A program made the position numbers and the translations under genes. A DNA stretch of 64,000 nt from NCBI GenBank assembly GCA_947488905.1, contig CANLBJ010000001.1, positions 434,001-498,000 on the forward strand. The letters are read 5' to 3'. Each line of letters begins with the position of its first letter. Positions within the stretch are counted from its first letter, which is position 1. The stretch comes from Ulvibacter algarum (GTDB taxonomy: Bacteria > Bacteroidota > Bacteroidia > Flavobacteriales > Flavobacteriaceae). Shown here one piece after another: positions 1 to 64,000 of this stretch. The notes beneath the pieces were generated by a model that ran no database searches, had not been told where the DNA came from, and saw nothing but the letters and a program-made list of their open reading frames with translations.

Positions 1-299
1 ATTTCTTGAGCTCTTTTATGAATGACAAGGTGTTCAAGTTGTAAAGTTTCAGAAATATCAATAAACATTGCTGGCGGCTTTATTAATACTTGCTCGTCTG
101 CAAAGTCTATTAAGTTATCTACAATTCTTTTTTTCATCTCTGCTACGGCTTTATTTGTAAAAGTAAGCGCGAGTAATTGTCTATAATAACTGTTTTTGGG
201 CTGTTGCAGTAAGGTGCTTAAATATCGCTTTACTAAACTATATGTTTTACCACTACCAGCGGCGGCGTCATAAATGAAAAATGGAGAGGTGGTTTTCAA
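1..299 (-). CDS. UvrD/AddA-like helicase-nuclease, N-terminal part (cut by window edge)
   Basis: This is the first ~99 codons of a superfamily 1A helicase on the minus strand, running off the left edge. The translation has a Walker A motif, AAAGSGKTY (residues 12-20), and motif Ia, LTFTNKAVAEM (45-55). The family unwinds DNA from ends; the AddA/RecB-like members of Bacteroidota feed recombinational repair. No in-frame ATG exists between the upstream in-frame stop and the Walker A motif. The best start is TTG at 299, giving MKTTSPFFIYDAAAGSGKT, which matches the usual short lead of this family. The gene is divergent from the superoxide dismutase gene. The family call is firm; the subfamily cannot be fixed without the rest of the protein. 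Confidence 0.85.
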   Translation of the reverse strand, partial: MKTTSPFFIYDAAAGSGKTYSLVKRYLSTLLQQPKNSYYRQLLALTFTNKAVAEMKKRIVDNLIDFADEQVLIKPPAMFIDISETLQLEHLVIHKRAQE

Positions 300-418
300 G
301 AGTATAATTTTGTTTTCATAAAAATACAGATTTATATGGAGCTGACTAGTATCAAAGCATTCTATTGTACTATAAAAATCTTATAAATTCTCTAACAGTT
401 TTATACAGTCTGATTGTG

Positions 419-426
419 TATTTTTG
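419..426 (+). promoter_or_regulatory. -7 box of the sod promoter
   Basis: TATTTTTG matches the Bacteroidota -7 consensus TAnnTTTG and lies 38 bases before the dismutase start codon. I do not see a clear -33 TTG at the right distance. Confidence 0.5.
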
Positions 427-464
427 AGGTATTAAAGAAATACTAACTTAAAATTAATAATATT

Positions 465-1073
465 ATGGCTTTCGAATTACCAAAGTTACCTTACGCGCAC
501 GACGCATTAGCGCCACATATAGATGAGCAAACCATGCATATACACCATGAGAAGCATCATCAAGGATACACAAATAAATTAAACGCTGCCATTGAAGGGA
601 CAGATCTTGAAGGTAAAACTATCGAGAATATCTTAATGAACCTTGATATGGATAATAAAGCAGTACGTAACAACGGTGGTGGTTTTTACAACCATAGCCT
701 TTTCTGGGAAGTAATGTCTCCTAACGGAGGTGGAGAACCTACTGGAGAATTAATGAGCGCTATTAAAAGTTCATTTGGTTCTTTTTCAGATTTTAAAGAA
801 AAATTCTCGACTGCTGCAAAAACACAGTTTGGATCTGGATGGGCATTTTTATGCGTAAAGAAAGATGGGTCTTTAGATATCTGTGGATGTCCTAATCAAG
901 ATAATCCATTAATGCCAGGTGTAGGCTGTGGAGGAACTCCTATTTTAGGATTAGATGTTTGGGAACACGCATACTACTTAAATTACCAAAATAAGCGTCC
1001 TGACTACGTAGAAGCATTTTTTAATGTAATCAACTGGGAAGAAGTTGGTGCACGTTTTATGAAAAACAAATAA
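465..1073 (+). CDS. sodA: Superoxide dismutase, Fe/Mn family
   Basis: Converts superoxide to oxygen and hydrogen peroxide. The 202-residue length is typical. The four metal ligands are visible: His27 (HIHHEKHH), His77 (NHSLFW), Asp164 and His168 ([11 protein letters not shown]). Gln145 in PNQDNP sits where Mn-type enzymes carry their second-sphere glutamine, so Mn-type or cambialistic use is more likely than strict iron use. No signal peptide is seen, so it should be cytoplasmic. It carries four cysteines (130, 140, 142, 155) around the [20 protein letters not shown] segment, which I believe is usual for flavobacterial enzymes. Single-gene unit with its own promoter and terminator. Metal specificity is inference. 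Confidence 0.95.
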
Positions 1074-1106
1074 GATTTGATTGACTAGGTAACTAGTAAA
1101 TTAATT

Positions 1107-1147
1107 AAAATCCCTCCTACTATTTTATAGTGTGAGGGATTTTTTAT
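1107..1147 (+). terminator. Terminator after sod
   Basis: AAAATCCCTC pairs with GAGGGATTTT and is followed by a T run, 35 bases after the dismutase stop codon. Confidence 0.8.
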
Positions 1148-1200
1148 TGCTTGAAGTTAATATCTTTTCTGCGGAAATTGCAAGAGTTTGAAGCTTGTTT

Positions 1201-1359
1201 TCATTGGTGTTTTTCAAAAACACTAGAATCTAAAGCAGTCCAAAAAGCTGCTTTCTGTCCAGTATTTGCCCAGCTATTGCAGGTTTTAAAAAGACTATAG
1301 CTCCCTTTTGCTTCATAAAAAGCATCTGTTGTTGTATAGTTTCTATCTGTTTCTATCTT
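1201..1359 (-). pseudogene. C-terminal remnant of a DUF2459 (TIGR02117-like) protein
   Basis: On the minus strand, between a stop at 1360-1362 and a TGA at 1201-1203, one frame encodes about 52 residues with no start codon: ...TDAFYEAKGSYSLFKTCN followed by SWANTGQKAAFWTALDSS. The order Y-x-A-x-G-x-Y-x-x-F-x-TCN-x-W-x-N-x-x-x-K-x-A-x-W-T resembles the C-terminal block of DUF2459 proteins (typically about 200 residues; FNTCNTWTN..LK...A..WTP). Nothing upstream encodes the rest, so this is a decayed fragment. The stretch 1074-1663 holds nothing else beyond two terminator-like hairpins. The family assignment is from memory of its motif. Confidence 0.6.
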
Positions 1360-1457
1360 TTAAAGAAATTTACTGCCGACGCAGTCAAAACTCTATAGAC
1401 TTTATAAAGGATTAATCACAAAATTTAGCCAGAGTGTCTCCTCAGAATTTATTGCAT

Positions 1458-1486
1458 AAAAAAAGATGGAAGATCCATCTTTTTTT
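1458..1486. terminator. Symmetric terminator hairpin downstream of purF
   Basis: A perfect 13-bp stem, AAAAAAAGATGGA with its complement around an AGA loop, is flanked by A and T runs so it can work in both directions. It lies 178 bases past the purF stop and is the nearest terminator for that minus-strand gene. Confidence 0.7.
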
Positions 1487-1663
1487 GCCCCAAATCTACC
1501 ATGAACTTAACCTACTTATGCTATGGTATTATTCAAATATAGTATAAAGTAATCTGCTCTTATTTGTTTTTTAGACCAATTGCCTTAAAACTCGTTAAAA
1601 AGCTAAATATTTGTTTTTGTGGTAGTAAAACTTACTGTTTTTAAGGGTGTTAAATTGTTTTTA

Positions 1664-3562
1664 TTAGTAAGCTCTTGCAGGATTACCTTCAAAGAAGTGA
1701 ATATATGCACGGTTTACAACACGATTACCTCCATCTGTAGGATAGTTACCTGTAAAGTACCAATCACCTAAGTTTTTAGGACAAGCTTTATGTAAATCTT
1801 CTACTTTCTGGAAGATAACTTTCACTTTTGATTTCACACTTTTATCTGTGATTATTTCTGCAATCTTGTCGCTTATCTCTTCATCTGTAAAAGGAGCGTA
1901 GAGCTCTTTTACGTGATTAATAACTTCACTGTCTTTTAACTCTAATTGTTTTTTACACTTATGGTAAATTTCTTCAATTATCGTTTCTGTACCTCTGTCT
2001 TTATGTAATTCTATAGCTGCATTAAAAGCTACTAATGCTTCTAGTCGTGCCATATCTATCCCGTAACAATCTGGATAGCGTATTTGAGGTGCAGAAGAAA
2101 CTACTACAATTTGTTTAGGATTAAGACGGTCTAGCATTCTGAGAATACTTTTCTTTAAAGTGGTACCACGTACAATACTGTCATCAATTATAACAAGATT
2201 GTCTTCTGGCTTTACTACACCATATGTTACGTCATAAACATGAGCCACAAGATCATCACGGCTGCTGTCATCTGTAATAAATGTGCGAAGTTTTACATCT
2301 TTAATAGCAATCTTCTCTGTCCTAATCTTATGAGCTTGAATCTGGCGTAATCTAGCCTCTGTAAGATTACCAGCTTCTTTTAAGATGGCTTCATTTTTCT
2401 GCTCGTTAAGCTCATTTTGGGCAGCATCTAGCATACCATAGAAAGAAGTTTCTGCTGTGTTAGGTATAAATGAAAATACACTATTCTCTGTATCATGATT
2501 TATTGCCTCTAAAACTTTAGGCATAATCAAACGCCCAAGTTCTTTACGTTCTTGGTAAATCTCTGCATCACTACCACGAGAAAAATAAATACGTTCAAAA
2601 GAACAAGACTTTTGCTCTAGTGGTTCAAGAATTTGTTCCATTCTAACCTCTCCACTTTTCTTAATTAAAAGTGCGGCACCCCTATCAATTTCTTTAACCT
2701 CGTCAAAAGGTACATTGAAGACTGTTTGTATTACAGGACGCTCACTAGCTACAACAACTACCTCGTCATCTTTATAATAAAACGCAGGTCTTATTCCTGC
2801 TGGGTCACGTAATACAAAAGCATCTCCGTGTCCTAATAAACCAGCCATAGCATAACCACCATCCCAGTCTTTAGCAGACTTTTTAAGCACTTTGGCCATA
2901 TTTAAATTCTCAGCTATATAAGGAGAAGAATTTATTTTGTTCAGTCCTTTTTTCTTAGCTTCTTTATATAATTTACGAACGGCATCATCCAGAAAATGAC
3001 CTATTTTTTCCATTACTGTAATAGTATCTGCCTTTTCTTTAGGGTGCATACCAAGCTTAATAAGCGTATCAAAAAGCTCTGTAGTATTAGTCATATTAAA
3101 ATTACCCGCGATAATAAGGTTACGGTGCATCCAGTTATTAGTACGTAAAAATGGGTGAACGTTCTCTACGCTGTTTCCGCCAAAAGTTCCGTAACGCACG
3201 TGACCTAAAAGTAACTCACCTATGTAAGGTATCATTTTTTTCTGAAGAGCTACATCATTTTTAAGACTAGGCACTGCCTCAAACTCACTATTTATACGCT
3301 CGTTTATTTGAGCAAAAATATCTTGTATAGGTTGTGATTTGTTAGATCTTACCCTACTTATATAACGATCTCCTGGATCCATGTCTAACTTGATGCTTGC
3401 AAAACCGGCACCATCTTGTCCGCGATTGTGCTGTTTTTCCATCAATAAGTACATCTTATTTACACCATAAAAAGCAGTACCATACTTCTCTTTATAATAT
3501 TCTAATGGTTTAAGTAAGCGTACCATTGCGATACCGCATTCATGTTTTAAAGCGTCACTCAT
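1664..3562 (-). CDS. purF: Amidophosphoribosyltransferase-type enzyme (class II glutamine amidotransferase + PRTase)
   Basis: Family reaction: PRPP plus glutamine to phosphoribosylamine, the first step of purine synthesis. The N-terminus reads MSDALKHECGIAMV; Cys9 would become the nucleophile of the class II glutaminase after removal of a short propeptide. QHNRGQDGAG (44-53) is the glutaminase substrate loop. Near residue 460 VIIDDSIVRGTT is the PRPP-binding loop of type I phosphoribosyltransferases. At 632 residues it is longer than classical PurF (about 500), with extra sequence between the two domains and at the C-terminus (ending GNPARAY). This long form is one I associate with Bacteroidota; whether it is the housekeeping purF or a second paralogue cannot be told here. 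A PfkB kinase lies upstream on the same strand with its own terminator between. Confidence 0.85.
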   Translation of the reverse strand: MSDALKHECGIAMVRLLKPLEYYKEKYGTAFYGVNKMYLLMEKQHNRGQDGAGFASIKLDMDPGDRYISRVRSNKSQPIQDIFAQINERINSEFEAVPSLKNDVALQKKMIPYIGELLLGHVRYGTFGGNSVENVHPFLRTNNWMHRNLIIAGNFNMTNTTELFDTLIKLGMHPKEKADTITVMEKIGHFLDDAVRKLYKEAKKKGLNKINSSPYIAENLNMAKVLKKSAKDWDGGYAMAGLLGHGDAFVLRDPAGIRPAFYYKDDEVVVVASERPVIQTVFNVPFDEVKEIDRGAALLIKKSGEVRMEQILEPLEQKSCSFERIYFSRGSDAEIYQERKELGRLIMPKVLEAINHDTENSVFSFIPNTAETSFYGMLDAAQNELNEQKNEAILKEAGNLTEARLRQIQAHKIRTEKIAIKDVKLRTFITDDSSRDDLVAHVYDVTYGVVKPEDNLVIIDDSIVRGTTLKKSILRMLDRLNPKQIVVVSSAPQIRYPDCYGIDMARLEALVAFNAAIELHKDRGTETIIEEIYHKCKKQLELKDSEVINHVKELYAPFTDEEISDKIAEIITDKSVKSKVKVIFQKVEDLHKACPKNLGDWYFTGNYPTDGGNRVVNRAYIHFFEGNPARAY

Positions 3563-3745
3563 TTTGGGTGTTGTGATTTAATTTGTACTTCGGAAATATT
3601 AATAATTTTATTTACTAGCTTCAATATGTATACTTAGTTGGATAATTGTCTCTTTCATTACAGTCTGCTAGCCAAATGTTTACTTAGTAAAGATACTATT
3701 TCAAATGAAGAAAATTTCCGAAGAGATTCTCCCTTTTATAGTATT

Positions 3746-3770
3746 AAAAAAGCGCCTAAAAGTAGGCGCT
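3746..3770 (-). terminator. Terminator of the PfkB kinase gene
   Basis: AGCGCCTA pairs with TAGGCGCT around a 4-base loop, with a T run on the minus strand, directly after the kinase stop codon. It separates the kinase from purF. Confidence 0.8.
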
Positions 3771-3775
3771 CGTTT

Positions 3776-4699
3776 TTAATCTAAATCTATGTTGTATTGT
3801 GTCAAGCTCTTAAATTGATGTAAGCGCTCGTCTACTTCTTTTCTTGTAAGTTTTTCCATTCGTTCTGTGCCAAATTTTTCTACTGCAAATGACGCTAAAC
3901 AAGAGCCATAAATGATGGCGCGTTTCATGTTTTCAAAACTATAATCTTCTGTTTTTGCAAGATAACCGGTAAAGCCACCTGCAAATGTGTCTCCTGCTCC
4001 AGTTGGGTCAAAAACTTCGGCTAGTGGTAAGGCTGGTGCAAAAAACATGTGGTTTTCATGAAACAACAATGCTCCGTGCTCTCCTTTTTTAATAACCACA
4101 TATTGAGGCCCCATTGTCATGATTTTTTTTGCTGCAGTCACTAAAGAGTATTCTCCGCTTAGTTGCCTTGCCTCTTCATCATTAATAGTGATCACATCTA
4201 CTCTTTTAATCACCTTTTTAAGGTCTTCTAGAGCAACGTCCATCCAGAAATTCATGGTGTCTAAAACCACTATTTTTGGATCGTTCATTTGATCAATTAC
4301 CCCCATCTGCACCATAGGGTGTAGATTACCTAACATAACAACTTCTGCATCTTTATAAGCTTCTGGTACTACAGGGTTAAATGTTTCAAGAACGTTTAGC
4401 TCTGTAGCTAGTGTGTCTCTCGAGTTCATATCGTTATGATATTTACCGCTCCAAAAAAATGATTTTCCTTCTTTTACAATCTCTAGGCCTTCAAGGTTCA
4501 TCCCTTTGCCAGACATCATATCTAGATCTTTTTGTAAAAAATCTCCCCCTACAACAGATACAATTGCACTATCTGTATCAAATTGAGATGCAGATAGACC
4601 TATATAAGTAGCAGCACCACCTAATATTTTATCTGTTTTCCCAAAAGGGGTTTCTATTGCATCAAAAGCTACGGTTCCTACTATTACTAATTTGCTCAT
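3776..4699 (-). CDS. PfkB-family sugar/nucleoside kinase
   Basis: Ribokinase-fold kinase of 307 residues. The N-terminal GG motif is in KILGGAATYIGLSAS (around 26-40). The C-terminal signature DPTGAGDTFAGGF (around residue 232) holds the catalytic Asp and anion hole. The family phosphorylates sugars or nucleosides with ATP. The substrate is not evident from sequence; the position next to purF hints at nucleoside or ribose metabolism, which is only inference. No signal peptide, so cytoplasmic. The start ATG follows a -7 box by about 50 bases, with a small CCCGA/TCGGG hairpin in the leader. Confidence 0.85.
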   Translation of the reverse strand: MSKLVIVGTVAFDAIETPFGKTDKILGGAATYIGLSASQFDTDSAIVSVVGGDFLQKDLDMMSGKGMNLEGLEIVKEGKSFFWSGKYHNDMNSRDTLATELNVLETFNPVVPEAYKDAEVVMLGNLHPMVQMGVIDQMNDPKIVVLDTMNFWMDVALEDLKKVIKRVDVITINDEEARQLSGEYSLVTAAKKIMTMGPQYVVIKKGEHGALLFHENHMFFAPALPLAEVFDPTGAGDTFAGGFTGYLAKTEDYSFENMKRAIIYGSCLASFAVEKFGTERMEKLTRKEVDERLHQFKSLTQYNIDLD

Positions 4700-4746
4700 T
4701 GTTAACGCCCGAATAGTCGGGTGACTTTTTGTTTAAAATGAAGCTG

Positions 4747-4754
4747 CAAAGATA
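4747..4754 (-). promoter_or_regulatory. -7 box of the PfkB kinase promoter
   Basis: On the minus strand TATCTTTG matches TAnnTTTG, 47 bases before the kinase ATG. Confidence 0.5.
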
Positions 4755-4930
4755 AGTTTTTTACGCATATCTAAAACAGAAATTTTTTAATTGAACAACT
4801 TTAAAATATTGACAAAAAAAACAAAGGAAGAGTTAATATTTTAAAGACGATTTCTGTTTTATAATTTTAAAGTCATTGACAGTAAACAACTTAAAAAACA
4901 CATCTTAAAGTTTCATACTAATTTATTAGC

Positions 4931-4938
4931 TAACTTTG
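4931..4938 (+). promoter_or_regulatory. -7 box of the first SprB-like/SPOR gene
   Basis: TAACTTTG, 25 bases before the start codon. The surrounding CTAACTTTGT is repeated exactly before the paralogous gene at 7349, so the promoter was probably duplicated with the gene. Confidence 0.6.
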
Positions 4939-4963
4939 TGATACCAAATAAATTAATAACATT

Positions 4964-7252
4964 ATGAAAACCAATACATCAGCAATGGTGAATTTTGTTG
5001 TGCTCTTTTATTGCACGACATTGTTTGCCCAGCAGAGTAGTCCTTTTTTTGAACAACAGAAATTATATGTTCGTGGGAACTCTGTTTTAATAGGGAACAC
5101 CGTTTTAGGTAATGAAATAGAACAAACCTCTAATAGTACGTTCTCTTATAATAGTCTAAGTGGTTTATCTTATGTAGATATTGATGATGATGCCACCACA
5201 TTTAACTCAAGTTCTGCTTCATTTACACTTCCGGTAACGGCCACTAACATTAAATATGCGGGATTGTATTGGGCGGGGTTATTATCTTCAAAAAAGTACA
5301 CTAAAAATCAAGAACTTGTAGGCGAGAGAGAAGGCCGCTTACAAGAGATACTGTTAAAGATTAATGATGGTGATTATAAGTCTATTGTAGGGCAAGTAGT
5401 ATATGATAGTCAAACAAAAGGTGCTTTATCAAATGAAATGCCTTATTCCTGTTACACAGACATAACTTCACAAATTGAAAATCAAAAAGGAACAACAAAT
5501 ATAACAGTAGCAAATCTTCAAGCAATTACTGACTATTTAGGAGAAGGAGCTGCGGCTGGATGGCTACTATACATCATTTATGAAGACGCTACAGAAAAAG
5601 CAAAACACTTTACCTCGTACACTGGTTTAAAGAATGTTGATACAGAGACATTCACATTTAAAGATTTAAACACTAAAAACTTAGGCGAAGGTGCTACAAA
5701 TGTTTTATTGGCAACCTTAAAAGGAGACACTGCAACAATTAATGGTGGTCTTCAGGCCTTTATGCAAGACTCTAAAGATTTTTTCTATCCCTTAGCTATG
5801 AGAAGATTGTTCTCAGCTAATTTTAATCATAGCGAAGTGGGCAGTGAGTATAATGTAGAAACTACACAAACACCTGACGGTTATGACCCATTAGGTTTTA
5901 ATTTATTGAGAATGGATATCCCCGTCAACGAGATAACAAAAAACACTACAAATGCCTTTGTTCAATTCAGTGCAAAAAAAGATAATTTTCACACCTTTTT
6001 CATAGCCTTTGAGACTGAGGCAGATAGTCTTACTTTAAAGCAACCAAAAGGAGTTGATTTAATAGGTGTTACTGCAAAAAACGAGATTGATGACAACCTC
6101 ATGGCAACTATAATAAATGACCAAAGTCGCTTTACAAAATTTTTGCCACTAGAGAAAAACAATCCAAATGCATTAACAGAAAAATATAAAAGTAGTTCAC
6201 AGTTTAAAGTTGATGAAATTAAGATGCCAAAAGAGGAGATAATCTCATCAACTTCAAGTGTATTAGCTCAAGAGTTTATACTAAAACCAATAACAAAAGC
6301 AGCAAAGACATCCCTTATAATCAATGAGTCAAAAGACCCATCAAAACCAGTAATTGCAATTACTGATAATAAGAAAGAGGTTTCTATAGAAGTAATAAAA
6401 GAAACACCACAAGTGCACGCAATAAAGTCTATTGTCTCATCACCAATAATTATAATTGCAGATACAAAAGTTAGCCCGCAACCCGTTTTAGAAGCCATAG
6501 CTATATTGCCACCTGTTGCAGTTATAGAACAAGAAGAGGTAGATTTTTCTTCGGAAATATCAAAAGACAAGAAAATTTCTGAAATCAAACCTACGCCACC
6601 AACTATAAATAATTCTAACATAAAGGTAGCAAAGGCATCTCCGGTAATTAATGAATCAAAAGACTCATCAAAACCAAAAGTTGCAGTTGCTGTTAAAAAA
6701 GAAACAATTTTAAAAGAAGAGATTGTAGAGCCAATAGTAGCCGAAGAACAACGCGTTATCAATGTAAAAAAAGGAGTGGAATCCTCTAAAAAGACTAATA
6801 CTATAGATGCTAAAATAAACAACGCTGTTTCGATTAAAAAAGCAAGTGAGCCAAAAAGAAAATTAATAAAACAAAATAGTACAAATACTAAAAGTTTGAT
6901 TTCTGCCCTCGAGCTGCTTAACACAAAGAATCCGTTACTTAAAACTGACGAGATACGTCTTAAAAAAGAAATTGATATCGTTAATAAAAGTAAAGCAATT
7001 GTTGCGGCAGACGTTGAGCCAGGTTATTATCTAGTAGCAAGAGTTTTTAATAACAAAACGCTGGCTGTATTGTGGAGGAGAAAATTAGATAGGCTAGGGT
7101 ATAATCCGCAAATGTTCACAAGCAGTCAGGCTAGACAGTTTTATATCTTTATAGAAAAGAGTATGAATATTGAAAAAATGATTGAACGTAAATTAACCGT
7201 AATGCTTAATGCAGAAATGGAAGAAACAATGGTGTATAAAGTTAATCTCTAA
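4964..7252 (+). CDS. Secreted protein with SprB-like N-terminal module and SPOR-like C-terminus (762 aa)
   Basis: A signal peptide (residues 1-22, cut after LFAQ) is followed by a module with YVRGNSVLIGNTVLG, YVDIDDDATTFNSSSASF and IKYAGLYWAGLL. These resemble segments I know from the N-terminus of giant SprB-like gliding or T9SS adhesins. Residues ~400-690 are low-complexity, rich in Lys, Ile, Val, Glu and Pro, with a segment repeated about 109 residues apart (NESKDPSKPVIAI and NESKDSSKPKVAV). The last ~80 residues (GYYLVARVFNNKTLAVLWRR and on) look like a SPOR-type peptidoglycan-binding fold. A possible role is a cell-envelope protein tethered to peptidoglycan with a surface-type head, but this is inference. 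The gene at 7349 is a shorter paralogue. Confidence 0.75.
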   Translation: MKTNTSAMVNFVVLFYCTTLFAQQSSPFFEQQKLYVRGNSVLIGNTVLGNEIEQTSNSTFSYNSLSGLSYVDIDDDATTFNSSSASFTLPVTATNIKYAGLYWAGLLSSKKYTKNQELVGEREGRLQEILLKINDGDYKSIVGQVVYDSQTKGALSNEMPYSCYTDITSQIENQKGTTNITVANLQAITDYLGEGAAAGWLLYIIYEDATEKAKHFTSYTGLKNVDTETFTFKDLNTKNLGEGATNVLLATLKGDTATINGGLQAFMQDSKDFFYPLAMRRLFSANFNHSEVGSEYNVETTQTPDGYDPLGFNLLRMDIPVNEITKNTTNAFVQFSAKKDNFHTFFIAFETEADSLTLKQPKGVDLIGVTAKNEIDDNLMATIINDQSRFTKFLPLEKNNPNALTEKYKSSSQFKVDEIKMPKEEIISSTSSVLAQEFILKPITKAAKTSLIINESKDPSKPVIAITDNKKEVSIEVIKETPQVHAIKSIVSSPIIIIADTKVSPQPVLEAIAILPPVAVIEQEEVDFSSEISKDKKISEIKPTPPTINNSNIKVAKASPVINESKDSSKPKVAVAVKKETILKEEIVEPIVAEEQRVINVKKGVESSKKTNTIDAKINNAVSIKKASEPKRKLIKQNSTNTKSLISALELLNTKNPLLKTDEIRLKKEIDIVNKSKAIVAADVEPGYYLVARVFNNKTLAVLWRRKLDRLGYNPQMFTSSQARQFYIFIEKSMNIEKMIERKLTVMLNAEMEETMVYKVNL

Positions 7253-7316
7253 GGTTATATTTCTTTTTGGTAAATGAAAAGGCAGATAATTCACAATAAT
7301 AAATAGTACTATTACC

Positions 7317-7324
7317 TAACTTTG
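7317..7324 (+). promoter_or_regulatory. -7 box of the second SprB-like/SPOR gene
   Basis: TAACTTTG within CTAACTTTGT, the same 10-mer as before the upstream paralogue, 24 bases before the start codon. The gene therefore probably has its own promoter as well as possible readthrough. Confidence 0.6.
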
Positions 7325-7348
7325 TTACATCATTTCAACTTTTATTAA

Positions 7349-8962
7349 ATGAAAATCATTTCAAAATTCGGGTTAATTTTAGGTGCATTTACCTTGAGCG
7401 CACCGCTTTTAGCTCAAAGTGACAAGCCCTTTACTGCTCAGCAAAAAATGTATGTAAAAGGAAACTCTGTTCTTGTGGGGAATACCATTTTAAGTAAGCA
7501 TCCCAAATCTGCGTTTAATGAAACAAGAATACTCAATGATCAGGTTTCACTCAATTTTGTAGATATAGATGAAGACGACAGTACTTTTAGTTCTAGTACA
7601 GCGTCATTTACAATGCCAGAGACTACAGGTAAAATTAAATATGCTGGATTATATTGGGGAGGATTATATCCTGCTCAAAGCTCAACGCGTCGCAAAGGCG
7701 GTAGAAAAATGAAATACGATTATCTTGGGGAGCGTGATGTAAATGTTCAAGAGGTGAAATTAAAAGTAAATGAAGGGTCTTATCAAGAAATTGTTGGTCA
7801 AATAATTTACGACAGTGAAGCTAAGGGTCCATTTGCAAAAGAATCACCTTATGCTTGTTTTGCAGATGTGACGCAGCAAGTAACTGCACAAAGAGGAGAG
7901 GTGTCTATCACGGTTGCTAACGTAAGAGCAACTACGGGCTATATTGAAGGTGGCGCAGCGGGAGGATGGTTGTTGTATGTTATTTATGAAGACGATACAG
8001 ATACCGCAAAATATTTCACATCATATTCTGGTTTTGAAGAAGTAAGTAAAGAAGAGGTAGATGTTGTTTTTGAAGGCCTTCAGCCTAAAAATGAAAGCGC
8101 ATCATCTTCAAAAATAATGATGGCAGTTTTAGAAGGAGACACAAGAATAAAAGGTGATGGTTGTGCTATTTTTAGTGAAGAAAAGGACCTGTTTATTTCT
8201 TTGGCTACAGAAGGCAGGCCGCTTAATAACTTTTTTAATAGTACAGTGAGTGTAGGTCATAATATACCTACAAGTAGAACGCCGGCTAGTGAGAACACCT
8301 TGGGTTTTGATCTAATTAAAATGAATGTCCCAGATAGTACGATAACAGCAAGTACAAAAGATGCTATTATCCGTTTAAGCACAAAACAAGATAGGTTTTA
8401 TACTTTTTTCTTAGCCTTTGAGACTGAGGTTGAAGAGTTAGTTTTAAACACTCAAAATTTAGCCGCAGAAAAAATAGAGCAAATAAATAATCCCACCACA
8501 ACAGTAACAACCCCAATTAAAAAAGAGGAAGTAGAAGCTGACAAAGTAGATTATTCTGTAGAAAAGGAGGTGATTGTCACCCCAACAGAGGTAATTGAGG
8601 CTGTAGAGAAACCAGCAGATGTAAAAGACGCAAATTATAAGGTTGATGCCACTACTAATCAAGAAGAATTAACAGATGCATTACATAAAATAGAAGAAAG
8701 AGCTGCAATAGTTTCAAAAGGTATGATAGCTGGCTATTACTTAGTAACAAATGTTTTTGCAGACAGAAACAATGCCTTAAACTGGAAAAACAAATTAAAT
8801 AGTGAAGGCTATAATGCGCGCACTTTTATTAATGAAGATAACGAGACCATTTATGTCTATATAGAAAGCAGTAAAAAACCAGAAGAAATGCAGGCGCGTA
8901 AACAGATTGTGCGTCAAATTTCACATTTAAACAAAACTTGGGTTTGTAGGGTTAATCTTTAA
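7349..8962 (+). CDS. Secreted paralogue with SprB-like N-terminal module and SPOR-like C-terminus (537 aa)
   Basis: Clear paralogue of the preceding gene. It has a signal peptide (to LLAQS, about 23), then YVKGNSVLVGNTILS, FVDIDEDDSTFSSSTASF and IKYAGLYWGGLY, a shorter acidic linker (about 370-445), and a C-terminal SPOR-like domain (GYYLVTNVFADRNNALNWKN and on). Both proteins end in the same way (VCRVNL here, VYKVNL in the other). The linker lacks the internal duplication of the first protein. The gene ends one base before the stop codon of convergent rnhA with no terminator between. No enzymatic residues are recognised; a structural or envelope role is inferred. Confidence 0.75.
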   Translation: MKIISKFGLILGAFTLSAPLLAQSDKPFTAQQKMYVKGNSVLVGNTILSKHPKSAFNETRILNDQVSLNFVDIDEDDSTFSSSTASFTMPETTGKIKYAGLYWGGLYPAQSSTRRKGGRKMKYDYLGERDVNVQEVKLKVNEGSYQEIVGQIIYDSEAKGPFAKESPYACFADVTQQVTAQRGEVSITVANVRATTGYIEGGAAGGWLLYVIYEDDTDTAKYFTSYSGFEEVSKEEVDVVFEGLQPKNESASSSKIMMAVLEGDTRIKGDGCAIFSEEKDLFISLATEGRPLNNFFNSTVSVGHNIPTSRTPASENTLGFDLIKMNVPDSTITASTKDAIIRLSTKQDRFYTFFLAFETEVEELVLNTQNLAAEKIEQINNPTTTVTTPIKKEEVEADKVDYSVEKEVIVTPTEVIEAVEKPADVKDANYKVDATTNQEELTDALHKIEERAAIVSKGMIAGYYLVTNVFADRNNALNWKNKLNSEGYNARTFINEDNETIYVYIESSKKPEEMQARKQIVRQISHLNKTWVCRVNL

Positions 8963-8963
8963 A

Positions 8964-9605
8964 CTATTTCCTCCCAAAATCTGCTGGGATTTCACCCCAG
9001 GCTTTGGTTTCCCATTTCACAACTTGCGTTTTATAAGTGTTGGTTTTTAGCCAAGCCTCAGCACGTTTTACAAGTTCTAAAAGATCTTTATTTTTAGGTC
9101 CCCAAGCAAGTTTTGTGTTACAACGCTTTTTTTTAATCCAGCCCATCGCAATACGAGAATCTGTGTATAAAATGCGGTCACTATTGTGTTTTTGTAAATA
9201 GGCGAGGCCGTGAACTAGTGCTAAAAATTCGCCCACATTATTGGTTCCTTTTTTAAAAGGCCCTTGATGAAACAACTGTCTTTTTGTTTGGGTATCTACC
9301 CCTCGGTATTCCATTATACCTGGGTTTCCACTTGATGCTGCGTCTACAGAGATAGAGTATAAATTAGGTTCGCCATATGCTGCTTTTTCTGCTGCGGAAA
9401 GCTGCTTTTTTTTCTTACTTGTTCCTTTACCTTTATAATCGTTATAGTTTTTATTAAAAGCAATTTTGGCTTCTTTTTGAGAAGTAAAACTCATGTATTG
9501 CGCACCAGAAATACCTTTTATAGCAGCTTGACATTTTTTCCAGCTATCATAAACCCCGGCCGGATTACCAAACCATACAACATAATATTTTTTAGGTTTA
9601 CTCAT
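8964..9605 (-). CDS. rnhA: Ribonuclease H with N-terminal viroplasmin/hybrid-binding domain
   Basis: Cuts the RNA strand of RNA-DNA hybrids in the cytoplasm. Residues 1-55 (KYYVVWFGNPAGVYDSWKKC, with a later FTSQKEAKIAF) are the small viroplasmin-type hybrid-binding domain also found in eukaryotic RNase H1. A lysine-rich linker follows, then an RNase HI domain with carboxylates Asp88 (SVDAASSGNPG), Glu126 (NNVGEFLAL), Asp149 (YTDSRIAM) and Asp209 (IPADFGRK). Length 213 is normal for this architecture in Bacteroidota. The start overlaps the 3' end of purN by 8 bases, so the two are co-transcribed. Confidence 0.92.
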   Translation of the reverse strand: MSKPKKYYVVWFGNPAGVYDSWKKCQAAIKGISGAQYMSFTSQKEAKIAFNKNYNDYKGKGTSKKKKQLSAAEKAAYGEPNLYSISVDAASSGNPGIMEYRGVDTQTKRQLFHQGPFKKGTNNVGEFLALVHGLAYLQKHNSDRILYTDSRIAMGWIKKKRCNTKLAWGPKNKDLLELVKRAEAWLKTNTYKTQVVKWETKAWGEIPADFGRK

Positions 9606-10188
9606 TTAAGGTTTTTTGACTTTTATTTAAAACCTCTTCTATAATTTTAGGAAACCATTCATGTTCTAGTTTGTGCACTTTTGAAGCAACGACATTTGCT
9701 GAATCATCAGGTAAAACTTCGGTTTTTGTTTGAAAGATTATGGCGCCATCATCATATTTTTCGTTTACATAATGAATAGTAATGCCAGTTTCAGGTTCTT
9801 TATTTGCCACAATAGCTTCATGAACGTGTTTTCCGTACATCCCTTTTCCTCCATATTTAGGAAGCAGCGCGGGATGAATATTTATTACTTTATCTTGAAA
9901 CTCACGAAGTATGATTTCTGGAAATTTCAGAAGAAAACCAGCGAGAATTATGAGGTCTGGAGCAAGGCTTTTAAGTTCGTTTACTAAACCATCGGGTGAC
10001 ACCATTTCGGTTTTGCTAAAAGATAAAGCCTTAATATGTGAGGTTTTAGCACGTTCTAACACTTTGGCATCCTTCTTGTTTGAGAGGACACAGACAACCT
10101 CAACACTTTGAGAAGTTGCAAAGTAATTTATAATGTTTTGAGTATTGGTACCGTTACCTGAAGCAAAAATAACCAGTCGCTTCTTCAT
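9598..10188 (-). CDS. purN: Phosphoribosylglycinamide formyltransferase
   Basis: Transfers a formyl group from 10-formyl-THF to GAR in purine synthesis. The phosphate loop ASGNGTN (9-15) and the catalytic set Asn103, His105 (INIHPALLPKYGG) and Asp147 (YDDGAIIFQ) are all present. Length 196 is typical. It is the promoter-proximal gene of a purN-rnhA unit; a -7 box is 34 bases upstream. It is divergent from acpP, an arrangement I associate with Flavobacteriaceae. Confidence 0.95.
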   Translation of the reverse strand: MKKRLVIFASGNGTNTQNIINYFATSQSVEVVCVLSNKKDAKVLERAKTSHIKALSFSKTEMVSPDGLVNELKSLAPDLIILAGFLLKFPEIILREFQDKVINIHPALLPKYGGKGMYGKHVHEAIVANKEPETGITIHYVNEKYDDGAIIFQTKTEVLPDDSANVVASKVHKLEHEWFPKIIEEVLNKSQKTLNE

Positions 10189-10221
10189 ATTGTTTAGGGT
10201 TTTCTAGAAGTTAATTAATTA

Positions 10222-10229
10222 CAAAAGTA
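10222..10229 (-). promoter_or_regulatory. -7 box of purN-rnhA
   Basis: On the minus strand TACTTTTG matches TAnnTTTG, 33 bases before the purN ATG. Confidence 0.5.
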
Positions 10230-10293
10230 AGGCATAGGGTATTCACTTCGCCCAAAAATGTTTAAATTACAATCACATTTTAAGATTAAAATG

Positions 10294-10322
10294 TTGTTTT
10301 AAGTTAAAATATTTTATTTTTG
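10294..10322 (+). promoter_or_regulatory. Promoter of acpP-fabF-rnc
   Basis: TTG at 10294-10296, an 18-base spacer, then TATTTTTG at 10315-10322. Both elements and the spacing match the Bacteroidota consensus. The acpP ATG is 31 bases downstream. Confidence 0.75.
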
Positions 10323-10353
10323 CCACTTATTAAATTTAAAAAAAACAAACATT

Positions 10354-10587
10354 ATGTCAGACATTGCATCAAGAGTAAAAGCAATTATCGTAGATAAATT
10401 AGGTGTAGACGAGAACGAAGTAGTAAACGAAGCAAGCTTCACAAACGACTTAGGGGCAGATTCACTAGATACGGTTGAGCTTATTATGGAATTTGAAAAA
10501 GAATTTGATATTCAGATCCCAGACGATCAAGCTGAAAACATTGCGACAGTAGGTCAAGCAGTAACTTATATTGAAGAGAACAAATAA
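10354..10587 (+). CDS. acpP: Acyl carrier protein
   Basis: Carries the growing acyl chain on 4'-phosphopantetheine during fatty-acid synthesis. The attachment motif [12 protein letters not shown] is present, with the modified Ser37. The protein is 77 residues and very acidic, as usual. It is followed by fabF 12 bases later, and then rnc, in what should be one operon driven by the promoter at 10294. Confidence 0.97.
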
Positions 10588-10599
10588 GAGATTTTCTTT

Positions 10600-11853
10600 A
10601 TGGAACTTAAGCGAGTTGTAGTAACAGGACTAGGTGCCCTAACACCCATTGGTAATAATATCGCAGAATACTGGGATGGACTTAAAAATGGTAAAAGCGG
10701 ATGCGCACCTATAACACATTTTGATGCTGAAAAGTTCAAGACGCGATTTGCTTGTGAGATAAAGAATTTTGATCCTTTGCAGCATTTTGATCGTAAGGAA
10801 GCCCGTAAGCTAGACAAGTTTGCCCAGTATGCATTAGTGAGTAGCGATGAAGCTATTAAAGATGCAGGGATAAACTTAGACACTGTAGATAAATTTCGCG
10901 TAGGCGTTATCTGGGGTGCTGGTATAGGTGGAATCGAGACGTTTCAGAATGAAGTAATAAATTTTGCAGAAGGGGACGGAACACCACGTTTCAACCCCTT
11001 CTTTATTCCTAAAATGATAGCAGATATTGCTCCAGGTAATATTTCTATCAAACATGGATTTATGGGGCCAAATTATACAACGGTCTCTGCGTGTGCTTCT
11101 GCGGCAAACGCAATGATAGATGCGCTTAACTATATTAGATTAGGGCATTGTGATATTATAGTAACAGGTGGTAGTGAAGCTGCGGTAACGCAAGCTGGAG
11201 TAGGTGGTTTTAATGCCATGCACGCTCTTTCTACTCGTAATGAAGACCCTGCAACTGCTTCTAGACCTTTTGATGCTACTCGTGATGGGTTTGTATTAGG
11301 TGAAGGTGCTGGTGCATTGGTTTTAGAAGAGTATGAACACGCTAAAGCACGTGGTGCTAAAATTTATGCAGAAGTAATAGGTGGTGGGATGTCAAGTGAC
11401 GCTTACCATATGACTGCGCCTCACCCTGAGGGTATAGGTGTAGAGCGTGTGATGCTTAATTGTTTAAGAGATGCTGGTATAGATGCTAGCCAAGTTGACG
11501 CGATTAACACACACGGAACTTCAACTCCTCTAGGGGATGTTGCAGAATTAAAAGCAATAAGTAAAGTTTTTGGAGCTCATGCAAATGACATTAACATTAA
11601 CTCTACAAAATCAATGACGGGGCACTTATTAGGTGCGGCCGGTGCAATAGAAGCTATTGCTTCTATACTATCAATGGAGCATAGTCTTGTGCCTCCTACG
11701 ATAAATCACACAACAATAGACGAGAATATTGATCCTTCTTTAAACTTGACACTCAATAAAGCACAGCCTCGTGAGGTAAATGTTGCAATGAGTAATACTT
11801 TTGGGTTTGGAGGTCACAACGCTTGTGTATTGTTTAGAAAATTAGATGAGTAA
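10600..11853 (+). CDS. fabF: 3-oxoacyl-ACP synthase II
   Basis: Condenses malonyl-ACP with acyl-ACP in type II fatty-acid synthesis. The catalytic triad of the KAS I/II class is visible: Cys165 (TVSACASAANA), His305 (NTHGTSTPLGD) and His342 (KSMTGHLLGAAG), with Lys337 next to the last. Length 417 is typical. It lies between acpP, its substrate carrier, and rnc, and is co-transcribed with them. Cytoplasmic. Confidence 0.97.
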   Translation: MELKRVVVTGLGALTPIGNNIAEYWDGLKNGKSGCAPITHFDAEKFKTRFACEIKNFDPLQHFDRKEARKLDKFAQYALVSSDEAIKDAGINLDTVDKFRVGVIWGAGIGGIETFQNEVINFAEGDGTPRFNPFFIPKMIADIAPGNISIKHGFMGPNYTTVSACASAANAMIDALNYIRLGHCDIIVTGGSEAAVTQAGVGGFNAMHALSTRNEDPATASRPFDATRDGFVLGEGAGALVLEEYEHAKARGAKIYAEVIGGGMSSDAYHMTAPHPEGIGVERVMLNCLRDAGIDASQVDAINTHGTSTPLGDVAELKAISKVFGAHANDININSTKSMTGHLLGAAGAIEAIASILSMEHSLVPPTINHTTIDENIDPSLNLTLNKAQPREVNVAMSNTFGFGGHNACVLFRKLDE

Positions 11854-11858
11854 AAATA

Positions 11859-12605
11859 ATGGCATCTTTTAAAAACATATTTAGTCCCCGTTCTTCTAAG
11901 GATGGGGATTTTTTTTTGGTACTTAAAAAGCTAATGGGCTTTAAACCAAAAAATATATCTATATATGAAGAAGCTTTTACACATAGATCTACTAATGAGA
12001 AAACGAGCCAAGGCCACGCTCAAAACTATGAACGTCTAGAATTTTTAGGAGACGCTATGCTTAGCTCTGTTATTGCAGCCCACCTTTATAAAAAGGTGCC
12101 CGGCGGTAATGAAGGTTATCTTACAAAAATGAGATCTAAGGTAGTGAGTAGAGAACATCTTAATGAGCTAGGGCGAGATCTTGAGCTTATTAAACAGTTA
12201 AGGTCTAATATACCTATCAAGCAGTTTGGTGGTAATGTACACGGTAATTTATTTGAATCTTTGGTAGGCGCAATCTACCTTGATAGAGGATATAAATACT
12301 GTGAGAAGTTTATCGCTAAAAGAGTTATTAAGCCCTATGTTGATATAGAAAAACTAGAAGGGAAGGTAATAAGCTATAAAAGTCTTTTTATAGAATGGTG
12401 TCAAAAACATAAATCACAATTTAAATTTGCCGTTTATGAAGATACCGGTAATGATAAATTGAAGCATTTTGCGGTAAAACTTCACCTTGATGATGAGGTC
12501 GTTGGTAAAGCAAGAGCAACTTCAAAGAAGAAAGCAGAAGAAATGGCTGCAAAAAGGGCCTATTATAAATTGCAAAAAGCAATTGACAAAGATTTTTCTA
12601 AATAA
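11859..12605 (+). CDS. rnc: Ribonuclease III
   Basis: Cleaves double-stranded RNA, including rRNA precursors. The RNase III signature YERLEFLGDAMLS (around residues 62-74) holds the first metal-binding acids and ESLVGAIYLDRG (around 130-141) the second set. A C-terminal dsRNA-binding domain starts near residue 170 and ends with KARATSKKKAEEMAAKRAY. Length 248 is normal. It follows fabF by 5 bases as the last gene of the operon and is followed by a terminator. Confidence 0.96.
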   Translation: MASFKNIFSPRSSKDGDFFLVLKKLMGFKPKNISIYEEAFTHRSTNEKTSQGHAQNYERLEFLGDAMLSSVIAAHLYKKVPGGNEGYLTKMRSKVVSREHLNELGRDLELIKQLRSNIPIKQFGGNVHGNLFESLVGAIYLDRGYKYCEKFIAKRVIKPYVDIEKLEGKVISYKSLFIEWCQKHKSQFKFAVYEDTGNDKLKHFAVKLHLDDEVVGKARATSKKKAEEMAAKRAYYKLQKAIDKDFSK

Positions 12606-12649
12606 TTATCCCTAGGTTAAAACAGATTTAGCTCAATTTTTTTAATTTT

Positions 12650-12672
12650 AAAGACACTTTTGTGTCTTTTTT
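12650..12672 (+). terminator. Terminator of acpP-fabF-rnc
   Basis: AAAGACAC pairs with GTGTCTTT around a TTTT loop and runs into a T stretch, 45 bases after the rnc stop. Confidence 0.8.
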
Positions 12673-12849
12673 GTTTGTTTTATCTATTAAAGTAACCTCT
12701 TTTAAGATTATAACATACTTGATAATTGGTAATATTTGTTAAATTGCACATCTACTTGAGTATAGTATTGCATCTTTTTTACAATAATTTAATTTTCTCT
12801 TAATTGCTTCTTGACTTGTATTGCTTATTTTTATCTTTTAGATTAAAGA

Positions 12850-13341
12850 ATGGGCGTACAAAGATTAGTTTTAACAGATGACCTAGCAGAAGACTTTTTG
12901 CTTATAGCTATTCACTGTAGCGAAGAGGCTTATAAAGTTGCTTTTTTGTTAAATCAGTTTGCATATTTAAGACTTGGAAGACGTAGAATGGACTTAGAGT
13001 ACACAATTGATGGATTAGAAATTTCATTTCCGTTGTTTGCTTATGAAGATGAGATGCGATATATCAATTATGATTTAGTCGCAAATAAATGTGTGTCAAA
13101 GTCTGCTAGAGTGGTAAGCAGTGGTGGTCTTTTTGGGAGTGAGAATATTTCAGAAACTATCACTACGTACTTAATACCAGAATATAAAAAGGTAGATTTT
13201 TTTCTGAAAATTTCTACAGATGCCCCATCAGTCGCTATGAGAAAAATTGTGGCTGATATAAATACAATAAAACAGGTCATTTCGGCCTATGAAATAGATA
13301 CAGAACAACTAAAATCGAGGAATAATTTAATTTTTGACTAA
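12850..13341 (+). CDS. IPExxxVDY family protein
   Basis: A 163-residue cytoplasmic protein of a small family named for the motif seen here as LIPEYKKVDFFLKI (around residues 117-130). It has no signal peptide or membrane segment. Its function is unknown to me. The stop codon is directly followed by the ATG of pyruvate kinase, so the two genes are translationally adjacent; in my recollection this pairing is common in Flavobacteriaceae. The N-terminal part has an alternating hydrophobic pattern consistent with a small alpha/beta fold. Confidence 0.8.
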   Translation: MGVQRLVLTDDLAEDFLLIAIHCSEEAYKVAFLLNQFAYLRLGRRRMDLEYTIDGLEISFPLFAYEDEMRYINYDLVANKCVSKSARVVSSGGLFGSENISETITTYLIPEYKKVDFFLKISTDAPSVAMRKIVADINTIKQVISAYEIDTEQLKSRNNLIFD

Positions 13342-14772
13342 ATGCCAAACCAAAAGAAGACGAAGATTGTTGCAACCCTAGGGCCAGCAACACAAGACAG
13401 AGAGATATTAAAGCAGATGATTCTTGAGGGAGTTAATGTATTTAGAATAAATTTCTCACATGCAGATTATGACAATGCAAAAGAAGTAGTAGCTACTATT
13501 AGAGACTTAGGTAAAGAGTTAGGTACGAGCACTGCTATTTTAGGAGACTTGCAGGGACCTAAATTACGTGTAGGTATCATGAAAGAAGAAGTAGTGGTAA
13601 ACCCTGGAGATACCATTTCATTCTGTACTGGAAAAGAGTTTGAGGGTACCTCAAAAAAGGTTTACATGAACTATGATAACTTTCCAAGAGATGTAAAAAA
13701 AGGAGAGCGTATCTTACTAGATGATGGTAAGTTAATGTTTGAAGTTTTAAAAACAGACGGAAAAAATGAAGTAAAAACAAAGGTGATTCAAGGAGGTCCT
13801 TTGCGCTCTAGAAAAGGGGTAAACCTTCCTAATACTAATATTTCATTGCCAGCTTTAACTCAAAAAGATAAAGAAGACGCCGTGTTTGCAATTTCACTTG
13901 AGGTAGACTGGATAGCCTTATCATTTGTGCGCCACGCAGAGGATCTTAAAGAATTACAAGCTTTAATTGAAGCTAATTGCGATTATAAAATTCCAATTAT
14001 CGCTAAGATTGAAAAACCGGAAGCGGTTAAAAATATTGATAAGATAGTTGCTTATTGTGATGGTCTTATGGTTGCCCGTGGAGATTTAGGAGTAGAAGTA
14101 CCTGCTGCAGAGGTGCCATTAATACAGAAGCAGTTAGTGTTAACAGCAAAACGTGCTAGAATACCAGTAATCATTGCTACTCAAATGATGGAAACAATGA
14201 TCACATCACTTACTCCTACAAGAGCAGAGGTAAATGACGTTGCAAACTCTGTAATGGATGGAGCAGATGCAGTAATGCTTTCTGGAGAGACTTCTGTGGG
14301 TAAATACCCTGTACAGGTGATCCAGACTATGGCAAACATTTGTAGAAATGTAGAAAACAGTGATTTAATTAATGTGCCACAAGAACCGCCTACGGTTCGT
14401 ACTAATAGATATATCACAAAATCTATCTGTTATCACGCAGCACATATGGCAAACGAGATTGACGCAAAGGCAATATGTACTTTAACAAATAGTGGTTATA
14501 CAGCTTTCCAGATTTCTGCTTGGCGCCCAGACGCACACATTTTAGTATTTACTAGCAATGAGCGTATACTTACTAGATTAAACTTGTTATGGGGTGTTAG
14601 AGCTTATTTTTATGATAAACACGTGAGCACAGACGAAACCGTAGAAGATGTAAATGCAATTGCCCAAGAGCGAGGTTTTGTAAAAAAAGGAGATTATTTA
14701 ATTAACCTAGCTGCAATGCCTATAGTAGATAAAGGGATGGTAAATACCTTAAGAGTTAGTTTAGGAAAATGA
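13342..14772 (+). CDS. pyk: Pyruvate kinase
   Basis: Last step of glycolysis: phosphoenolpyruvate plus ADP to pyruvate plus ATP. Substrate-binding RINFSH (35-40), active-site Lys222 in AKIEKPEAV, metal-binding glutamate in the same motif, and MVARGDLGVEVP (243-254) are all present. Length 476 matches the bacterial family. It follows the IPExxxVDY gene with no gap and overlaps the next gene by four bases (ATGA), so the three genes form one operon. There is no terminator between pyk and the hydrolase, but a terminator-like hairpin lies about 180 bases into the hydrolase gene. Confidence 0.97.
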   Translation: MPNQKKTKIVATLGPATQDREILKQMILEGVNVFRINFSHADYDNAKEVVATIRDLGKELGTSTAILGDLQGPKLRVGIMKEEVVVNPGDTISFCTGKEFEGTSKKVYMNYDNFPRDVKKGERILLDDGKLMFEVLKTDGKNEVKTKVIQGGPLRSRKGVNLPNTNISLPALTQKDKEDAVFAISLEVDWIALSFVRHAEDLKELQALIEANCDYKIPIIAKIEKPEAVKNIDKIVAYCDGLMVARGDLGVEVPAAEVPLIQKQLVLTAKRARIPVIIATQMMETMITSLTPTRAEVNDVANSVMDGADAVMLSGETSVGKYPVQVIQTMANICRNVENSDLINVPQEPPTVRTNRYITKSICYHAAHMANEIDAKAICTLTNSGYTAFQISAWRPDAHILVFTSNERILTRLNLLWGVRAYFYDKHVSTDETVEDVNAIAQERGFVKKGDYLINLAAMPIVDKGMVNTLRVSLGK

Positions 14773-15629
14773 TAAAAATTCTTTTAAAATGTATCATAGT
14801 CATTATTTTCTGTTTTTCACTACACAGTTGTAGTTCACTACAGTATCGCCAGACAGATACAGAATTAAAGAATCAATTTAAATCAGAAAATAATGATTTA
14901 TCTATAACATATTTTACAGATAAAGATTCTGGTTTAAAAATTAGATCTATAAAAAAAGAGCAGCCTGATAGCAATATCACGCTGCTCTTTTTCCATGGAT
15001 CACCAAGTTCACTCTCTGCCTGGAATGCGTATATAAGAGACACAACGCTACAAGATAAAGCAAATTTAATCGCGATAGATAGACCTGGTTATGGCTACTC
15101 TGGTTTTGGCAAATCATTAATATCTATAAAGGAGCAAGGAGAGGTAATGAGTAATTTGATTGATCATTATCAACTCAAAAACATAATTGTTGTTGGCGCA
15201 TCTTATGGAGGCCCATTAGCAGCAAGAATAGCTGCAATAAATGATAATGTAAAAGGAGTAGTAATGGTCTCACCTGCCATTGACCCGGAGCAAGAGAAAT
15301 ATATTTGGCAGTCAAAATTTACGCAATGGTGGTTAACCCGGTGGTTGGTACCTACAGGATATCGCGTTGCTGGTGATGAAAAAACGTCCCATGCGGCAGA
15401 GCTAAAAAAGTTAGAAAAAGATTGGGATAAAGTAACAGTACCTGTAATACATATTCATGGAGACACAGATGATATTGTTCCCTTCGGAAATATCAACTAC
15501 ACAAAAAGAGTATTTAAGAATATTGAGATTGTAAAAATATCAAATAAAGGGCACGAAATCGCTTGGCGAAACCCCGAGATTGTGATGCCTTATTTGTGTG
15601 ATATGATTTTGAAGTTAAAAGTAAAATGA
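14769..15629 (+). CDS. Alpha/beta-hydrolase lipoprotein
   Basis: An N-terminal signal with lipobox FSLHSCSS (lipidated Cys21) places this 286-residue protein in the envelope. The hydrolase core shows the oxyanion HG at 76-77 (FFHGSPSS), the nucleophile elbow GASYGG (Ser145), the acid in GDTDDIVP (Asp235) and His262 (NKGHEIAW). This is a complete triad for an esterase, lipase or peptidase of the AB-hydrolase fold; the substrate is unknown. Its ATG overlaps the pyk stop. The 292 bases after it, up to the convergent LytTR gene, show no gene. Confidence 0.85.
   Translation: MIKILLKCIIVIIFCFSLHSCSSLQYRQTDTELKNQFKSENNDLSITYFTDKDSGLKIRSIKKEQPDSNITLLFFHGSPSSLSAWNAYIRDTTLQDKANLIAIDRPGYGYSGFGKSLISIKEQGEVMSNLIDHYQLKNIIVVGASYGGPLAARIAAINDNVKGVVMVSPAIDPEQEKYIWQSKFTQWWLTRWLVPTGYRVAGDEKTSHAAELKKLEKDWDKVTVPVIHIHGDTDDIVPFGNINYTKRVFKNIEIVKISNKGHEIAWRNPEIVMPYLCDMILKLKVK
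14953..14996 (+). terminator. Terminator-like hairpin inside the hydrolase gene
   Basis: AAAAAGAGCAGC at 14953-14964 is a perfect 12-bp complement of GCTGCTCTTTTT at 14981-14992, with a 16-base loop and ending in a T run. It looks like an intrinsic terminator but lies within the coding sequence, 181 bases after the pyk stop. Confidence 0.5.
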
Positions 15630-15921
15630 GCTTTGTAAATACCCTTGAAGCCTCTTTTTCTTAAATAAATACACCCTCAATAAACCTATAATCAAAACTC
15701 TAAATGACTATATAATTATCCATTGGTAGTTAAAAGAGGATGTATTCTTTGGTTAGAGCAATTGTGTTGTAGGAGATGTTTTCATACTATTTTTTTAATA
15801 GATAATATCTTTATTAGACAGTACTAAATAACAGATAATCAATTAATTTAAAAATAGATGTAGGACGAGTGATACCATTTGTTTCCCTAATGGTTTAATT
15901 TGTTTTTTAAGTGTAAAAACG

Positions 15922-16662
15922 CTAAATAGTATTTAATCTTTGAAGTAATTTTTCTTTATGAGGCTTACTTATAGGTATTGCTTTTTTTGAAATGACAACA
16001 TGTGTCGTGCCCAATTCATTTATTTGAGAAAGATTTACAATAAACGATCTATGAATTCTCATAAAGTGTTTACTGGGTAGTTTCTGCTCAATATCTTTTA
16101 ATGTAATCACTAACACATATTCTTTTGCTTGTGTAAATATTCGGCAATAGTTTCTTTCGGCTTCAATATATAGGATCTCTTTTATGGCAACCTTTACCAT
16201 ATTATTATTGTGCCTTACAAAAATACAATCATCAAGCACATAAGGAATAGTAGCTGTTTCTGAAGTAGTGTCGTCTAATTTTGCTGCAGTTTTTTGGCTA
16301 ATTACTAACTCTATCGCGCGTTGTAAATCTAATTTTTTAAAAGGTTTTGCAATAAATGCAAAAGGGCGTGTTTCTTTAGCTCTGTTGAAATTTTTTTCAT
16401 CGTTATTTGCCGTTAAATAAATGACAGGGACATCACAAAATTGCTGCATTTGCCGTACCGTTTCAACGCCGTCTATTGTGCCTTTTAGGTTAATATCCAT
16501 TAATACAATATCTGGTGTGTTTTCTTTTAAGAGCACTAAAGCCTCTTCTCCTCTTGGAACAAGCCCCATAACGTCATAGCCTAAGCTGTTAAGGATTAAA
16601 GAGATATTTGCCGCAATAATCATCTCGTCTTCTACAATAAGTATATTAATTTTATTGTCCAT
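15922..16662 (-). CDS. LytTR-family response regulator
   Basis: 246-residue two-component response regulator. The receiver domain has Glu11/Asp12 (IVEDEM), phosphoacceptor Asp56 (LMDINLKG) and the conserved Lys in FIAKPF (around 108). Residues ~145-246 are a LytTR DNA-binding domain (ILYIEAERNYCRIFT, FMRIHRSFIVNLSQI). It overlaps the stop codon of the upstream TPR histidine kinase by one base, so kinase and regulator are one operon and almost certainly partners. LytTR domains typically bind paired direct repeats; the targets are not visible here. Confidence 0.92.
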   Translation of the reverse strand: MDNKINILIVEDEMIIAANISLILNSLGYDVMGLVPRGEEALVLLKENTPDIVLMDINLKGTIDGVETVRQMQQFCDVPVIYLTANNDEKNFNRAKETRPFAFIAKPFKKLDLQRAIELVISQKTAAKLDDTTSETATIPYVLDDCIFVRHNNNMVKVAIKEILYIEAERNYCRIFTQAKEYVLVITLKDIEQKLPSKHFMRIHRSFIVNLSQINELGTTHVVISKKAIPISKPHKEKLLQRLNTI

Positions 16663-18608
16663 TATGCCGCGGTACCAAGTTTAAAATAAAAGGTATACGA
16701 AGTGCCTAAATCATGAGACTCTTCCATATTCCCATTGAGTTGTTGTGTTAATAATTGAATGAGTTGAGTACCAAAACCTGTCCCATTTGACGCAACGTCT
16801 TTTTCTTTTCCCACACCATTATCAGTAAATATAAGTGATAATGTGCCATTATCTGTTTTTGACAAATCAATTTTTATGACCCCATTTTCATTATTAGGAA
16901 ACGCATACTTTAATGCATTAGTCAATAACTCATTTACTATTAACCCAATGGGTACTGCCGTATCTACATCAAGATTAAGGTTTGTCATTGCACATTCAAT
17001 TTTCACTTTTTCTTCTTTACCAAAAGAGTCTAAAACACCTTCTCCAAGATTTAAAAAATAATCTTTCATTTCAATAGAACCCAAATTATCTCCTTGATAT
17101 AATTTTTGATGGATAATCCCCATAGACTGCACACGATTCTGGCTTGCAATCATCGCATCTTTTGCGGCAGAATCTTGCAATTGAGCAGATTGTAGTGAGA
17201 TGAGCCCTTTTACCATCTCAAGATTGTTTTTAACACGGTGGTGAATTTCTCTAAGTAGTAATTCGTTCTCAGCATTTTTCTGAAATATGATACTAGATGC
17301 TTTTTTGTTCTTTCTGAAAAAATACAGCAGTAAAAAGAGTAATACAAGAAGCAGACCTGCCACGCCAATTATTAAATACTGCACTCTGTTTTTTTGTGTT
17401 AAAAGTATTTCTTGTGCTGCAATCGCTTCGTCCTTTTTTTCTGTTTCATATTTTACAATCATTTCAGATTGTAACTGTTCTATTTTTGCTTGTGATAATT
17501 CAGTTTCGTAGCCAAAGGCTTTATCCCTAAATTCAATTGCTTTAGGGTAGTCACCTAACTTTTCATAACACTGAGAAAGGGTTAAATATAACTCTGAAGC
17601 TCGATCTATTTTAGAATGTTCTTTACCCTTAATACCAGCAATTAAATGCGGTAATGCTTCTTTATAATTCTCTTGTAAAAAAAACATCTTCCCTATGTTA
17701 TACCTAAAAAAATCTCCATTCTCTTTACCACCTAACGCAATATTATCTTCCCAAGCTTTTTCATAAAAAACTAATGCCTTATCCACCATTTTTTGGTCTG
17801 CATAAATATCACCTTTTGTTTCATAGCTAGCTACAAGTAAATTTTCATTTTGTTCAAAATCTCTAGTAGAAGAAAGCTCAATACTTTGGTCAACAAACTC
17901 CATAGCTTTTGTGTAATCCTTTAACGTTTTATAGGCTTCACTAGTATACCACAAGGCTGATGCGGCAGACAAGTATTCTTCATTTTTTAATAACACAGGA
18001 TAGCTTAAAGTGGCATATTCAATTACTTTTACTGGCTCTTTTGTAGATAAATATAAAGCGGCAATTTGTACTTGAGACTCTGCTAACCAAAGCTCATTAT
18101 TAGTTTCTTCAAAATAATAAATAGCTTTTAAAACCGCTTCTTCAGATTTTTTTGATTCATTATTGTTGAGGTAATCCATCGCTAGCCCTAAATAGCTTTC
18201 ATTTGCGGCATCCAGATTTCCGTCTTTTAAATAAAACGCTACTGTTTTTTCTGCATGAAAAATGATAGAATCTGAGGGGTACTTGGTATTATTTAGATAA
18301 TGCCAATGTGATATATAATTATGTATTCGTCCTGCACTATAATAGTCTTTTTGCTTCTTGGCTCGCTTTAGTAAATGTTTTGAAGTTGTTTCAAAATTAG
18401 GGTCTCCATCTAACACACTTTGTCTAAGAGAATCTACGGCAGTCTCAAGACTAACGGCGCTTAGATCAGAATAGGGTATTTTAAAATTTGAAGAATTTTG
18501 CGCGATACTATTAAAATTTCCGAAGAAAAAAATAAGCAGTACCATCAAGCAAGTCTTACTCCCTGAGAGTTTCAAATATGTTTCTAATGCAAGAATAATA
18601 GTACGCAT
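16662..18608 (-). CDS. TPR sensor histidine kinase (HisKA_2 type)
   Basis: 648 residues: N-terminal signal or anchor (about 15-37), TPR-like helical repeats (about 60-390), a membrane segment (411-431) and a HisKA_2 domain with REIHHRVKNN (phosphoacceptor His456), then an HATPase (LIVNELLTNALKYAFP and DNGVGKEKD). The TPRs should lie in the periplasm and the kinase in the cytoplasm. Its partner is the LytTR regulator immediately downstream (TAATG overlap). This architecture is common in Flavobacteriaceae; the stimulus is unknown. The start ATG at 18608 gives a good signal sequence. Confidence 0.92.
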   Translation of the reverse strand: MRTIILALETYLKLSGSKTCLMVLLIFFFGNFNSIAQNSSNFKIPYSDLSAVSLETAVDSLRQSVLDGDPNFETTSKHLLKRAKKQKDYYSAGRIHNYISHWHYLNNTKYPSDSIIFHAEKTVAFYLKDGNLDAANESYLGLAMDYLNNNESKKSEEAVLKAIYYFEETNNELWLAESQVQIAALYLSTKEPVKVIEYATLSYPVLLKNEEYLSAASALWYTSEAYKTLKDYTKAMEFVDQSIELSSTRDFEQNENLLVASYETKGDIYADQKMVDKALVFYEKAWEDNIALGGKENGDFFRYNIGKMFFLQENYKEALPHLIAGIKGKEHSKIDRASELYLTLSQCYEKLGDYPKAIEFRDKAFGYETELSQAKIEQLQSEMIVKYETEKKDEAIAAQEILLTQKNRVQYLIIGVAGLLLVLLFLLLYFFRKNKKASSIIFQKNAENELLLREIHHRVKNNLEMVKGLISLQSAQLQDSAAKDAMIASQNRVQSMGIIHQKLYQGDNLGSIEMKDYFLNLGEGVLDSFGKEEKVKIECAMTNLNLDVDTAVPIGLIVNELLTNALKYAFPNNENGVIKIDLSKTDNGTLSLIFTDNGVGKEKDVASNGTGFGTQLIQLLTQQLNGNMEESHDLGTSYTFYFKLGTAA

Positions 18609-18688
18609 CGTTGTAAATTGAAAATTTTGAGGATACGTTAAATGTACAAAAATTTAACTTATAGGGTTTTAAAAACTTTTTTACTAAA

Positions 18689-18714
18689 AAAGCCTCATCA
18701 TTAGATGAGGCTTT
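18689..18714 (-). terminator. Terminator of the SH3 lipoprotein gene
   Basis: An 11-bp stem, AAAGCCTCATC with its complement around a 4-base loop, followed on the minus strand by a T run. It lies 22 bases after the stop codon of the gene at 18736. Confidence 0.8.
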
Positions 18715-18735
18715 ATCAATTATATGTTTTTATTA

Positions 18736-19512
18736 TTAATCTACCACCGTCACATATTCTATCTTCATCATATCTTCTTCTTGAGAAATCGTAATACTAC
18801 TTTGGTATCCTTCACCCGCTTGAGAGTAAGCAATTTTTTGTAATTGGTTCTCTGCACGCGCCACAACAAGTTTACTCAAGAATAAATAATCTGGCTGCTT
18901 TGGGTTTGTAATATTCTCACCGTCTCTCCCTTTTGGACTAGGAAAAGCAAAGGCTAAAGGCAAATCAAATAATCGTTGGGCAAACGTAAACCCTTCGTGC
19001 CATTTTGTAGTAGGTAACAAAACCGTCTCAGTTTCTGTAGGGTTACTCGCCGTACCTCCTGTTATTTTTGTGTAAGTTGCATTAGGGTGAGTACTCTTTA
19101 AATCTTCTACATATTGCTTAGCATTACTGTTTTTCTCTGGCGGAAAAAAGCTAGATAAGTATCCATTAAAAGCATATCCTGTTTTGTTGTTATACTCTAT
19201 TTGATTCATACCACCTTTGATACCGGCAACCGTCATCGTTTCATTTTCTTCAATAGTGATAACTTTTACTTTAGTCCCGTAAGGCATCACGGTCATCTTT
19301 TTACTATCAAGATTGTTATATTCTCTCAGCGATAAACCGCTAGGGGCAGTAATGTAAACGTAATCGTCTTTAATTACAATTTCTTTAATCGCCTCCGTAC
19401 TATTTACTTCGGAAATATCTACGGTTGCTAATTCGTCTTTTTTGTCAGTATCACAAGCTGTAAATAAAGCAAGTAATGCGAATGCTGCGATGTGTGTGAT
19501 TGTGTTTTTCAT
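18736..19512 (-). CDS. SH3-like domain lipoprotein
   Basis: 258 residues. The signal ends in a lipobox, LLALFTACDTDKK (lipidated Cys20). Residues ~50-125 resemble a bacterial SH3 domain: YITAPSGLSLREYNNL, then YGTKVKVI and TGYAFNGYLSSFF. Such domains bind peptidoglycan or peptide chains in the envelope. The C-terminal half has no feature I recognise. Monocistronic, with its own terminator. The family call rests on the GLSLRE-type start of SH3_3 domains. Confidence 0.7.
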   Translation of the reverse strand: MKNTITHIAAFALLALFTACDTDKKDELATVDISEVNSTEAIKEIVIKDDYVYITAPSGLSLREYNNLDSKKMTVMPYGTKVKVITIEENETMTVAGIKGGMNQIEYNNKTGYAFNGYLSSFFPPEKNSNAKQYVEDLKSTHPNATYTKITGGTASNPTETETVLLPTTKWHEGFTFAQRLFDLPLAFAFPSPKGRDGENITNPKQPDYLFLSKLVVARAENQLQKIAYSQAGEGYQSSITISQEEDMMKIEYVTVVD

Positions 19513-19625
19513 AATATAGGTTTTAATTGTTAAGACAAATGTACAGCCAAGTGCTAGCTATATTTGGGCTACTCTAACATACGATAGCAACGCTTTAGTA
19601 AGCGGGGAGATTGTTCTAGAATTCG

Positions 19626-19712
19626 TACTTCGACTCCGCTCAGCACGCTGGTACGTTTCATATAGCTAATTATAATATTAAAAGGCGGAGTATGCTTAGC
19701 ATAGTCGAAGCA
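19626..19712. repeat. Palindromic flavobacterial repeat, copy next to dinB
   Basis: CTTCGACTCCGCTCAG on the left and the inverted AGTCGAAG on the right bracket about 85 bases. The right arm abuts the dinB stop codon. It belongs to the family also seen at 38071, 38593, 48788, 49231 and 53150. Confidence 0.7.
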
Positions 19713-20822
19713 TTAAAAATCCAGCTTCAACTGCACCTCATACTTTTTTTCTTCGGAAAGTTTAACAACTTGTTTCTTCTCGTTATTTAAATTAGACATA
19801 GAGATACCTAGCAAACGAACACTGTTTTTCATCCCTTCTTGAAAGAGCAGCTCTTTTACGGTTTCCATTATCAAGTTTTTATCAGAAATATAGAGCGGAA
19901 GCGTTTTACTTCTTGTTTGTAGTGTAAAATCACTGTACTTAATTTTAAGCGTGACTGTCTTTCCTGCCACTTTGCTTTTTTTAAGTCTTCGTTCTACTTC
20001 TTCTGCAATAGGAGCCAGTCTTTCAAGCATGAATATTTCCGAAGAGATATTCTCACTAAACGTACGCTCTGCAGCGAGTGATTTTCTGGTACGTGAAGGC
20101 TTTACTTGGCTGTTGTGTATGCCTCGCACAATATCATAATAATAAGCGCCGCTTTTACCAAAGTTTTCTTCTAAAAACGCAAGTGTTTTTCCTTTTAAGT
20201 CTAGACCCGTATAAATACCGTGTCTATACATTTTCTCTTTCATCACTTTCCCAACACCGTAGAATTTTTTGATATCTAGCGCCTCAATAAAACTCAAAAC
20301 TTCTTCTGGCGGCACTGTTTTTTGTCCGTTTGGTTTATTAATATCGCTAGCAACTTTTGCAATAAACTTATTTACAGATATCCCAGCAGAGGCGTTTAAA
20401 CCTGTTCTTTCTTTAATTTTAGCACGTATTTCTAGCGCAATCAAAGAAGCGCTAGGATTCCCTTTTTTGTTTTCGGTAACATCAAGGTAGGCTTCATCAA
20501 GTGAAAGCGGTTCTACAAGGTCTGTGTATTCAAAAAAGACCTTTCGCACCCTATCAGAAATCTCTTTATAACGATCAAAATCTGTTTTTACAAAGATCAA
20601 GTGAGGGCATAATTTAATGGCAAGAGAACCAGCCATTGCAGATCGCACACCAAATTTTCTGGCCTCATAACTCGCCGCACTAATAACACCACGCCTACCG
20701 CTACCGCCCACAGCAATCGCTTTACCCACAAGAGATGGGTCATCAAGCTGGGCAACAGACGCGTAAAATGCATCCATATCTACGTGGATGATTTTTCTTT
20801 GCCGTGGTTGCTCTTCAATCAT
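19713..20822 (-). CDS. dinB: DNA polymerase IV (Y family)
   Basis: Error-prone translesion polymerase of 369 residues. The palm acids are in IHVDMDAFYASV (around residues 13-24) and LSLDEAYLDVT (around 101-111), with YEARKFGVRSAM as the finger motif. Helix-hairpin-helix and little-finger domains follow. The C-terminus ends in VQLKLDF, a good match to the beta-clamp binding motif QLxLF-type, which supports an intact functional gene. It carries two CTTCGGAAA copies. A palindromic repeat abuts the stop codon. Confidence 0.95.
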   Translation of the reverse strand: MIEEQPRQRKIIHVDMDAFYASVAQLDDPSLVGKAIAVGGSGRRGVISAASYEARKFGVRSAMAGSLAIKLCPHLIFVKTDFDRYKEISDRVRKVFFEYTDLVEPLSLDEAYLDVTENKKGNPSASLIALEIRAKIKERTGLNASAGISVNKFIAKVASDINKPNGQKTVPPEEVLSFIEALDIKKFYGVGKVMKEKMYRHGIYTGLDLKGKTLAFLEENFGKSGAYYYDIVRGIHNSQVKPSRTRKSLAAERTFSENISSEIFMLERLAPIAEEVERRLKKSKVAGKTVTLKIKYSDFTLQTRSKTLPLYISDKNLIMETVKELLFQEGMKNSVRLLGISMSNLNNEKKQVVKLSEEKKYEVQLKLDF

Positions 20823-20886
20823 AGTGTAAATTTAATATCTTTATCTCACTCAAGCCTCACAGGTTTGCAAAACCTATGTGTTAAAT

Positions 20887-21273
20887 ATGAATCTCAATCA
20901 AGTCACTGTTCCATCTACCAACGTGCCGCAAGCCATTACCTTTTATAAAAAGTTAGGGCTCAAACTCATTGTGCACACACATGACGAGTATGCGCGTTTT
21001 GAAACCCCAGACGGCGATGCTACTTTTAGTATTCATTTTACTTCTGAAATAGTAAAGGGTACAGGGATTTGGCTTTATTTTGAAGTGCCAGACGTTGCAA
21101 AAAAGGTGACCGAATTAAGAGCCAAAGGAATTACCTTTGAAACAGAACCAACAGCACAATCTTGGCTATGGACAGAAGCAAGGTTTAAAGACCTTGACGG
21201 AAACCAGATTATCATTTACAGCGCAGGAGATAATAGAAAGAACCCGCCTTGGAGATTCTTAGATGATAAATAA
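20887..21273 (+). CDS. VOC (glyoxalase/bleomycin resistance) family protein
   Basis: A single VOC domain of 128 residues starting MNLNQVTVPSTNVPQAITFY. The paired beta-alpha-beta units and the closing WTEARFKDLDGNQIIIY, with a metal-type acid near the end, fit the superfamily. Members are metal-dependent lyases or dioxygenases, or ligand-binding proteins; the substrate cannot be named. I chose the ATG at 20887 rather than the in-frame GTG at 20878, because VOC proteins of this type begin close to the first strand. Divergent from dinB. Confidence 0.8.
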   Translation: MNLNQVTVPSTNVPQAITFYKKLGLKLIVHTHDEYARFETPDGDATFSIHFTSEIVKGTGIWLYFEVPDVAKKVTELRAKGITFETEPTAQSWLWTEARFKDLDGNQIIIYSAGDNRKNPPWRFLDDK

Positions 21274-21296
21274 AGCAATGATGATTAACTAAATAT

Positions 21297-21950
21297 ATGA
21301 ATAAGAAAACAGCCATACTTATAGGAGCTACGGGCCTAACCGGAGGAAAATTATTAGAGCTTTTGCTAGCAGATACTTCTTTTAAAAAAGTAAAAATTTT
21401 TGGTAGAAGCAGTACTGGAATTAAACACCCTAAACTAGAAGAGCATTTAGGTGACATGTTTCAAATGCAGCACTTTTCCGAAGTATTTACAGGTGATGTT
21501 GTTTTCTGTTGTATTGGTACCACAAAAGCAAAAACACCAAACAAAGAGACTTATAAAAAGATTGATTACGGTATTCCTGTTGCAGCGGCAAAGTTGGCTA
21601 AGAAAAATGGAATTTCAGTTTTTGAAGTGATATCTGCATTAGGAGCAAATGCCACAAGTAGTACTTTTTACAATAAGGTAAAAGGCGAGATGGAGCGAGA
21701 TGTAACTGCGGTGGGACTAGAGAATACTTATTTCTTTCAGCCTTCATTAATAGGAGGGGATCGCTCAGAAAAGAGATTAGGAGAGCAAACGGCTCAATTA
21801 GTTATGGGCGCATTGAGTTTTTTAGTGCCTAAAAAATATAAAATTATCACTCCAGAGACCATTGCAAAAGCAATGTTGAGTGTGGCTATAAATGGTTATG
21901 ATAAAGTGATTATTGAGAGTGATGAGATTAAGCAAATAGTAGCAGGTTAA
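21297..21950 (+). CDS. NAD(P)-binding Rossmann protein (HTATIP2-like)
   Basis: 217 residues. GATGLTGGKLLELLL (9-23) is an extended-SDR or NmrA-type nucleotide-binding loop. FCCIGTTKAKT and the following YKKIDYGIPV, ISALGAN, and FYNKVKGEMERDV resemble the human TIP30/HTATIP2 group of small atypical SDRs, often annotated as NAD-dependent epimerases. The YxxxK-like position is replaced by FYNKVKGEME. Function unknown; a redox or regulatory role is possible. It is 23 bases after the VOC gene and 28 before the CYTH gene, so these three likely form an operon. Confidence 0.75.
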   Translation: MNKKTAILIGATGLTGGKLLELLLADTSFKKVKIFGRSSTGIKHPKLEEHLGDMFQMQHFSEVFTGDVVFCCIGTTKAKTPNKETYKKIDYGIPVAAAKLAKKNGISVFEVISALGANATSSTFYNKVKGEMERDVTAVGLENTYFFQPSLIGGDRSEKRLGEQTAQLVMGALSFLVPKKYKIITPETIAKAMLSVAINGYDKVIIESDEIKQIVAG

Positions 21951-21978
21951 TTTTTTAAGAAAATTAAAACAGAAGTAA

Positions 21979-22449
21979 ATGCAAGAAATAGAACGAAAAT
22001 TTCTAGTTAAAAATGAAACCTACAAAACCCAAGCGCAATCTAGTTTTAGAATTGTGCAAGGTTTTTTGAACACCCACCCAGAGCGTACCGTTCGTGTAAG
22101 AATTAAAGGAGAAAAAGGGTTTTTAACAATTAAAGGAAAAGGAAACGACTCTGGTACAACCCGTTTTGAATGGGAAAAAGAAATTCCTGTTCATGAAGCA
22201 GAAGCGCTTTTAGTCTTGTGCGAAAAAGGACAGATTGACAAAATACGCTATGAAGTAAAAGTTGAAAATCACACGTATGAAGTAGATGAATTCTCTGGTG
22301 AAAACAAAGGGTTAATTGTTGCCGAGATTGAATTGTCTGATGAAAATGAAGCCTTCGTAAAACCAGATTGGTTAGGGGAGGAGGTTACGGGAGATGTTAA
22401 ATATTATAATTCTCAGTTAAGTAAAATTTCTTTTAGTGAGTGGGGTTAA
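21979..22449 (+). CDS. CYTH-domain triphosphatase-like protein
   Basis: 156 residues. The N-terminus MQEIERKFLV carries the ExExK motif that defines the CYTH / triphosphate tunnel metalloenzyme fold. Alternating charged strands follow (TVRVRIKGEKGFLTIKG, TRFEWEKEI, VDEFSGENKGLIVAEIEL), which line the tunnel. The family hydrolyses inorganic triphosphate or acts on other triphosphates. This size, without a CHAD domain, matches the stand-alone tripolyphosphatase class. Cytoplasmic; last gene before a strong terminator. Confidence 0.88.
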   Translation: MQEIERKFLVKNETYKTQAQSSFRIVQGFLNTHPERTVRVRIKGEKGFLTIKGKGNDSGTTRFEWEKEIPVHEAEALLVLCEKGQIDKIRYEVKVENHTYEVDEFSGENKGLIVAEIELSDENEAFVKPDWLGEEVTGDVKYYNSQLSKISFSEWG

Positions 22450-22472
22450 TACTATTTTAATTTAAGACAGTA

Positions 22473-22504
22473 AAAAGCCATTCACTTTTGTGAATGGCTT
22501 TTGG
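22473..22504 (+). terminator. Terminator after the CYTH gene
   Basis: A perfect 13-bp stem, AAAAGCCATTCAC with its complement, and a TTTT loop, 24 bases after the stop codon. Confidence 0.85.
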
Positions 22505-22552
22505 TATCGTATTTTAAAGTTGGATTATAATAATCGCAACTTATACTGTTTA

Positions 22553-23152
22553 TTAGTAATGTACTTCTGCAGATATGTGGACAACTCCTACAGAATTTTC
22601 AGAATCTGAAGGCATAATTTCATATTCACCTGCTCTTAAGAGTATTTCATTTGGCAAACCATAAATTGGATTTTCAAATTTTAAATACCCATCTTCCTCA
22701 AGGGTGAATACACCATTGTTTTCATCGTACATTTCATCATCAGAGTATTCTAATATTTCCATAATAACAGTATCATCTAGTACGTCAAAACGAACTAATG
22801 ATGTATATTGTTCGTTACTGATATCTATATCAATATCACCACCACCTGTATCTGGGTTTGATATGTAATATATTACCGCCCCAGTTCTTGGTTTTCTTGT
22901 TTTAACACACAAAGTATTAAGATTATATTCACAACCATCTCTCGTTCCAACATTTACAGATTTCAAATTCTTAAAGGTTGCGGTAATACAGCAAGGTAAC
23001 CTTTGTTGTGCTGTATCTACATTTTGGCTATCAAGACTTAACTTTCCTTCTAAGGACGCATTGATATTTTTATTTGTTGTTTCTTCTTTTTGACAAGAAA
23101 AAAAGAATGTCATACATAATGTTAATATTGTAATTGCTTTTAAATTTTTCAT
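22553..23152 (-). CDS. Uncharacterised lipoprotein near the CHAT/S8 locus
   Basis: 199 residues with a signal and lipobox (MTFFFSCQKEE, lipidated Cys near residue 20). I do not recognise a domain. The mature part is acidic with several cysteines (LPCCITATFKN, DGCEYNLNTLCVK) and ends in short beta-type strands (EILLRAGEYEIM, VGVVHISAEVHY), suggesting a small beta-sandwich. It lies 214 bases downstream of the CHAT gene on the same strand and may belong to the same locus, but the gap is long enough for a separate promoter. Confidence 0.6.
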   Translation of the reverse strand: MKNLKAITILTLCMTFFFSCQKEETTNKNINASLEGKLSLDSQNVDTAQQRLPCCITATFKNLKSVNVGTRDGCEYNLNTLCVKTRKPRTGAVIYYISNPDTGGGDIDIDISNEQYTSLVRFDVLDDTVIMEILEYSDDEMYDENNGVFTLEEDGYLKFENPIYGLPNEILLRAGEYEIMPSDSENSVGVVHISAEVHY

Positions 23153-23366
23153 AATAAATAATGTTGGTTTTCCCTACTCTGTTAAATGGGCTTTTCAGGT
23201 TACGCCTTTAGTATTATTTTTTCACAACCCCTTATTTAGGGCTGTTTAATAATAAGTAGTAGATTTATTAATCTATTACCCACTATTTTTTAAAAAAATG
23301 GATTTAAAATATTATTTCACCTTTAGAGTGCTGATTATCAGCAATAAAAACTAAGTGTGTTGTTGG

Positions 23367-25910
23367 CTACCTTTTAGAAGAATAGATAGTATATAAAAAG
23401 TAAAAGAGAATAATAAGTGCCGGTATTAAAAAGAAAAGCCATCTGTTTGTAGATGGACTATTATTAATACTGTCTGTATTGCCAGTGAGAGTCATGGAGG
23501 CCCAGTAATAAGGTGAAATTTCTGATAATTGATGCGTATTGAGATAGGCTATTTTAGATTTATGAAGAGCTGTAGATTTTGAAGTTCCTTTATGGAGTTC
23601 TTTATAAAATGTTTCAAATATTTTACTGTTAGTGTTTTCATTTGCATTCCATTGTGAAGCTATTACACTTTTTGCGCCACTGTATGTAAATCCTCTTGAC
23701 AAACTCATGACACCTTCTCCAATGGCTATTTTTCCTACTCCAGTTTTACACGCATCGAGTACTACGAGATCTACTAAAAACGGATGGTTATAAATCTCAT
23801 TTAGATTCATTTTTTGGTCATAAAATGCCAGCCAAGATTCTTTTGTTAGGGTGTCAATGCCTGCATGGGTATTAATGTGGATGATGGCATAGTCGTTCAT
23901 ATTTGCTAAAATAGCAGACTTAGTTGCCTCTTCTTTTTCAAGTATAGTAGTAGGGAATAACGAGGCTATTTTTTTAATGTCAAGTGCGCTGTTTTCTAAA
24001 CGAGTTAGAGAATCCATTTTAAAATTTTCTGGGGCAATACCTAAAACAGATTGTGTAGATTTTCTTTTTCTTTTTTGAAGTTGTGTAAAAACAGATGCCG
24101 AATATAAGTATGAAATTTCTGCGTGTTGTATTAAAAAACTGCTGCTTAGATTTTCTGTTTTATTATTTATTTGTAATGCTTCAAAAGCAATGTTTTTAAT
24201 TTTATAATCTGAGATTACAGTCAGTTTTTTATCTGAGATTTCTTGAAGTGCATTTTTAAATGGAAATAATTTTTGAAAAATTTCATTGGCATTTTCAACA
24301 TAAATACGATCATCCCCTTTATTCGTAAAAGGCACGCTGCACATTTTTTTATACTTCTCAACCTTATTTAATAACAGCGGGACATTGTCTATTTTAAAAA
24401 ATGAAACATCATTATCACTATAAAAAATGCCATACCCTTCTTCATCATTTATTATGTATTCTATAAAATTTGAAGAACTTGAAACAAGCTGTTTTTTAGT
24501 GCTATTTAAAGATGCAATTGGGAGTTCATTATCCTCTGTATAATTGAGGTTTTCTAAAACTAACAACGCTTTATTTTTTTCCATAAAATAAAAAGCAGTT
24601 TCTATGTCTCCCAATAAATAACATGCTTTAACGCCTAGCATATAACTATCGACACCTTTACTAATCCAGAATAATTTTGACTTGTCAAGACTGCTTTCAA
24701 AACGGATATATGAGATTATTTTATCTATTAAAAAAAGTGTTTTCTTTGCTCTCAATAAGTTTGAGGTTTCGCCATTTTTTTCAAAAGCAAGCACCCATGT
24801 ATTTGCTATTTGTATTAAGTCTTCTATAATTTCTTTAGAATTGTTAGACTCTTTAATTAATGTTTCAGAAGGTAAATCATCTAAGGTCGTGTTATTGTAT
24901 TTTTTGTTTAAAAGATGTCTCATGGAAGCCTGATAATATGGAATCTTATCTGTTGGCTGAGTAGTCTCTAAATAAAACCCTCTATTGTGAGCGACGTCTG
25001 CTAAAACGTTTTTGTTTTTTGTTGTTGAGAGGGCTTTGTTAAAATAGAATGTTGCTTTTTGAGTGTTTTTTAGTTTAGAATATATCTGTCCTAAATTGCT
25101 ATAAATTGCACCAGTTGTTTCAGATTCTTCAGTTTCTAAATAATAATCAAGGGCTTTTTTATAGTAGACAACAGCTTCTATATTAAGGCCAATGTCTTCA
25201 TAGATATTCGCTAAATTGTTATTGTTTTTAGCGATATCTTCCTCTAGAATATAGTCGGCGTAGATTTCTATCTGTTGATTATGATATTGAATTTTATTTA
25301 ATTGACTGGGTTCAATTTTTAATCTTGAATACACCTCTATGCATCCTAAATGAGCTTCGGAAAGTTGATCTGTATTATTATGTGTTAAGTAATTTGAGAT
25401 TACAAAATTATAATAGTGTAAGGCTTTAAAAAAATCTCCTCTTTCAGTATAAATTTTAGCAGCTTTATTGTGCGCTCTAATAGTATAAATATCTAAAGCT
25501 TTACATTCAATTATTTGCTCTAAAGCAGTTAATTGTTCTTTGTTATCTGCTCCAGATTTTTCTAAATAATAATAGAGATTATTTAAGCTTTTATTGACTT
25601 GAAAAGTATCTTTTGCTTTTCTCTTTAATGCTATTGCCTTATAAGTTATTGCTATTGCTTTTTTGTACTGCTCATTTGCATAGTACATCTTTCCAATTTC
25701 GTGATACGCAAGACCTAATTCTTTTGAAAAAGCGATCGTGTCATATTGCTGTAATTTTTTTTCAGCTTCGGCTAGCGTAGTGTGGTCTATAACTTTTAGG
25801 TTAGCTATAGAGTCCATGTAGTTTGTTACATTTTTGCTGTTGTATTCTTGAGAAAAGCATAGGTTAGTTATTAGAAAACTAAGTGTAACTTTTATCAAAC
25901 ATCTTAACAT
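23367..25910 (-). CDS. TPR-CHAT domain peptidase, membrane-anchored
   Basis: 847 residues. ATG at 25910 gives a signal peptide (MLRCLIKVTLSFLITNLCFS); an upstream in-frame TTG is less likely. TPR-like repeats fill about 40-330. The C-terminal CHAT (caspase HetF-associated) domain shows the His-Cys dyad of clan CD peptidases: His682 in IIHINTHAG and Cys721 in VVLDACKTGVG, followed by GEGVMSLSRGFTYSGAKSV and SPYYWASMTLTG. A membrane segment (about residues 820-841) followed by SSKR ends the protein. The peptidase should thus face the periplasm, held by its C-terminal anchor. The gene follows the subtilisin-like gene by 69 bases in the same direction, so they are probably co-expressed. CHAT peptidases cleave partner proteins in signalling or self-killing; the substrate here is unknown. 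Confidence 0.88.
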   Translation of the reverse strand: MLRCLIKVTLSFLITNLCFSQEYNSKNVTNYMDSIANLKVIDHTTLAEAEKKLQQYDTIAFSKELGLAYHEIGKMYYANEQYKKAIAITYKAIALKRKAKDTFQVNKSLNNLYYYLEKSGADNKEQLTALEQIIECKALDIYTIRAHNKAAKIYTERGDFFKALHYYNFVISNYLTHNNTDQLSEAHLGCIEVYSRLKIEPSQLNKIQYHNQQIEIYADYILEEDIAKNNNNLANIYEDIGLNIEAVVYYKKALDYYLETEESETTGAIYSNLGQIYSKLKNTQKATFYFNKALSTTKNKNVLADVAHNRGFYLETTQPTDKIPYYQASMRHLLNKKYNNTTLDDLPSETLIKESNNSKEIIEDLIQIANTWVLAFEKNGETSNLLRAKKTLFLIDKIISYIRFESSLDKSKLFWISKGVDSYMLGVKACYLLGDIETAFYFMEKNKALLVLENLNYTEDNELPIASLNSTKKQLVSSSSNFIEYIINDEEGYGIFYSDNDVSFFKIDNVPLLLNKVEKYKKMCSVPFTNKGDDRIYVENANEIFQKLFPFKNALQEISDKKLTVISDYKIKNIAFEALQINNKTENLSSSFLIQHAEISYLYSASVFTQLQKRKRKSTQSVLGIAPENFKMDSLTRLENSALDIKKIASLFPTTILEKEEATKSAILANMNDYAIIHINTHAGIDTLTKESWLAFYDQKMNLNEIYNHPFLVDLVVLDACKTGVGKIAIGEGVMSLSRGFTYSGAKSVIASQWNANENTNSKIFETFYKELHKGTSKSTALHKSKIAYLNTHQLSEISPYYWASMTLTGNTDSINNSPSTNRWLFFLIPALIILFYFLYTIYSSKR

Positions 25911-25979
25911 TATTTGTTGTTTTAATATCTTCAATCAATAATAGAGTGAAGGTATTATTTTATTCAAATATCTTACTTG

Positions 25980-27254
25980 TTATTCAATTATTTTACCATA
26001 TTTAACTTTTTGAGCATCCTCACCGTCTATATGGGTGCCAATGGCATCTAATTCTTGAATTATTCTGGTTGGCTGAAAAGTTATCCCCGAGTTAAAAAGT
26101 ATTTTTGCACTTACTGCTGTTACGTAAGGTGCTGCAAATGAGGTCCCAGATAAATAAACGGTAGTAGCATTAAAATCTACAAACTCTACACGATCACCAA
26201 TGGCATAAAAATCTACAGATTCAATTCCGTAATTTGAAAAACTTGCTTTTCTATCTCCAGCAGCGGTTGCAGCTGCAATTGATAAAACGTTATCATTAGT
26301 ACAAGATGAAGGGTAATGAAAATTATCATCAGTATCTACGGCACTATTTCCTGCGGAAGTAACAAATAAAACGTGACTGTTTATATCAATCAGATCTTCC
26401 ATAATGGTGCTTCTTTCATCACGAGTGTTTGTGTAATATCCAGCACTTATATTAACAATATGCGCTAGTTCTGCAGCATTTTTCAATCCACATATTAAAT
26501 TAAATGCTGAAATTTTACCTGTATTATCTGCAATTTTTATAGGGAGTATTTGATGAGGAACTCCTTCATTATTCAATTTTTCATGAAGGATATAAGAGAC
26601 TTTTGTCCCGTGTATTTTGTTATAATCGTCTTGAGTATTATCATCTTCATTTACATAATCCCAACCAGAAATTTGATTTAGAGATCCGGGGCCATTATTT
26701 CCGTATGGAAAACCATAAGCATTGTATAAAAAATCTGGCAAAAACCCGGGATAGGAAACATTTACGCCAGTATCAAGTACCGCAATAGTAACGCCATGAT
26801 TGCCACCTATATAGTTTTGGTAATCACCCTGTGTTGTATTTCCAGAAATAGAATCTGTCTCTACCTCTCTTTTAAATGAGAATTCGGTATCAATGTTTTT
26901 AATCTCTTCAACACCGCCTTCTCCAGTTGAAGTTAGCGTTCTTTTTCTAGCTTCTATATCTATGCCGTCATCAAACATCCATTTTTCTATAGATTGATCA
27001 GAGCAGTTGCAGGTTTCAAATATATCTATGCTGTTAGCTGCACGTATGGCATCTTTTTCGGTAGGTGAGATTCCGTCTTTATATTGAACAATTAATTCAT
27101 TAGTAGAGAAAACAGGAATGTTAAGTGGCGGTTCATTGTCTTGCCCAATTTCTATCTCTAGATTTTCTTGTGCGGTTGTATCAAAATCTATTTTGTCATC
27201 TTTCGAGCACGAAATAATAAAGAAGAACAATATGTATATATTTAAATTTTTCAT
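25980..27254 (-). CDS. Subtilisin-like (S8) serine protease lipoprotein
   Basis: 424 residues with lipobox FIISCSKDD (lipidated Cys16). The triad is Asp161 (VLDTGVN), His215 (KIHGTKVSY) and Ser372 (SGTSFAAPYV), with oxyanion Asn303 (SAGNS); all are intact. Residues ~50-130 (NELIVQYKDGISPTEKD and on) look like an I9-type inhibitory prodomain, so activation by prodomain removal is likely. It contains a Cys pair in CNCSDQS. The gene is divergent from the ECF sigma gene across 140 bases and precedes the CHAT gene. It is an envelope-bound protease, presumably periplasmic. Confidence 0.9.
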   Translation of the reverse strand: MKNLNIYILFFFIISCSKDDKIDFDTTAQENLEIEIGQDNEPPLNIPVFSTNELIVQYKDGISPTEKDAIRAANSIDIFETCNCSDQSIEKWMFDDGIDIEARKRTLTSTGEGGVEEIKNIDTEFSFKREVETDSISGNTTQGDYQNYIGGNHGVTIAVLDTGVNVSYPGFLPDFLYNAYGFPYGNNGPGSLNQISGWDYVNEDDNTQDDYNKIHGTKVSYILHEKLNNEGVPHQILPIKIADNTGKISAFNLICGLKNAAELAHIVNISAGYYTNTRDERSTIMEDLIDINSHVLFVTSAGNSAVDTDDNFHYPSSCTNDNVLSIAAATAAGDRKASFSNYGIESVDFYAIGDRVEFVDFNATTVYLSGTSFAAPYVTAVSAKILFNSGITFQPTRIIQELDAIGTHIDGEDAQKVKYGKIIE

Positions 27255-27394
27255 AGACTGTTTTTAATTGTTTAATTTGCCATTCTATATTCAAGTAAAT
27301 TTAGACAAAATATCTAAACCCTTCATGACACTAGTGTGTGCATTCTAAAAAGCATTACCCAAAAATTAATATTTTTTTCGTTTTTATTTAATCT
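27255..27394. promoter_or_regulatory. Divergent control region between protease and sigma factor genes
   Basis: 140 bases separate the start codons. A perfect 10-base palindrome, ACACTAGTGT, lies at 27328-27337 near the middle. No consensus TAnnTTTG box is clear for either side, which would fit ECF-dependent promoters. The regulatory role is inference. Confidence 0.4.
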
Positions 27395-27949
27395 ATGTCA
27401 CAAAGCAAAACATATTTAAATGCTCTTATTGAAGGTGACAACAAGATTATTTCAGAAATCTACCGCAAATTTTATCCTAAAGTTGCATCCTACATTAGAA
27501 CCAATAGAGGTAGTGAAGAAGAAATACAAGATGTGTTTCAAGATGCATTGATGTATTTGATTGTCACACACAGAAAAAAACCCATAGATATTGTTTCTTT
27601 TGAAGCCTATTTCTTTACTATTTGTAAGAACAAATGGAAAACTTTAATAAAAAACAAAAATAAACGGATAACAAATCAAGACATTTTACCACTACTAGAT
27701 AAAGACACAGAATTAAGTGTGTTTATTTTAGAACAACAACGTTTAGAATTATATCAGGAAATGTTTCAGAAACTCTCTGATAACTGCAAAGAAGTATTGA
27801 GCAGTTATTTTAACGGGATGAGTTATCAAGACATATTAGATGAGCTGTCATACAGTTCTGTAAACACCATAAGACAAAGGGTGTTTAAGTGTAAAGCTAA
27901 GTTGATTAAACTCATAAAAAAAGATAGTAGGTTTTCTGCTTTTAAATAA
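27395..27949 (+). CDS. ECF-type RNA polymerase sigma factor
   Basis: 184 residues with sigma region 2 (about 15-85; EEEIQDVFQDALMYLIV matches the core-binding helix) and region 4 (about 125-175; LSDNCKEVLSSYFNGMSYQD as the helix-turn-helix lead). There is no region 1 or 3, so it is an extracytoplasmic function sigma factor. Its stop codon overlaps the start of the following membrane protein by one base (TAATG). Its position divergent from an envelope protease and CHAT peptidase suggests it controls them or is controlled by them. Confidence 0.9.
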   Translation: MSQSKTYLNALIEGDNKIISEIYRKFYPKVASYIRTNRGSEEEIQDVFQDALMYLIVTHRKKPIDIVSFEAYFFTICKNKWKTLIKNKNKRITNQDILPLLDKDTELSVFILEQQRLELYQEMFQKLSDNCKEVLSSYFNGMSYQDILDELSYSSVNTIRQRVFKCKAKLIKLIKKDSRFSAFK

Positions 27950-28764
27950 TGAAACTAATGGATGAAAATGTGCAAATAGAAATAGAACGTTATCTGCGTG
28001 ACGAATTAAATAGGGAAGAAAAACAGCTTTTTATTAAAAAAATAGAAGCAGATCCTTTGTTAAAAGAAGAGGTAGATTTACAACAATCACTTTTTAATGT
28101 CCTTGGAAATAAGGGCAATGGTGTAGAGAACTTAAATAATAATACCGATGAGGTTAAAAAAATAAGAACGCTACTTAAAAGTGAAGAGTATAAAAAGATT
28201 GCAGCAAATATTAATGAGAATACTATTTCATATTTAAAAGCAGAAAAAAAGCAATCTCGTAAAAAAGTGATGTTTCGTTCTGCATTAGCAATGGCCGCAG
28301 TACTGGTCTTATTTTTTGCATTGACTCCTTTATTAAAAAATGACAATGCACAACTATATAATGATTATGCGCAATGGGACAACATCCCTTCATTTGTTGA
28401 AAAAGGCACAACCGAAATGACACTGGTTGACGTTGAAAAAAAATACAAATTGCAAGAGTATCGTGAGGTTATTGAGATCACAAATGCGATTCCAGAAAAC
28501 ATAAAAGTTAGTAACCCTAATCTATTTATTTACTTAGGAGCATCCTATTTTCAGAACAATGAATATGAAAAAGCATTAGAAACGTTTAGCGTTTTTGCAA
28601 ATTCAAGTGCTTATGATAGTTCTAAAGGGCATTGGTATATGACGCTAGTGTATCTAAAGCAAGACCGCCTAGAAGACGCTAAAAACGAACTGAAAATAAT
28701 TACATCTAGTGCTAATAATTATAATTATGATAAAGCTTTAGAGTTATCAAAAAAGCTTGAGTAA
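27949..28764 (+). CDS. Anti-sigma-like membrane protein with periplasmic TPRs
   Basis: 271 residues. The N-terminus (IERYLRDELNREEKQLFIKK, then EADPLLKEEVDLQQSL) resembles the cytoplasmic part of Bacteroidota anti-sigma proteins. The positively charged KKQSRKK precedes a single membrane segment (109-129), so residues 130-271 lie in the periplasm; these are TPR-like (YLGASYFQNNEYEKALETFS, WYMTLVYLKQDRLEDAKNEL). Translationally coupled to the sigma gene. Inference: it holds the ECF factor at the membrane and senses a periplasmic event through its TPRs. A start at the ATG at 27958 is also possible. Confidence 0.75.
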   Translation: MKLMDENVQIEIERYLRDELNREEKQLFIKKIEADPLLKEEVDLQQSLFNVLGNKGNGVENLNNNTDEVKKIRTLLKSEEYKKIAANINENTISYLKAEKKQSRKKVMFRSALAMAAVLVLFFALTPLLKNDNAQLYNDYAQWDNIPSFVEKGTTEMTLVDVEKKYKLQEYREVIEITNAIPENIKVSNPNLFIYLGASYFQNNEYEKALETFSVFANSSAYDSSKGHWYMTLVYLKQDRLEDAKNELKIITSSANNYNYDKALELSKKLE

Positions 28765-28872
28765 TATAATTCCTAAATTTAAGTTAGTTCTATTTTTTCT
28801 AGTATTATAAGGTCGTTGTTGAAGGATAGACAGTTTTATATTGATGCGATTATTATTAAATTAAAGGTGTTT

Positions 28873-29175
28873 TTAAGTTGCTTTTTGATATGCTCGTTCT
28901 ACTCTAGCGATCTCCACCTTATAACTAGCATACCATTTTTCTTTGCCTACTATTTGTGCTTGCAGATGGTCGAGATTAGCTTTCCAATCAAGTATGGCTT
29001 TTTCGTTTTCCCAATAACTTACGGTAATTCCTATCTCGTTGCGAGCACTTGAAATCCCTAAAAATCCTGGTTGTTGTTTTGCAAGTGTTTCCATTTGTTG
29101 TGCCATTTCTTGATAGCCTGTTGAGTCATTGTTTAGTGTACTCGTAAAGATAACAGCGTAGTATGGTTTTTTCAT
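28873..29175 (-). CDS. ABM-superfamily monooxygenase-like protein
   Basis: 100 residues. A single dimeric alpha/beta-barrel domain of the antibiotic biosynthesis monooxygenase type: MKKPYYAVIFTSTL, then a helix, QQPGFLGISSARNEIGITVSYWENEKAILDW, and a final KEKWYASYKVEIARVER. Family members oxidise small aromatic substrates or degrade heme; the substrate cannot be assigned. Cytoplasmic. It lies 18 bases downstream of the isoaspartyl peptidase gene on the same strand and is probably co-transcribed. Confidence 0.8.
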   Translation of the reverse strand: MKKPYYAVIFTSTLNNDSTGYQEMAQQMETLAKQQPGFLGISSARNEIGITVSYWENEKAILDWKANLDHLQAQIVGKEKWYASYKVEIARVERAYQKAT

Positions 29176-29193
29176 AGTTTAAAAAATAACGAT

Positions 29194-30300
29194 TTATTTT
29201 TTCTCATAAATACCAACAATTAACTCTCCGGTTGCATCCATGTGAGCTCTATACATACCTGCAGTATTAAACTCCATAGTTACATTGCCGTCTTTGTCAA
29301 TAGCAACAATACCACCATCTCCACCTAATGCAGGTACTTTTACTTGAATCACTTCACGAGCAGCTTCTTCAAGACTTACTCCTTTATACTCCATCATTGC
29401 ACTAATATCATGAGCAACCATTGCTCTAATAAAATACTCTCCCCATCCTGTAGAAGATACGGCACAAGTTGCATTATTTGCATAGGTACCGGCACCTATA
29501 ATAGGAGCGTCACCAATTCTATTCCATCTTTTATTAGTCATTCCGCCTGTAGATGTTCCTGCGGCAAGGTTACCATCCTTATCTAAAGCTGCACAACCTA
29601 CAGTACCAAATTTAGTATCCTTACTATAAGGATCATTTGCAAAGAGGGTTGCATTGCTGCCTTTATTATTTTTTAGTTTTTCTCGTTCTTGAACCTTTAA
29701 TAATGACTGCATTCTTTTTTCTGTGTAGAAATAAGAAGGGTCTACTAGTTTAAAGCCTTTAAGTTTAGCAAATTCTTCTGCACCTTCACCACTTAACATC
29801 ACGTGTTCAGACTGTGTCATTACAGTAAGTGCTAAGTCAATTGGGTTTTTAATATGTGTAACTCCAGATACCGCTCCAGCATTTAATGTTTTACCATCCA
29901 TAACAGAGGCATCAAGTTCATTTCTTTTTTCGTGTGTAAAAACGGCTCCTTTACCGGCATTAAATAAAGGAGAGTCTTCCATTACATTAATAGTCTTTGT
30001 TACAGCTTGCATTGCCGAACCTCCGTTTTTTAATATCTCATGTCCTACTCTTATAGCTTCTTCTAGCTTTTGAGCGTATGCAATCTCAAGAGAATCTGTC
30101 ATGTTTTTCTTCAAAATAGTCCCAGCTCCACCATGTATAACAATCCCAAAATTTGAAGATGAAGACCTAGCGTGCATTTCATCGATAATTTCTGCGCTTT
30201 GTGTAGGAATTGACGTCTTTTTGTGTTTTAGAGGCTGCTTTTCACAGTTAAAAAGCACAAAAAACACGATTAAAAGCATAAAAGGTTTAAAAATTTTCAT
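29194..30300 (-). CDS. Isoaspartyl peptidase/L-asparaginase (Ntn hydrolase), lipoprotein
   Basis: 368 residues. Autocleaving Ntn hydrolase of the plant-type asparaginase family; removes isoaspartyl residues from peptides and hydrolyses asparagine. The catalytic and cleavage-site threonine is Thr233 in KFGTVGCAALDKDGN, preceded by the alpha-chain motif IHGGAGTI (55-62) and followed by GTSTGGMTNKRWNRIGDAP. A signal with lipobox VLFNCEKQ (Cys19) puts it in the envelope, where it may act on damaged or imported peptides. Confidence 0.92.
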   Translation of the reverse strand: MKIFKPFMLLIVFFVLFNCEKQPLKHKKTSIPTQSAEIIDEMHARSSSSNFGIVIHGGAGTILKKNMTDSLEIAYAQKLEEAIRVGHEILKNGGSAMQAVTKTINVMEDSPLFNAGKGAVFTHEKRNELDASVMDGKTLNAGAVSGVTHIKNPIDLALTVMTQSEHVMLSGEGAEEFAKLKGFKLVDPSYFYTEKRMQSLLKVQEREKLKNNKGSNATLFANDPYSKDTKFGTVGCAALDKDGNLAAGTSTGGMTNKRWNRIGDAPIIGAGTYANNATCAVSSTGWGEYFIRAMVAHDISAMMEYKGVSLEEAAREVIQVKVPALGGDGGIVAIDKDGNVTMEFNTAGMYRAHMDATGELIVGIYEKK

Positions 30301-30452
30301 TTTTTTTATTTAGATACTAAAAATAAGCAATTAGCGATAAACACTAGCATTGTGTAGGAATACGTGTAGGATTAAAAGGCGATTATTTACCTATATTATC
30401 GACGAAATACATATTAAATCTGTTTAAGTGTAATTTATGTAGGATTATTCTT

Positions 30453-30460
30453 TATATTTG
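30453..30460 (+). promoter_or_regulatory. -7 box of the CAP lipoprotein gene
   Basis: TATATTTG matches TAnnTTTG, 36 bases before the start codon. Confidence 0.5.
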
Positions 30461-30496
30461 AATAAGTATCAACCCCAAATATGATACCCCCTATTT

Positions 30497-31000
30497 ATGA
30501 GACTTATAAAAACTACCCTACTTTCACTTATATTACTTATTTCTGTAGCTTCTTGTTCTAAAGATGCTGTAGAAAATGATGTTGCAGATTATACTATTGA
30601 CTTAACACTTGCTCAACAAAATGACAATGAGTTTGCAAATGAAGTTTTAGTTTTAATTAATGCACACAGAGCAACTTTAAATATTGATCCATTATTACCT
30701 GGCACTCAATTTTCTTCTGCTTATGCAGTAGATCATACTAACTATATGATAGAGGTAAACCAGATTAATCATCATAATTTTGGTGTTCGTTCTGCTGCTT
30801 TAGTAAGCAATGGAGCAAACGTAGTTGGAGAGAACGTAGCTTTTGGTTTTGATAATGCAGAAGCAGTAGTAAATGCTTGGTTAAATAGCCCATCTCACAG
30901 AAATAATATAGAAGGAAACTACACACACAGTGGGTTTGGTATTAAAAAAAGTGAAACAAACAACGCTTATTATTTCACTCAATTATTTTATAAAATATAA
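30497..31000 (+). CDS. CAP-domain (SCP/PR-1) lipoprotein
   Basis: 167 residues with lipobox SVASCSKDA (Cys20). The CAP fold is indicated by VLVLINAHRATLNIDPLLP, an AVDHTNYMIEVNQINHHNF helix, GENVAFG and VVNAWLNSPSHRNNI. The two His positions expected in the CAP cavity are present. Members bind sterols, lipids or peptidoglycan fragments or act as peptidases; the role here is unknown. Monocistronic, with its own promoter and terminator. Confidence 0.88.
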   Translation: MRLIKTTLLSLILLISVASCSKDAVENDVADYTIDLTLAQQNDNEFANEVLVLINAHRATLNIDPLLPGTQFSSAYAVDHTNYMIEVNQINHHNFGVRSAALVSNGANVVGENVAFGFDNAEAVVNAWLNSPSHRNNIEGNYTHSGFGIKKSETNNAYYFTQLFYKI

Positions 31001-31028
31001 GAAGCAATTAGACAATTAATTAAATTGT

Positions 31029-31072
31029 AAAAGCCTAAAACCATATTCTCATAATGGTTTTAGGCTTTTTTT
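31029..31072 (+). terminator. Terminator after the CAP lipoprotein gene
   Basis: A perfect 16-bp stem (AAAAGCCTAAAACCAT with its complement at 31054-31069) and a T run. Confidence 0.85.
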
Positions 31073-31286
31073 TGTTTTTATTTTGACTTCGGAAATTTTA
31101 AAAAATGACTTATTTACTTTTAAGAGACTAATGGTTCTGTTTTATTCTCTTTAACTAGAGTTTTTTTAATATTGGAAACAATAATAATGTCCATAAAATT
31201 TCAGAAGTAATCAAGATCCAGCTAAAAAACTGCTTTTAGAGTTCGCTTGTTTTCTCTACCTTTATAATCAAATAAAAAATAAAGTC

Positions 31287-31823
31287 ATGGCAATAGCAAA
31301 ACCTTTTAACCTGAATGCTTGGGTAGCAGAAAATAGAGATACTTTAAAGCCGCCCGTAGGTAATAGAAATTTATATAAAGATGCTGGTGATTATATTGTG
31401 ATGATTGTAGGTGGGCCCAATGCTCGCAAGGATTATCACTATAATGAAACAGAAGAGTTGTTTTACCAACTACAAGGAAATATACAAGTACACATACAGG
31501 AAGATGGAGTAAAAAAAACGATGGAACTTGGTCCTGGAGACATGTATTTACACCCTGCCAAAGTACCACACTCGCCAGTACGCGAAGCAGGATCTATTGG
31601 TTTAGTAATAGAACGCAAACGTCAAGATCTTGCTGGTAAAGATGGGTTAATGTGGTTTTGCGATAACTGTAATGACAAACTACACGAAGTTTATTTTCCG
31701 CTTAATGATGTAGAGAAAGACTTTTTACAACATTTTAAAGATTTTTACGGAAGCGAAGATTTAAGAACTTGTAATAATTGCGGGACTGTGATGGAAGTGG
31801 ATGAACGGTTTACTGCAGATTGA
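31287..31823 (+). CDS. nbaC: 3-hydroxyanthranilate 3,4-dioxygenase
   Basis: Opens the ring of 3-hydroxyanthranilate in the kynurenine route of tryptophan catabolism. Cupin fold of 178 residues with Fe ligands His51, Glu57 (HYNETEELFYQL) and His95 (PHSPVRE). The C-terminal rubredoxin-like site CDNC (125-128) and CNNC (162-165) is intact, as in bacterial enzymes. Cytoplasmic. The neighbours are two unknown membrane proteins, not other kynurenine genes, although an ALDH lies 2.5 kb downstream. Confidence 0.95.
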   Translation: MAIAKPFNLNAWVAENRDTLKPPVGNRNLYKDAGDYIVMIVGGPNARKDYHYNETEELFYQLQGNIQVHIQEDGVKKTMELGPGDMYLHPAKVPHSPVREAGSIGLVIERKRQDLAGKDGLMWFCDNCNDKLHEVYFPLNDVEKDFLQHFKDFYGSEDLRTCNNCGTVMEVDERFTAD

Positions 31824-31854
31824 ATCCTAGAAAGAAAACTCACTAAATTAAGTG

Positions 31855-32232
31855 ATGACAGAAATCTTTAAAATCATTTACCAATTCCTTAAATGGATTT
31901 CTGCGCTCACGGGTTTAACCTACAGAGAGGTTAATATTGTTGTTTATTTTATCTTGATACCATCTTTATTTTTTTACTTAATAAGTAGAATCATAAAGCA
32001 AAAATGGGTGATTCTAGGCTACCTAATTTTTGTTGGGATTTCCCTTTTAATTATCCCAGATTTCGAACAATTCTCGAGTGCCTTTTTTGATTTATCAGTA
32101 GATTTTTTAAACTGTTTCGAGGTTATTGGGCTAGATTATATTCAGGCTTCTGTATTAATTTGTGTTTTACTTCCCATTTTAATTATCTTTTTCCTGTTAA
32201 AATTAAATCGTAAGAAGAAACCAAAATCATGA
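31855..32232 (+). CDS. Small membrane protein, unknown
   Basis: 125 residues starting at the ATG at 31855 (an in-frame GTG precedes it). Three hydrophobic stretches are seen: about 26-42 (VNIVVYFILIPSLFFYLI), 50-66 (WVILGYLIFVGISLLII) and 97-115 (VLICVLLPILIIFFLL), followed by a basic tail (KLNRKKKPKS). I do not recognise the family. Its stop overlaps the next start by four bases (ATGA), so the two proteins are made together. Confidence 0.7.
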   Translation: MTEIFKIIYQFLKWISALTGLTYREVNIVVYFILIPSLFFYLISRIIKQKWVILGYLIFVGISLLIIPDFEQFSSAFFDLSVDFLNCFEVIGLDYIQASVLICVLLPILIIFFLLKLNRKKKPKS

Positions 32233-32711
32233 GCCCCAAAAAACTAATCCTCTACATTGGTTTAATTCTATTATTTCTAGGTCTTGCCTTCTGCGGGTTA
32301 CTCTATTACACACTAAGAACCAAAGTAAATGACATCACAGATAAAAAACCATTTATAACCTTTGTAAATAAACAAATGGTTTTAGGTCAAGATGCAATTC
32401 TAGTCAATAACTATGAGCATTTTGTGAAAGAAGAGCCTTTGTATCTTGATGCCGTAGGCTCACCACTATTTGAAGGGACAACCATCGCTCATTATGTAAA
32501 GAAAGGAGATGAGGTCATCATCACCACTGCAAAAGATTTTACAAACGGCGTGAGTGGTACTACAAGCACATTACTCTTCGGAAATGTGACAACGGGAAAC
32601 CCGCCCATTACAATACCCTTTGAGTATACTTGGGAAACCCAACAAATTGAAAAAAATACAGATGGTGTTTTTGTGTTTTCTTTTGAACTAGCAGATTGGG
32701 AAAAGGAATAA
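32229..32711 (+). CDS. Single-pass membrane protein, unknown
   Basis: 160 residues. One N-terminal membrane segment (5-27, LILYIGLILLFLGLAFCGLLYY) is followed by a soluble, probably periplasmic beta-rich domain (KPFITFVNKQMVLGQDAILV, GDEVIITTAKDF). I do not recognise the family. Translationally coupled to the preceding small membrane protein. A bidirectional terminator follows, shared with the convergent SDR gene. Confidence 0.7.
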   Translation: MSPKKLILYIGLILLFLGLAFCGLLYYTLRTKVNDITDKKPFITFVNKQMVLGQDAILVNNYEHFVKEEPLYLDAVGSPLFEGTTIAHYVKKGDEVIITTAKDFTNGVSGTTSTLLFGNVTTGNPPITIPFEYTWETQQIEKNTDGVFVFSFELADWEKE

Positions 32712-32720
32712 TAAAAAAAT

Positions 32721-32752
32721 CTCGTCAAATTATAACAGTATAATTTGACGAG
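32721..32752. terminator. Bidirectional terminator between convergent genes
   Basis: A perfect 14-bp stem, CTCGTCAAATTATA with its complement, and an ACAG loop, flanked by A and T runs. It serves the gene ending at 32711 and the SDR gene ending at 32761. Confidence 0.85.
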
Positions 32753-32760
32753 AGTAAAAA

Positions 32761-33504
32761 TTAGTTTCTTCCGGCACGAACACCGCCATCAACATCCCAG
32801 ATAGCTCCGGTAACCCAACTAGCGTTATCACTTAGTAAAAATTCAATAACATTAGCTACATCTGTTGCTTTACCATTGCGCCCTATAGGGTGAAATGCGT
32901 GAAATCCTTCGAGTGCTTTTTCTGCCTCATCTTTACCACCAAAGACACCGTGATAAACAGGAGTGCTCACTACGGCAGGAGATACAGCATTTACACGAAT
33001 ACCATCATCTGCTAACTCCATAGCAAGGTGTTGCGTAAAAGAATGAAGTCCGGCTTTTTGCATACTATAGGCAGAAGAAGGTGTCGCTTTTATTGCTTGC
33101 TTTGCCCACATAGCGCCTATGTTTACTATAGATCCACTTTGGTTTTTCTTCATGTTCTTAGCTACTGCTTGTGTTATAAAGAAGAATCCACGGTTTAAAT
33201 CTAAATAAGAATTATAGTCTTCTACTGTATGATCAAGAAAAGGTTTTGGCCCAAATATTCCAGAAGCATTTACTAGATAATCTACACGCTCAAGCGAGTT
33301 AATTGTGTCAGTTAATTCTTTTACCTGTTTCTCATCTGTAATATCAATCTTGTGTTTTGTTAGGTTCTCGCTGTTCTCAACTTTATCAATAGACCTACCT
33401 ACAATGTGAACTGCATGGCCGTTTTTTAAAAGTTGTTGTGTAGTTGCAAGTCCTATTCCGCTTGTACCACCAATGATGATAGCTGTTTTTTTTGTTGTAC
33501 TCAT
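32761..33504 (-). CDS. Short-chain dehydrogenase/reductase
   Basis: 247 residues. NAD(P)-binding GGTSGIG (12-18), [10 protein letters not shown] (77-86), and the catalytic YxxxK as Tyr146/Lys150 (SAYSMQKAG). The serine normally about 13 residues before the tyrosine is not evident: the segment reads [18 protein letters not shown] palindrome upstream is shared with the adjacent TetR gene, so the TetR probably represses it. The substrate is unknown. Confidence 0.88.
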
Positions 33505-33520
33505 AATTATAAAGATTAAT

Positions 33521-33542
33521 ATAGACAGAACAGTCTGTCTAT
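33521..33542. promoter_or_regulatory. TetR operator upstream of the SDR gene
   Basis: ATAGACAGA and TCTGTCTAT form a perfect 9-bp inverted repeat around ACAG, 17 bases before the SDR start. The right half, AGTCTGTCTAT, recurs exactly at the TetR promoter (34151-34168). Confidence 0.75.
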
Positions 33543-33558
33543 GTAGGGTTAAATTTTT

Positions 33559-34122
33559 TTAGTTTAGAATTTTGTTTCCCATTTTTTTAGCTTCAGTGAT
33601 GGGCCATGATTGTTCTTGTAAATAACTTTCTGCCACTGCGCCTTCGTAAAGTAAGTATAGTTGTTTTGCTAGAACGTTAGATTGTTCTTCTGTTAGCGCT
33701 GGCTTATTTTTTTGAATTGAGTTTGTGATAAACTGTATTAATCCTTGTTTCTGTTGCTGGATTTCTAATTTGATAGTTTGCTTGGTTTTCGGGATTTCTG
33801 CCATTGTATTAATACACCAGCATCCATTAAAGTTATCACCGTTATAAAAATCTAGTAAGAAATCAAAAATGGCTAAAATGCGAGAATCGCCTTCTTTTTT
33901 AAGATCACAATAGGATGAGAGTGATGCTATAAAAGCATTGTTTTTATGTTGTAAAAATGCAATACAGATATCATCTTTAGATTTAAAATGATTATAAAGC
34001 GTTGCTTTTGCAACCCCAGCTTCTGCAATTATCTCATTAATACCCGTAGAGTTGTATCCCTGCTCGTAGAATAAACGAGAGGCGGTGGCAACAATATGAT
34101 TATTTATTTCAGACCTTTTCAC
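33559..34122 (-). CDS. TetR-family repressor
   Basis: 187 residues if started at the GTG at 34122 (MKRSEINNHIVATASRLF); an upstream in-frame TTG lies inside the operator and is rejected. The TetR HTH spans about 5-50 (YNSTGINEIIAEAGVAKATLYNHFKSKDDI). The C-terminal ligand domain is typical in length. It is 54 bases upstream of the SDR gene on the same strand. Matching palindromes at both promoters argue for autoregulation and control of the SDR gene. The inducer is unknown. Confidence 0.88.
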   Translation of the reverse strand: MKRSEINNHIVATASRLFYEQGYNSTGINEIIAEAGVAKATLYNHFKSKDDICIAFLQHKNNAFIASLSSYCDLKKEGDSRILAIFDFLLDFYNGDNFNGCWCINTMAEIPKTKQTIKLEIQQQKQGLIQFITNSIQKNKPALTEEQSNVLAKQLYLLYEGAVAESYLQEQSWPITEAKKMGNKILN

Positions 34123-34126
34123 TTTG

Positions 34127-34168
34127 CAAATATAATTAATTATTTTAAATACAGACAAGTCTGTCTAT
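34127..34168 (-). promoter_or_regulatory. TetR promoter with overlapping operator
   Basis: On the minus strand TATATTTG (34127-34134) is a -7 box and TTG at 34156-34158 is a -33 element, 21 bases apart. The palindrome ACAGAC-AA-GTCTGT (34151-34164) covers the -33 element, and the match to the SDR operator continues to 34168. Only four bases separate the -7 box from the GTG start, so the message may be leaderless. Confidence 0.65.
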
Positions 34169-34339
34169 TTATTTTTCATGTGCTTTGTTAAGCCTTTCAA
34201 ATTTCTTTTTAATGCCTTTACAATATCGTATCTTCGCGCAACGGATTGAAACACTTAGCATTTCAGCTGAAATATTAAATATTCAACCACTATTAATAAA
34301 ACTAAAATTTCTGCTTGCAGAAAGAAAAAAATAAATTCT

Positions 34340-35893
34340 ATGTCAACAGTAGCTAAAGACTTCGGTATGGACGAAGCGTTAAAGCAATTAGGTCTTAAAG
34401 ACGTAAATCAAGGAACATCAACAGGGAACACTTGGTATCCAGGTGGCGAAGAAATCGCTTCTTATTCTCCAGTAGACGGTGCCTTGATTGGTAAAGTAAC
34501 TTCTACAACAAAAGACGAATACGAAAAGGTAATTGAAGCTTCAGAAAAAGCGTTTTTATCTTTTAGAGCAATGCCAGCACCACAACGTGGGGAGATTGTA
34601 CGTCAGTTTGGTAACAGACTTCGTGAGTTAAAAGAACCTCTTGGTAAGTTAGTTTCTTACGAGATGGGTAAATCTTTACAAGAAGGATATGGTGAAGTTC
34701 AAGAGATGATTGACATCTGTGATTTTGCAGTTGGATTATCAAGATCGCTAAACGGACAGACAATACCAAGTGAGCGTCCAGGTCACGTGATGCGTGAGCA
34801 ATGGCATTCTATTGGTATTGTTGGGATCATTTCTGCATTTAACTTTCCAGTAGCAGTATGGGCTTGGAACACTGCACTTGCCTGGATTTGCGGTGATGTT
34901 TGTGTATGGAAAGGAAGCGAAAAAGCACCACTTTGTGCTGTAGCTTGTCAAAATATTATAGCACACGTTTTAAAAGAAAACAACCTTCCAGAAGGTATTT
35001 CTTCTATCATCAACGGTGATTATAAAGTAGGTGAGATGATGACAAAAGACACGCGTGTCCCTTTAATTTCTGCTACAGGTTCTACAAGAATGGGACGTAT
35101 AGTAGGAGCGACAGTTGCAGAGCGTTTTGGTAAATCTTTATTAGAATTAGGTGGAAACAATGCTATCATCATTACGCCAACAGCAGACTTAAAAGTAGTA
35201 GTGCCAGGAGCAGTTTTTGGAGCAGTTGGTACATGTGGACAACGTTGTACATCTACAAGAAGATTGATTATACACGAAAGTGTTTATGATAAAGTAAGAG
35301 ATGCGATTGTAGGTGCTTACGGGCAGTTAACAATTGGTAATCCATTAGACGAGAAAAATCACATTGGACCGCTAATCGATAAAGATTCTGTAAATACGTA
35401 TTTAGCTGCAATAGAAAGCGCTAAAAAAGAAGGCGGAAAAGTATTAGTAGAAGGTGGTGTTCTTGAAGGTGCAGGTTACGAAAGCGGATGCTACGTAAAA
35501 CCAGCAATCATTGAGGCAGAAAACAGCTACGCTATTGTACAGCACGAAACATTTGCTCCTATTTTATACCTTATGAAATATAGCGGCGAAGTAGAAAACG
35601 CTATCGCTAAGCAAAACGGTGTTGCTCAAGGTTTATCTTCTGCAATTATGACAAACGAGCTAAAAGAAGCTGAGAAGTTCTTATCATACGCAGGGTCAGA
35701 TTGTGGTATTGCAAACGTAAACATTGGTACTTCTGGTGCTGAGATAGGTGGCGCTTTTGGTGGTGAAAAAGAAACAGGTGGCGGACGTGAGTCTGGATCT
35801 GATGCTTGGAAAGTATACATGAGAAGACAAACAAATACAGTAAACTATTCTGATGAGTTGCCATTGGCACAAGGAATCAAGTTTGATTTATAG
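34340..35893 (+). CDS. ALDH7-type aldehyde dehydrogenase (aminoadipate-semialdehyde dehydrogenase-like)
   Basis: 517 residues, NAD-dependent aldehyde oxidation. The general base is Glu269 (LLELGGNNA) and the nucleophile Cys303 (GQRCTSTRR). GSTRMGR and FNFPVAVWAWNTALAW are cofactor and substrate motifs, and the C-terminal GGAFGGEKETGGGRESGSDAW is characteristic of the antiquitin/ALDH7 group, which oxidises alpha-aminoadipate semialdehyde in lysine breakdown. The substrate is inferred from that family. Cytoplasmic. Monocistronic with a strong terminator. Confidence 0.92.
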   Translation: MSTVAKDFGMDEALKQLGLKDVNQGTSTGNTWYPGGEEIASYSPVDGALIGKVTSTTKDEYEKVIEASEKAFLSFRAMPAPQRGEIVRQFGNRLRELKEPLGKLVSYEMGKSLQEGYGEVQEMIDICDFAVGLSRSLNGQTIPSERPGHVMREQWHSIGIVGIISAFNFPVAVWAWNTALAWICGDVCVWKGSEKAPLCAVACQNIIAHVLKENNLPEGISSIINGDYKVGEMMTKDTRVPLISATGSTRMGRIVGATVAERFGKSLLELGGNNAIIITPTADLKVVVPGAVFGAVGTCGQRCTSTRRLIIHESVYDKVRDAIVGAYGQLTIGNPLDEKNHIGPLIDKDSVNTYLAAIESAKKEGGKVLVEGGVLEGAGYESGCYVKPAIIEAENSYAIVQHETFAPILYLMKYSGEVENAIAKQNGVAQGLSSAIMTNELKEAEKFLSYAGSDCGIANVNIGTSGAEIGGAFGGEKETGGGRESGSDAWKVYMRRQTNTVNYSDELPLAQGIKFDL

Positions 35894-35915
35894 AAACTAG
35901 TTTTCTAAATTATAT

Positions 35916-35951
35916 AAACCTCACAAGTCTTTATGACTTGTGAGGTTTTTT
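35916..35951 (+). terminator. Terminator after the ALDH gene
   Basis: A 14-bp perfect stem (AAACCTCACAAGTC with its complement) and a run of T, 23 bases after the stop codon. Confidence 0.85.
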
Positions 35952-35996
35952 TATTTTATAATAAACTTTTTTAATAATACTAACGTTTTAAATATT

Positions 35997-36356
35997 ATGA
36001 GACACTTACTTTTTTTACTATTATTAATCACTTTGACTGCGTGCCCTCAAAAGGATGATGACGTTATAAACTGTACAGAGGTATATGTCTACGGTCTTAA
36101 TGTAACTGTAACAGACGCAAATACAAATGAGATTATTTTAGAAGGAATCACTGTTTTAGCAGAAGATGATGATGTTGTAGAAATGCTAGAATTAGGCTAT
36201 GAAAGCTATATTGGCGCAGGAGAAAGAGTGGGTAATTACACCATTGTTGTTAGTGGTGACGGTTATATGTCACAAACAGTTGGTCCTATTGAAGTGCTCG
36301 CAGATGAATGTCACGTGATACCTCAAAATATTGAGATTGTATTAGTGCCTAATTAG
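35997..36356 (+). CDS. Small lipoprotein, carboxypeptidase-regulatory-like fold
   Basis: 119 residues from the ATG at 35997, which gives a clean signal and lipobox (LLITLTACPQKDD, Cys16). An upstream in-frame start would lie in the preceding terminator. The mature part (LNVTVTDANTNEIILEGITV, VGNYTIVVSGDGYMSQTVGP) reads like a single carboxypeptidase-regulatory beta-sandwich. No enzymatic residues. The role is unknown; envelope location. Confidence 0.7.
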   Translation: MRHLLFLLLLITLTACPQKDDDVINCTEVYVYGLNVTVTDANTNEIILEGITVLAEDDDVVEMLELGYESYIGAGERVGNYTIVVSGDGYMSQTVGPIEVLADECHVIPQNIEIVLVPN

Positions 36357-36500
36357 TTTTGTGATTTTAAAACTATTACAAATTCTGTGTTACAACAGCC
36401 TATTCTTTTAAATTTTATTGTCTTTCTTCTTACAATAAGCAAAGCGAATGTTCTTTCTTCTTTCAGCGCTAGCGGTCTATTTTCTCCAACATAAATTCCT

Positions 36501-36508
36501 TATTTTTG
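36501..36508 (+). promoter_or_regulatory. -7 box of metG
   Basis: TATTTTTG matches TAnnTTTG, 22 bases before the metG ATG; no clear -33 TTG. Confidence 0.5.
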
Positions 36509-36530
36509 CACTCTTAAAATCACGACTCTC

Positions 36531-38651
36531 ATGCAAGACCCAAAACGTTATACCATTACAGCAGCATTACCTTATACTAACGGCCCAGTTCACATTGGCC
36601 ACTTAGCAGGTGTGTATGTGCCAGCAGATATTTATGCTCGTTTTCAGCGATTGCAAGGTAAAGACGTTGCTTTTGTTTGCGGTAGTGATGAGCACGGAGT
36701 GCCTATTACTTTAAAAGCAAAAAAAGAAGGCATCACACCACAGCAAGTAGTTGATAAATATCACGCGATTATTAAACAATCGTTTGAAGATTTTGGGATT
36801 ACATTTGATAATTATTCGCGTACATCGGCAAAAGTGCATCACGATACTGCCAGCGAGTTTTTTAAAAAATTATATGACGAAGGTAAGTTCATTGAAGAAG
36901 TTACTGAGCAATTATACGACGCAGAAGCAGATCAGTTTTTAGCAGACCGCTTTGTGGTGGGTACTTGTCCTAAATGTGGTAATGAAGAAAGCTACGGCGA
37001 TCAATGTGAAGCCTGCGGTACAACTCATAACGCTACAGACTTAATAAACCCAAAAAGTGCCATTACAGGCGCGGTACCTACATTAAAAGAAACAAAACAC
37101 TGGTTTTTACCATTAGACCAATACGAGCCATTTTTAAAAGAATGGATTTTAAAAGACCATAAAAAAGATTGGAAAACAAACGTATACGGGCAATGTAAAT
37201 CTTGGATTGACGACGGGTTAAGACCTCGCGCAGTAACCCGTGATTTAGATTGGGGAATCCCAGTGCCTGTAGAAGGAGCAGAAGGTAAAGTATTGTACGT
37301 TTGGTTTGATGCCCCTATTGGGTATATCTCTGCTACAAAAGAGTGGGCAGAACGTGAAGGGAAAGATTGGGAGCCTTACTGGAAGAGTGATGACACTAAG
37401 TTGCTTCACTTTATAGGGAAAGACAATATTGTTTTTCACTGTATCATTTTCCCGAGTATGTTGAAGGCAGATGGGACTTATATAATGCCAGACAACGTAC
37501 CGGCAAATGAGTTTTTAAACCTAGAGGGAAATAAAATTTCTACAAGTAAAAACTGGGCGGTTTGGTTACACGAGTACCTAGAAGATTTTCCTGGACAGCA
37601 AGATGTGTTGCGATATACATTGACAGCAAATGCGCCAGAGACAAAGGACAACGACTTTACGTGGGCAGATTTACAAGCAAAAAACAATAATGAGTTGGTT
37701 GCTATCTTCGGAAATTTTATAAATCGAGTTACGGTGCTTACCCATAAATATTATGATGGCGTGGTACCTGCTCCAGCGGCTTTTTCTGAAGTTGACGAAA
37801 AAACGCTAGCAGAACTAAAAGCCTACCCTGCAGTAATAGAGAGCAGCATCGAGAGATATCGTTTCCGCGAAGCGCAACAAGAATTAATGAACGTTGCCAG
37901 ACTAGGAAACAAATACCTAGCAGACGAAGAGCCTTGGAAAACTATTAAGGTTGACGAAGAAAGAACAAAAACAATTATGTACGTTGCTTTACAAATAGCG
38001 AGTGCATTGGCTGTTTTAAGCGAACCGTTTATACCTTTTACTTCTGTAAAACTTAAAAATATGCTCAATGTCAGTTCGAGCCCTTCGACAAGCTCAGGAC
38101 AGGCCAAGGTCGAGAACTCAATAAAATGGGCAGACGTTTCAACAAATGAAGAATTAATAACGCCAGGACACACCATCAACAAAAACGAATTACTCTTCAG
38201 TAAAATAGAAGACACACAAATACAAGCACAATTGGATAAACTAGCCGCGAGCAAACTTGCAAACGAGATTGCAAACAAAGAAGTAACGCCACAAAAAGAC
38301 ACCTGTACTTTTGACGATTTTACAAAACTTGATATGCGAGTAGGTACTATCATCGAAGCAGAAAAAATGCCAAAAGCAAAAAAGCTTTTAGTCTTAAAAG
38401 TAGATACGGGTATTGACATTCGTACCATCGTATCAGGTATTGCAGAAAGCTTTACTCCAGAAGAGATTATAGGAAAACAAGTAACCGTTTTAGTAAACCT
38501 TGCGCCAAGAGCCTTAAGAGGAGTAGATAGCGAAGGGATGATCTTAATGACAGAGATGCCAGATGGAAAGTTAGTATTTGTAAATCCAGACACTTCGACT
38601 CCGCTCAGTGCAGGCTCAGATGGGGTTGCAAATGGGGAGACTATAAATTAA
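36531..38651 (+). CDS. metG: Methionyl-tRNA synthetase
   Basis: 706 residues. Charges tRNA-Met. Class I signatures: HIGH as HIGH (21-24, in VHIGHLAG), KMSKS as KISTSK near residue 337, and a zinc knuckle CPKCG...CEACG around 145-162. After residue ~600 a C-terminal tRNA-binding domain of the EMAP-II/Trbp111 type ([24 protein letters not shown]) supports dimerisation. Two in-frame copies of the palindromic repeat are present: residues ~514-530 ([12 protein letters not shown]) between the anticodon domain and the C-terminal domain, and about 688-697 ([11 protein letters not shown]) at the extreme C-terminus. Both sites are linker or tail, so function should survive. Confidence 0.96.
38071..38119. 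repeat. Palindromic repeat copy inside metG
   Basis: Contains CCCTTCGACAAGCTCAGGAC within imperfect flanking inverted repeats (AGTTCGAG and TCGAGAACT). It is translated as SPSTSSGQ, a peptide I associate with this repeat family. Confidence 0.75.
38593..38620. repeat. Palindromic repeat fragment at the metG 3' end
   Basis: CACTTCGACTCCGCTCAGTG, translated as TSTPLSA; it extends the metG C-terminus. Confidence 0.65.
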
Positions 38652-38667
38652 AACTAAATACAAATAG

Positions 38668-38709
38668 GACCTCTCTAGTATAATATACTTGAGAGGTCTT
38701 TTTTTTTTT
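38668..38709 (+). terminator. Terminator after metG
   Basis: GACCTCTC pairs with GAGAGGTC, with further pairing inside, followed by a run of at least ten T. Confidence 0.8.
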
Positions 38710-38713
38710 CACT

Positions 38714-40831
38714 ATGCTCAACCACATCCTAAAAACCACAAACCTCCCAGCATCAAGCATTAAAAACACGCTTGCATTACTAGCAGAAGACTGTACTATT
38801 CCATTTATAGCACGTTACAGAAAAGAACGCACAGGCAATCTTGATGAGGTGCAGATTGAGTTGATAGTTACGTTAAAAGAAGCGTTTGAGGCCTTAGAAA
38901 AAAGAAAGGTCACCATCTTAAAAGCGATGGACGAGCAGGGAGAATTAACGACAGAACTTAAACTTAAAATTTCCGAAGCAAAAGATATCACCTCGCTTGA
39001 GGATATCTACTTACCCTTCAAGAAAAAACGAAAAACAAAAGCAGAGACCGCACGTAAAAATGGTTTAGAACCGTTAGCAAAACTCATTATGGCGCAAAAT
39101 GCCCGTGATGTTGATGGTCTTGCATTGCGCTATATCACTAAAGAGGTAACGAGTGCAGATGATGCGCTAGAAGGTGCTAGATTTATTATTGCAGAGTGGA
39201 TTAATGAGCGTGTAGATATTAGAAATAACATTAGGCGTGAGCTAGAACGCCACGCGGTGATTAGTACTAAAGTTGTTAAGTCTAAAAAGGAAGATGAAAA
39301 GGCGCAAAAATTTAGAGATTATTTTGCGTGGGATGAGGCTTTTTCGCGATGCCCATCGCACAGGTTATTGGCTATTTTGCGTGCAGAAAATGAAGGGTTT
39401 ATTCGCGTAAAAATTGAGATTGAAAAGGAGCGAGTTTTAGATAGAATAGCGCGCAAACTTATAAAGTCACAAGGCGATTGTGCAGTCCAAATAGAACTTG
39501 CCATTACAGATGCGTATAAGCGATTGTTGTTTCCGGCATTGTCTAACGAGATTCTGAGTGCAGCAAAAAAGAAAGCAGACGAAACTGCCATCACCATTTT
39601 TGCAAAAAACTTAAAGCAATTATTGTTAGGTTCGCCGTTAGGTGAAAAGCGCATTCTTGCTATTGACCCTGGTTTTAGAACCGGCTGTAAAGTGGTTTGT
39701 CTTGATGCACAAGGCGCATTTTTACACAACGACACAATCTACCCACATCCTCCTAAAAGTGATGAGATAGGTGCTATGAATAAAATTAGCAGCTTAGTAG
39801 AAAAATATAAAATAGAAGCCATCGCCATAGGTAATGGTACTGCCTCGAGAGAGACGGAAGCCATAATTAAAAAGGTGCCGTTTAAAAACGAGGTGGAAAT
39901 TTTTATAGTGAGCGAAGCAGGCGCAAGTATTTATAGCGCAAGTAAGATTGCGCGTGATGAATTCCCTGATTATGACGTGACGGTACGTGGCGCGATCTCA
40001 ATAGGTCGCAGACTTGCAGACCCGCTGGCAGAGTTGGTGAAGATAGATGCAAAATCTATAGGAGTGGGGCAATATCAACACGATGTAGATCAATCACAAT
40101 TAAAAAACTCGCTAGACAGAGTGGTCGAGAATTGTGTGAATGCGGTGGGTGTAAATATCAACACGGCAAGTGTTCCGCTACTCAGTTATGTTTCGGGAAT
40201 TGGCCCTAAACTGGCAGAAAACATTGTGGAGTATCGTGAATCTAACGGCGCGTTTACTTCTAGAAATGACATAAAAAAAGTACCGAGACTGGGCGCAAAA
40301 GCCTTTGAGCAAGGTGCTGGATTTTTACGAATCCGTGATGCTAAAAACCCCTTAGATAATTCTTCTGTGCATCCAGAACGCTATGCGCTCGTAAAACAGA
40401 TGGCAAAGGATCAAGGGGTGGCGCTTTCTGCTTTCCTCGGAAATACCACAGCGTTAAAAAATGTGCCATTAAATAACTATTGCACAGACGAAGTGGGCTT
40501 GCCTACCCTTGAAGATATTGTCAAAGAACTTGAAAAACCAGGGCTTGATATTAGAGAAAAAGCAAAAGTATTTGCTTTTAACCAAAGCATAAAAACCATT
40601 GACGATTTACGATCGGGTCAAGTGTTACCTGGTATAGTGAATAATATCACTGCTTTTGGTTGTTTTGTAGATGTAGGTATTAAAGAAAGTGGTTTGATTC
40701 ACGTTTCTAATCTGTCTGAAAGTTTTGTAAAAGATGTAAATGAGCACGTTGCTTTGCAGCAGCAAGTACTAGTAAAAGTGCTAGAGGTAGATGTGGTTCG
40801 TAAAAGGATACAATTAAAACTGGAGAAATAG
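38714..40831 (+). CDS. tex: Tex family S1 RNA-binding protein
   Basis: 705 residues. Tex is a conserved nucleic-acid-binding factor related to eukaryotic Spt6, linked to transcription. The N-terminal helical block (CTIPFIARYRKERTGNLDEV), the YqgF/RuvX-like RNase H domain (RILAIDPGFRTGCKVV), a helix-hairpin-helix part (LSYVSGIGPKLAENIVEYR) and a C-terminal S1 domain (about 635-705, LPGIVNNITAFGCFVDVGI) appear in the expected order. It is followed two bases later by the HDAC-like gene and should be co-transcribed with it. Confidence 0.95.
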   Translation: MLNHILKTTNLPASSIKNTLALLAEDCTIPFIARYRKERTGNLDEVQIELIVTLKEAFEALEKRKVTILKAMDEQGELTTELKLKISEAKDITSLEDIYLPFKKKRKTKAETARKNGLEPLAKLIMAQNARDVDGLALRYITKEVTSADDALEGARFIIAEWINERVDIRNNIRRELERHAVISTKVVKSKKEDEKAQKFRDYFAWDEAFSRCPSHRLLAILRAENEGFIRVKIEIEKERVLDRIARKLIKSQGDCAVQIELAITDAYKRLLFPALSNEILSAAKKKADETAITIFAKNLKQLLLGSPLGEKRILAIDPGFRTGCKVVCLDAQGAFLHNDTIYPHPPKSDEIGAMNKISSLVEKYKIEAIAIGNGTASRETEAIIKKVPFKNEVEIFIVSEAGASIYSASKIARDEFPDYDVTVRGAISIGRRLADPLAELVKIDAKSIGVGQYQHDVDQSQLKNSLDRVVENCVNAVGVNINTASVPLLSYVSGIGPKLAENIVEYRESNGAFTSRNDIKKVPRLGAKAFEQGAGFLRIRDAKNPLDNSSVHPERYALVKQMAKDQGVALSAFLGNTTALKNVPLNNYCTDEVGLPTLEDIVKELEKPGLDIREKAKVFAFNQSIKTIDDLRSGQVLPGIVNNITAFGCFVDVGIKESGLIHVSNLSESFVKDVNEHVALQQQVLVKVLEVDVVRKRIQLKLEK

Positions 40832-40833
40832 CT

Positions 40834-41736
40834 ATGCTCAAAGTAGCACACCATCCTATTTATAAATATAGTTTACCAGAGAAACATCGCTTTCCTATGG
40901 CAAAATATGACTTGCTACCTAAATACCTTTTAGACCAAGGTATTTGTGTACAGGACAATTTTTTTGAACCCCAGAAAATTTCCGAAGTTGATATTCTTAA
41001 AATGCATACTGCAGATTATTATCATAGACTGCTAGCTCTAGATATTGATAAAAAGGAGATTAGGAAAATGGGTTTCCCTTTACGTAAAGAACTTGTGGAG
41101 AGAGGGCATTACATTATGGGTGGTACGGTGCAGGGATGCGAGTATGCGATTAAAAATGGAGTGGCACTTAATATTGCTGGAGGTACGCATCACGCGTATG
41201 CAGATCACGGCGAGGCTTTCTGTTTGTTAAACGATCAAGCGGTGGCAGCAAGATGGTTGTTGGATGCTCACGAGATACATAAGATACTCATTGTAGATCT
41301 TGACGTACATCAGGGCAATGGGACTGCAAAAATCTTTGAAAATGAGGATCGAGTATTTACATTTTCTATGCACGGGGCAAAAAATTATCCTTTTAAAAAG
41401 GAGAAAAGTGATCTTGATATTGGGCTAGATGATGGCACTGAAGACGCAGCGTATCTAGAAGTTTTATACAACACATTGCCTAAGCTTATAGAGAAAGTAA
41501 AGCCAGATTTTATATTCTATTTAAGTGGTGTAGATATTCTGGCAACAGATAAGCTAGGTAGGCTTTCTTGTACTATAGACGGTTGTAAAGAGCGAGATCG
41601 TTTTGTGTTACAAACCTGTAAAGATCATAATATTCCTCTGCAAATAAGTATGGGCGGTGGGTATTCGCCAGCAATTGAGCTTATTATTGAAGCACACGCC
41701 AATACTTATAAAATGGCGAAGGAGGTTTATTTTTAG
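40834..41736 (+). CDS. Histone-deacetylase-family (AcuC/HDAC-like) protein
   Basis: 300 residues. Zinc-dependent amidohydrolase of the arginase/deacetylase fold. Catalytic His119/His120 (GGTHHAYAD), zinc ligands Asp157 and His159 (IVDLDVHQGNG) and Asp234 (SGVDILATDKLG), and the glycine loop SMGGGYSP (272-279) are all present. Bacterial members deacetylate small acetylated molecules or acetyl-lysine; the substrate is not known. It starts two bases after tex, suggesting translational coupling. Confidence 0.92.
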   Translation: MLKVAHHPIYKYSLPEKHRFPMAKYDLLPKYLLDQGICVQDNFFEPQKISEVDILKMHTADYYHRLLALDIDKKEIRKMGFPLRKELVERGHYIMGGTVQGCEYAIKNGVALNIAGGTHHAYADHGEAFCLLNDQAVAARWLLDAHEIHKILIVDLDVHQGNGTAKIFENEDRVFTFSMHGAKNYPFKKEKSDLDIGLDDGTEDAAYLEVLYNTLPKLIEKVKPDFIFYLSGVDILATDKLGRLSCTIDGCKERDRFVLQTCKDHNIPLQISMGGGYSPAIELIIEAHANTYKMAKEVYF

Positions 41737-41777
41737 TTTTCTTGTAATTTTTTTACATTTTAATAGACTGAAATTTT

Positions 41778-42617
41778 ATGCAAAAGACGTTCACAGAGTT
41801 TTCTACAAAAGCACAGTTTGTTATTGACAGAGATGAGGTATTAAAAGCTTTTAAAAAAAGCAAGCAATTAGGTTTGTATACTTTTATCTGGGCGCAAGAA
41901 TTTGCAATTCAGATTATTGTAGACGGTGTACCCATTAATTTACAGCCACAACAAATTATATCACTAACACCTATTCAATATTTACAATACGTGGGAGGAG
42001 ATGGAGGTATTGTGTATCAATTTAACCGAGAGTTTTATTGCATTAAAGACCATGATAAAGAGGTAAGTTGTGCAGGTATTCTTTTCTTCGGAAATCAATC
42101 TATTCCTATTGTTTCATTAGATGAGAAAGAGCAAAGCAGTTTTGATAATTTACATCAAATTTTTTTAGAAGAAATAGAAAACAAAGATCCCATTCAAGCA
42201 GAAATGTTAAGAATGTTGATGTCAAGGTTTATCATTAAAATGACACGCCTTTTTAAATTAAATAACCCAGAGTTATTAGTAGAAAAAGGAAGTGATCATC
42301 TATTACGACAATTTAACGTGCTTGTAGAAGCTCATTATAAAGAAGAGCATAGCGTTTCTTTTTACGCAGATAAACTCTTTAAATCTCCCAAAACCTTATC
42401 TAACTCTTTTGCTAAATTAGGGAAGAGTCCTTTACAGATTATACACGCTCGTATTATTCTTGAAGCCAAACGTCAAATGCTCTATACAGATAAAAACGCA
42501 AAAGAGATTGGGTATGAAATAGGTTTTGAAGATGCCTCCCATCTAAGCCGTATGTTTAAAAAAGTAGCCGGTGTTTCTCCTACAGAGTTTAAAAAATCAA
42601 CATTATTAATGTCATAG
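41778..42617 (+). CDS. AraC-family transcriptional regulator
   Basis: 279 residues. A cupin-like N-terminal part (about 15-110) and a C-terminal AraC HTH pair (about 180-275; KSPKTLSNSFAKLGKSPLQI and KEIGYEIGFEDASHLSRMFK, then GVSPTEFKKS). A 14-nt element directly after its stop codon and again before the gene at 43313 lies at the same distance from each predicted -7 region, so this regulator probably controls 42739-44491. The effector is unknown. Confidence 0.9.
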   Translation: MQKTFTEFSTKAQFVIDRDEVLKAFKKSKQLGLYTFIWAQEFAIQIIVDGVPINLQPQQIISLTPIQYLQYVGGDGGIVYQFNREFYCIKDHDKEVSCAGILFFGNQSIPIVSLDEKEQSSFDNLHQIFLEEIENKDPIQAEMLRMLMSRFIIKMTRLFKLNNPELLVEKGSDHLLRQFNVLVEAHYKEEHSVSFYADKLFKSPKTLSNSFAKLGKSPLQIIHARIILEAKRQMLYTDKNAKEIGYEIGFEDASHLSRMFKKVAGVSPTEFKKSTLLMS

Positions 42618-42640
42618 GGAAAAATTGACAAGTACTAAGG
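42618..42640 (+). promoter_or_regulatory. Candidate AraC-type operator, copy 1
   Basis: GGAAAAATTGACAA, seven bases, then GG. The same pattern occurs at 43225. CTTTG of the downstream -7-like box begins exactly 60 bases after the first base in both. Confidence 0.65.
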
Positions 42641-42684
42641 AATTACGAACCACAAACCAACACCTTTCTCTTCGCATCTTTGCA

Positions 42685-42730
42685 GTGTAATAAATAATAA
42701 CCTGTTGAAACGTTAAGTTCAACATTACAC
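42685..42730 (+). promoter_or_regulatory. Inverted repeat in the 5' leader of the gene at 42739
   Basis: GTTGAA (42704-42709) pairs with TTCAAC (42718-42723), and GTGTAAT (42685-42691) with ATTACAC (42724-42730). A 12-base bulge lies on the 5' side. It ends eight bases before the ATG, so it could mask the start. Confidence 0.5.
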
Positions 42731-42738
42731 TACAAATT

Positions 42739-43206
42739 ATGAAAAGCACATATAAGTTAATACTCGTATTAGTCATTTCCATTTTTGGTTATAGTACTAC
42801 AACAAACGCACAGAATTTTACTGACACATTAGAGACTGTATATCTTAACCAGTCTCCAGAGTCTTCTTTAATAAAAACAAGTTACTCCCTCTTGAGTGAT
42901 GAATTGATAGATATGGAATCTATTAATTTTAGTAAAGAAATAAGAGATGCTAAAAAACAAAAAGAACACATTGTTTTAAGTAATGGAAAAGAGGTGTTAA
43001 AATCAAAGTTTCTAAAAACATTAAGGTCTTCAGCAAATAGCACGGAAAACATAAATACTTTTTATAAACGTGTTTATACTAAAATACCAGAGCTTGAAAG
43101 TATAGAAATAGGCGAAACAACTTTGTCTAAATTATATATAGCAGTTAAAAAAAACACCCTTCACGGTAAGCTAGAGAATACAGGTAAAGAACTCTCTTGG
43201 TTATAA
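42739..43206 (+). CDS. Secreted protein, unknown
   Basis: 155 residues with a signal peptide (cut after TTTNAQ, about 25). I do not recognise the mature domain; it is lysine-rich and mostly helical (EIRDAKKQKEHIVLSNGKEV, FYKRVYTKIPELESIEIGE). It is the first gene after the AraC regulator and carries the shared element upstream, so it is probably part of that regulon. Confidence 0.65.
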   Translation: MKSTYKLILVLVISIFGYSTTTNAQNFTDTLETVYLNQSPESSLIKTSYSLLSDELIDMESINFSKEIRDAKKQKEHIVLSNGKEVLKSKFLKTLRSSANSTENINTFYKRVYTKIPELESIEIGETTLSKLYIAVKKNTLHGKLENTGKELSWL

Positions 43207-43224
43207 TCTTAATAAAATTTTAAA

Positions 43225-43247
43225 GGAAAAATTGACAATCAATTGGG
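43225..43247 (+). promoter_or_regulatory. Candidate AraC-type operator, copy 2
   Basis: GGAAAAATTGACAA, seven bases, then GG, as at 42618, with CTTTG 60 bases after the first base. It should drive 43313-44491. Confidence 0.65.
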
Positions 43248-43312
43248 CGGTTTAGCTATAAAAGTCACCTACCTATTATTAGACCTTTGTATCACAATTA
43301 AAACACAGTATT

Positions 43313-43471
43313 ATGAAAACGACACATACCTCAGTTTTTAACCTAATAAATATTTTTAGGCAAGGAAAAAAAATAATCAAAAACCTAAACACAGTTCAGC
43401 ATTGTGAGGAGAAAAGCATTCATGATTATTACTGTGATGCAGAAAAACCACACGTAACATTTCAGAATTAA
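43313..43471 (+). CDS. Small protein of 52 residues, unknown
   Basis: ATG at 43313 to TAA at 43471. The product starts MKTTHTSVFNLINIFRQGKK and ends DYYCDAEKPHVTFQN. It has two cysteines, is basic in the middle, and has no signal peptide. The position directly behind the second shared element, and 28 bases before the CMD-family gene, supports it being a real gene. The function is unknown. Confidence 0.5.
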   Translation: MKTTHTSVFNLINIFRQGKKIIKNLNTVQHCEEKSIHDYYCDAEKPHVTFQN

Positions 43472-43499
43472 AATAATTAAACATAAAAAAACAAATAAT

Positions 43500-44048
43500 A
43501 TGATAACAATTAATGTACCTCAGAGAGATGAAGTATCTCAAAACAATCAAGCAATATTTGATAACCTTGAAAAGCAATTAGGTTTTGTCCCTAACCTTTA
43601 TGCAACTTATGCTCACAGTGATACAGCATTAGAAAATTACCTTACATTTTCTGGAGCAAAGACATCACTTTCAGCAAAAGAAAAAGAAGTAGTTAACCTC
43701 GCAGTTAGTGAAGTAAACCAATGTAATTATTGCTTAAGTGCTCATACGGCCATTGGTAAGATGAATGGCTTTACTGACGATCAAATATTAGAATTAAGAG
43801 GTGGGTCAGCATCATTTGATGCTAAGCTAGATGCCTTAGCAAAACTAGCTAAAAATGTAACTGAAAACCGCGGAAGAGCAAGTGCTAATGTAACAGAAGA
43901 CTTTTTTAGCGCTGGCTACAATAAAGCATCTTTTATAGACACCATAGTACAAGTAGGAGAAAAAACAATATCAAATTACGTGCATAGTGCTACCCAAGTG
44001 CCTATAGATTTTCCAGTAGCGCAACCATTAGAATCAAATTTAGTATAA
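43500..44048 (+). CDS. Carboxymuconolactone decarboxylase / AhpD-like protein
   Basis: 182 residues. The AhpD-type redox motif is complete: NQCNYCLSAHTAIGK with Cys75, Cys78 and His82, on a helical CMD fold. Such proteins act as peroxidase partners or thiol-disulfide enzymes. The N-terminus (MITINVPQRDEVSQNNQAIF) resembles uncharacterised peroxidase-related members. It lies in the AraC-linked group with a cupredoxin-like protein, which suggests a stress or redox response; that is inference. Confidence 0.88.
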   Translation: MITINVPQRDEVSQNNQAIFDNLEKQLGFVPNLYATYAHSDTALENYLTFSGAKTSLSAKEKEVVNLAVSEVNQCNYCLSAHTAIGKMNGFTDDQILELRGGSASFDAKLDALAKLAKNVTENRGRASANVTEDFFSAGYNKASFIDTIVQVGEKTISNYVHSATQVPIDFPVAQPLESNLV

Positions 44049-44077
44049 TTAATAATCACTTAATAAAAATAGAAATA

Positions 44078-44491
44078 ATGAAAAAAATAATCGCAATTTT
44101 AGTAGTAGCCGTATCATTCTCATTCTCTGCACAAGCACAAGATATGATGAAAAAAGATACAATGAAGAAAGAGGCAAAGATGATGAAAGTACAAACAGTC
44201 TCATTAGAGCAAACTCCAGGAGAGTTTACACAAAAAGATATCACTTTAAAAGAAGGTACTTATGTTTTTGAAGTGTCTAATAAAAATGCAGGGACAGATG
44301 TAGGTTTTGTTTTAGTGCCTCAAGGAAAAGACGCTAGTAATCCTGAAAACCATATTAAAAATGCATACGTTACTAATGTGGTAAAAGAAGGAACAAAGGA
44401 GACTTCTAATAATGTTAAATTGACAAAAGGTACATACACATATTTTTGTCCAATGAATAAAACTCCCCAATATACGCTAACCGTAGAGTAG
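44078..44491 (+). CDS. Secreted cupredoxin-like protein
   Basis: 137 residues: signal peptide (to SAQAQ, 21), a Met/Lys-rich segment (DMMKKDTMKKEAKMMK), then a small beta-sandwich (about 37-137) ending GTYTYFCPMNKTPQYTL. Cys124 and Met126 lie where type 1 copper proteins place Cys and Met, but the histidine normally between them and the upstream His ligand are not evident (only His92). Copper binding is therefore doubtful or different. Methionine-rich leader segments occur in periplasmic copper handlers. Last gene before a strong terminator. Confidence 0.75.
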   Translation: MKKIIAILVVAVSFSFSAQAQDMMKKDTMKKEAKMMKVQTVSLEQTPGEFTQKDITLKEGTYVFEVSNKNAGTDVGFVLVPQGKDASNPENHIKNAYVTNVVKEGTKETSNNVKLTKGTYTYFCPMNKTPQYTLTVE

Positions 44492-44506
44492 CTTATTAAT
44501 TATAAT

Positions 44507-44543
44507 AAAAAAGGTCGCCATTGTTATATGGCGACCTTTTTTT
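44507..44543. terminator. Bidirectional terminator between convergent genes
   Basis: A perfect 15-bp stem, AAAAAAGGTCGCCAT with its complement, and a six-base loop. It serves the cupredoxin gene and the convergent LuxR-type regulator. Confidence 0.9.
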
Positions 44544-44544
44544 G

Positions 44545-46479
44545 TTAGATATTCTTTATAAAAACCTTTAAAGATTTCCCTTTAGGGATTTCCATTTTTT
44601 TACGCAGGTTATATCTATAATTATCTACACTTGCAGAGCTAATACCTAGTTGTAGTGCAATTTGTTTAGAGGTTTGCCCTAAACGAAGCATAGTAGCAAC
44701 CTTCTTTTCTTTTTCATTTAAGTTAACGTACAATTGATCAAGCTTTTCTCTAAAAGAATCATTGCTTTCACTCACTTGTTGATATAGTTGTATTTTTTCA
44801 CGATTTTGATCCATATCACTATTTATAAAATGGATGGTGTCTTGAACAACCCCTTTATGAGCATCGTTAATTACTTTTATACCTTTTAAGCGATCTTTTA
44901 TTTTATCAAGTAAATCATTTTTTTCTGAAATGTGAATAGCAAAATCTGTAATCTGTTTGTTTTTAAAAGCTACAACATCATCAAGAGCTTTCTTTTTAAC
45001 ATTAAGAACCTCTTGCTTTGCTAATAAACTTTCGCGTTTAACTTTGTTTAATTTATTTTGTCTAAAGTAAGAGAAAATAAAAAACATAGCTAAAAGACTG
45101 ACTCCGCCGAGAATAAATAAATTACGCTCTTTGAGTCTTTTTTTCTCCTCTTTAGCAAAGTTAATTTGTGCTTCTTGACTTTCTAGTTTTGAGTTGAGCT
45201 CGTTATAATTAAACTCAGATTGTAGTACACTAAATTTATTGCCAGCAAGAACTTCATTTAAACTATCTTTTAATACATTATACCTTTTAAGATACATCAA
45301 TGTAGCCTCAGTGTTATTATTGGCTTCGTGTAATTCGTAAAGTTCTTTTGTTATTTCTTTTTCTGATTCTACGTATTCTTTTATTTCTTCAGAATTTAAT
45401 AGTTTTTCTAACTCGATGATTGCTGCTCGAGTATTATCTTTTGCTCTATATATTTCTGCTTGTTGGCGACCTATGTTTATAGGGTGTAACAGGTTTGTAG
45501 ACCCATTAGATATAGTTTTTGCGCTATCAAGATATTTAGTAGCTACCTCTATATCGCCCATTTCTGTTTGTACTTTACTAATAAAAAGATAATCATCTAC
45601 AAGATCGTAAGCCACATCTTGTTTTTTGTCTTCTATCATTAAAGGTAAGTATGTTTTTAGAGCTAACTGGTATTTTTTTTCTTTGAGATAAATATTTGAA
45701 AGCTGTTTATCCATTAATTGTACCCCTTCTTGATAGCCTACTTTATCATACATAACCTTAGAGCTGTCTATGTAGATTTTTGCTCTATCATAATCATTTT
45801 CTTTATGATAGTATGTTGATAAAAAGTCATAAGCTTCACCTACTTCCCACCAAGCTTCTATTGGTTTTGATAATTTTAAAGATTTATTAATACAAACTAA
45901 AGCTGTTTTTTTATTGTCAGTCTCTAGATATAAGTTAGCAAGATCTGCGTAGTTTTCAGCAAGATATGTTTTTGAGTCTACGGTTTGATCGTCCTTTAAT
46001 AAGTATTTATTAGCCTCAAGATAGCTGTCTAAAGCGATATCATTTTTTTCTAAATAATAATTAGCCATTGCTTTTATTTGATAGCTATATGCAATACTGG
46101 CATACTGTTTTTTATCTGCTCTATTTGCATACATAAAAGCACTATCTGTATACTTTATCGCGAGAAGATCATCTTCATAATAAATTTGTAACCAAGCCAT
46201 TCTATTGTATAAGAGCATGGCATTAAAACTATCACTAGCTTTTTTACTTAATTCTATTCCTTTATTAAAGTAAAATGAAGCAGAATCGTTAGGTTCTTCC
46301 AGATAATACTGTCCTAACATTCTTAAATTATTTATTTTTTCTTTAGAAGGTAAGCTCTGTTGTTTCATGAGCTTAATGAGTTCTTTTTTTGTGGGATATG
46401 ACTCTACATTATCTTGAGAGAGGGCAGTAAACACAAGGCTAATACAAAAAATAAACAACAATAAGTGTTTCGCTTTCAT
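44545..46479 (-). CDS. Membrane-anchored TPR regulator with LuxR-type HTH
   Basis: 644 residues: signal sequence (1-21), periplasmic TPR repeats (about 50-420), one membrane segment (about 453-471, FILGGVSLLAMFFIFSYF), a coiled coil (about 475-560), and a C-terminal HTH (about 590-640, MLRLGQTSKQIALQLGISSASVDNYR in outline) related to LuxR/GerE. This one-component layout is common in Bacteroidota and lets a periplasmic signal reach DNA directly. Targets are unknown. Confidence 0.88.
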   Translation of the reverse strand: MKAKHLLLFIFCISLVFTALSQDNVESYPTKKELIKLMKQQSLPSKEKINNLRMLGQYYLEEPNDSASFYFNKGIELSKKASDSFNAMLLYNRMAWLQIYYEDDLLAIKYTDSAFMYANRADKKQYASIAYSYQIKAMANYYLEKNDIALDSYLEANKYLLKDDQTVDSKTYLAENYADLANLYLETDNKKTALVCINKSLKLSKPIEAWWEVGEAYDFLSTYYHKENDYDRAKIYIDSSKVMYDKVGYQEGVQLMDKQLSNIYLKEKKYQLALKTYLPLMIEDKKQDVAYDLVDDYLFISKVQTEMGDIEVATKYLDSAKTISNGSTNLLHPINIGRQQAEIYRAKDNTRAAIIELEKLLNSEEIKEYVESEKEITKELYELHEANNNTEATLMYLKRYNVLKDSLNEVLAGNKFSVLQSEFNYNELNSKLESQEAQINFAKEEKKRLKERNLFILGGVSLLAMFFIFSYFRQNKLNKVKRESLLAKQEVLNVKKKALDDVVAFKNKQITDFAIHISEKNDLLDKIKDRLKGIKVINDAHKGVVQDTIHFINSDMDQNREKIQLYQQVSESNDSFREKLDQLYVNLNEKEKKVATMLRLGQTSKQIALQLGISSASVDNYRYNLRKKMEIPKGKSLKVFIKNI

Positions 46480-46696
46480 GAGATAAATAATTAAGAGGCT
46501 AAAGATAAAATACTATATGATAAATCTCATATGTTATTTCATATTTTTCTCACATTGATGTTTTGGAACATAGATATGCAATACATTTACAACAGTGTTT
46601 GTAAGACGAGGTTTTGTCCCAATTTAATTTAAGGTTAATAATGTTAGTAACACCATAAACCTATTTCCGTCTTGTAAAATTACTATGAAGAAGAGA

Positions 46697-46730
46697 AAAC
46701 CACCTAATGAAGATTAGGTGGTTTCTTTTT
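46697..46730. terminator. Terminator hairpin downstream of recQ
   Basis: A 12-bp stem, AAACCACCTAAT with its complement, and a GAAG loop; T-rich on both sides. It is three bases past the recQ stop codon. Confidence 0.75.
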
Positions 46731-46732
46731 TG

Positions 46733-48874
46733 TTATTTTTTAGGATCTAGGTAGAGACCTAATTTTATAGTACTATAAGGCATCTTTTCTTCAAAATGAT
46801 CAAAGTATATTTTTAGTCCATCAGGATTTCCTAATTTTTTTTGAGCCATTTTCACTTCTTTGATTTCCTCTTGTGTAATAAATTGATAAAGATCTATTGA
46901 GGCACCTTCTTTATGCATTTTTACTAAATGACCAAAAATAGTATTCTCTGCTACACCTCTTTCTTTAGCTATCTCTGAAACGGTTTTACCGTCTTTAAAT
47001 AATTGAAAAGATTTTTCGTGAGTAGTTGTTTTTAAATCTGTAGCATCTAAGTGTTTTGCAATGACCTTTAAAAAGGCATCTGCATATTTATCAAGCTTAG
47101 CTTGTCCTACTCCACTAATTTCAGAAAATTGATTTATAGTTCTTGGCTTTTTGTCTTCCATGTCTTGAAGGCTGGCATCGCTAAAAATCACATATGCTGG
47201 TACGCCCATTGTCGTTGCAAGTGTAGAACGAAGCGTGCGTAATTTTTCAAAGAGGTCTTTTTTAGTGCTTTTACTTCTAGCAGCTTTTGGTTTTTGTATT
47301 TCTTCAGTTTGCTTTACTAGATTTGCTAGTCGTATGTTTTTTCCTTCAAAAAGAATCTGTTTTGCTATAGGGGTTAAAACTAAACGACCTTTTTCATGAA
47401 ACCAGATTTGTAATACTCCTTGATTTAAGAGTTGTATAATGTACTGTTGTAAATCTTTCCAGGAAAGATCTTTTGCTGCACCGTATGTTTTTATAGTTTG
47501 ATATCCTTTTTCTAATACTTGTTGATTTTGTGCTCCCCTTAAAACGTCAATAACGGTTCCTATTGCCTCTTGTTCTTTCATTCTTGTAACTGCAGAACAT
47601 ACTTTTTGAGCAATTAGGGTTCCGTCAAAGTACTTAGGTGGGTTTTTACATATATCACAGTTACCACAATCTTCTGCAAGGTTTTCACCAAAATAGCTTA
47701 AAAGTGCTTTTCTTCGGCAATTAAGTGATTCAGAAAACTGCTGCATTCTTTCAAGCTTAGCAAGTTGAAATTCTTGCGTTGGTGTCCCTTCAGTAAATTT
47801 CCGAAGCATTAAAACATCTGCGTAGCTATAGAACATGAGCGCTTGTGCTTTGAGCCCATCACGACCTCCACGTCCTATTTCTTGATAATAGCCTTCTATA
47901 TTTTTAGGCATATTATAATGTATTACCCAACGCACGTTGCTTTTATCAATACCCATCCCAAAAGCAATAGTAGCTACAATAATAGGGGTGCGATCATTGA
48001 TGAAATCTTCTTGTATTTGTGTGCGATCACCTGCAGACAAGCCCGCATGATATGCAGCCGCGTCGTAGCCTTTCGCTTTAAGTTTTTTGGTAATATTTTC
48101 TGTGCTTTTTCTACTTAAGCAATAAATAATTCCGCTTTGTAAACCACGCGAACTTAAAAACTTGTAAATATGTTGTATTCTGTTTTGTCCCGGTTTTACG
48201 TCTAGATAGATATTAGGTCTGTCAAAAGAGGAAACAAATTTTTGAGCGGTAGGTATTCCTAATTGCTGGAGAATATCATCTTGAGTTGCTCTATCTGCCG
48301 TAGCAGTTAGTGCTATTATGGGTGTTCCTGGAAATTCTTGTTTTAATCTGTTTAGCTGTGTGTAGGCAGGTCTAAAATCGTGACCCCAAGATGAGATACA
48401 ATGTGCTTCATCAACAGCGATAAGGTTAATTTGAATTTTTGAAAGATGGTTAGTAAGCCCCCACAAACTTTCTGGCGCAACATAAATAAGTTTGAGTTGA
48501 CCGGTAATTAGTTTTTCTAAAATAGCCGCTTGTACTTCTTGCTCTTGAGTACTATTATAGTATGCTGCAGAAATACCATTTGCGTTAAGCGCATCTACTT
48601 GATCTTTCATTAAGGCTATTAATGGAGATATCACAATTGCGGTTCCGTCTAAGGCCAATGATGGTAACTGAAAACACAAAGATTTACCACCACCTGTAGG
48701 CATAATTGCCAGCGCATCTTTACCTGCTAATACGGTGTTTATTATCTCTTCTTGGTTAGGACGAAATGAGTCGTAACCGAAGTGGGTTTTGAGTAGCGCC
48801 CTTCGACTCCGCTCAGGGTGCTGCTCAAAATCATTTAGATTTTGTGATATTTGTAATGCGTTTGGTTTTGACAT
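46733..48874 (-). CDS. recQ: ATP-dependent DNA helicase RecQ
   Basis: 713 residues. 3'-5' helicase in recombination and fork repair. Walker A MPTGGGKS (58-65), DEAH (155-158, VDEAHCISSWGHDFR), zinc-binding CRRKALLSYFGE...CGNCDIC, winged helix, and a C-terminal HRDC (about 535-620) followed by a second helical domain (VSEIAKERGVAENTIFGHL). Residues 16-29 (EQHPERSRRALLK region) are an in-frame insertion of the palindromic repeat just ahead of the helicase core at HFGYDSFRPNQ. Confidence 0.95.
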   Translation of the reverse strand: MSKPNALQISQNLNDFEQHPERSRRALLKTHFGYDSFRPNQEEIINTVLAGKDALAIMPTGGGKSLCFQLPSLALDGTAIVISPLIALMKDQVDALNANGISAAYYNSTQEQEVQAAILEKLITGQLKLIYVAPESLWGLTNHLSKIQINLIAVDEAHCISSWGHDFRPAYTQLNRLKQEFPGTPIIALTATADRATQDDILQQLGIPTAQKFVSSFDRPNIYLDVKPGQNRIQHIYKFLSSRGLQSGIIYCLSRKSTENITKKLKAKGYDAAAYHAGLSAGDRTQIQEDFINDRTPIIVATIAFGMGIDKSNVRWVIHYNMPKNIEGYYQEIGRGGRDGLKAQALMFYSYADVLMLRKFTEGTPTQEFQLAKLERMQQFSESLNCRRKALLSYFGENLAEDCGNCDICKNPPKYFDGTLIAQKVCSAVTRMKEQEAIGTVIDVLRGAQNQQVLEKGYQTIKTYGAAKDLSWKDLQQYIIQLLNQGVLQIWFHEKGRLVLTPIAKQILFEGKNIRLANLVKQTEEIQKPKAARSKSTKKDLFEKLRTLRSTLATTMGVPAYVIFSDASLQDMEDKKPRTINQFSEISGVGQAKLDKYADAFLKVIAKHLDATDLKTTTHEKSFQLFKDGKTVSEIAKERGVAENTIFGHLVKMHKEGASIDLYQFITQEEIKEVKMAQKKLGNPDGLKIYFDHFEEKMPYSTIKLGLYLDPKK
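48788..48829. repeat. Palindromic repeat copy inside recQ
   Basis: TTTGAGTAGCGCCC and GGGTGCTGCTCAAA pair with two mismatches around TTCGACTCCGCTCA. It encodes QHPERSRR in RecQ, a peptide typical of this family. Confidence 0.8.
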
Positions 48875-49146
48875 GTTGCTGCTCTTTTTAATTCTTCTGC
48901 CCAGTTCAAAATTAAGGCTTCTTTCTTTATTCTAGTCCATTTTTTCTATTGCATTTCTCTTAAATATGCAACGTTTTTTGATTCTAATTCTTCAAAATAT
49001 ACTAATGCGACTGGTAGATTTTTAGAGGTGTATAATGCTCCTAAACCCATCTGGTGTTCCTTAAATCTTTTTAGTAAAGACCTAGTGCTTCCTATATAAT
49101 AACTTCCATTATCACATTTTAAAATATATGTATATGATTTTCCCAT
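48835..49146 (-). pseudogene. GIY-YIG nuclease-like gene interrupted by an amber codon
   Basis: From ATG at 49146 the frame reads GKSYTYILKCDNGSYYIGST, then RSLLKRFKEHQMG and LVYFEELESKNVAYLREMQ, then TAG at 48946. The same frame goes on with KKWTRIKKEALILNWAEELKRAA, which is exactly the C-terminal part expected of UvrC-type small GIY-YIG proteins (REMQ-x-KKW-x-R-x-KKEALI). One codon thus interrupts an otherwise complete gene. It may be inactive, or read through. The extended frame runs into the recQ start and stops at 48835. The ORF up to the TAG is 66 residues, against the usual 80-100. Confidence 0.75.
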
Positions 49147-49160
49147 GTTAATAATTTAAA

Positions 49161-49180
49161 TAGGCGGCATAAGCCGCCTA
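49161..49180. terminator. Hairpin between ssb and the GIY-YIG gene
   Basis: TAGGCGGC and GCCGCCTA form a perfect 8-bp stem around ATAA, without a long T run. It may end the ssb message. Confidence 0.45.
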
Positions 49181-49230
49181 TAAAATAAAGTATAACTCAG
49201 GTTCGATTTTTCACAAACTAGTAATTATTT

Positions 49231-49266
49231 GCAAAGCAGCCTGAGCGGAGTCGAAGGCTACTTTGC
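49231..49266. repeat. Palindromic repeat copy at the ssb 3' end
   Basis: GCAAAGCAGCC and GGCTACTTTGC bracket CTGAGCGGAGTCGAAGG. The right arm includes the last codons and the stop codon of ssb. Confidence 0.75.
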
Positions 49267-49590
49267 AAACATCAACAACTCTGTACAAAAAACCTCTGTT
49301 ACATAATGTTTTTTGCCGTCTTTGTCATCCCAAGATCTATTAGTTAGTTTTCCTTCTATGGCTATCTCTTGTCCTTTTTTAATGTAGTTTTCTACCACAT
49401 TTACAAGACCGCCTCTCACAACTATATTGTGCCAGTAAGCACGTTCTACTTTTTGTCCGTTTTTGTCTTTATAGCTATCATCTGTAGCCATAGAGAAATT
49501 TGCAATTTTATTGCCATCTGCAAAAGTTTTGATTTCTGGTTCTTGACCTAATCTTCCAATTAACTGTACTTTGTTTCTAAGTGCGTTCAT
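49258..49590 (-). CDS. ssb: Single-stranded DNA-binding protein, short form
   Basis: 110 residues. An OB fold starting MNALRNKVQLIGRLGQEPEI and with YWHNIVVRG and EGKLTNRSWDDKDGKKHYVT. It has no acidic tail ending in DDIPF-type residues, the hub that binds repair partners; it ends ELLMFAK. I believe short tailless SSBs are usual as second copies in Flavobacteriaceae, so the main SSB is probably elsewhere. A palindromic repeat overlaps the stop codon. Confidence 0.92.
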   Translation of the reverse strand: MNALRNKVQLIGRLGQEPEIKTFADGNKIANFSMATDDSYKDKNGQKVERAYWHNIVVRGGLVNVVENYIKKGQEIAIEGKLTNRSWDDKDGKKHYVTEVFCTELLMFAK

Positions 49591-49958
49591 AATATTTAAT
49601 TTTTTGTGTCTATCCCAAATCTTGAGTTATAGTTTATAAGGGATGTTTAAACAGTTATTTAATAATGTCTTTGGGCTTATCCCGCAGATCTAAATGTCTA
49701 GAGAAATAGTTTTTAATTTTGTTATTCCTTGTTGACACTGCAAACATATAACCGCATCCTAATCGCAGTCGGTAGCTAACTATTTACTTTCGTTTGCAAG
49801 TGTTTGTAATTATTTGAAAACGTTTATAACACTGTTATACAGGTGTTTGTGTTTCTTCTGAAATATTAATATTTCAGAAGAAAATAGCCGTTTACAAGAA
49901 GTTGTAGCTGTTTATTGAATAACAAATAATGAAATATAGACTTGGGAAAATTAAATAA
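49591..49958. other. 368-base gene-free stretch
   Basis: I see no gene here. It holds a 32-base perfect palindrome (49852-49883) and several TGTTTGT-like words, but no clear promoter. Confidence 0.6.
49852..49883. repeat. Perfect 32-base palindrome without a loop
   Basis: TTTCTTCTGAAATATT followed directly by its own reverse complement. It is AT-rich with no unpaired centre. Confidence 0.85.
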
Positions 49959-50192
49959 TCACCCCTTTTGGTACCCAGGATTTACATATCTGTAAATTTC
50001 ATATACAAAACCATCTTTAGTAATGTAGTATGCAAAATTATTTAAATCAAGATCCTTTTTTAGAGTAGCACGCATTTTAAACTCTGGTTCTATGTTCTTC
50101 ATGCCCTGAACAAAGGCGTGCAAGTTTGTATTACCATACACAGGTGTGTGGTTTAAGATGGCAACGATAAACTCTTTTGTTCTTTTGTTCAT
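49959..50192 (-). CDS. Small protein of 77 residues, unknown
   Basis: Starts at the ATG at 50192 (MNKRTKEFIVAILNHTPVYG), the most natural start; an upstream in-frame start would add a hydrophobic lead of 15 residues. The product is compact and basic, with LHAFVQGMKNIEPEFKMRAT and YYITKDGFVYEIYRYVNPG. No signal peptide, no recognised family. It is divergent from the ncRNA candidate. Confidence 0.6.
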   Translation of the reverse strand: MNKRTKEFIVAILNHTPVYGNTNLHAFVQGMKNIEPEFKMRATLKKDLDLNNFAYYITKDGFVYEIYRYVNPGYQKG

Positions 50193-50255
50193 ATTACTTA
50201 GAGTGCATAAAAGTACTAAATTTAAACAAATAAGCACATATTTTAAAAATTACAT

Positions 50256-50286
50256 TTGGTTTGTATGTAGATACTATGTATATTTG
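50256..50286 (+). promoter_or_regulatory. Consensus promoter of the ncRNA candidate
   Basis: TTG (50256-50258), a 20-base spacer, then TATATTTG (50279-50286). It is one of the two best promoter matches in the window, yet no convincing protein gene follows it. Confidence 0.7.
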
Positions 50287-50291
50287 TCACT

Positions 50292-50488
50292 ATAAATAGG
50301 ATTATTGTTGTCTTATGTAGCAGTGTTATTTACAGTTACAACTTTAAGAGTTACACATCTTCAATCGTGTCTTTTTTTGAACCCCCACTTCAAAAAAAAC
50401 TTAAGGATAGACAACCATTTAAAGACTGTTGGGGAACGGACTTTAAATACCAAAAAAAGGATGCTTCGTAAAGAAGCATCCTTTTTTG
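50292..50488 (+). ncRNA. Candidate structured non-coding RNA
   Basis: About 195 bases between a consensus promoter and a strong terminator. GTTGTCT (50307-50313) pairs with AGACAAC (50409-50415). ATTTAAAG-A-CTGTT (50417-50430) pairs with AACGG-A-CTTTAAAT (50435-50448) around a GGGG loop. The loop is complementary to CCCCC at 50382-50386, which could form a kissing pair. Small local stems (ACAC/GTGT, AACT/AGTT) lie in the 5' half. The one reading frame here (50305-50493) runs through the terminator and is not protein-like. It could be a 6S-type or a new RNA; I cannot match it to a known family. Confidence 0.55.
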
Positions 50489-50489
50489 T
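50453..50489 (+). terminator. Strong terminator of the ncRNA candidate
   Basis: A perfect 15-bp stem, AAAAAAGGATGCTTC with its complement, a GTAAA loop and a T run. Confidence 0.85.
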
Positions 50490-50605
50490 TTAATACTGTT
50501 TTCTAAAAAATAATGGATTAAACGTTATAACCTTTCCAAGCGCTGGTTTCAAGTAGTTAAAGAGTCTCAGCAGAGCCAAAAGTGTAATCAAAAAGAACAA
50601 TTAAA

Positions 50606-50711
50606 GGGTTCCTGAGTGATTCAAAATAGATGCGCTTTTGCGCATCTATTTTGAATTGTATCGAAAGACCGACAACGAATACTACACCATCATCTACGAA
50701 TACTAAAGCAC
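50606..50711 (+). repeat. Hairpin-promoter repeat module, copy 1
   Basis: GGTTCCTGAGTGAT, then a hairpin with a perfect 17-bp stem (50619-50635 with 50640-50656), then TTGTATCGAAAGACCGACAACG. An AATACTAAAGCACACAAAAT block follows. The flanks and block recur at 53283, the stem sequence does not. AAAGCAC begins 32 bases before the -7 box in both copies. Confidence 0.75.
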
Positions 50712-50736
50712 ACAAAATTCTACTGCATAACGGCAA

Positions 50737-50744
50737 TACATTTG
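50737..50744 (+). promoter_or_regulatory. -7 box of the VIT-VWA gene
   Basis: TACATTTG, 90 bases before the ATG at 50835. It rules out the in-frame TTG at 50742 as a start. Confidence 0.6.
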
Positions 50745-50834
50745 GCCAAGGGTAATCGAAAAGGCACATTTCCGAAGAAAGAAAAAAGCATAGACTACTT
50801 AATAAATCAAACATTAATTTTTAATAATCACGTT

Positions 50835-53027
50835 ATGAAAAAGCTACCATTTATCTTATTACTATTCGTTTCCTTTATCACCTTTGGTCAAGAAAAAGGA
50901 ACTCAAAAAAAAGAGTCACCTTACTTAGAAGTCCTATCTGCAAATGCTGTGATTCCATTAAAAGAATCTAAGGCAGAAGTAAATATCACTGGGACTATTG
51001 CTCACGTTAAAATGACTCAAGTATATCACAATGAAGGGACGACACCTATAGAGGCAAAATATGTGTTCCCGTTATCTACACAAGCAGCGGTTCACGATAT
51101 GAAAATGAAAGTAGGGGGTAGAGTTACCAATGCAAAAATCTTTGAAAAACAAGAGGCAGAAAAAGTGTATAAAGAAGCTGTAGAACAAGGTAAACGTGCT
51201 GCAAAATTAGACCAAAATAGACCAAATGTTTTCCAGATGAAAGTAGGAAACGTGATGCCAGGCGATGAGATAAGCATAGAAATTTATTACACAGAAATGC
51301 TATCACCTATTAATGGTCAGTACCAGTTTGTTGCACCAAGTGTAGTAGGCCCAAGGTTTACGGGAGAGAATACAAGTGGCGAGACGACCTTTAATAATCC
51401 TATTACAAAAAAAGGAGTGGCAGACACTTTTAAGTATGATATGCAAGTAGAAATACAAGCCGGAATGATGATACAGAATATTGAGAGTACTTCTCATAAA
51501 GTGAATATTTTATACCCATCAAGAGATAGCGCTTCTATCTTTTTATCAAAAAGTAATGTCAATCCTGCCAACAGAGATTTTATATTAAACTATAGCTTAA
51601 GAGGAGAAGAAATAGCGTCTGGATTGCTATTATACGAGCACAATGACGAGAAGTTTTTTGCTTATATGATGGAGCCGCCAGCTGCTGTAAAAGCAAAGCA
51701 AGTAACTGCAAGAGAATACCTTTTTATTGTAGATGTATCTGGGTCAATGAACGGCTATCCTCTAGAAGTAAGTAAAGATTTAATGCGTAATCTTTTATGT
51801 AACTTAAATACAGAAGACACATTTAATGTACAGTTATTTGCCTCAAGTTCTACCGTTTTTAACCCAACACCAGTACAAGCAACAGATGCTAATGTGAACA
51901 ATGCAATTGAGTTTTTAACAAGTGGTCAAGGCGGAGGCGGTACTCAATTATTGAGCGCGCTTAATGTTGCCTATGGTTTACCACGCTCACAAGCAGGTAG
52001 CTCACGTTCTATGGTGGTTATTACAGATGGTTATGTATCTGTAGAGCGTGAGGCATTCACAAAAATAGAAGACAATCTAGATCAAGCAAACGTGTTTACG
52101 TTCGGGATTGGGAGCAGCGTTAATCGCTACTTAATTGAAGGGATGGCAAAGGTAAGCCAGAGCGAATCTTTTATCGCAACCAATCGTGAAGAGGCTTCAA
52201 AAGTGGCAGAAGATTTTAAAACATACATAGATAGCCCAGTGATGACTCAAGTAAAATTTGCAACCAAAGGTTTTGAAGTGTACGACATAGAGCCGTCTTC
52301 AGTGCCAGATATTTTTGCAGCGCGTCCTGTTGTTATCTTCGGAAAGTATAAAGGCGAGGCTACTGGTGAGATTATAATGACCGGTTACCAAGGGAAGAAA
52401 AAAATAAAGCAACGCTTTAAAGTTTCTGAAGGAACCCTTTCACCAGACAATAAAGCATTAAGATATTTATGGGCTCGTAAAAAAATAGAGCAACTTGATG
52501 ATTATAGCACACGTTTTAGAGATGATACAAAAGCAGAAGTTACAGCACTAGGATTGCAATACAATCTTGCTACACAATACACATCTTTTGTTGCAGTAGA
52601 TGAACAAGTAGTTAATGAAGGCGGAAATGCTAAAACTGTAAAACAACCCCTACCTATGCCACAAAATGTAAATAACAGCGCAGTAGGTGCAGAGGCAGAA
52701 GTAAAAGAAAAGTCAGTTTTTACAAAGACGTACACATTAGGTTTTGACAATAGCGAATTGCCTAAAGCCGAAGCAAGAAAAGTAAAAATGTGGTTTAAAG
52801 CACAGTATGGTTATTTAGCAGAAAAATACACAAGAGCTCACTTTGAGTTTAGATTAAAGTTTGGTGACAATGGTGAGATCATTTCTGCAGAAATCTTTAA
52901 CGGAACAGAATGGATAAAAGATCAAGAAATGTTAAACGCTTTTAAAGGCTTAGATATTGAAGAATTAAAAACTAATAAGCAGTTTACCATTTTAGTAAAA
53001 GATAACCGCACGGCGTGTAGCTGTTAA
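50835..53027 (+). CDS. Secreted VIT and von Willebrand A domain protein
   Basis: 730 residues from the ATG at 50835, which gives a signal peptide (MKKLPFILLLFVSFITFGQ). A VIT domain (about 30-160; VIPLKESKAEVNITGTIAHV) is followed by a VWA domain with intact MIDAS Asp300, Ser302, Ser304 (IVDVSGSMNG). A third beta-rich segment and a C-terminal domain (about 640-730) end in RTACSC. This VIT-VWA pairing, as in inter-alpha-trypsin inhibitor heavy chains, mediates metal-dependent protein contacts at the surface or in the periplasm. It has its own promoter within a repeat module and a terminator. Confidence 0.9.
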   Translation: MKKLPFILLLFVSFITFGQEKGTQKKESPYLEVLSANAVIPLKESKAEVNITGTIAHVKMTQVYHNEGTTPIEAKYVFPLSTQAAVHDMKMKVGGRVTNAKIFEKQEAEKVYKEAVEQGKRAAKLDQNRPNVFQMKVGNVMPGDEISIEIYYTEMLSPINGQYQFVAPSVVGPRFTGENTSGETTFNNPITKKGVADTFKYDMQVEIQAGMMIQNIESTSHKVNILYPSRDSASIFLSKSNVNPANRDFILNYSLRGEEIASGLLLYEHNDEKFFAYMMEPPAAVKAKQVTAREYLFIVDVSGSMNGYPLEVSKDLMRNLLCNLNTEDTFNVQLFASSSTVFNPTPVQATDANVNNAIEFLTSGQGGGGTQLLSALNVAYGLPRSQAGSSRSMVVITDGYVSVEREAFTKIEDNLDQANVFTFGIGSSVNRYLIEGMAKVSQSESFIATNREEASKVAEDFKTYIDSPVMTQVKFATKGFEVYDIEPSSVPDIFAARPVVIFGKYKGEATGEIIMTGYQGKKKIKQRFKVSEGTLSPDNKALRYLWARKKIEQLDDYSTRFRDDTKAEVTALGLQYNLATQYTSFVAVDEQVVNEGGNAKTVKQPLPMPQNVNNSAVGAEAEVKEKSVFTKTYTLGFDNSELPKAEARKVKMWFKAQYGYLAEKYTRAHFEFRLKFGDNGEIISAEIFNGTEWIKDQEMLNAFKGLDIEELKTNKQFTILVKDNRTACSC

Positions 53028-53069
53028 AATGTTATAAAATTTAAAAATTGTGTTTTGGTTGGTTGACTT

Positions 53070-53112
53070 CGACCCCAATGGTGTAAAAACTGTTTGGGGT
53101 CGTTGTTTTTTT
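53070..53112 (+). terminator. Terminator after the VIT-VWA gene
   Basis: CGACCCCAA pairs with TTGGGGTCG, followed by TTGTTTTTTT. The stretch 53028-53458 holds no gene; besides this hairpin it has two repeats and a promoter. Confidence 0.8.
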
Positions 53113-53149
53113 AACCGCTATTTTTTTTATTACTAAATCTACAAATGCA

Positions 53150-53222
53150 CTTTGACTTCGCTCAGCAGAACCACTCAGCCAGACAAAAGTTAACAATGTC
53201 AGTCTGAGCGCAGTCGAAGAGA
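53150..53222. repeat. Palindromic repeat copy, two-armed
   Basis: GACTTCGCTCAG (53154-53165) and the inverted CTGAGCGCAGTCGAAG (53204-53219) bracket about 40 bases. Confidence 0.75.
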
Positions 53223-53282
53223 ATGTAACGCACAATATTACACCCTAGCACAAACAAGCACATAAATAAACCTAACAATTTA

Positions 53283-53395
53283 AGGTTCCTGAGTGATCCC
53301 GATAAAATGTCTTAAAACATTTTATCGGGATTGTATCGAAGGACCGGCAACGCTTACTAGTTAATCTCCAACGAATACTAAAGCACCCAAAATCG
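53283..53395 (+). repeat. Hairpin-promoter repeat module, copy 2
   Basis: GGTTCCTGAGTGAT, a perfect 15-bp stem (53296-53310 with 53317-53331), TTGTATCGAAGGACCGGCAACG, then AACGAATACTAAAGCACCCAAAAT. It shares flanks and tail with the copy at 50606; the stem sequence differs. Confidence 0.75.
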
Positions 53396-53411
53396 CACAA
53401 CCATCTCTCCA

Positions 53412-53419
53412 TATCTTTG
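53412..53419 (+). promoter_or_regulatory. -7 box of the secreted-protein gene
   Basis: TATCTTTG, 40 bases before the ATG at 53459 and at the same distance from the repeat module as at 50737. Confidence 0.65.
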
Positions 53420-53458
53420 GTATAAGAAAACAAATAAGTAATCTAAAACCAAAGCATT

Positions 53459-54022
53459 ATGAAAAAGTTAACCCTAATTATCGCCCTAGTTTTTGCAGGA
53501 TTCACACAAATGTCTGCACAACAATTTGATAACACAGAAGCATATTTTGTGTCGCTATCCAGTAACTTAAATGAAGATGGAGAAGAGGTACAATCTGCTA
53601 TGCTTACAACAACCACAGACTCACCACAAGAAGTAACTTCTTTTCCTATTGCAGATGCAAGTTTAATACACGATGTTCACATTACAAAATTAGTAAACCC
53701 AGGTTTATCTGGAGTTACCAGCGTTTTAAAAGTAGATGTGCAATACGTAGAATACTGCTCTTATGTAGTCTCAAATTACATATTAGTAACCGAAAATGGA
53801 GGTTACATCACGCTGCCTATTTTAACTAATGAATATTGTGGCGACTCTAATAAAGAAATTGTTTACTTGTTTCCTAGTCAATCTTTTGGGCAAGCAAACC
53901 AGATAGCAACATCTGAGGTTACCGTACAAGAAAAAAACATTCTAGCTGCAGAACAATATGACACCTTTATCTGGAATGATGATAGCTACGGAACAAGCGG
54001 AACGCTTTACGAAGAACTGTAG
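53459..54022 (+). CDS. Secreted protein, unknown
   Basis: 187 residues with a signal peptide (to QMSAQ, about 21). I do not recognise a domain. The mature part is acidic, with alternating strands (EAYFVSLSSNLNEDGEEVQS, SVLKVDVQYVEYCSYVVSNY) and two cysteines (CSYV, YCGDS) that may pair. It lies 82 bases upstream of the clan CD-like lipoprotein gene and may be co-transcribed with it. Confidence 0.6.
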   Translation: MKKLTLIIALVFAGFTQMSAQQFDNTEAYFVSLSSNLNEDGEEVQSAMLTTTTDSPQEVTSFPIADASLIHDVHITKLVNPGLSGVTSVLKVDVQYVEYCSYVVSNYILVTENGGYITLPILTNEYCGDSNKEIVYLFPSQSFGQANQIATSEVTVQEKNILAAEQYDTFIWNDDSYGTSGTLYEEL

Positions 54023-54104
54023 TCGCTTCGCTCGAAATCGAAACCGAAATTGAAAAATGAAATTTGAAAAAACGCAATCTCACTTCTTTAAAACCCAAAT
54101 CAAA

Positions 54105-55187
54105 ATGAGACTCATCATCACATCAATAATAGCATCTTTCATCTTTTTATTTGCTTGCCAAAAAGCTGATTTATATAATGATGTTAACGAAGAAATGGCA
54201 ATAGAACTTTCTGCTTTAAATCATAATAATGATAACAAAACCAGCGCGCAAAATAATGCAGTCTTATTAAGACCTATAGTTTTTATCGCAGGTTTTGATG
54301 AAGATGATAACACCTATTATGCAAATGCAACCTTACATTTTAAAGAAAAAGGGTTTCAAATAGTGGAGGGATTATATTCTCTAGAAGAAATTTTAAATCA
54401 CTTAAATCTACAGCAAAGAGGAAAATTATACAGCGAGATTCACATAGTGAGTCACAGTAATCCTTGGCGAGGAATGTCTCTTAAAACAGAAAAAGAAGGG
54501 GAGCGTCTTACGGCAGAATCATTAAAAAATTATATAGTTAAAAACAATAAAACCACTCAAGACGGAATCACAGATAAAACGAAGATCATCTTTCACTCTT
54601 GTGGCTTGGGAGAAAACAAAGCATTGCTTTCACAATTAAAAAAAGTATTTAGTGCGCAGGCAGAGCCAAGAGTGATTGCCTCTCCATATTTTAACATTTT
54701 TGGCGGTAAATATGCTTCTCATTATTTAGCAAAACCATACTATGTTTTTTACCCAACGGGACACTCAAAAGGACCTTTAGCATTATCGCAAGAGATGACA
54801 GCATTAAACCCAGATAAAAACATTAACTGGCAAGAAGCATTAACCACAAGAGCAGAGCCAGCTTTGGGTGAGGTGTATTCTTACCGTTTTAATATCCCGG
54901 TAGAATGGGAGATAGAATTCACAAATACTTCGGAAATACCAAACCTTGAAACCCCAGATGATATCATGGACTTTATTGCAGAAGATGAAGCTATGGCAAC
55001 AACTCTTTATGAAATGAAAATATCATTAGAAAAATATAGATGGACATCAAGAATAAGAGGAAACATTCTTAAAATTTCAGGAAAAACAACAGCGCTTTGT
55101 GTGCTAGAACCTGTTATGAATCTTGAAGATGAGGGCAATTATGCAACCCTTACTATTTTAGATAAAAAATTATATACTAATCTTTAG
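54105..55187 (+). CDS. Lipoprotein with clan CD (caspase-like) peptidase signature
   Basis: 360 residues from the ATG at 54105, giving lipobox FLFACQKAD (Cys18). The central part has two conserved-looking strand ends: IHIVSHSNPWRGM with His117, and KIIFHSCGLGENKALLSQL with Cys166, then PRVIASPYFN. A hydrophobic strand ending in His, then another ending in Cys-x-x-G about 50 residues on, is the pattern of clan CD peptidases such as DUF4347, gingipain and CHAT proteins. The call is inference from that pattern. The C-terminal 130 residues are unrecognised. Envelope location. Confidence 0.55.
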   Translation: MRLIITSIIASFIFLFACQKADLYNDVNEEMAIELSALNHNNDNKTSAQNNAVLLRPIVFIAGFDEDDNTYYANATLHFKEKGFQIVEGLYSLEEILNHLNLQQRGKLYSEIHIVSHSNPWRGMSLKTEKEGERLTAESLKNYIVKNNKTTQDGITDKTKIIFHSCGLGENKALLSQLKKVFSAQAEPRVIASPYFNIFGGKYASHYLAKPYYVFYPTGHSKGPLALSQEMTALNPDKNINWQEALTTRAEPALGEVYSYRFNIPVEWEIEFTNTSEIPNLETPDDIMDFIAEDEAMATTLYEMKISLEKYRWTSRIRGNILKISGKTTALCVLEPVMNLEDEGNYATLTILDKKLYTNL

Positions 55188-55219
55188 ATGTTGTAAAAAT
55201 AACTCCCCTCACATATCGT

Positions 55220-55227
55220 TATATTTG
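55220..55227 (+). promoter_or_regulatory. -7 box of the propeller kinase gene
   Basis: TATATTTG ends five bases before the ATG at 55233, with a TTG at 55191 (26-base spacer, long). The message may be leaderless. Confidence 0.5.
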
Positions 55228-55232
55228 TGCTA

Positions 55233-58200
55233 ATGAAGTCTAACAATCTCTTAATCTTACTCCTTCTTTTTTGCTCGTGGAACCTTCTGGCACAAAACAA
55301 TCAGTTACGCAATTATACCTTAGAAGATGGCTTGCCGCAATCACAAGTTTATGACATTGTGCAAGACCAAGTAGGGTATTTATGGCTGGGGACTCAAGGG
55401 GGAGGATTGGCTAGATTTGATGGAGACGATTTTGAAGTTTACAGAGAGAATGATGGCTTGGCGTCAAACTATATTCAAGATCTTGAGCTAGTAGGAGACC
55501 GTTTATTTATTGCCACAAAAAAAGGACTTTCTATAAAAAAAGGAGATAGTATTTACTCTTATAAAGGCCGTCAATCTAACACGGTTTTTGTGCATAATGG
55601 AGTCCCTTTTATAGGCACCATTTCTGGAGTTCAGCTTATTTCCGAAGCAGGAAAAGCAGAAGACCTTACCCTTCACCCTTCACTTGACACGGCAATAATA
55701 AATGACATCACCTTTGACGGTACTCGTTTTTGGGTAGCTTCTAGTAAAGGGTTGTTTAAGTTAGATTCGCTTATTAATCCTACCACGGTTGAGAATTATG
55801 ACACTTCAAATTTTATGGCGCTCCAGCAATATAAAGATACTTTGTTTGCGGCTACGTTTACGCAAGGCATTGTTGTTATTTATACCACAGAAGAGCACCG
55901 TGAAGAAGTAATTAAAAACTCGCCTAAGCGAATTAATAATATGAGTATCGTGAATAATCAACTATGGGTTGGCACAGATACGAGCGGGATTTCTGTATTA
56001 AACCTAGAGACTTTTCAATCTTTAAGAAGCATTAGTAAACGAGAAGGTCTTGCTGTAAATCACGTTCGTACTACTTTTGCAGATCGTGATGGTGGTATCT
56101 GGATTGCAACCAGCGGTGCAGGACTATATACTTACTTTCAAAATGATTTTAGTCATTTTGACAAAGACACTGGGCTTGCCGGTAATCGTGTTTATGCAGT
56201 GCATTCTAGTGGTAAAGAGATGTATATTTCTACTAGTGAATCTGGAATTTCTAAGATAGATTCTCTGGGTATTCATAAAATTGAAACCCCAGAGAGATTT
56301 AGCAATGTAAAGATTAAAACCATTACTCATGATAATTTCGGAAATGTGCTGTCGGGTTCTGATGGTAAAGGGTTTTGGCAATATCGCACTGCAGTTAAAG
56401 ATAGTCTTGTGTTTTCTGGTGATACTTTAGAATCTATGCAAGTAGATACCATTAAAGTTCCTACTATTGAAAACATAATTTATAATGAAGCTAATGGCTT
56501 TCCTTCAAACTGGATAAGAGAATTAATTACGTATCGAGATATTCTTATAGTTACTACTTATAGTTGTGGTATTGTTAAAATGCAATATAACAATATAGAA
56601 AATAGATATGTTCAGAAATCTCATTTTGCGATAGATAAGGGGATAGAAGATTTACTAATAAAAACAAGTAAAAGAGACGTAGAAGGGAGATTGTGGTATA
56701 GTACACAAAATGGACATGTAGGTTTTATAAAAAATGATGTAGTCTCTCACATAGGCGATGTGCTAGAGCTTGGTGTTTCAATTAACAGCATTACGTTTTA
56801 TAAGGATCAAATATTTTTAGGTACTGCAGGAAATGGAGTCTGGGTAGCAACAATAAATGACACGCCGCATTTTTCAAAATTAAGCGGAGCAAAAGAGCTT
56901 ACTTCTCAAAATTGCTATCAATTGCTGTTTGATACTGAGGGCAATCTCTGGGCAGGATCTGAAAGAGGCGTTGATAAAATAGAATTAGGGAAGGATGGTG
57001 AGATTGTAGATGTATTTCATTTTGGGCGCAATGACGGCTTTTTAGGTATTGAAACTTGCTTAAATGCCAGCGATATGGATGAAGATGGTACCTTATGGTT
57101 TGGTGCGTTATACGGCCTCACTAAATATGAAACCTCGGTAAAAACTATAGCTAAAGAACAAAAACCGTCTATTACTTTTGAAGACGTATCTGTAGACTAT
57201 CTTTCTGTTTTTGATTCTAATAAAGTAACCTGGACTTCAAATAAAACCTTAGAGTTAGAGCCTTCTCAAGATCAGATTTCTTTTGCCTACCGTACTGTAG
57301 ATTTAATGCACCCAAAAGATGTACAATATCGTTTTAAGCTAGATGATAAAAAATGGAGCCCTTGGACTACAACCGCTTCTCAGAACTTGGTAGGATTAAC
57401 TTTTGGCGCTCACAATTTTAAAGCACAATCACGCAATCATAGATGGGTGGAGAGTGATACTATTAATTTTCCTTTTGTTATAAAAACACCTTTGTATCGC
57501 GAACTTTGGTTTCAAATTTTAGCATTTGTTGGTTTGCTATGCATCATTGGATTTGTAGTTTATAACTATATAAAGCGATTAAAAAACAGAAACAAAAAAG
57601 CGCAAGAAGAACTCAAACTTCAAAATCACTTACTATCGTTAGAACAAAAAGCATTGCGTTTACAGATGAACCCACATTTTATTTTTAATGTACTTAATGG
57701 GATCAAAGCAATGGGGACATCAAACCCGCAAAAGATGGAAACTACCATTAATACCTTTGCAGTGATGTTACGCGAGATTTTATATAATTCGCGTAAAGAC
57801 GTAATCAGTCTAGATCAAGAAATTAAAACATTGCATAAATACCTAGAGGTAGAACAATTAATGGCCAGAAAACCCTATTTGTATGATATTAAAGTGACCT
57901 CAGATGTAGATGCAGAAGAGATTTTGATACCGCCTATGCTGGTGCAACCTTTTGTAGAGAATGCTATTAAACATGGTATTTCTGTGCAACCTAAAGATAA
58001 AGAAGGAGTACTTCATGTTCAGTTTACTACAGACGATAAAAACTTATATTGTAAGATCACTGATAATGGTCCTGGTATTTTTGAATCACAGAAAAACAAG
58101 AAGACAACGAGTCATCAATCTGTTGCCCTAGAAGTGACTAAAGAGCGAATAGAATCTTTAGGAGGAAAAGGTGCACTAGAACTAGAACAATTAGAAGAAA

Positions 58201-58259
58201 ACGGTGTAATTTTAGGGACTGAGATTACCTTTAGAATTCCTTTAGAAACAGACTTCTAA
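55233..58259 (+). CDS. Two-component sensor with beta-propeller and LytS-type kinase
   Basis: 1009 codons including the stop. ATG at 55233 gives a signal peptide (MKSNNLLILLLLFCSWNLLA); an in-frame GTG at 55227 overlaps the -7 box and is rejected. Many propeller repeats follow (YTLEDGLPQSQVYDIVQDQ, GYLWLGTQGGGLARF, GGIWIATSGAGLY), then a Y_Y_Y domain (about 640-750), a membrane segment (about 758-780), a coiled coil, and a His_kinase/HATPase with LQMNPHFIFNVLNGIKAMG (His815) and NGPGIF. The partner is the LytTR regulator 106 bases downstream. The periplasmic propeller senses an unknown signal. Confidence 0.92.
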   Translation: MKSNNLLILLLLFCSWNLLAQNNQLRNYTLEDGLPQSQVYDIVQDQVGYLWLGTQGGGLARFDGDDFEVYRENDGLASNYIQDLELVGDRLFIATKKGLSIKKGDSIYSYKGRQSNTVFVHNGVPFIGTISGVQLISEAGKAEDLTLHPSLDTAIINDITFDGTRFWVASSKGLFKLDSLINPTTVENYDTSNFMALQQYKDTLFAATFTQGIVVIYTTEEHREEVIKNSPKRINNMSIVNNQLWVGTDTSGISVLNLETFQSLRSISKREGLAVNHVRTTFADRDGGIWIATSGAGLYTYFQNDFSHFDKDTGLAGNRVYAVHSSGKEMYISTSESGISKIDSLGIHKIETPERFSNVKIKTITHDNFGNVLSGSDGKGFWQYRTAVKDSLVFSGDTLESMQVDTIKVPTIENIIYNEANGFPSNWIRELITYRDILIVTTYSCGIVKMQYNNIENRYVQKSHFAIDKGIEDLLIKTSKRDVEGRLWYSTQNGHVGFIKNDVVSHIGDVLELGVSINSITFYKDQIFLGTAGNGVWVATINDTPHFSKLSGAKELTSQNCYQLLFDTEGNLWAGSERGVDKIELGKDGEIVDVFHFGRNDGFLGIETCLNASDMDEDGTLWFGALYGLTKYETSVKTIAKEQKPSITFEDVSVDYLSVFDSNKVTWTSNKTLELEPSQDQISFAYRTVDLMHPKDVQYRFKLDDKKWSPWTTTASQNLVGLTFGAHNFKAQSRNHRWVESDTINFPFVIKTPLYRELWFQILAFVGLLCIIGFVVYNYIKRLKNRNKKAQEELKLQNHLLSLEQKALRLQMNPHFIFNVLNGIKAMGTSNPQKMETTINTFAVMLREILYNSRKDVISLDQEIKTLHKYLEVEQLMARKPYLYDIKVTSDVDAEEILIPPMLVQPFVENAIKHGISVQPKDKEGVLHVQFTTDDKNLYCKITDNGPGIFESQKNKKTTSHQSVALEVTKERIESLGGKGALELEQLEENGVILGTEITFRIPLETDF

Positions 58260-58365
58260 TTTTGATTTCTCTCAAGTTGTCAAAGTTCAAATGGGCTTAC
58301 ACCGCAGTTCTTTAACAGGCTCAGGATGAAATTTGTTGTTTTTATTAATTTGAAAATTAAAAAAT

Positions 58366-59115
58366 ATGCTTAGTGCAATTATTATAGAAGATATGCCAGA
58401 TGCGTTGCAATTATTGCAAACGTCTTTAAAGAAAAATCACGATGATATTGAGGTGGTAGCAACTGCACAAAGTGTGGTAGAGGCAGCAAAAATTCTTCGG
58501 AAAACGGAGCCAGATATTTTGTTTTTAGACATTATGCTAGGAGACGGTACTGGCTTTGATGTTTTAGAGATATTTCCTAACTTAAAAAGTAAAATCATAT
58601 TTGTGACTGCAAGTGACGAGTATGCAATTCGTGCTTTTAAGTTTGCAGCAATAGATTATGTTTTAAAGCCATATAGCGATGAAGACTTAAGTCTTGCAAT
58701 AGGAAGGGCAAAAGAACAAATAAAGCCAAATGAAGAGCGTCTGTCAATCTTAAAAGACACTATTACAGCCCCAGAATCTCAGCCAGATAAAATATCACTA
58801 CATACACTAGATAAGATTATCATTGTGAGCTTGGTAGATATCATAAGATGTGAGTCTGATAGTAACAATACCATTTTTTATACGAGCGATGATAAAAAAA
58901 TATTTGTAACAAAGACACTAAAGTATTTTAGTGATATGTTAAGCGGTTATCAGTTTTTACGTGTGCACCAAAGTCACTTAGTAAACATCAATTATATAAG
59001 TGCTTTTATTAAAACAGACGGTGGCTATTTAATGCTGAAAAATAAAATGAGTGTCCCTGTTTCTGTAAGAAAAAAGAGCGAGGTGATTGAGATGCTTGAC
59101 AGAATGCATCGCTAG
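58366..59115 (+). CDS. LytTR-family response regulator
   Basis: 249 residues. Receiver domain with Glu8/Asp9 (IIEDMPD), phosphoacceptor Asp55 (FLDIMLGDG) and Lys in VLKPY; LytTR domain from about 145 (LDKIIIVSLVDIIRCESDSN, RVHQSHLVNINYISAFI). It is the evident partner of the propeller kinase upstream. A degenerate copy of the palindromic repeat (ACAGGCTCAGGATG at about 58310) lies in the gap between them. Confidence 0.92.
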   Translation: MLSAIIIEDMPDALQLLQTSLKKNHDDIEVVATAQSVVEAAKILRKTEPDILFLDIMLGDGTGFDVLEIFPNLKSKIIFVTASDEYAIRAFKFAAIDYVLKPYSDEDLSLAIGRAKEQIKPNEERLSILKDTITAPESQPDKISLHTLDKIIIVSLVDIIRCESDSNNTIFYTSDDKKIFVTKTLKYFSDMLSGYQFLRVHQSHLVNINYISAFIKTDGGYLMLKNKMSVPVSVRKKSEVIEMLDRMHR

Positions 59116-59192
59116 AAAATTAAATTAAAAACTAGTGGGTGGCTTTAGGTTTTAATATTTCAGAAATAATATATAAAACGATTATAATTTTT

Positions 59193-59232
59193 TAGTTCCC
59201 AAACCAAAGTTAAGGTTAAGGTTTGGGAACTA
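59193..59232. repeat. Inverted repeat between convergent genes
   Basis: A perfect 13-bp stem, TAGTTCCCAAACC with its complement, around a 14-base loop. There is no T run on the proper side for either gene, so it is not a standard terminator. Confidence 0.6.
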
Positions 59233-59248
59233 AATAGTTAAGAAGCTA

Positions 59249-61657
59249 TTAAAAAGAATAACTGGCCGCCATAATCAAGTTTCTTCCAGCTGCAGCGATA
59301 CCACTAGAATAAGGGCGGTAACGTTGATTTGTAATGTTTTCTAAAGATACATTTAATTTTAAAGCGTCTGTAAACACATATTCTCCACTTAAATTAAGTG
59401 TGTACCAGCTAGGCGAGTAAGGATTACCATCACGGTCTTTTGCATAAATATAATCGTTGCTTTGTTGGCTTGGAGCCAAGTCTTCAAAGTCAAATTTACT
59501 ATTATAAGCTGCATACGCATCTAACTTCCATTTGTCTTGTTTGTAGATTAAATGAGTAGTCCCAAAATGAGGTGCTGCGTGACGTAGTGGGTTTCTGTCA
59601 CCTGCATCATCCTCTTCATATCCCTCAGTAATATTATAATGTGAAGTAAGTTGTACAGCTTCACTAAAATTAAATTCTGCACCTATTTCAACACCATACA
59701 CTTCTGCTTTTGCTGCATTCTGGATGGCTTGGACATTGCTTAACTCTCCTTGATATAAAACTTCTGTCTCACCGTCTAACTCAAAATCTCTACGCACTAG
59801 CGCATCATCTAGCACTGTAAAATAAGAAGTGACATCAAATTTTACTGCATCAGAAAAATTAAGGTTTACACCTATTTCTCCAGTTTTTGCATATTCTGGT
59901 TTTAAGTCTGGATTTGGCACTACAACACTACCTGGTTCACTGTCAAAAATTTTCCCAACATCATCAATATTTGGAGCTCTAAATGCCGTAGAGAAATTAG
60001 CTTTCCACCCTAGAATAGGACTTGCTTGCCAGGCTAATCCTGCACTACCTGTTAAAGCTCCTGTGTTAATATTTGCTTCGGAAAAAGGAAGGTCAAATAA
60101 GCTTTGGTCAAAACTTGCGTCAACTAATATATGATTGTAACGTAAACCAGCAGAAAAAGAAAGATCTTCTGTTACTGGATATTGTGCACTTGTATAAATA
60201 GCAGCAGACTGCCAAGAAGACCCATCGGGATATCTTGATGCATCTGGGGTAGAAACTCCCGTTATTAAGTCTCTTTTTTGTCCCTCACTACCTACTTTGT
60301 TATATACATACTCAAGACCATAATTGAGTTTTCCTTTTTCAAAATCTTTTTCAAAATCTAATGCGGCAGTGTAGGCGTTCACTTCTTCTTCTGTAGAGAA
60401 TAGTGTTGTGTCTTGAAAATCACGATCGTTTCTACTTTCTTTAAACCTTTGATAAGAGAGCGTGAATACACTCTCGTCATAAAAACTATCATTATAAGCT
60501 TTATTGCGTGCTTGTATATTACCAGATAGCCATTCTTGTGGTCCATAATACCATTCTGCAGACCTCAAACCGCCATCGCTAGGTCTTATTAGACGATCAT
60601 ATCTGGGATAATCACTTGTAGTTGTGTAGAATAAACCAAGATTAAAATCCCACTTTTCTGAAGGCATGTAACGTACTTTTTGCATTAAGTTCATCTGGTT
60701 GTACCCTGTAGGAACTTGTACTCTTGGGTCATCATTTTCAATCACTGTATCAACGCCGTTTTCTGTCACTACATATTGATCACGCAGATACTCGTCTGGG
60801 CCGTATTTTCCCATTTTTAAATCATCAAAATCACTGAAAGTGGCACTAGTTAAAAATGCCCATTCTTTTAAACCTATATTAAAATCAAAGTGACCTGTTT
60901 TTTCTTTATTTGCTGTAGCATATCTTACTGTGGCGTTTCCTGAAAAAGACATTCCGTCTTCAAAAGAGAACGAAGGTTTTTTTGTGTAAAAATTCATTAC
61001 TCCACCTACGGCATCACTACCATAAACTACAGAGCCTGGACCTAGAATAACCTCTGTGCGATCTATAGCAAATGGATCTATAGAGATTACGTTTTGCACA
61101 TTACCTGCGCGAAAAATAGCGGTATTAAAACGTACACCATCTACTGCAATTAATAAACGATTAGTTGAGAAACCTCTAATCAATGGGCTTCCACCACCTA
61201 ACTGACTTTTTTGTACAAAAACCTGACCAGTAGATTGTAACAAATCTGCAGAAGTTTGCGGGTTTCTAAATGTTATGTCTTCGCTGTTGATTGAAACAAT
61301 AGACTGTGTGATGTCTTTTTTATTTTGGCCAAATTTTGATACAGATAATACTACTTGGTCTAGTGCACTTGCATCTATATCTAAGTAGATAATGTTTTTT
61401 TGGGCTATAATTTCAGATTTTTTAATTGTTTTTGAAACGTGTGATATATGTTGAAACGTTAATTTTTCCGAAGTAGAAAAACTAGAGATATCTACAAAAC
61501 CGTCAAAATCTGTAATGCCACTTTTGCTTTTTTCATTATTAAAAACTGCAACTCCATCTATAGGGTCGTTGTTTTGACTGTCTAAAACTTGAATTTTTTG
61601 GGCTTGAATGGTTACTGAAAATAAAAGAAAAACGAAGGGTAGTAGTTGGTATTTCAT
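59249..61657 (-). CDS. TonB-dependent outer-membrane receptor
   Basis: 802 residues: signal peptide (to IQAQ, 19), a carboxypeptidase-regulatory-like lead (21-95), plug domain (about 110-230; GGGSPLIRGFSTNRLLIAVD, GSVVYGSDAVGGVMNFYTK) and a beta barrel ending in AASYSF with C-terminal Phe. The plug resembles the hemoglobin/transferrin-type receptor group, so heme or another iron source is one possible ligand, but vitamin or siderophore uptake cannot be excluded. It follows recO by two bases on the same strand and may share its transcript. Confidence 0.92.
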   Translation of the reverse strand: MKYQLLPFVFLLFSVTIQAQKIQVLDSQNNDPIDGVAVFNNEKSKSGITDFDGFVDISSFSTSEKLTFQHISHVSKTIKKSEIIAQKNIIYLDIDASALDQVVLSVSKFGQNKKDITQSIVSINSEDITFRNPQTSADLLQSTGQVFVQKSQLGGGSPLIRGFSTNRLLIAVDGVRFNTAIFRAGNVQNVISIDPFAIDRTEVILGPGSVVYGSDAVGGVMNFYTKKPSFSFEDGMSFSGNATVRYATANKEKTGHFDFNIGLKEWAFLTSATFSDFDDLKMGKYGPDEYLRDQYVVTENGVDTVIENDDPRVQVPTGYNQMNLMQKVRYMPSEKWDFNLGLFYTTTSDYPRYDRLIRPSDGGLRSAEWYYGPQEWLSGNIQARNKAYNDSFYDESVFTLSYQRFKESRNDRDFQDTTLFSTEEEVNAYTAALDFEKDFEKGKLNYGLEYVYNKVGSEGQKRDLITGVSTPDASRYPDGSSWQSAAIYTSAQYPVTEDLSFSAGLRYNHILVDASFDQSLFDLPFSEANINTGALTGSAGLAWQASPILGWKANFSTAFRAPNIDDVGKIFDSEPGSVVVPNPDLKPEYAKTGEIGVNLNFSDAVKFDVTSYFTVLDDALVRRDFELDGETEVLYQGELSNVQAIQNAAKAEVYGVEIGAEFNFSEAVQLTSHYNITEGYEEDDAGDRNPLRHAAPHFGTTHLIYKQDKWKLDAYAAYNSKFDFEDLAPSQQSNDYIYAKDRDGNPYSPSWYTLNLSGEYVFTDALKLNVSLENITNQRYRPYSSGIAAAGRNLIMAASYSF

Positions 61658-61659
61658 TA

Positions 61660-62376
61660 TTAATTAAATAGTTGTTGAAGAATCTCAAGAGACTTCGGTT
61701 TTTTAAAACCCTGCAGGTGTAATTGGTAATACAACAATAGTAAATTGAGTACACTGGATCGCTGGGACTTGGTTAGTTTGGTTCTCATTGCTTCATCAAA
61801 TTTTATGCCGAAGAAGGCTTTAAAATTGTTAATAAATGGTCCTTTTTCGCAGTAGATATTTGTGACTTCGTCTTGAAATAATCCGTCTTGAAGATTGAAG
61901 TAGGGTAGGTCTTTATTAGTGTCGTCAGGATAAAAACCTAAGTATGAGGATAGTTGTAGTAAAAAGTAAATATGAAAATTACCATACTCTTCTGCGTGAT
62001 CTAGTAAAACTAGGCTTCTTGATAGAAAATGATAGAGTCTTTCATTTTTTTCTTCTTCTCTAATAGTGGAAATTAATATTTCTGAAAGAAACATTACTAA
62101 GCAACTTTTTACAACATCTGTGTGAAGAGTTTGATAATGGAGTGCAATTTTTGCGTCTTTGAGATACTCTAAAGTGCCTTTGTTTTTGTGAGAAGCCTCA
62201 ATCTCTAATTGGGTTAGTAATTGAAAATGTGAAGCGCGTATTTTACCTTTTTTAGATTTAAGAACGCCTCTAAGCATATAAGTTTTTATGCCATCTGACT
62301 CTGTGAAGCAAGTGACTATGAGGTCTGCTTCGCCATATTTTTTGGTTCCAATTACAATGGCATTTGTTGTGACCAT
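61660..62376 (-). CDS. recO: DNA repair protein RecO
   Basis: 238 residues. Helps load RecA on SSB-coated DNA in the RecFOR pathway. N-terminal OB fold (TNAIVIGTKKYGEADLIVTC, YMLRGVLKSKKGKIRASHF), then a helical domain. The zinc-finger cysteines of some RecO proteins are absent, as is usual in Bacteroidota. The start overlaps the stop of the PorZ-like gene by one base. The downstream TonB gene follows after two bases. Confidence 0.93.
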   Translation of the reverse strand: MVTTNAIVIGTKKYGEADLIVTCFTESDGIKTYMLRGVLKSKKGKIRASHFQLLTQLEIEASHKNKGTLEYLKDAKIALHYQTLHTDVVKSCLVMFLSEILISTIREEEKNERLYHFLSRSLVLLDHAEEYGNFHIYFLLQLSSYLGFYPDDTNKDLPYFNLQDGLFQDEVTNIYCEKGPFINNFKAFFGIKFDEAMRTKLTKSQRSSVLNLLLLYYQLHLQGFKKPKSLEILQQLFN

Positions 62377-64000
62377 TAGCGCACAATCATAATTTTTGAA
62401 ACAGCCGTATCTAGTTGGTCATCACTTGTTATAATAACAAGGTAGACGCCAGAGCGTACTTTATATTTTCCGAAAGCAGTAGTGTCCCATTGTATGCTAC
62501 CACCACGAGAAGTTTCTTCATAAACGAGGTTTCCTTCTATGTCTGTGATCTTTACATTTGCATTTGCCATCAACCCATCTATGGTAACGCTGCCTTCAAA
62601 ACCTGGTCTCACAGGATTAGGGTAGGCATAGACTTCTTCTAGATTGTCTCTAGGTGCAGTAGATGTACCATTGTAAGCTACAAGGCCATTTATAGTTGCA
62701 AAATATACTGTACCAGAAAAATCATCTATGGCAATATCTTGGACATTATTAGAAGGCAAGGGGGAGTTGTCTTTTGTAAAGTTTAATAATGTTTCTTGAC
62801 CATTTGGGGAAAGGTAAAACACGCCTGCTGTTGTGGCAATCCATTTATTATTTGAGCCATCAACTTCTATATCTGTAATTGTCTGACTTTCTAATAACTC
62901 TTGTCCTACATCTGCTTCATCATCACTAATGATAATTGCTTGTGCTTCTACATCTGAGTTTTCGTCAAAAAAGCCTCCCACATTAAATAATACTCTAAGA
63001 CCTTCTAGGGTACCTATCCATAATCTGTTATTAGCATCAAAAGTAAGTGCTCGTATGTTGTTCGTTGGTAGATTACCATTACCTTCTACATCGCTAATAA
63101 TATTAAAGTCGCCACCATTAGGGCGATATCCCACTAGACCATCATTAACACCAGCAAAAAAGACGTAACCTTCACGACTTACAGCAAGTTCACTCAACGC
63201 TAAACTTGATGCAGTGTCTGTAATAACGTCTGTGATGTCAAATTTTGTAAAACTACCACCAGGAGATAATCTAATTAAACCTTCGTCTACACGAGATTGT
63301 ACAAACCATAAATTGCCATCACGGTCAAAATCTGAACCATATAGTCTAATATCTAAGCTGCCTGGTAAAAATGACTCTAATGGGCTATTGCTATCATCAT
63401 ATAAAATTGTAGGTGTTTGTTCTTCAATTTTTAAGAGCCCTTTATTATAAGATGTCATATAAACTTGGTTTGCATCATCTGGATTTATAGAGATATTTAC
63501 AAGGTCATTTGCTTCTAGTACTCCAGAATATGGAATGTTAGTCCAGGCACCTTCCTTTAAGTTGCTAATTCCATTTTTTGATAGCGGGTAAGGGTTAAAT
63601 GATACTGTTATATCTCCAAAATTCACCCATAATTGTCCAGGTGATGAGGCTAATGAAAATGGTGTGTTTAGTATAGGGCCGTCTGGTAAGATTTGATTTG
63701 TTTGATTGTTACTAAAAGGTACTTCAAGTATTCCAAACTCATTAGTGCCTAAATAAAATGTATCGTCAAAAGCTAATCCAGAAGCTAGCGTATAATCAAA
63801 ATCTGGAATGTTATTAATTTGAGCTTCTAGCAAGAAGTTTGCAGAATAAGCTGCAATTCTATTAGAAAAAACTACTGTAAGAAGATCTTCAAAAGCTTTA
63901 AAGCCTATCACAGATTGTCCAAAAGAGGCAACTTGTGTAAACCCGGTACCTGTTTCTAATTGAAAAACAGTGTTGTCTCCCCTAAGACAAAATATCTGAT
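62376..64000 (-). CDS. porZ: PorZ-like T9SS component: propeller protein with C-terminal sorting domain (5' end outside window)
   Basis: The frame is open to the window edge (FCLRGDNTVFQLETGTGFTQ near the edge), so the N-terminus is missing. Beta-propeller repeats (FDANNRLWIGTLEGLRVLF, DGSNNKWIATTAGVFYL) are followed by a T9SS type A sorting domain: YPNPVRPGFEGSVTIDGL to the end, with the closing SGVYLVIITSDDQ and KIMIVR. PorZ is a T9SS surface protein that keeps its C-terminal domain and helps attach A-LPS in Porphyromonas. The call uses the architecture and the overlap with recO, a linkage I recall for porZ. Confidence 0.75.
   Translation of the reverse strand, partial: QIFCLRGDNTVFQLETGTGFTQVASFGQSVIGFKAFEDLLTVVFSNRIAAYSANFLLEAQINNIPDFDYTLASGLAFDDTFYLGTNEFGILEVPFSNNQTNQILPDGPILNTPFSLASSPGQLWVNFGDITVSFNPYPLSKNGISNLKEGAWTNIPYSGVLEANDLVNISINPDDANQVYMTSYNKGLLKIEEQTPTILYDDSNSPLESFLPGSLDIRLYGSDFDRDGNLWFVQSRVDEGLIRLSPGGSFTKFDITDVITDTASSLALSELAVSREGYVFFAGVNDGLVGYRPNGGDFNIISDVEGNGNLPTNNIRALTFDANNRLWIGTLEGLRVLFNVGGFFDENSDVEAQAIIISDDEADVGQELLESQTITDIEVDGSNNKWIATTAGVFYLSPNGQETLLNFTKDNSPLPSNNVQDIAIDDFSGTVYFATINGLVAYNGTSTAPRDNLEEVYAYPNPVRPGFEGSVTIDGLMANANVKITDIEGNLVYEETSRGGSIQWDTTAFGKYKVRSGVYLVIITSDDQLDTAVSKIMIVR

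Follow-up and report, generated by a model that had tools for sequence, protein, structure and literature searches.

The window, a 64,000-nucleotide stretch of Ulvibacter algarum DNA, contains five open reading frames between positions 22553 and 28764 (Table 1). The original prediction grouped four of the encoded proteins, a subtilisin-like lipoprotein, a TPR-CHAT peptidase, an ECF sigma factor and an anti-sigma-like TPR membrane protein, into one signalling unit; all four reading frames are present where they had been placed, and their catalytic residues are intact. The genes for the S8 lipoprotein and the TPR-CHAT protein are 45 bp apart on the minus strand. The fifth product, a 199-aa lipoprotein whose gene also falls within the range first described, was considered as a further component; because relatives of it are missing from all other module loci and its gene has an upstream element of its own, an Rfam DUF805b cis-regulatory RNA at 23171–23208 (minus strand) between the CHAT gene and the lipoprotein gene, it probably lies outside the module. 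Elsewhere in the window a TPR-containing histidine-kinase-like protein and a LytTR-like response regulator (16662–18608 and 15922–16662, minus strand) are encoded, which are unrelated to the module.

Table 1. Positions of genes, domains and sequence elements of the locus, numbered from the first letter of the window.
Feature	Position	Strand	Basis or remark
ECF sigma factor, 184 aa, regions 2 and 4	27395..27949	+	PF04542, TIGR02937
Anti-sigma-like single-pass membrane protein	27949..28764	+	cytoplasmic helical domain ~aa 4-101, TM 111-129, extracytoplasmic TPRs ~aa 151-271 (predicted)
TPR-CHAT protein	23367..25934	-	signal peptide, TPR superhelix, CHAT peptidase domain, C-terminal TM anchor (predicted); PF12770
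CHAT domain, aa 549-819	23478..24290	-	PF12770
His690 codon, predicted catalytic (855-aa frame)	23865..23867	-	alignment invariance
Cys729 codon, predicted catalytic (855-aa frame)	23748..23750	-	alignment invariance
C-terminal TM helix of the CHAT protein	23385..23441	-	hydropathy; same in almost all relatives
S8 subtilase lipoprotein with prodomain	25980..27254	-	PF00082, triad; optional fourth member
GGGTAAT, degenerate GGGTAACA copy directed at the S8-CHAT operon	27354..27360	-	
199-aa lipoprotein	22553..23152	-	within the range of the original prediction

The ECF sigma factor matches TIGR02937 with 61.8 bits against a cut-off of 42.9, and its Pfam region 2 scores above the cut-off and region 4 below; it is one of 13 ECF-like sigma matches in the genome. 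The start of the following, anti-sigma gene, for which coupling had been proposed, overlaps the sigma stop (TAATG). The anti-sigma-like protein, the only full-length TPR anti-sigma of this kind in the genome, is predicted to cross the membrane once with its N-terminus inside and its TPRs in the periplasm, and its AF2 model (pLDDT 86) consists of a four- to five-helix N-terminal domain and C-terminal TPRs. No Pfam anti-sigma model matches the N-terminal domain in 57 members, and a structure search with the AF2 model returned TPR matches only and thus bears on the TPR part of the protein. We infer the anti-sigma role of this protein from gene position, helical architecture and topology.

The TPR-CHAT protein, encoded by a single-copy gene, matches PF12770 with E=1.5e-46 and 159.6 bits against a gathering cut-off of 24, and is a predicted peptidase with an intact dyad. 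The His682 and Cys721 named originally, counted from an internal ATG, are His690 and Cys729 of the 855-aa frame that starts with TTG, and both are invariant in a 38-sequence alignment of related CHAT proteins; the likely start is the ATG at 25910. Sequence prediction gives an N-terminal signal peptide, with a Gln near the cleavage site that is common to the whole CHAT family, and a C-terminal transmembrane helix at residues 832–850. This helix, which had been recognized as a membrane anchor, is kept in almost all relatives, and a hydrophobic segment with a basic tail ends 16 of an initial set of 17 relatives. The signal peptide and the helix with its basic tail together imply that the body of the protein lies in the periplasm and is held by an inner-membrane anchor.

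The S8 lipoprotein matches PF00082 (E=1.2e-26, 94 bits) and has the expected triad (D161/H215/S372), an oxyanion residue N303 and a lipobox Cys16; the prodomain that had been considered likely is conserved in eight related S8 lipoproteins. From the lipidated Cys16 the protein reads CSKDDK (aa 16–21), which fits C-X-K-(D/E)2-X, the optimal surface lipoprotein export signal of Capnocytophaga, also a member of the Flavobacteriaceae (PMC5080379). Because of this fit the S8 protein is probably exposed on the cell surface, with the CHAT protein in the inner membrane. The original placement of both peptidases in one compartment is therefore doubtful and not supported: the CHAT protein and the anti-sigma TPRs are probably both periplasmic, but the S8 protein is probably outside. 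The export signal is not specific to the module, being found in 27 of 34 lipoproteins encoded upstream of CHAT and in 52 of 87 other lipoproteins.

Conservation of the gene neighborhood was assessed in several sets of genomes. In 59 relatives searched with the CHAT protein of the window, inspection of the neighborhoods revealed that the sigma/TPR pair adjoins nearly every full-length CHAT homologue. A wider set of 80 named loci was gathered from 84,980 species genomes; in this Bacteroidota set the pair lies within 7 kb at 65 of the 75 assessable CHAT loci, in divergent (35), convergent (19) or co-directional (11) orientation. Since the alignment used for gathering was made of linked members, two less biased tests of linkage were added. 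The first was a search of the same 59 genomes with a TPR anti-sigma profile and a CHAT-domain profile; both genes were found in 13, TPR alone in 2, CHAT alone in 0 and neither in 44 (Fisher p=2.6e-11); as for the two genomes with TPR alone, the gene lies at a contig end in one, and the other genome is 80% complete. All 17 canonical (strong) TPR-CHAT genes of these relatives occur in genomes with a TPR anti-sigma, 16 of them beside a sigma/TPR pair. In the reverse test, covering 118 genomes across the phylum with the gene of the window excluded, 16 of 23 TPR anti-sigma genes have CHAT nearby. The remaining third or so (L210, L218, L221, L223, L224, L228 and L230) have none in the vicinity, and this class of anti-sigma therefore also serves other partners. 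Pairwise distances of CHAT, sigma and TPR proteins correlate (Mantel r 0.52–0.71, 0 of 2000 permutations), and in genomes with several modules the partners stay separate. The conserved core thus consists of three genes, sigma, TPR anti-sigma and TPR-CHAT, and for these three the proposal of one functional unit is upheld by conserved linkage, the absence of which in relatives had been named as grounds for refuting it; the S8 gene, included in that proposal as a fourth, is present at only about 10 module loci. A literature search for CHAT proteins with ECF or anti-sigma factors in Bacteroidetes or Bacteroidota, covering mainly open-access papers, found nothing.

The module is widespread but patchy in Bacteroidota: its relatives are mostly named Flavobacteriaceae, it occurs in 12 of the 118 sampled genomes, and within the genus 3 of 10 genomes carry CHAT. 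Such patchiness, and the parallel with Craspase, would suit a role in conflict or anti-phage defense, with CHAT triggered when infection damages the envelope. The predicted periplasmic topology argues against this, as does the surrounding DNA, where no defense genes were noted, and PADLOC returned generic TPR and subtilase matches only and nothing specific, on which ground the defense reading was set aside as very improbable. No array-like repeats are found in the window between 18 and 34 kb, which also counts against the defense reading and led to the rejection of a CRISPR association.

The position before CHAT is occupied in different ways at different loci. An S8 gene precedes CHAT in the window and at L031, L032, L048, L049, L052, L053, L215 and L222, in the same position as in the window at L048, L049, L052, L215 and L222, and the gene order at L222 is exactly that of the window. 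At L055 and L058 an S8 gene precedes CHAT with no sigma in reach, and larger S8 proteins are encoded at L081 and L100. Among the 59 relatives the prodomain and the catalytic domain are both matched by only two S8 proteins, both module-borne. The S8 lipoprotein is thus a recurrent but optional fourth part, and the four-gene unit was rejected as the conserved system because S8 occurs in a minority of loci only. At the other loci the slot before CHAT holds a different lipoprotein or a PKD/DUF7849 protein, or is empty. Small stand-alone lipoproteins resembling the S8 prodomain take the place of S8 at L033 (6235–6600), L050 (6521–6922), L054, L056, L057, L059 and L060; they share the pattern V.V.Y...R...C..(I/L)E.W and have no protease domain. 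The resemblance of several of them to the prodomain is suggestive: an HMM search gave no significant match, and a profile–profile comparison, using nine sequences picked by eye, gave a score of 28.5, where 200 column shuffles reached at most 16.9. A second subtype of the module is represented by L040 (4119–6065 and 8612–9058), L064, L069, L072, L073, L076 and L108; in it a PKD/DUF7849 protein and lipoproteins of ~345 aa precede CHAT. At L040 a retropepsin-like aspartyl protease (PF13650) directly follows CHAT, and genes of similar size stand there in other loci. Near several modules (L034, L037 and L041) there are genes for large secreted proteins in which starts such as NYINYQGVAR or GINYKALIKD recur; the proteins may be surface fibers co-regulated with the module.

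The AF2 model of the CHAT protein (pLDDT 88) was compared with known structures using VIA-align. It superposes on Csx29 with Z 31 (566 aligned residues) and on DdvA with Z 24.1 (623 aligned, model residues 40–818), the latter being matched also by Foldseek (1.9e-14). Both proteins superpose over TPR and CHAT together and rank above other TPR proteins; separase matches too, as expected for a caspase-like fold. The sequence search of the PDB used the CHAT domain alone, as profiles of the full CHAT protein and of the anti-sigma are swamped by TPR proteins, and its only significant sequences are those of Csx29 (3e-5) and of DdvA (1.2e-5), which retains the His and Cys motifs. The ECF factor DdvS has as its cognate anti-sigma DdvA, which responds to a signal that is not known (PMC4374960), and Csx29 cleaves Csx30, the inhibitor of the ECF-like CASP-sigma (PMC10028731). 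The statement that CHAT peptidases are known mostly from cytoplasmic conflict systems is therefore incomplete, DdvA of Myxococcus being a transmembrane anti-sigma with an extracytoplasmic TPR-CHAT region.

That DdvA is a fused version of what the module splits is the strongest reason to think that the TPR anti-sigma and the TPR-CHAT protein work together. The same comparison lends itself to a second reading. The CHAT region of DdvA is part of the anti-sigma polypeptide and can thus be the sensory part, and by analogy the CHAT protein of the module could signal by conformation without cutting; TPR-CHAT and anti-sigma would then form a receptor complex from which a change of conformation, or the action of other proteases, sets sigma free, the peptidase processing only itself. 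The invariance of the His-Cys dyad in 38 sequences and the cleavage by Csx29 of its sigma regulator (PMC10028731) weigh against such a non-cleaving sensor, which we regard as possible but doubtful.

The intergenic region between sigma and the CHAT operon contains a conserved promoter-like element. GGTAAC, read from sigma toward the operon within 250 bp, occurs at 23 of the 35 divergent loci against an expectation of 1.25, and at 2 in the opposite orientation; GAAC or TGAT(ATAA) follows after ~15–16 bases. The strict form occurs 14 times in 12 genomes and 0 times in the reversed control, and most of these sites are at the module, the rest preceding a lipoprotein gene or unrelated genes. In four Aquimarina genomes a stricter promoter pattern recovered the known site and no other, and the phylum sample contains six further loci with the element. 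The copy in the window is degenerate. ECF promoters typically combine an AAC-containing -35 with a 16-base spacer, so that sigma probably drives the S8-CHAT operon; the same is suggested by this GGGTAACA-type element lying where it does, between the sigma gene and the operon of CHAT. It is conceivable that the peptidases are output only, sigma-driven envelope proteases that handle damaged or foreign surface proteins while the anti-sigma is signalled in some other way. An element that faces an operon of proteases and lipoproteins, and whose exact form is nearly absent elsewhere in 12 genomes, is what this would predict. The near one-to-one co-occurrence of CHAT and TPR anti-sigma, the DdvA fusion, and gene orders in which CHAT adjoins the TPR gene or converges on it point instead to a role of CHAT in signalling and make an exclusive output function unlikely, although output and feedback roles of CHAT are compatible.

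The observed linkage, co-occurrence, topology signals, intact active sites, fold relation and promoter-like element are best accommodated by an envelope-to-transcription module, a split DdvA-like system in which a TPR-CHAT sensor acts on the anti-sigma, most likely by cleavage; we consider this reading probable. Three proteins would form its core: the ECF sigma factor, an anti-sigma that crosses the membrane once and exposes its TPRs to the periplasm, and a TPR-CHAT peptidase, anchored in the inner membrane on the periplasmic side, that senses a periplasmic signal and meets the anti-sigma through the periplasmic TPR regions of both proteins. In the order of events that we infer, the signal would lead the CHAT domain to cut the anti-sigma in a DegS-like site-1 step, a later intramembrane cut would be made by the single M50 site-2 protease (the genome encodes one), and the sigma factor, bound until then by the anti-sigma, would be freed and transcribe the lipoprotein-CHAT operon. 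The S8 lipoprotein would be an optional member of this operon and probably a surface-exposed partner.

Several known systems resemble parts of this arrangement. DegS-RseA-sigma-E follows the same logic, a membrane anti-sigma factor being cut at site 1 in the periplasm, although DegS is a PDZ serine protease and the periplasmic domain of the anti-sigma in that system is without TPRs. In the EACC2-caspase neighborhoods (Kaur et al. 2021, PMC8195603) the gene for a caspase-superfamily protein likewise stands with genes for an ECF sigma and a TPR protein; these neighborhoods differ in the EACC2 constant domain and the DUF1822 TPR family, and were proposed from neighborhoods only. Craspase of type III-E CRISPR (Csx29-Csx30-CASP-sigma) also ties a TPR-CHAT fold to an ECF sigma via a third protein, but is cytoplasmic and RNA-activated through Cas7-11, whereas the module has a signal peptide and membrane anchors, and neither a Cas7-11 effector nor a Csx30 homologue is found among its ORFs. 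As a tentative suggestion, the Craspase arm (TPR-CHAT protease, Csx30 and CASP-sigma) might derive from such an envelope module or share an ancestor with it; TPR-CHAT proteins would then generally be switch proteases that cleave anti-sigmas, CRISPR would have coupled them to RNA sensing at a later stage, and a signal would enter from the outer membrane through the lipoprotein partner, be it S8 or the prodomain-like form. The module is in this sense a candidate source of the type III-E protease-sigma arm, and offers a tractable membrane-based system for asking if CHAT peptidases are general sigma-release proteases; with a conserved promoter-like element and, in a genome, several modules insulated from one another, it lends itself to a direct test of the idea by reporters.

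The closest parallel is DdvA-DdvS of Myxococcus xanthus (PDB 8rot, 8rw5), which has an ECF sigma partner, a single-pass anti-sigma and a membrane-side TPR-CHAT region with His/Cys motifs, on which the whole TPR-CHAT model superposes. As in the DdvA type, the cognate ECF sigma stands beside the anti-sigma, with overlapping stop and start, and the pair is conserved. DdvA is, however, one polypeptide, whereas in the module the TPR-CHAT protein has a membrane anchor of its own and is separate from the anti-sigma-TPR protein, and lipoproteins join as operon partners; an anti-sigma domain and TPR-CHAT in a single chain were not encountered, two genes being present here and in the relatives examined. 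Both sequence relatives in the PDB, DdvA and Csx29, are tied to ECF sigma regulation, and the module extends this link across Bacteroidota. On our best reading, the locus belongs with the DdvA-type TPR-CHAT/ECF sigma systems, as a split form of them.
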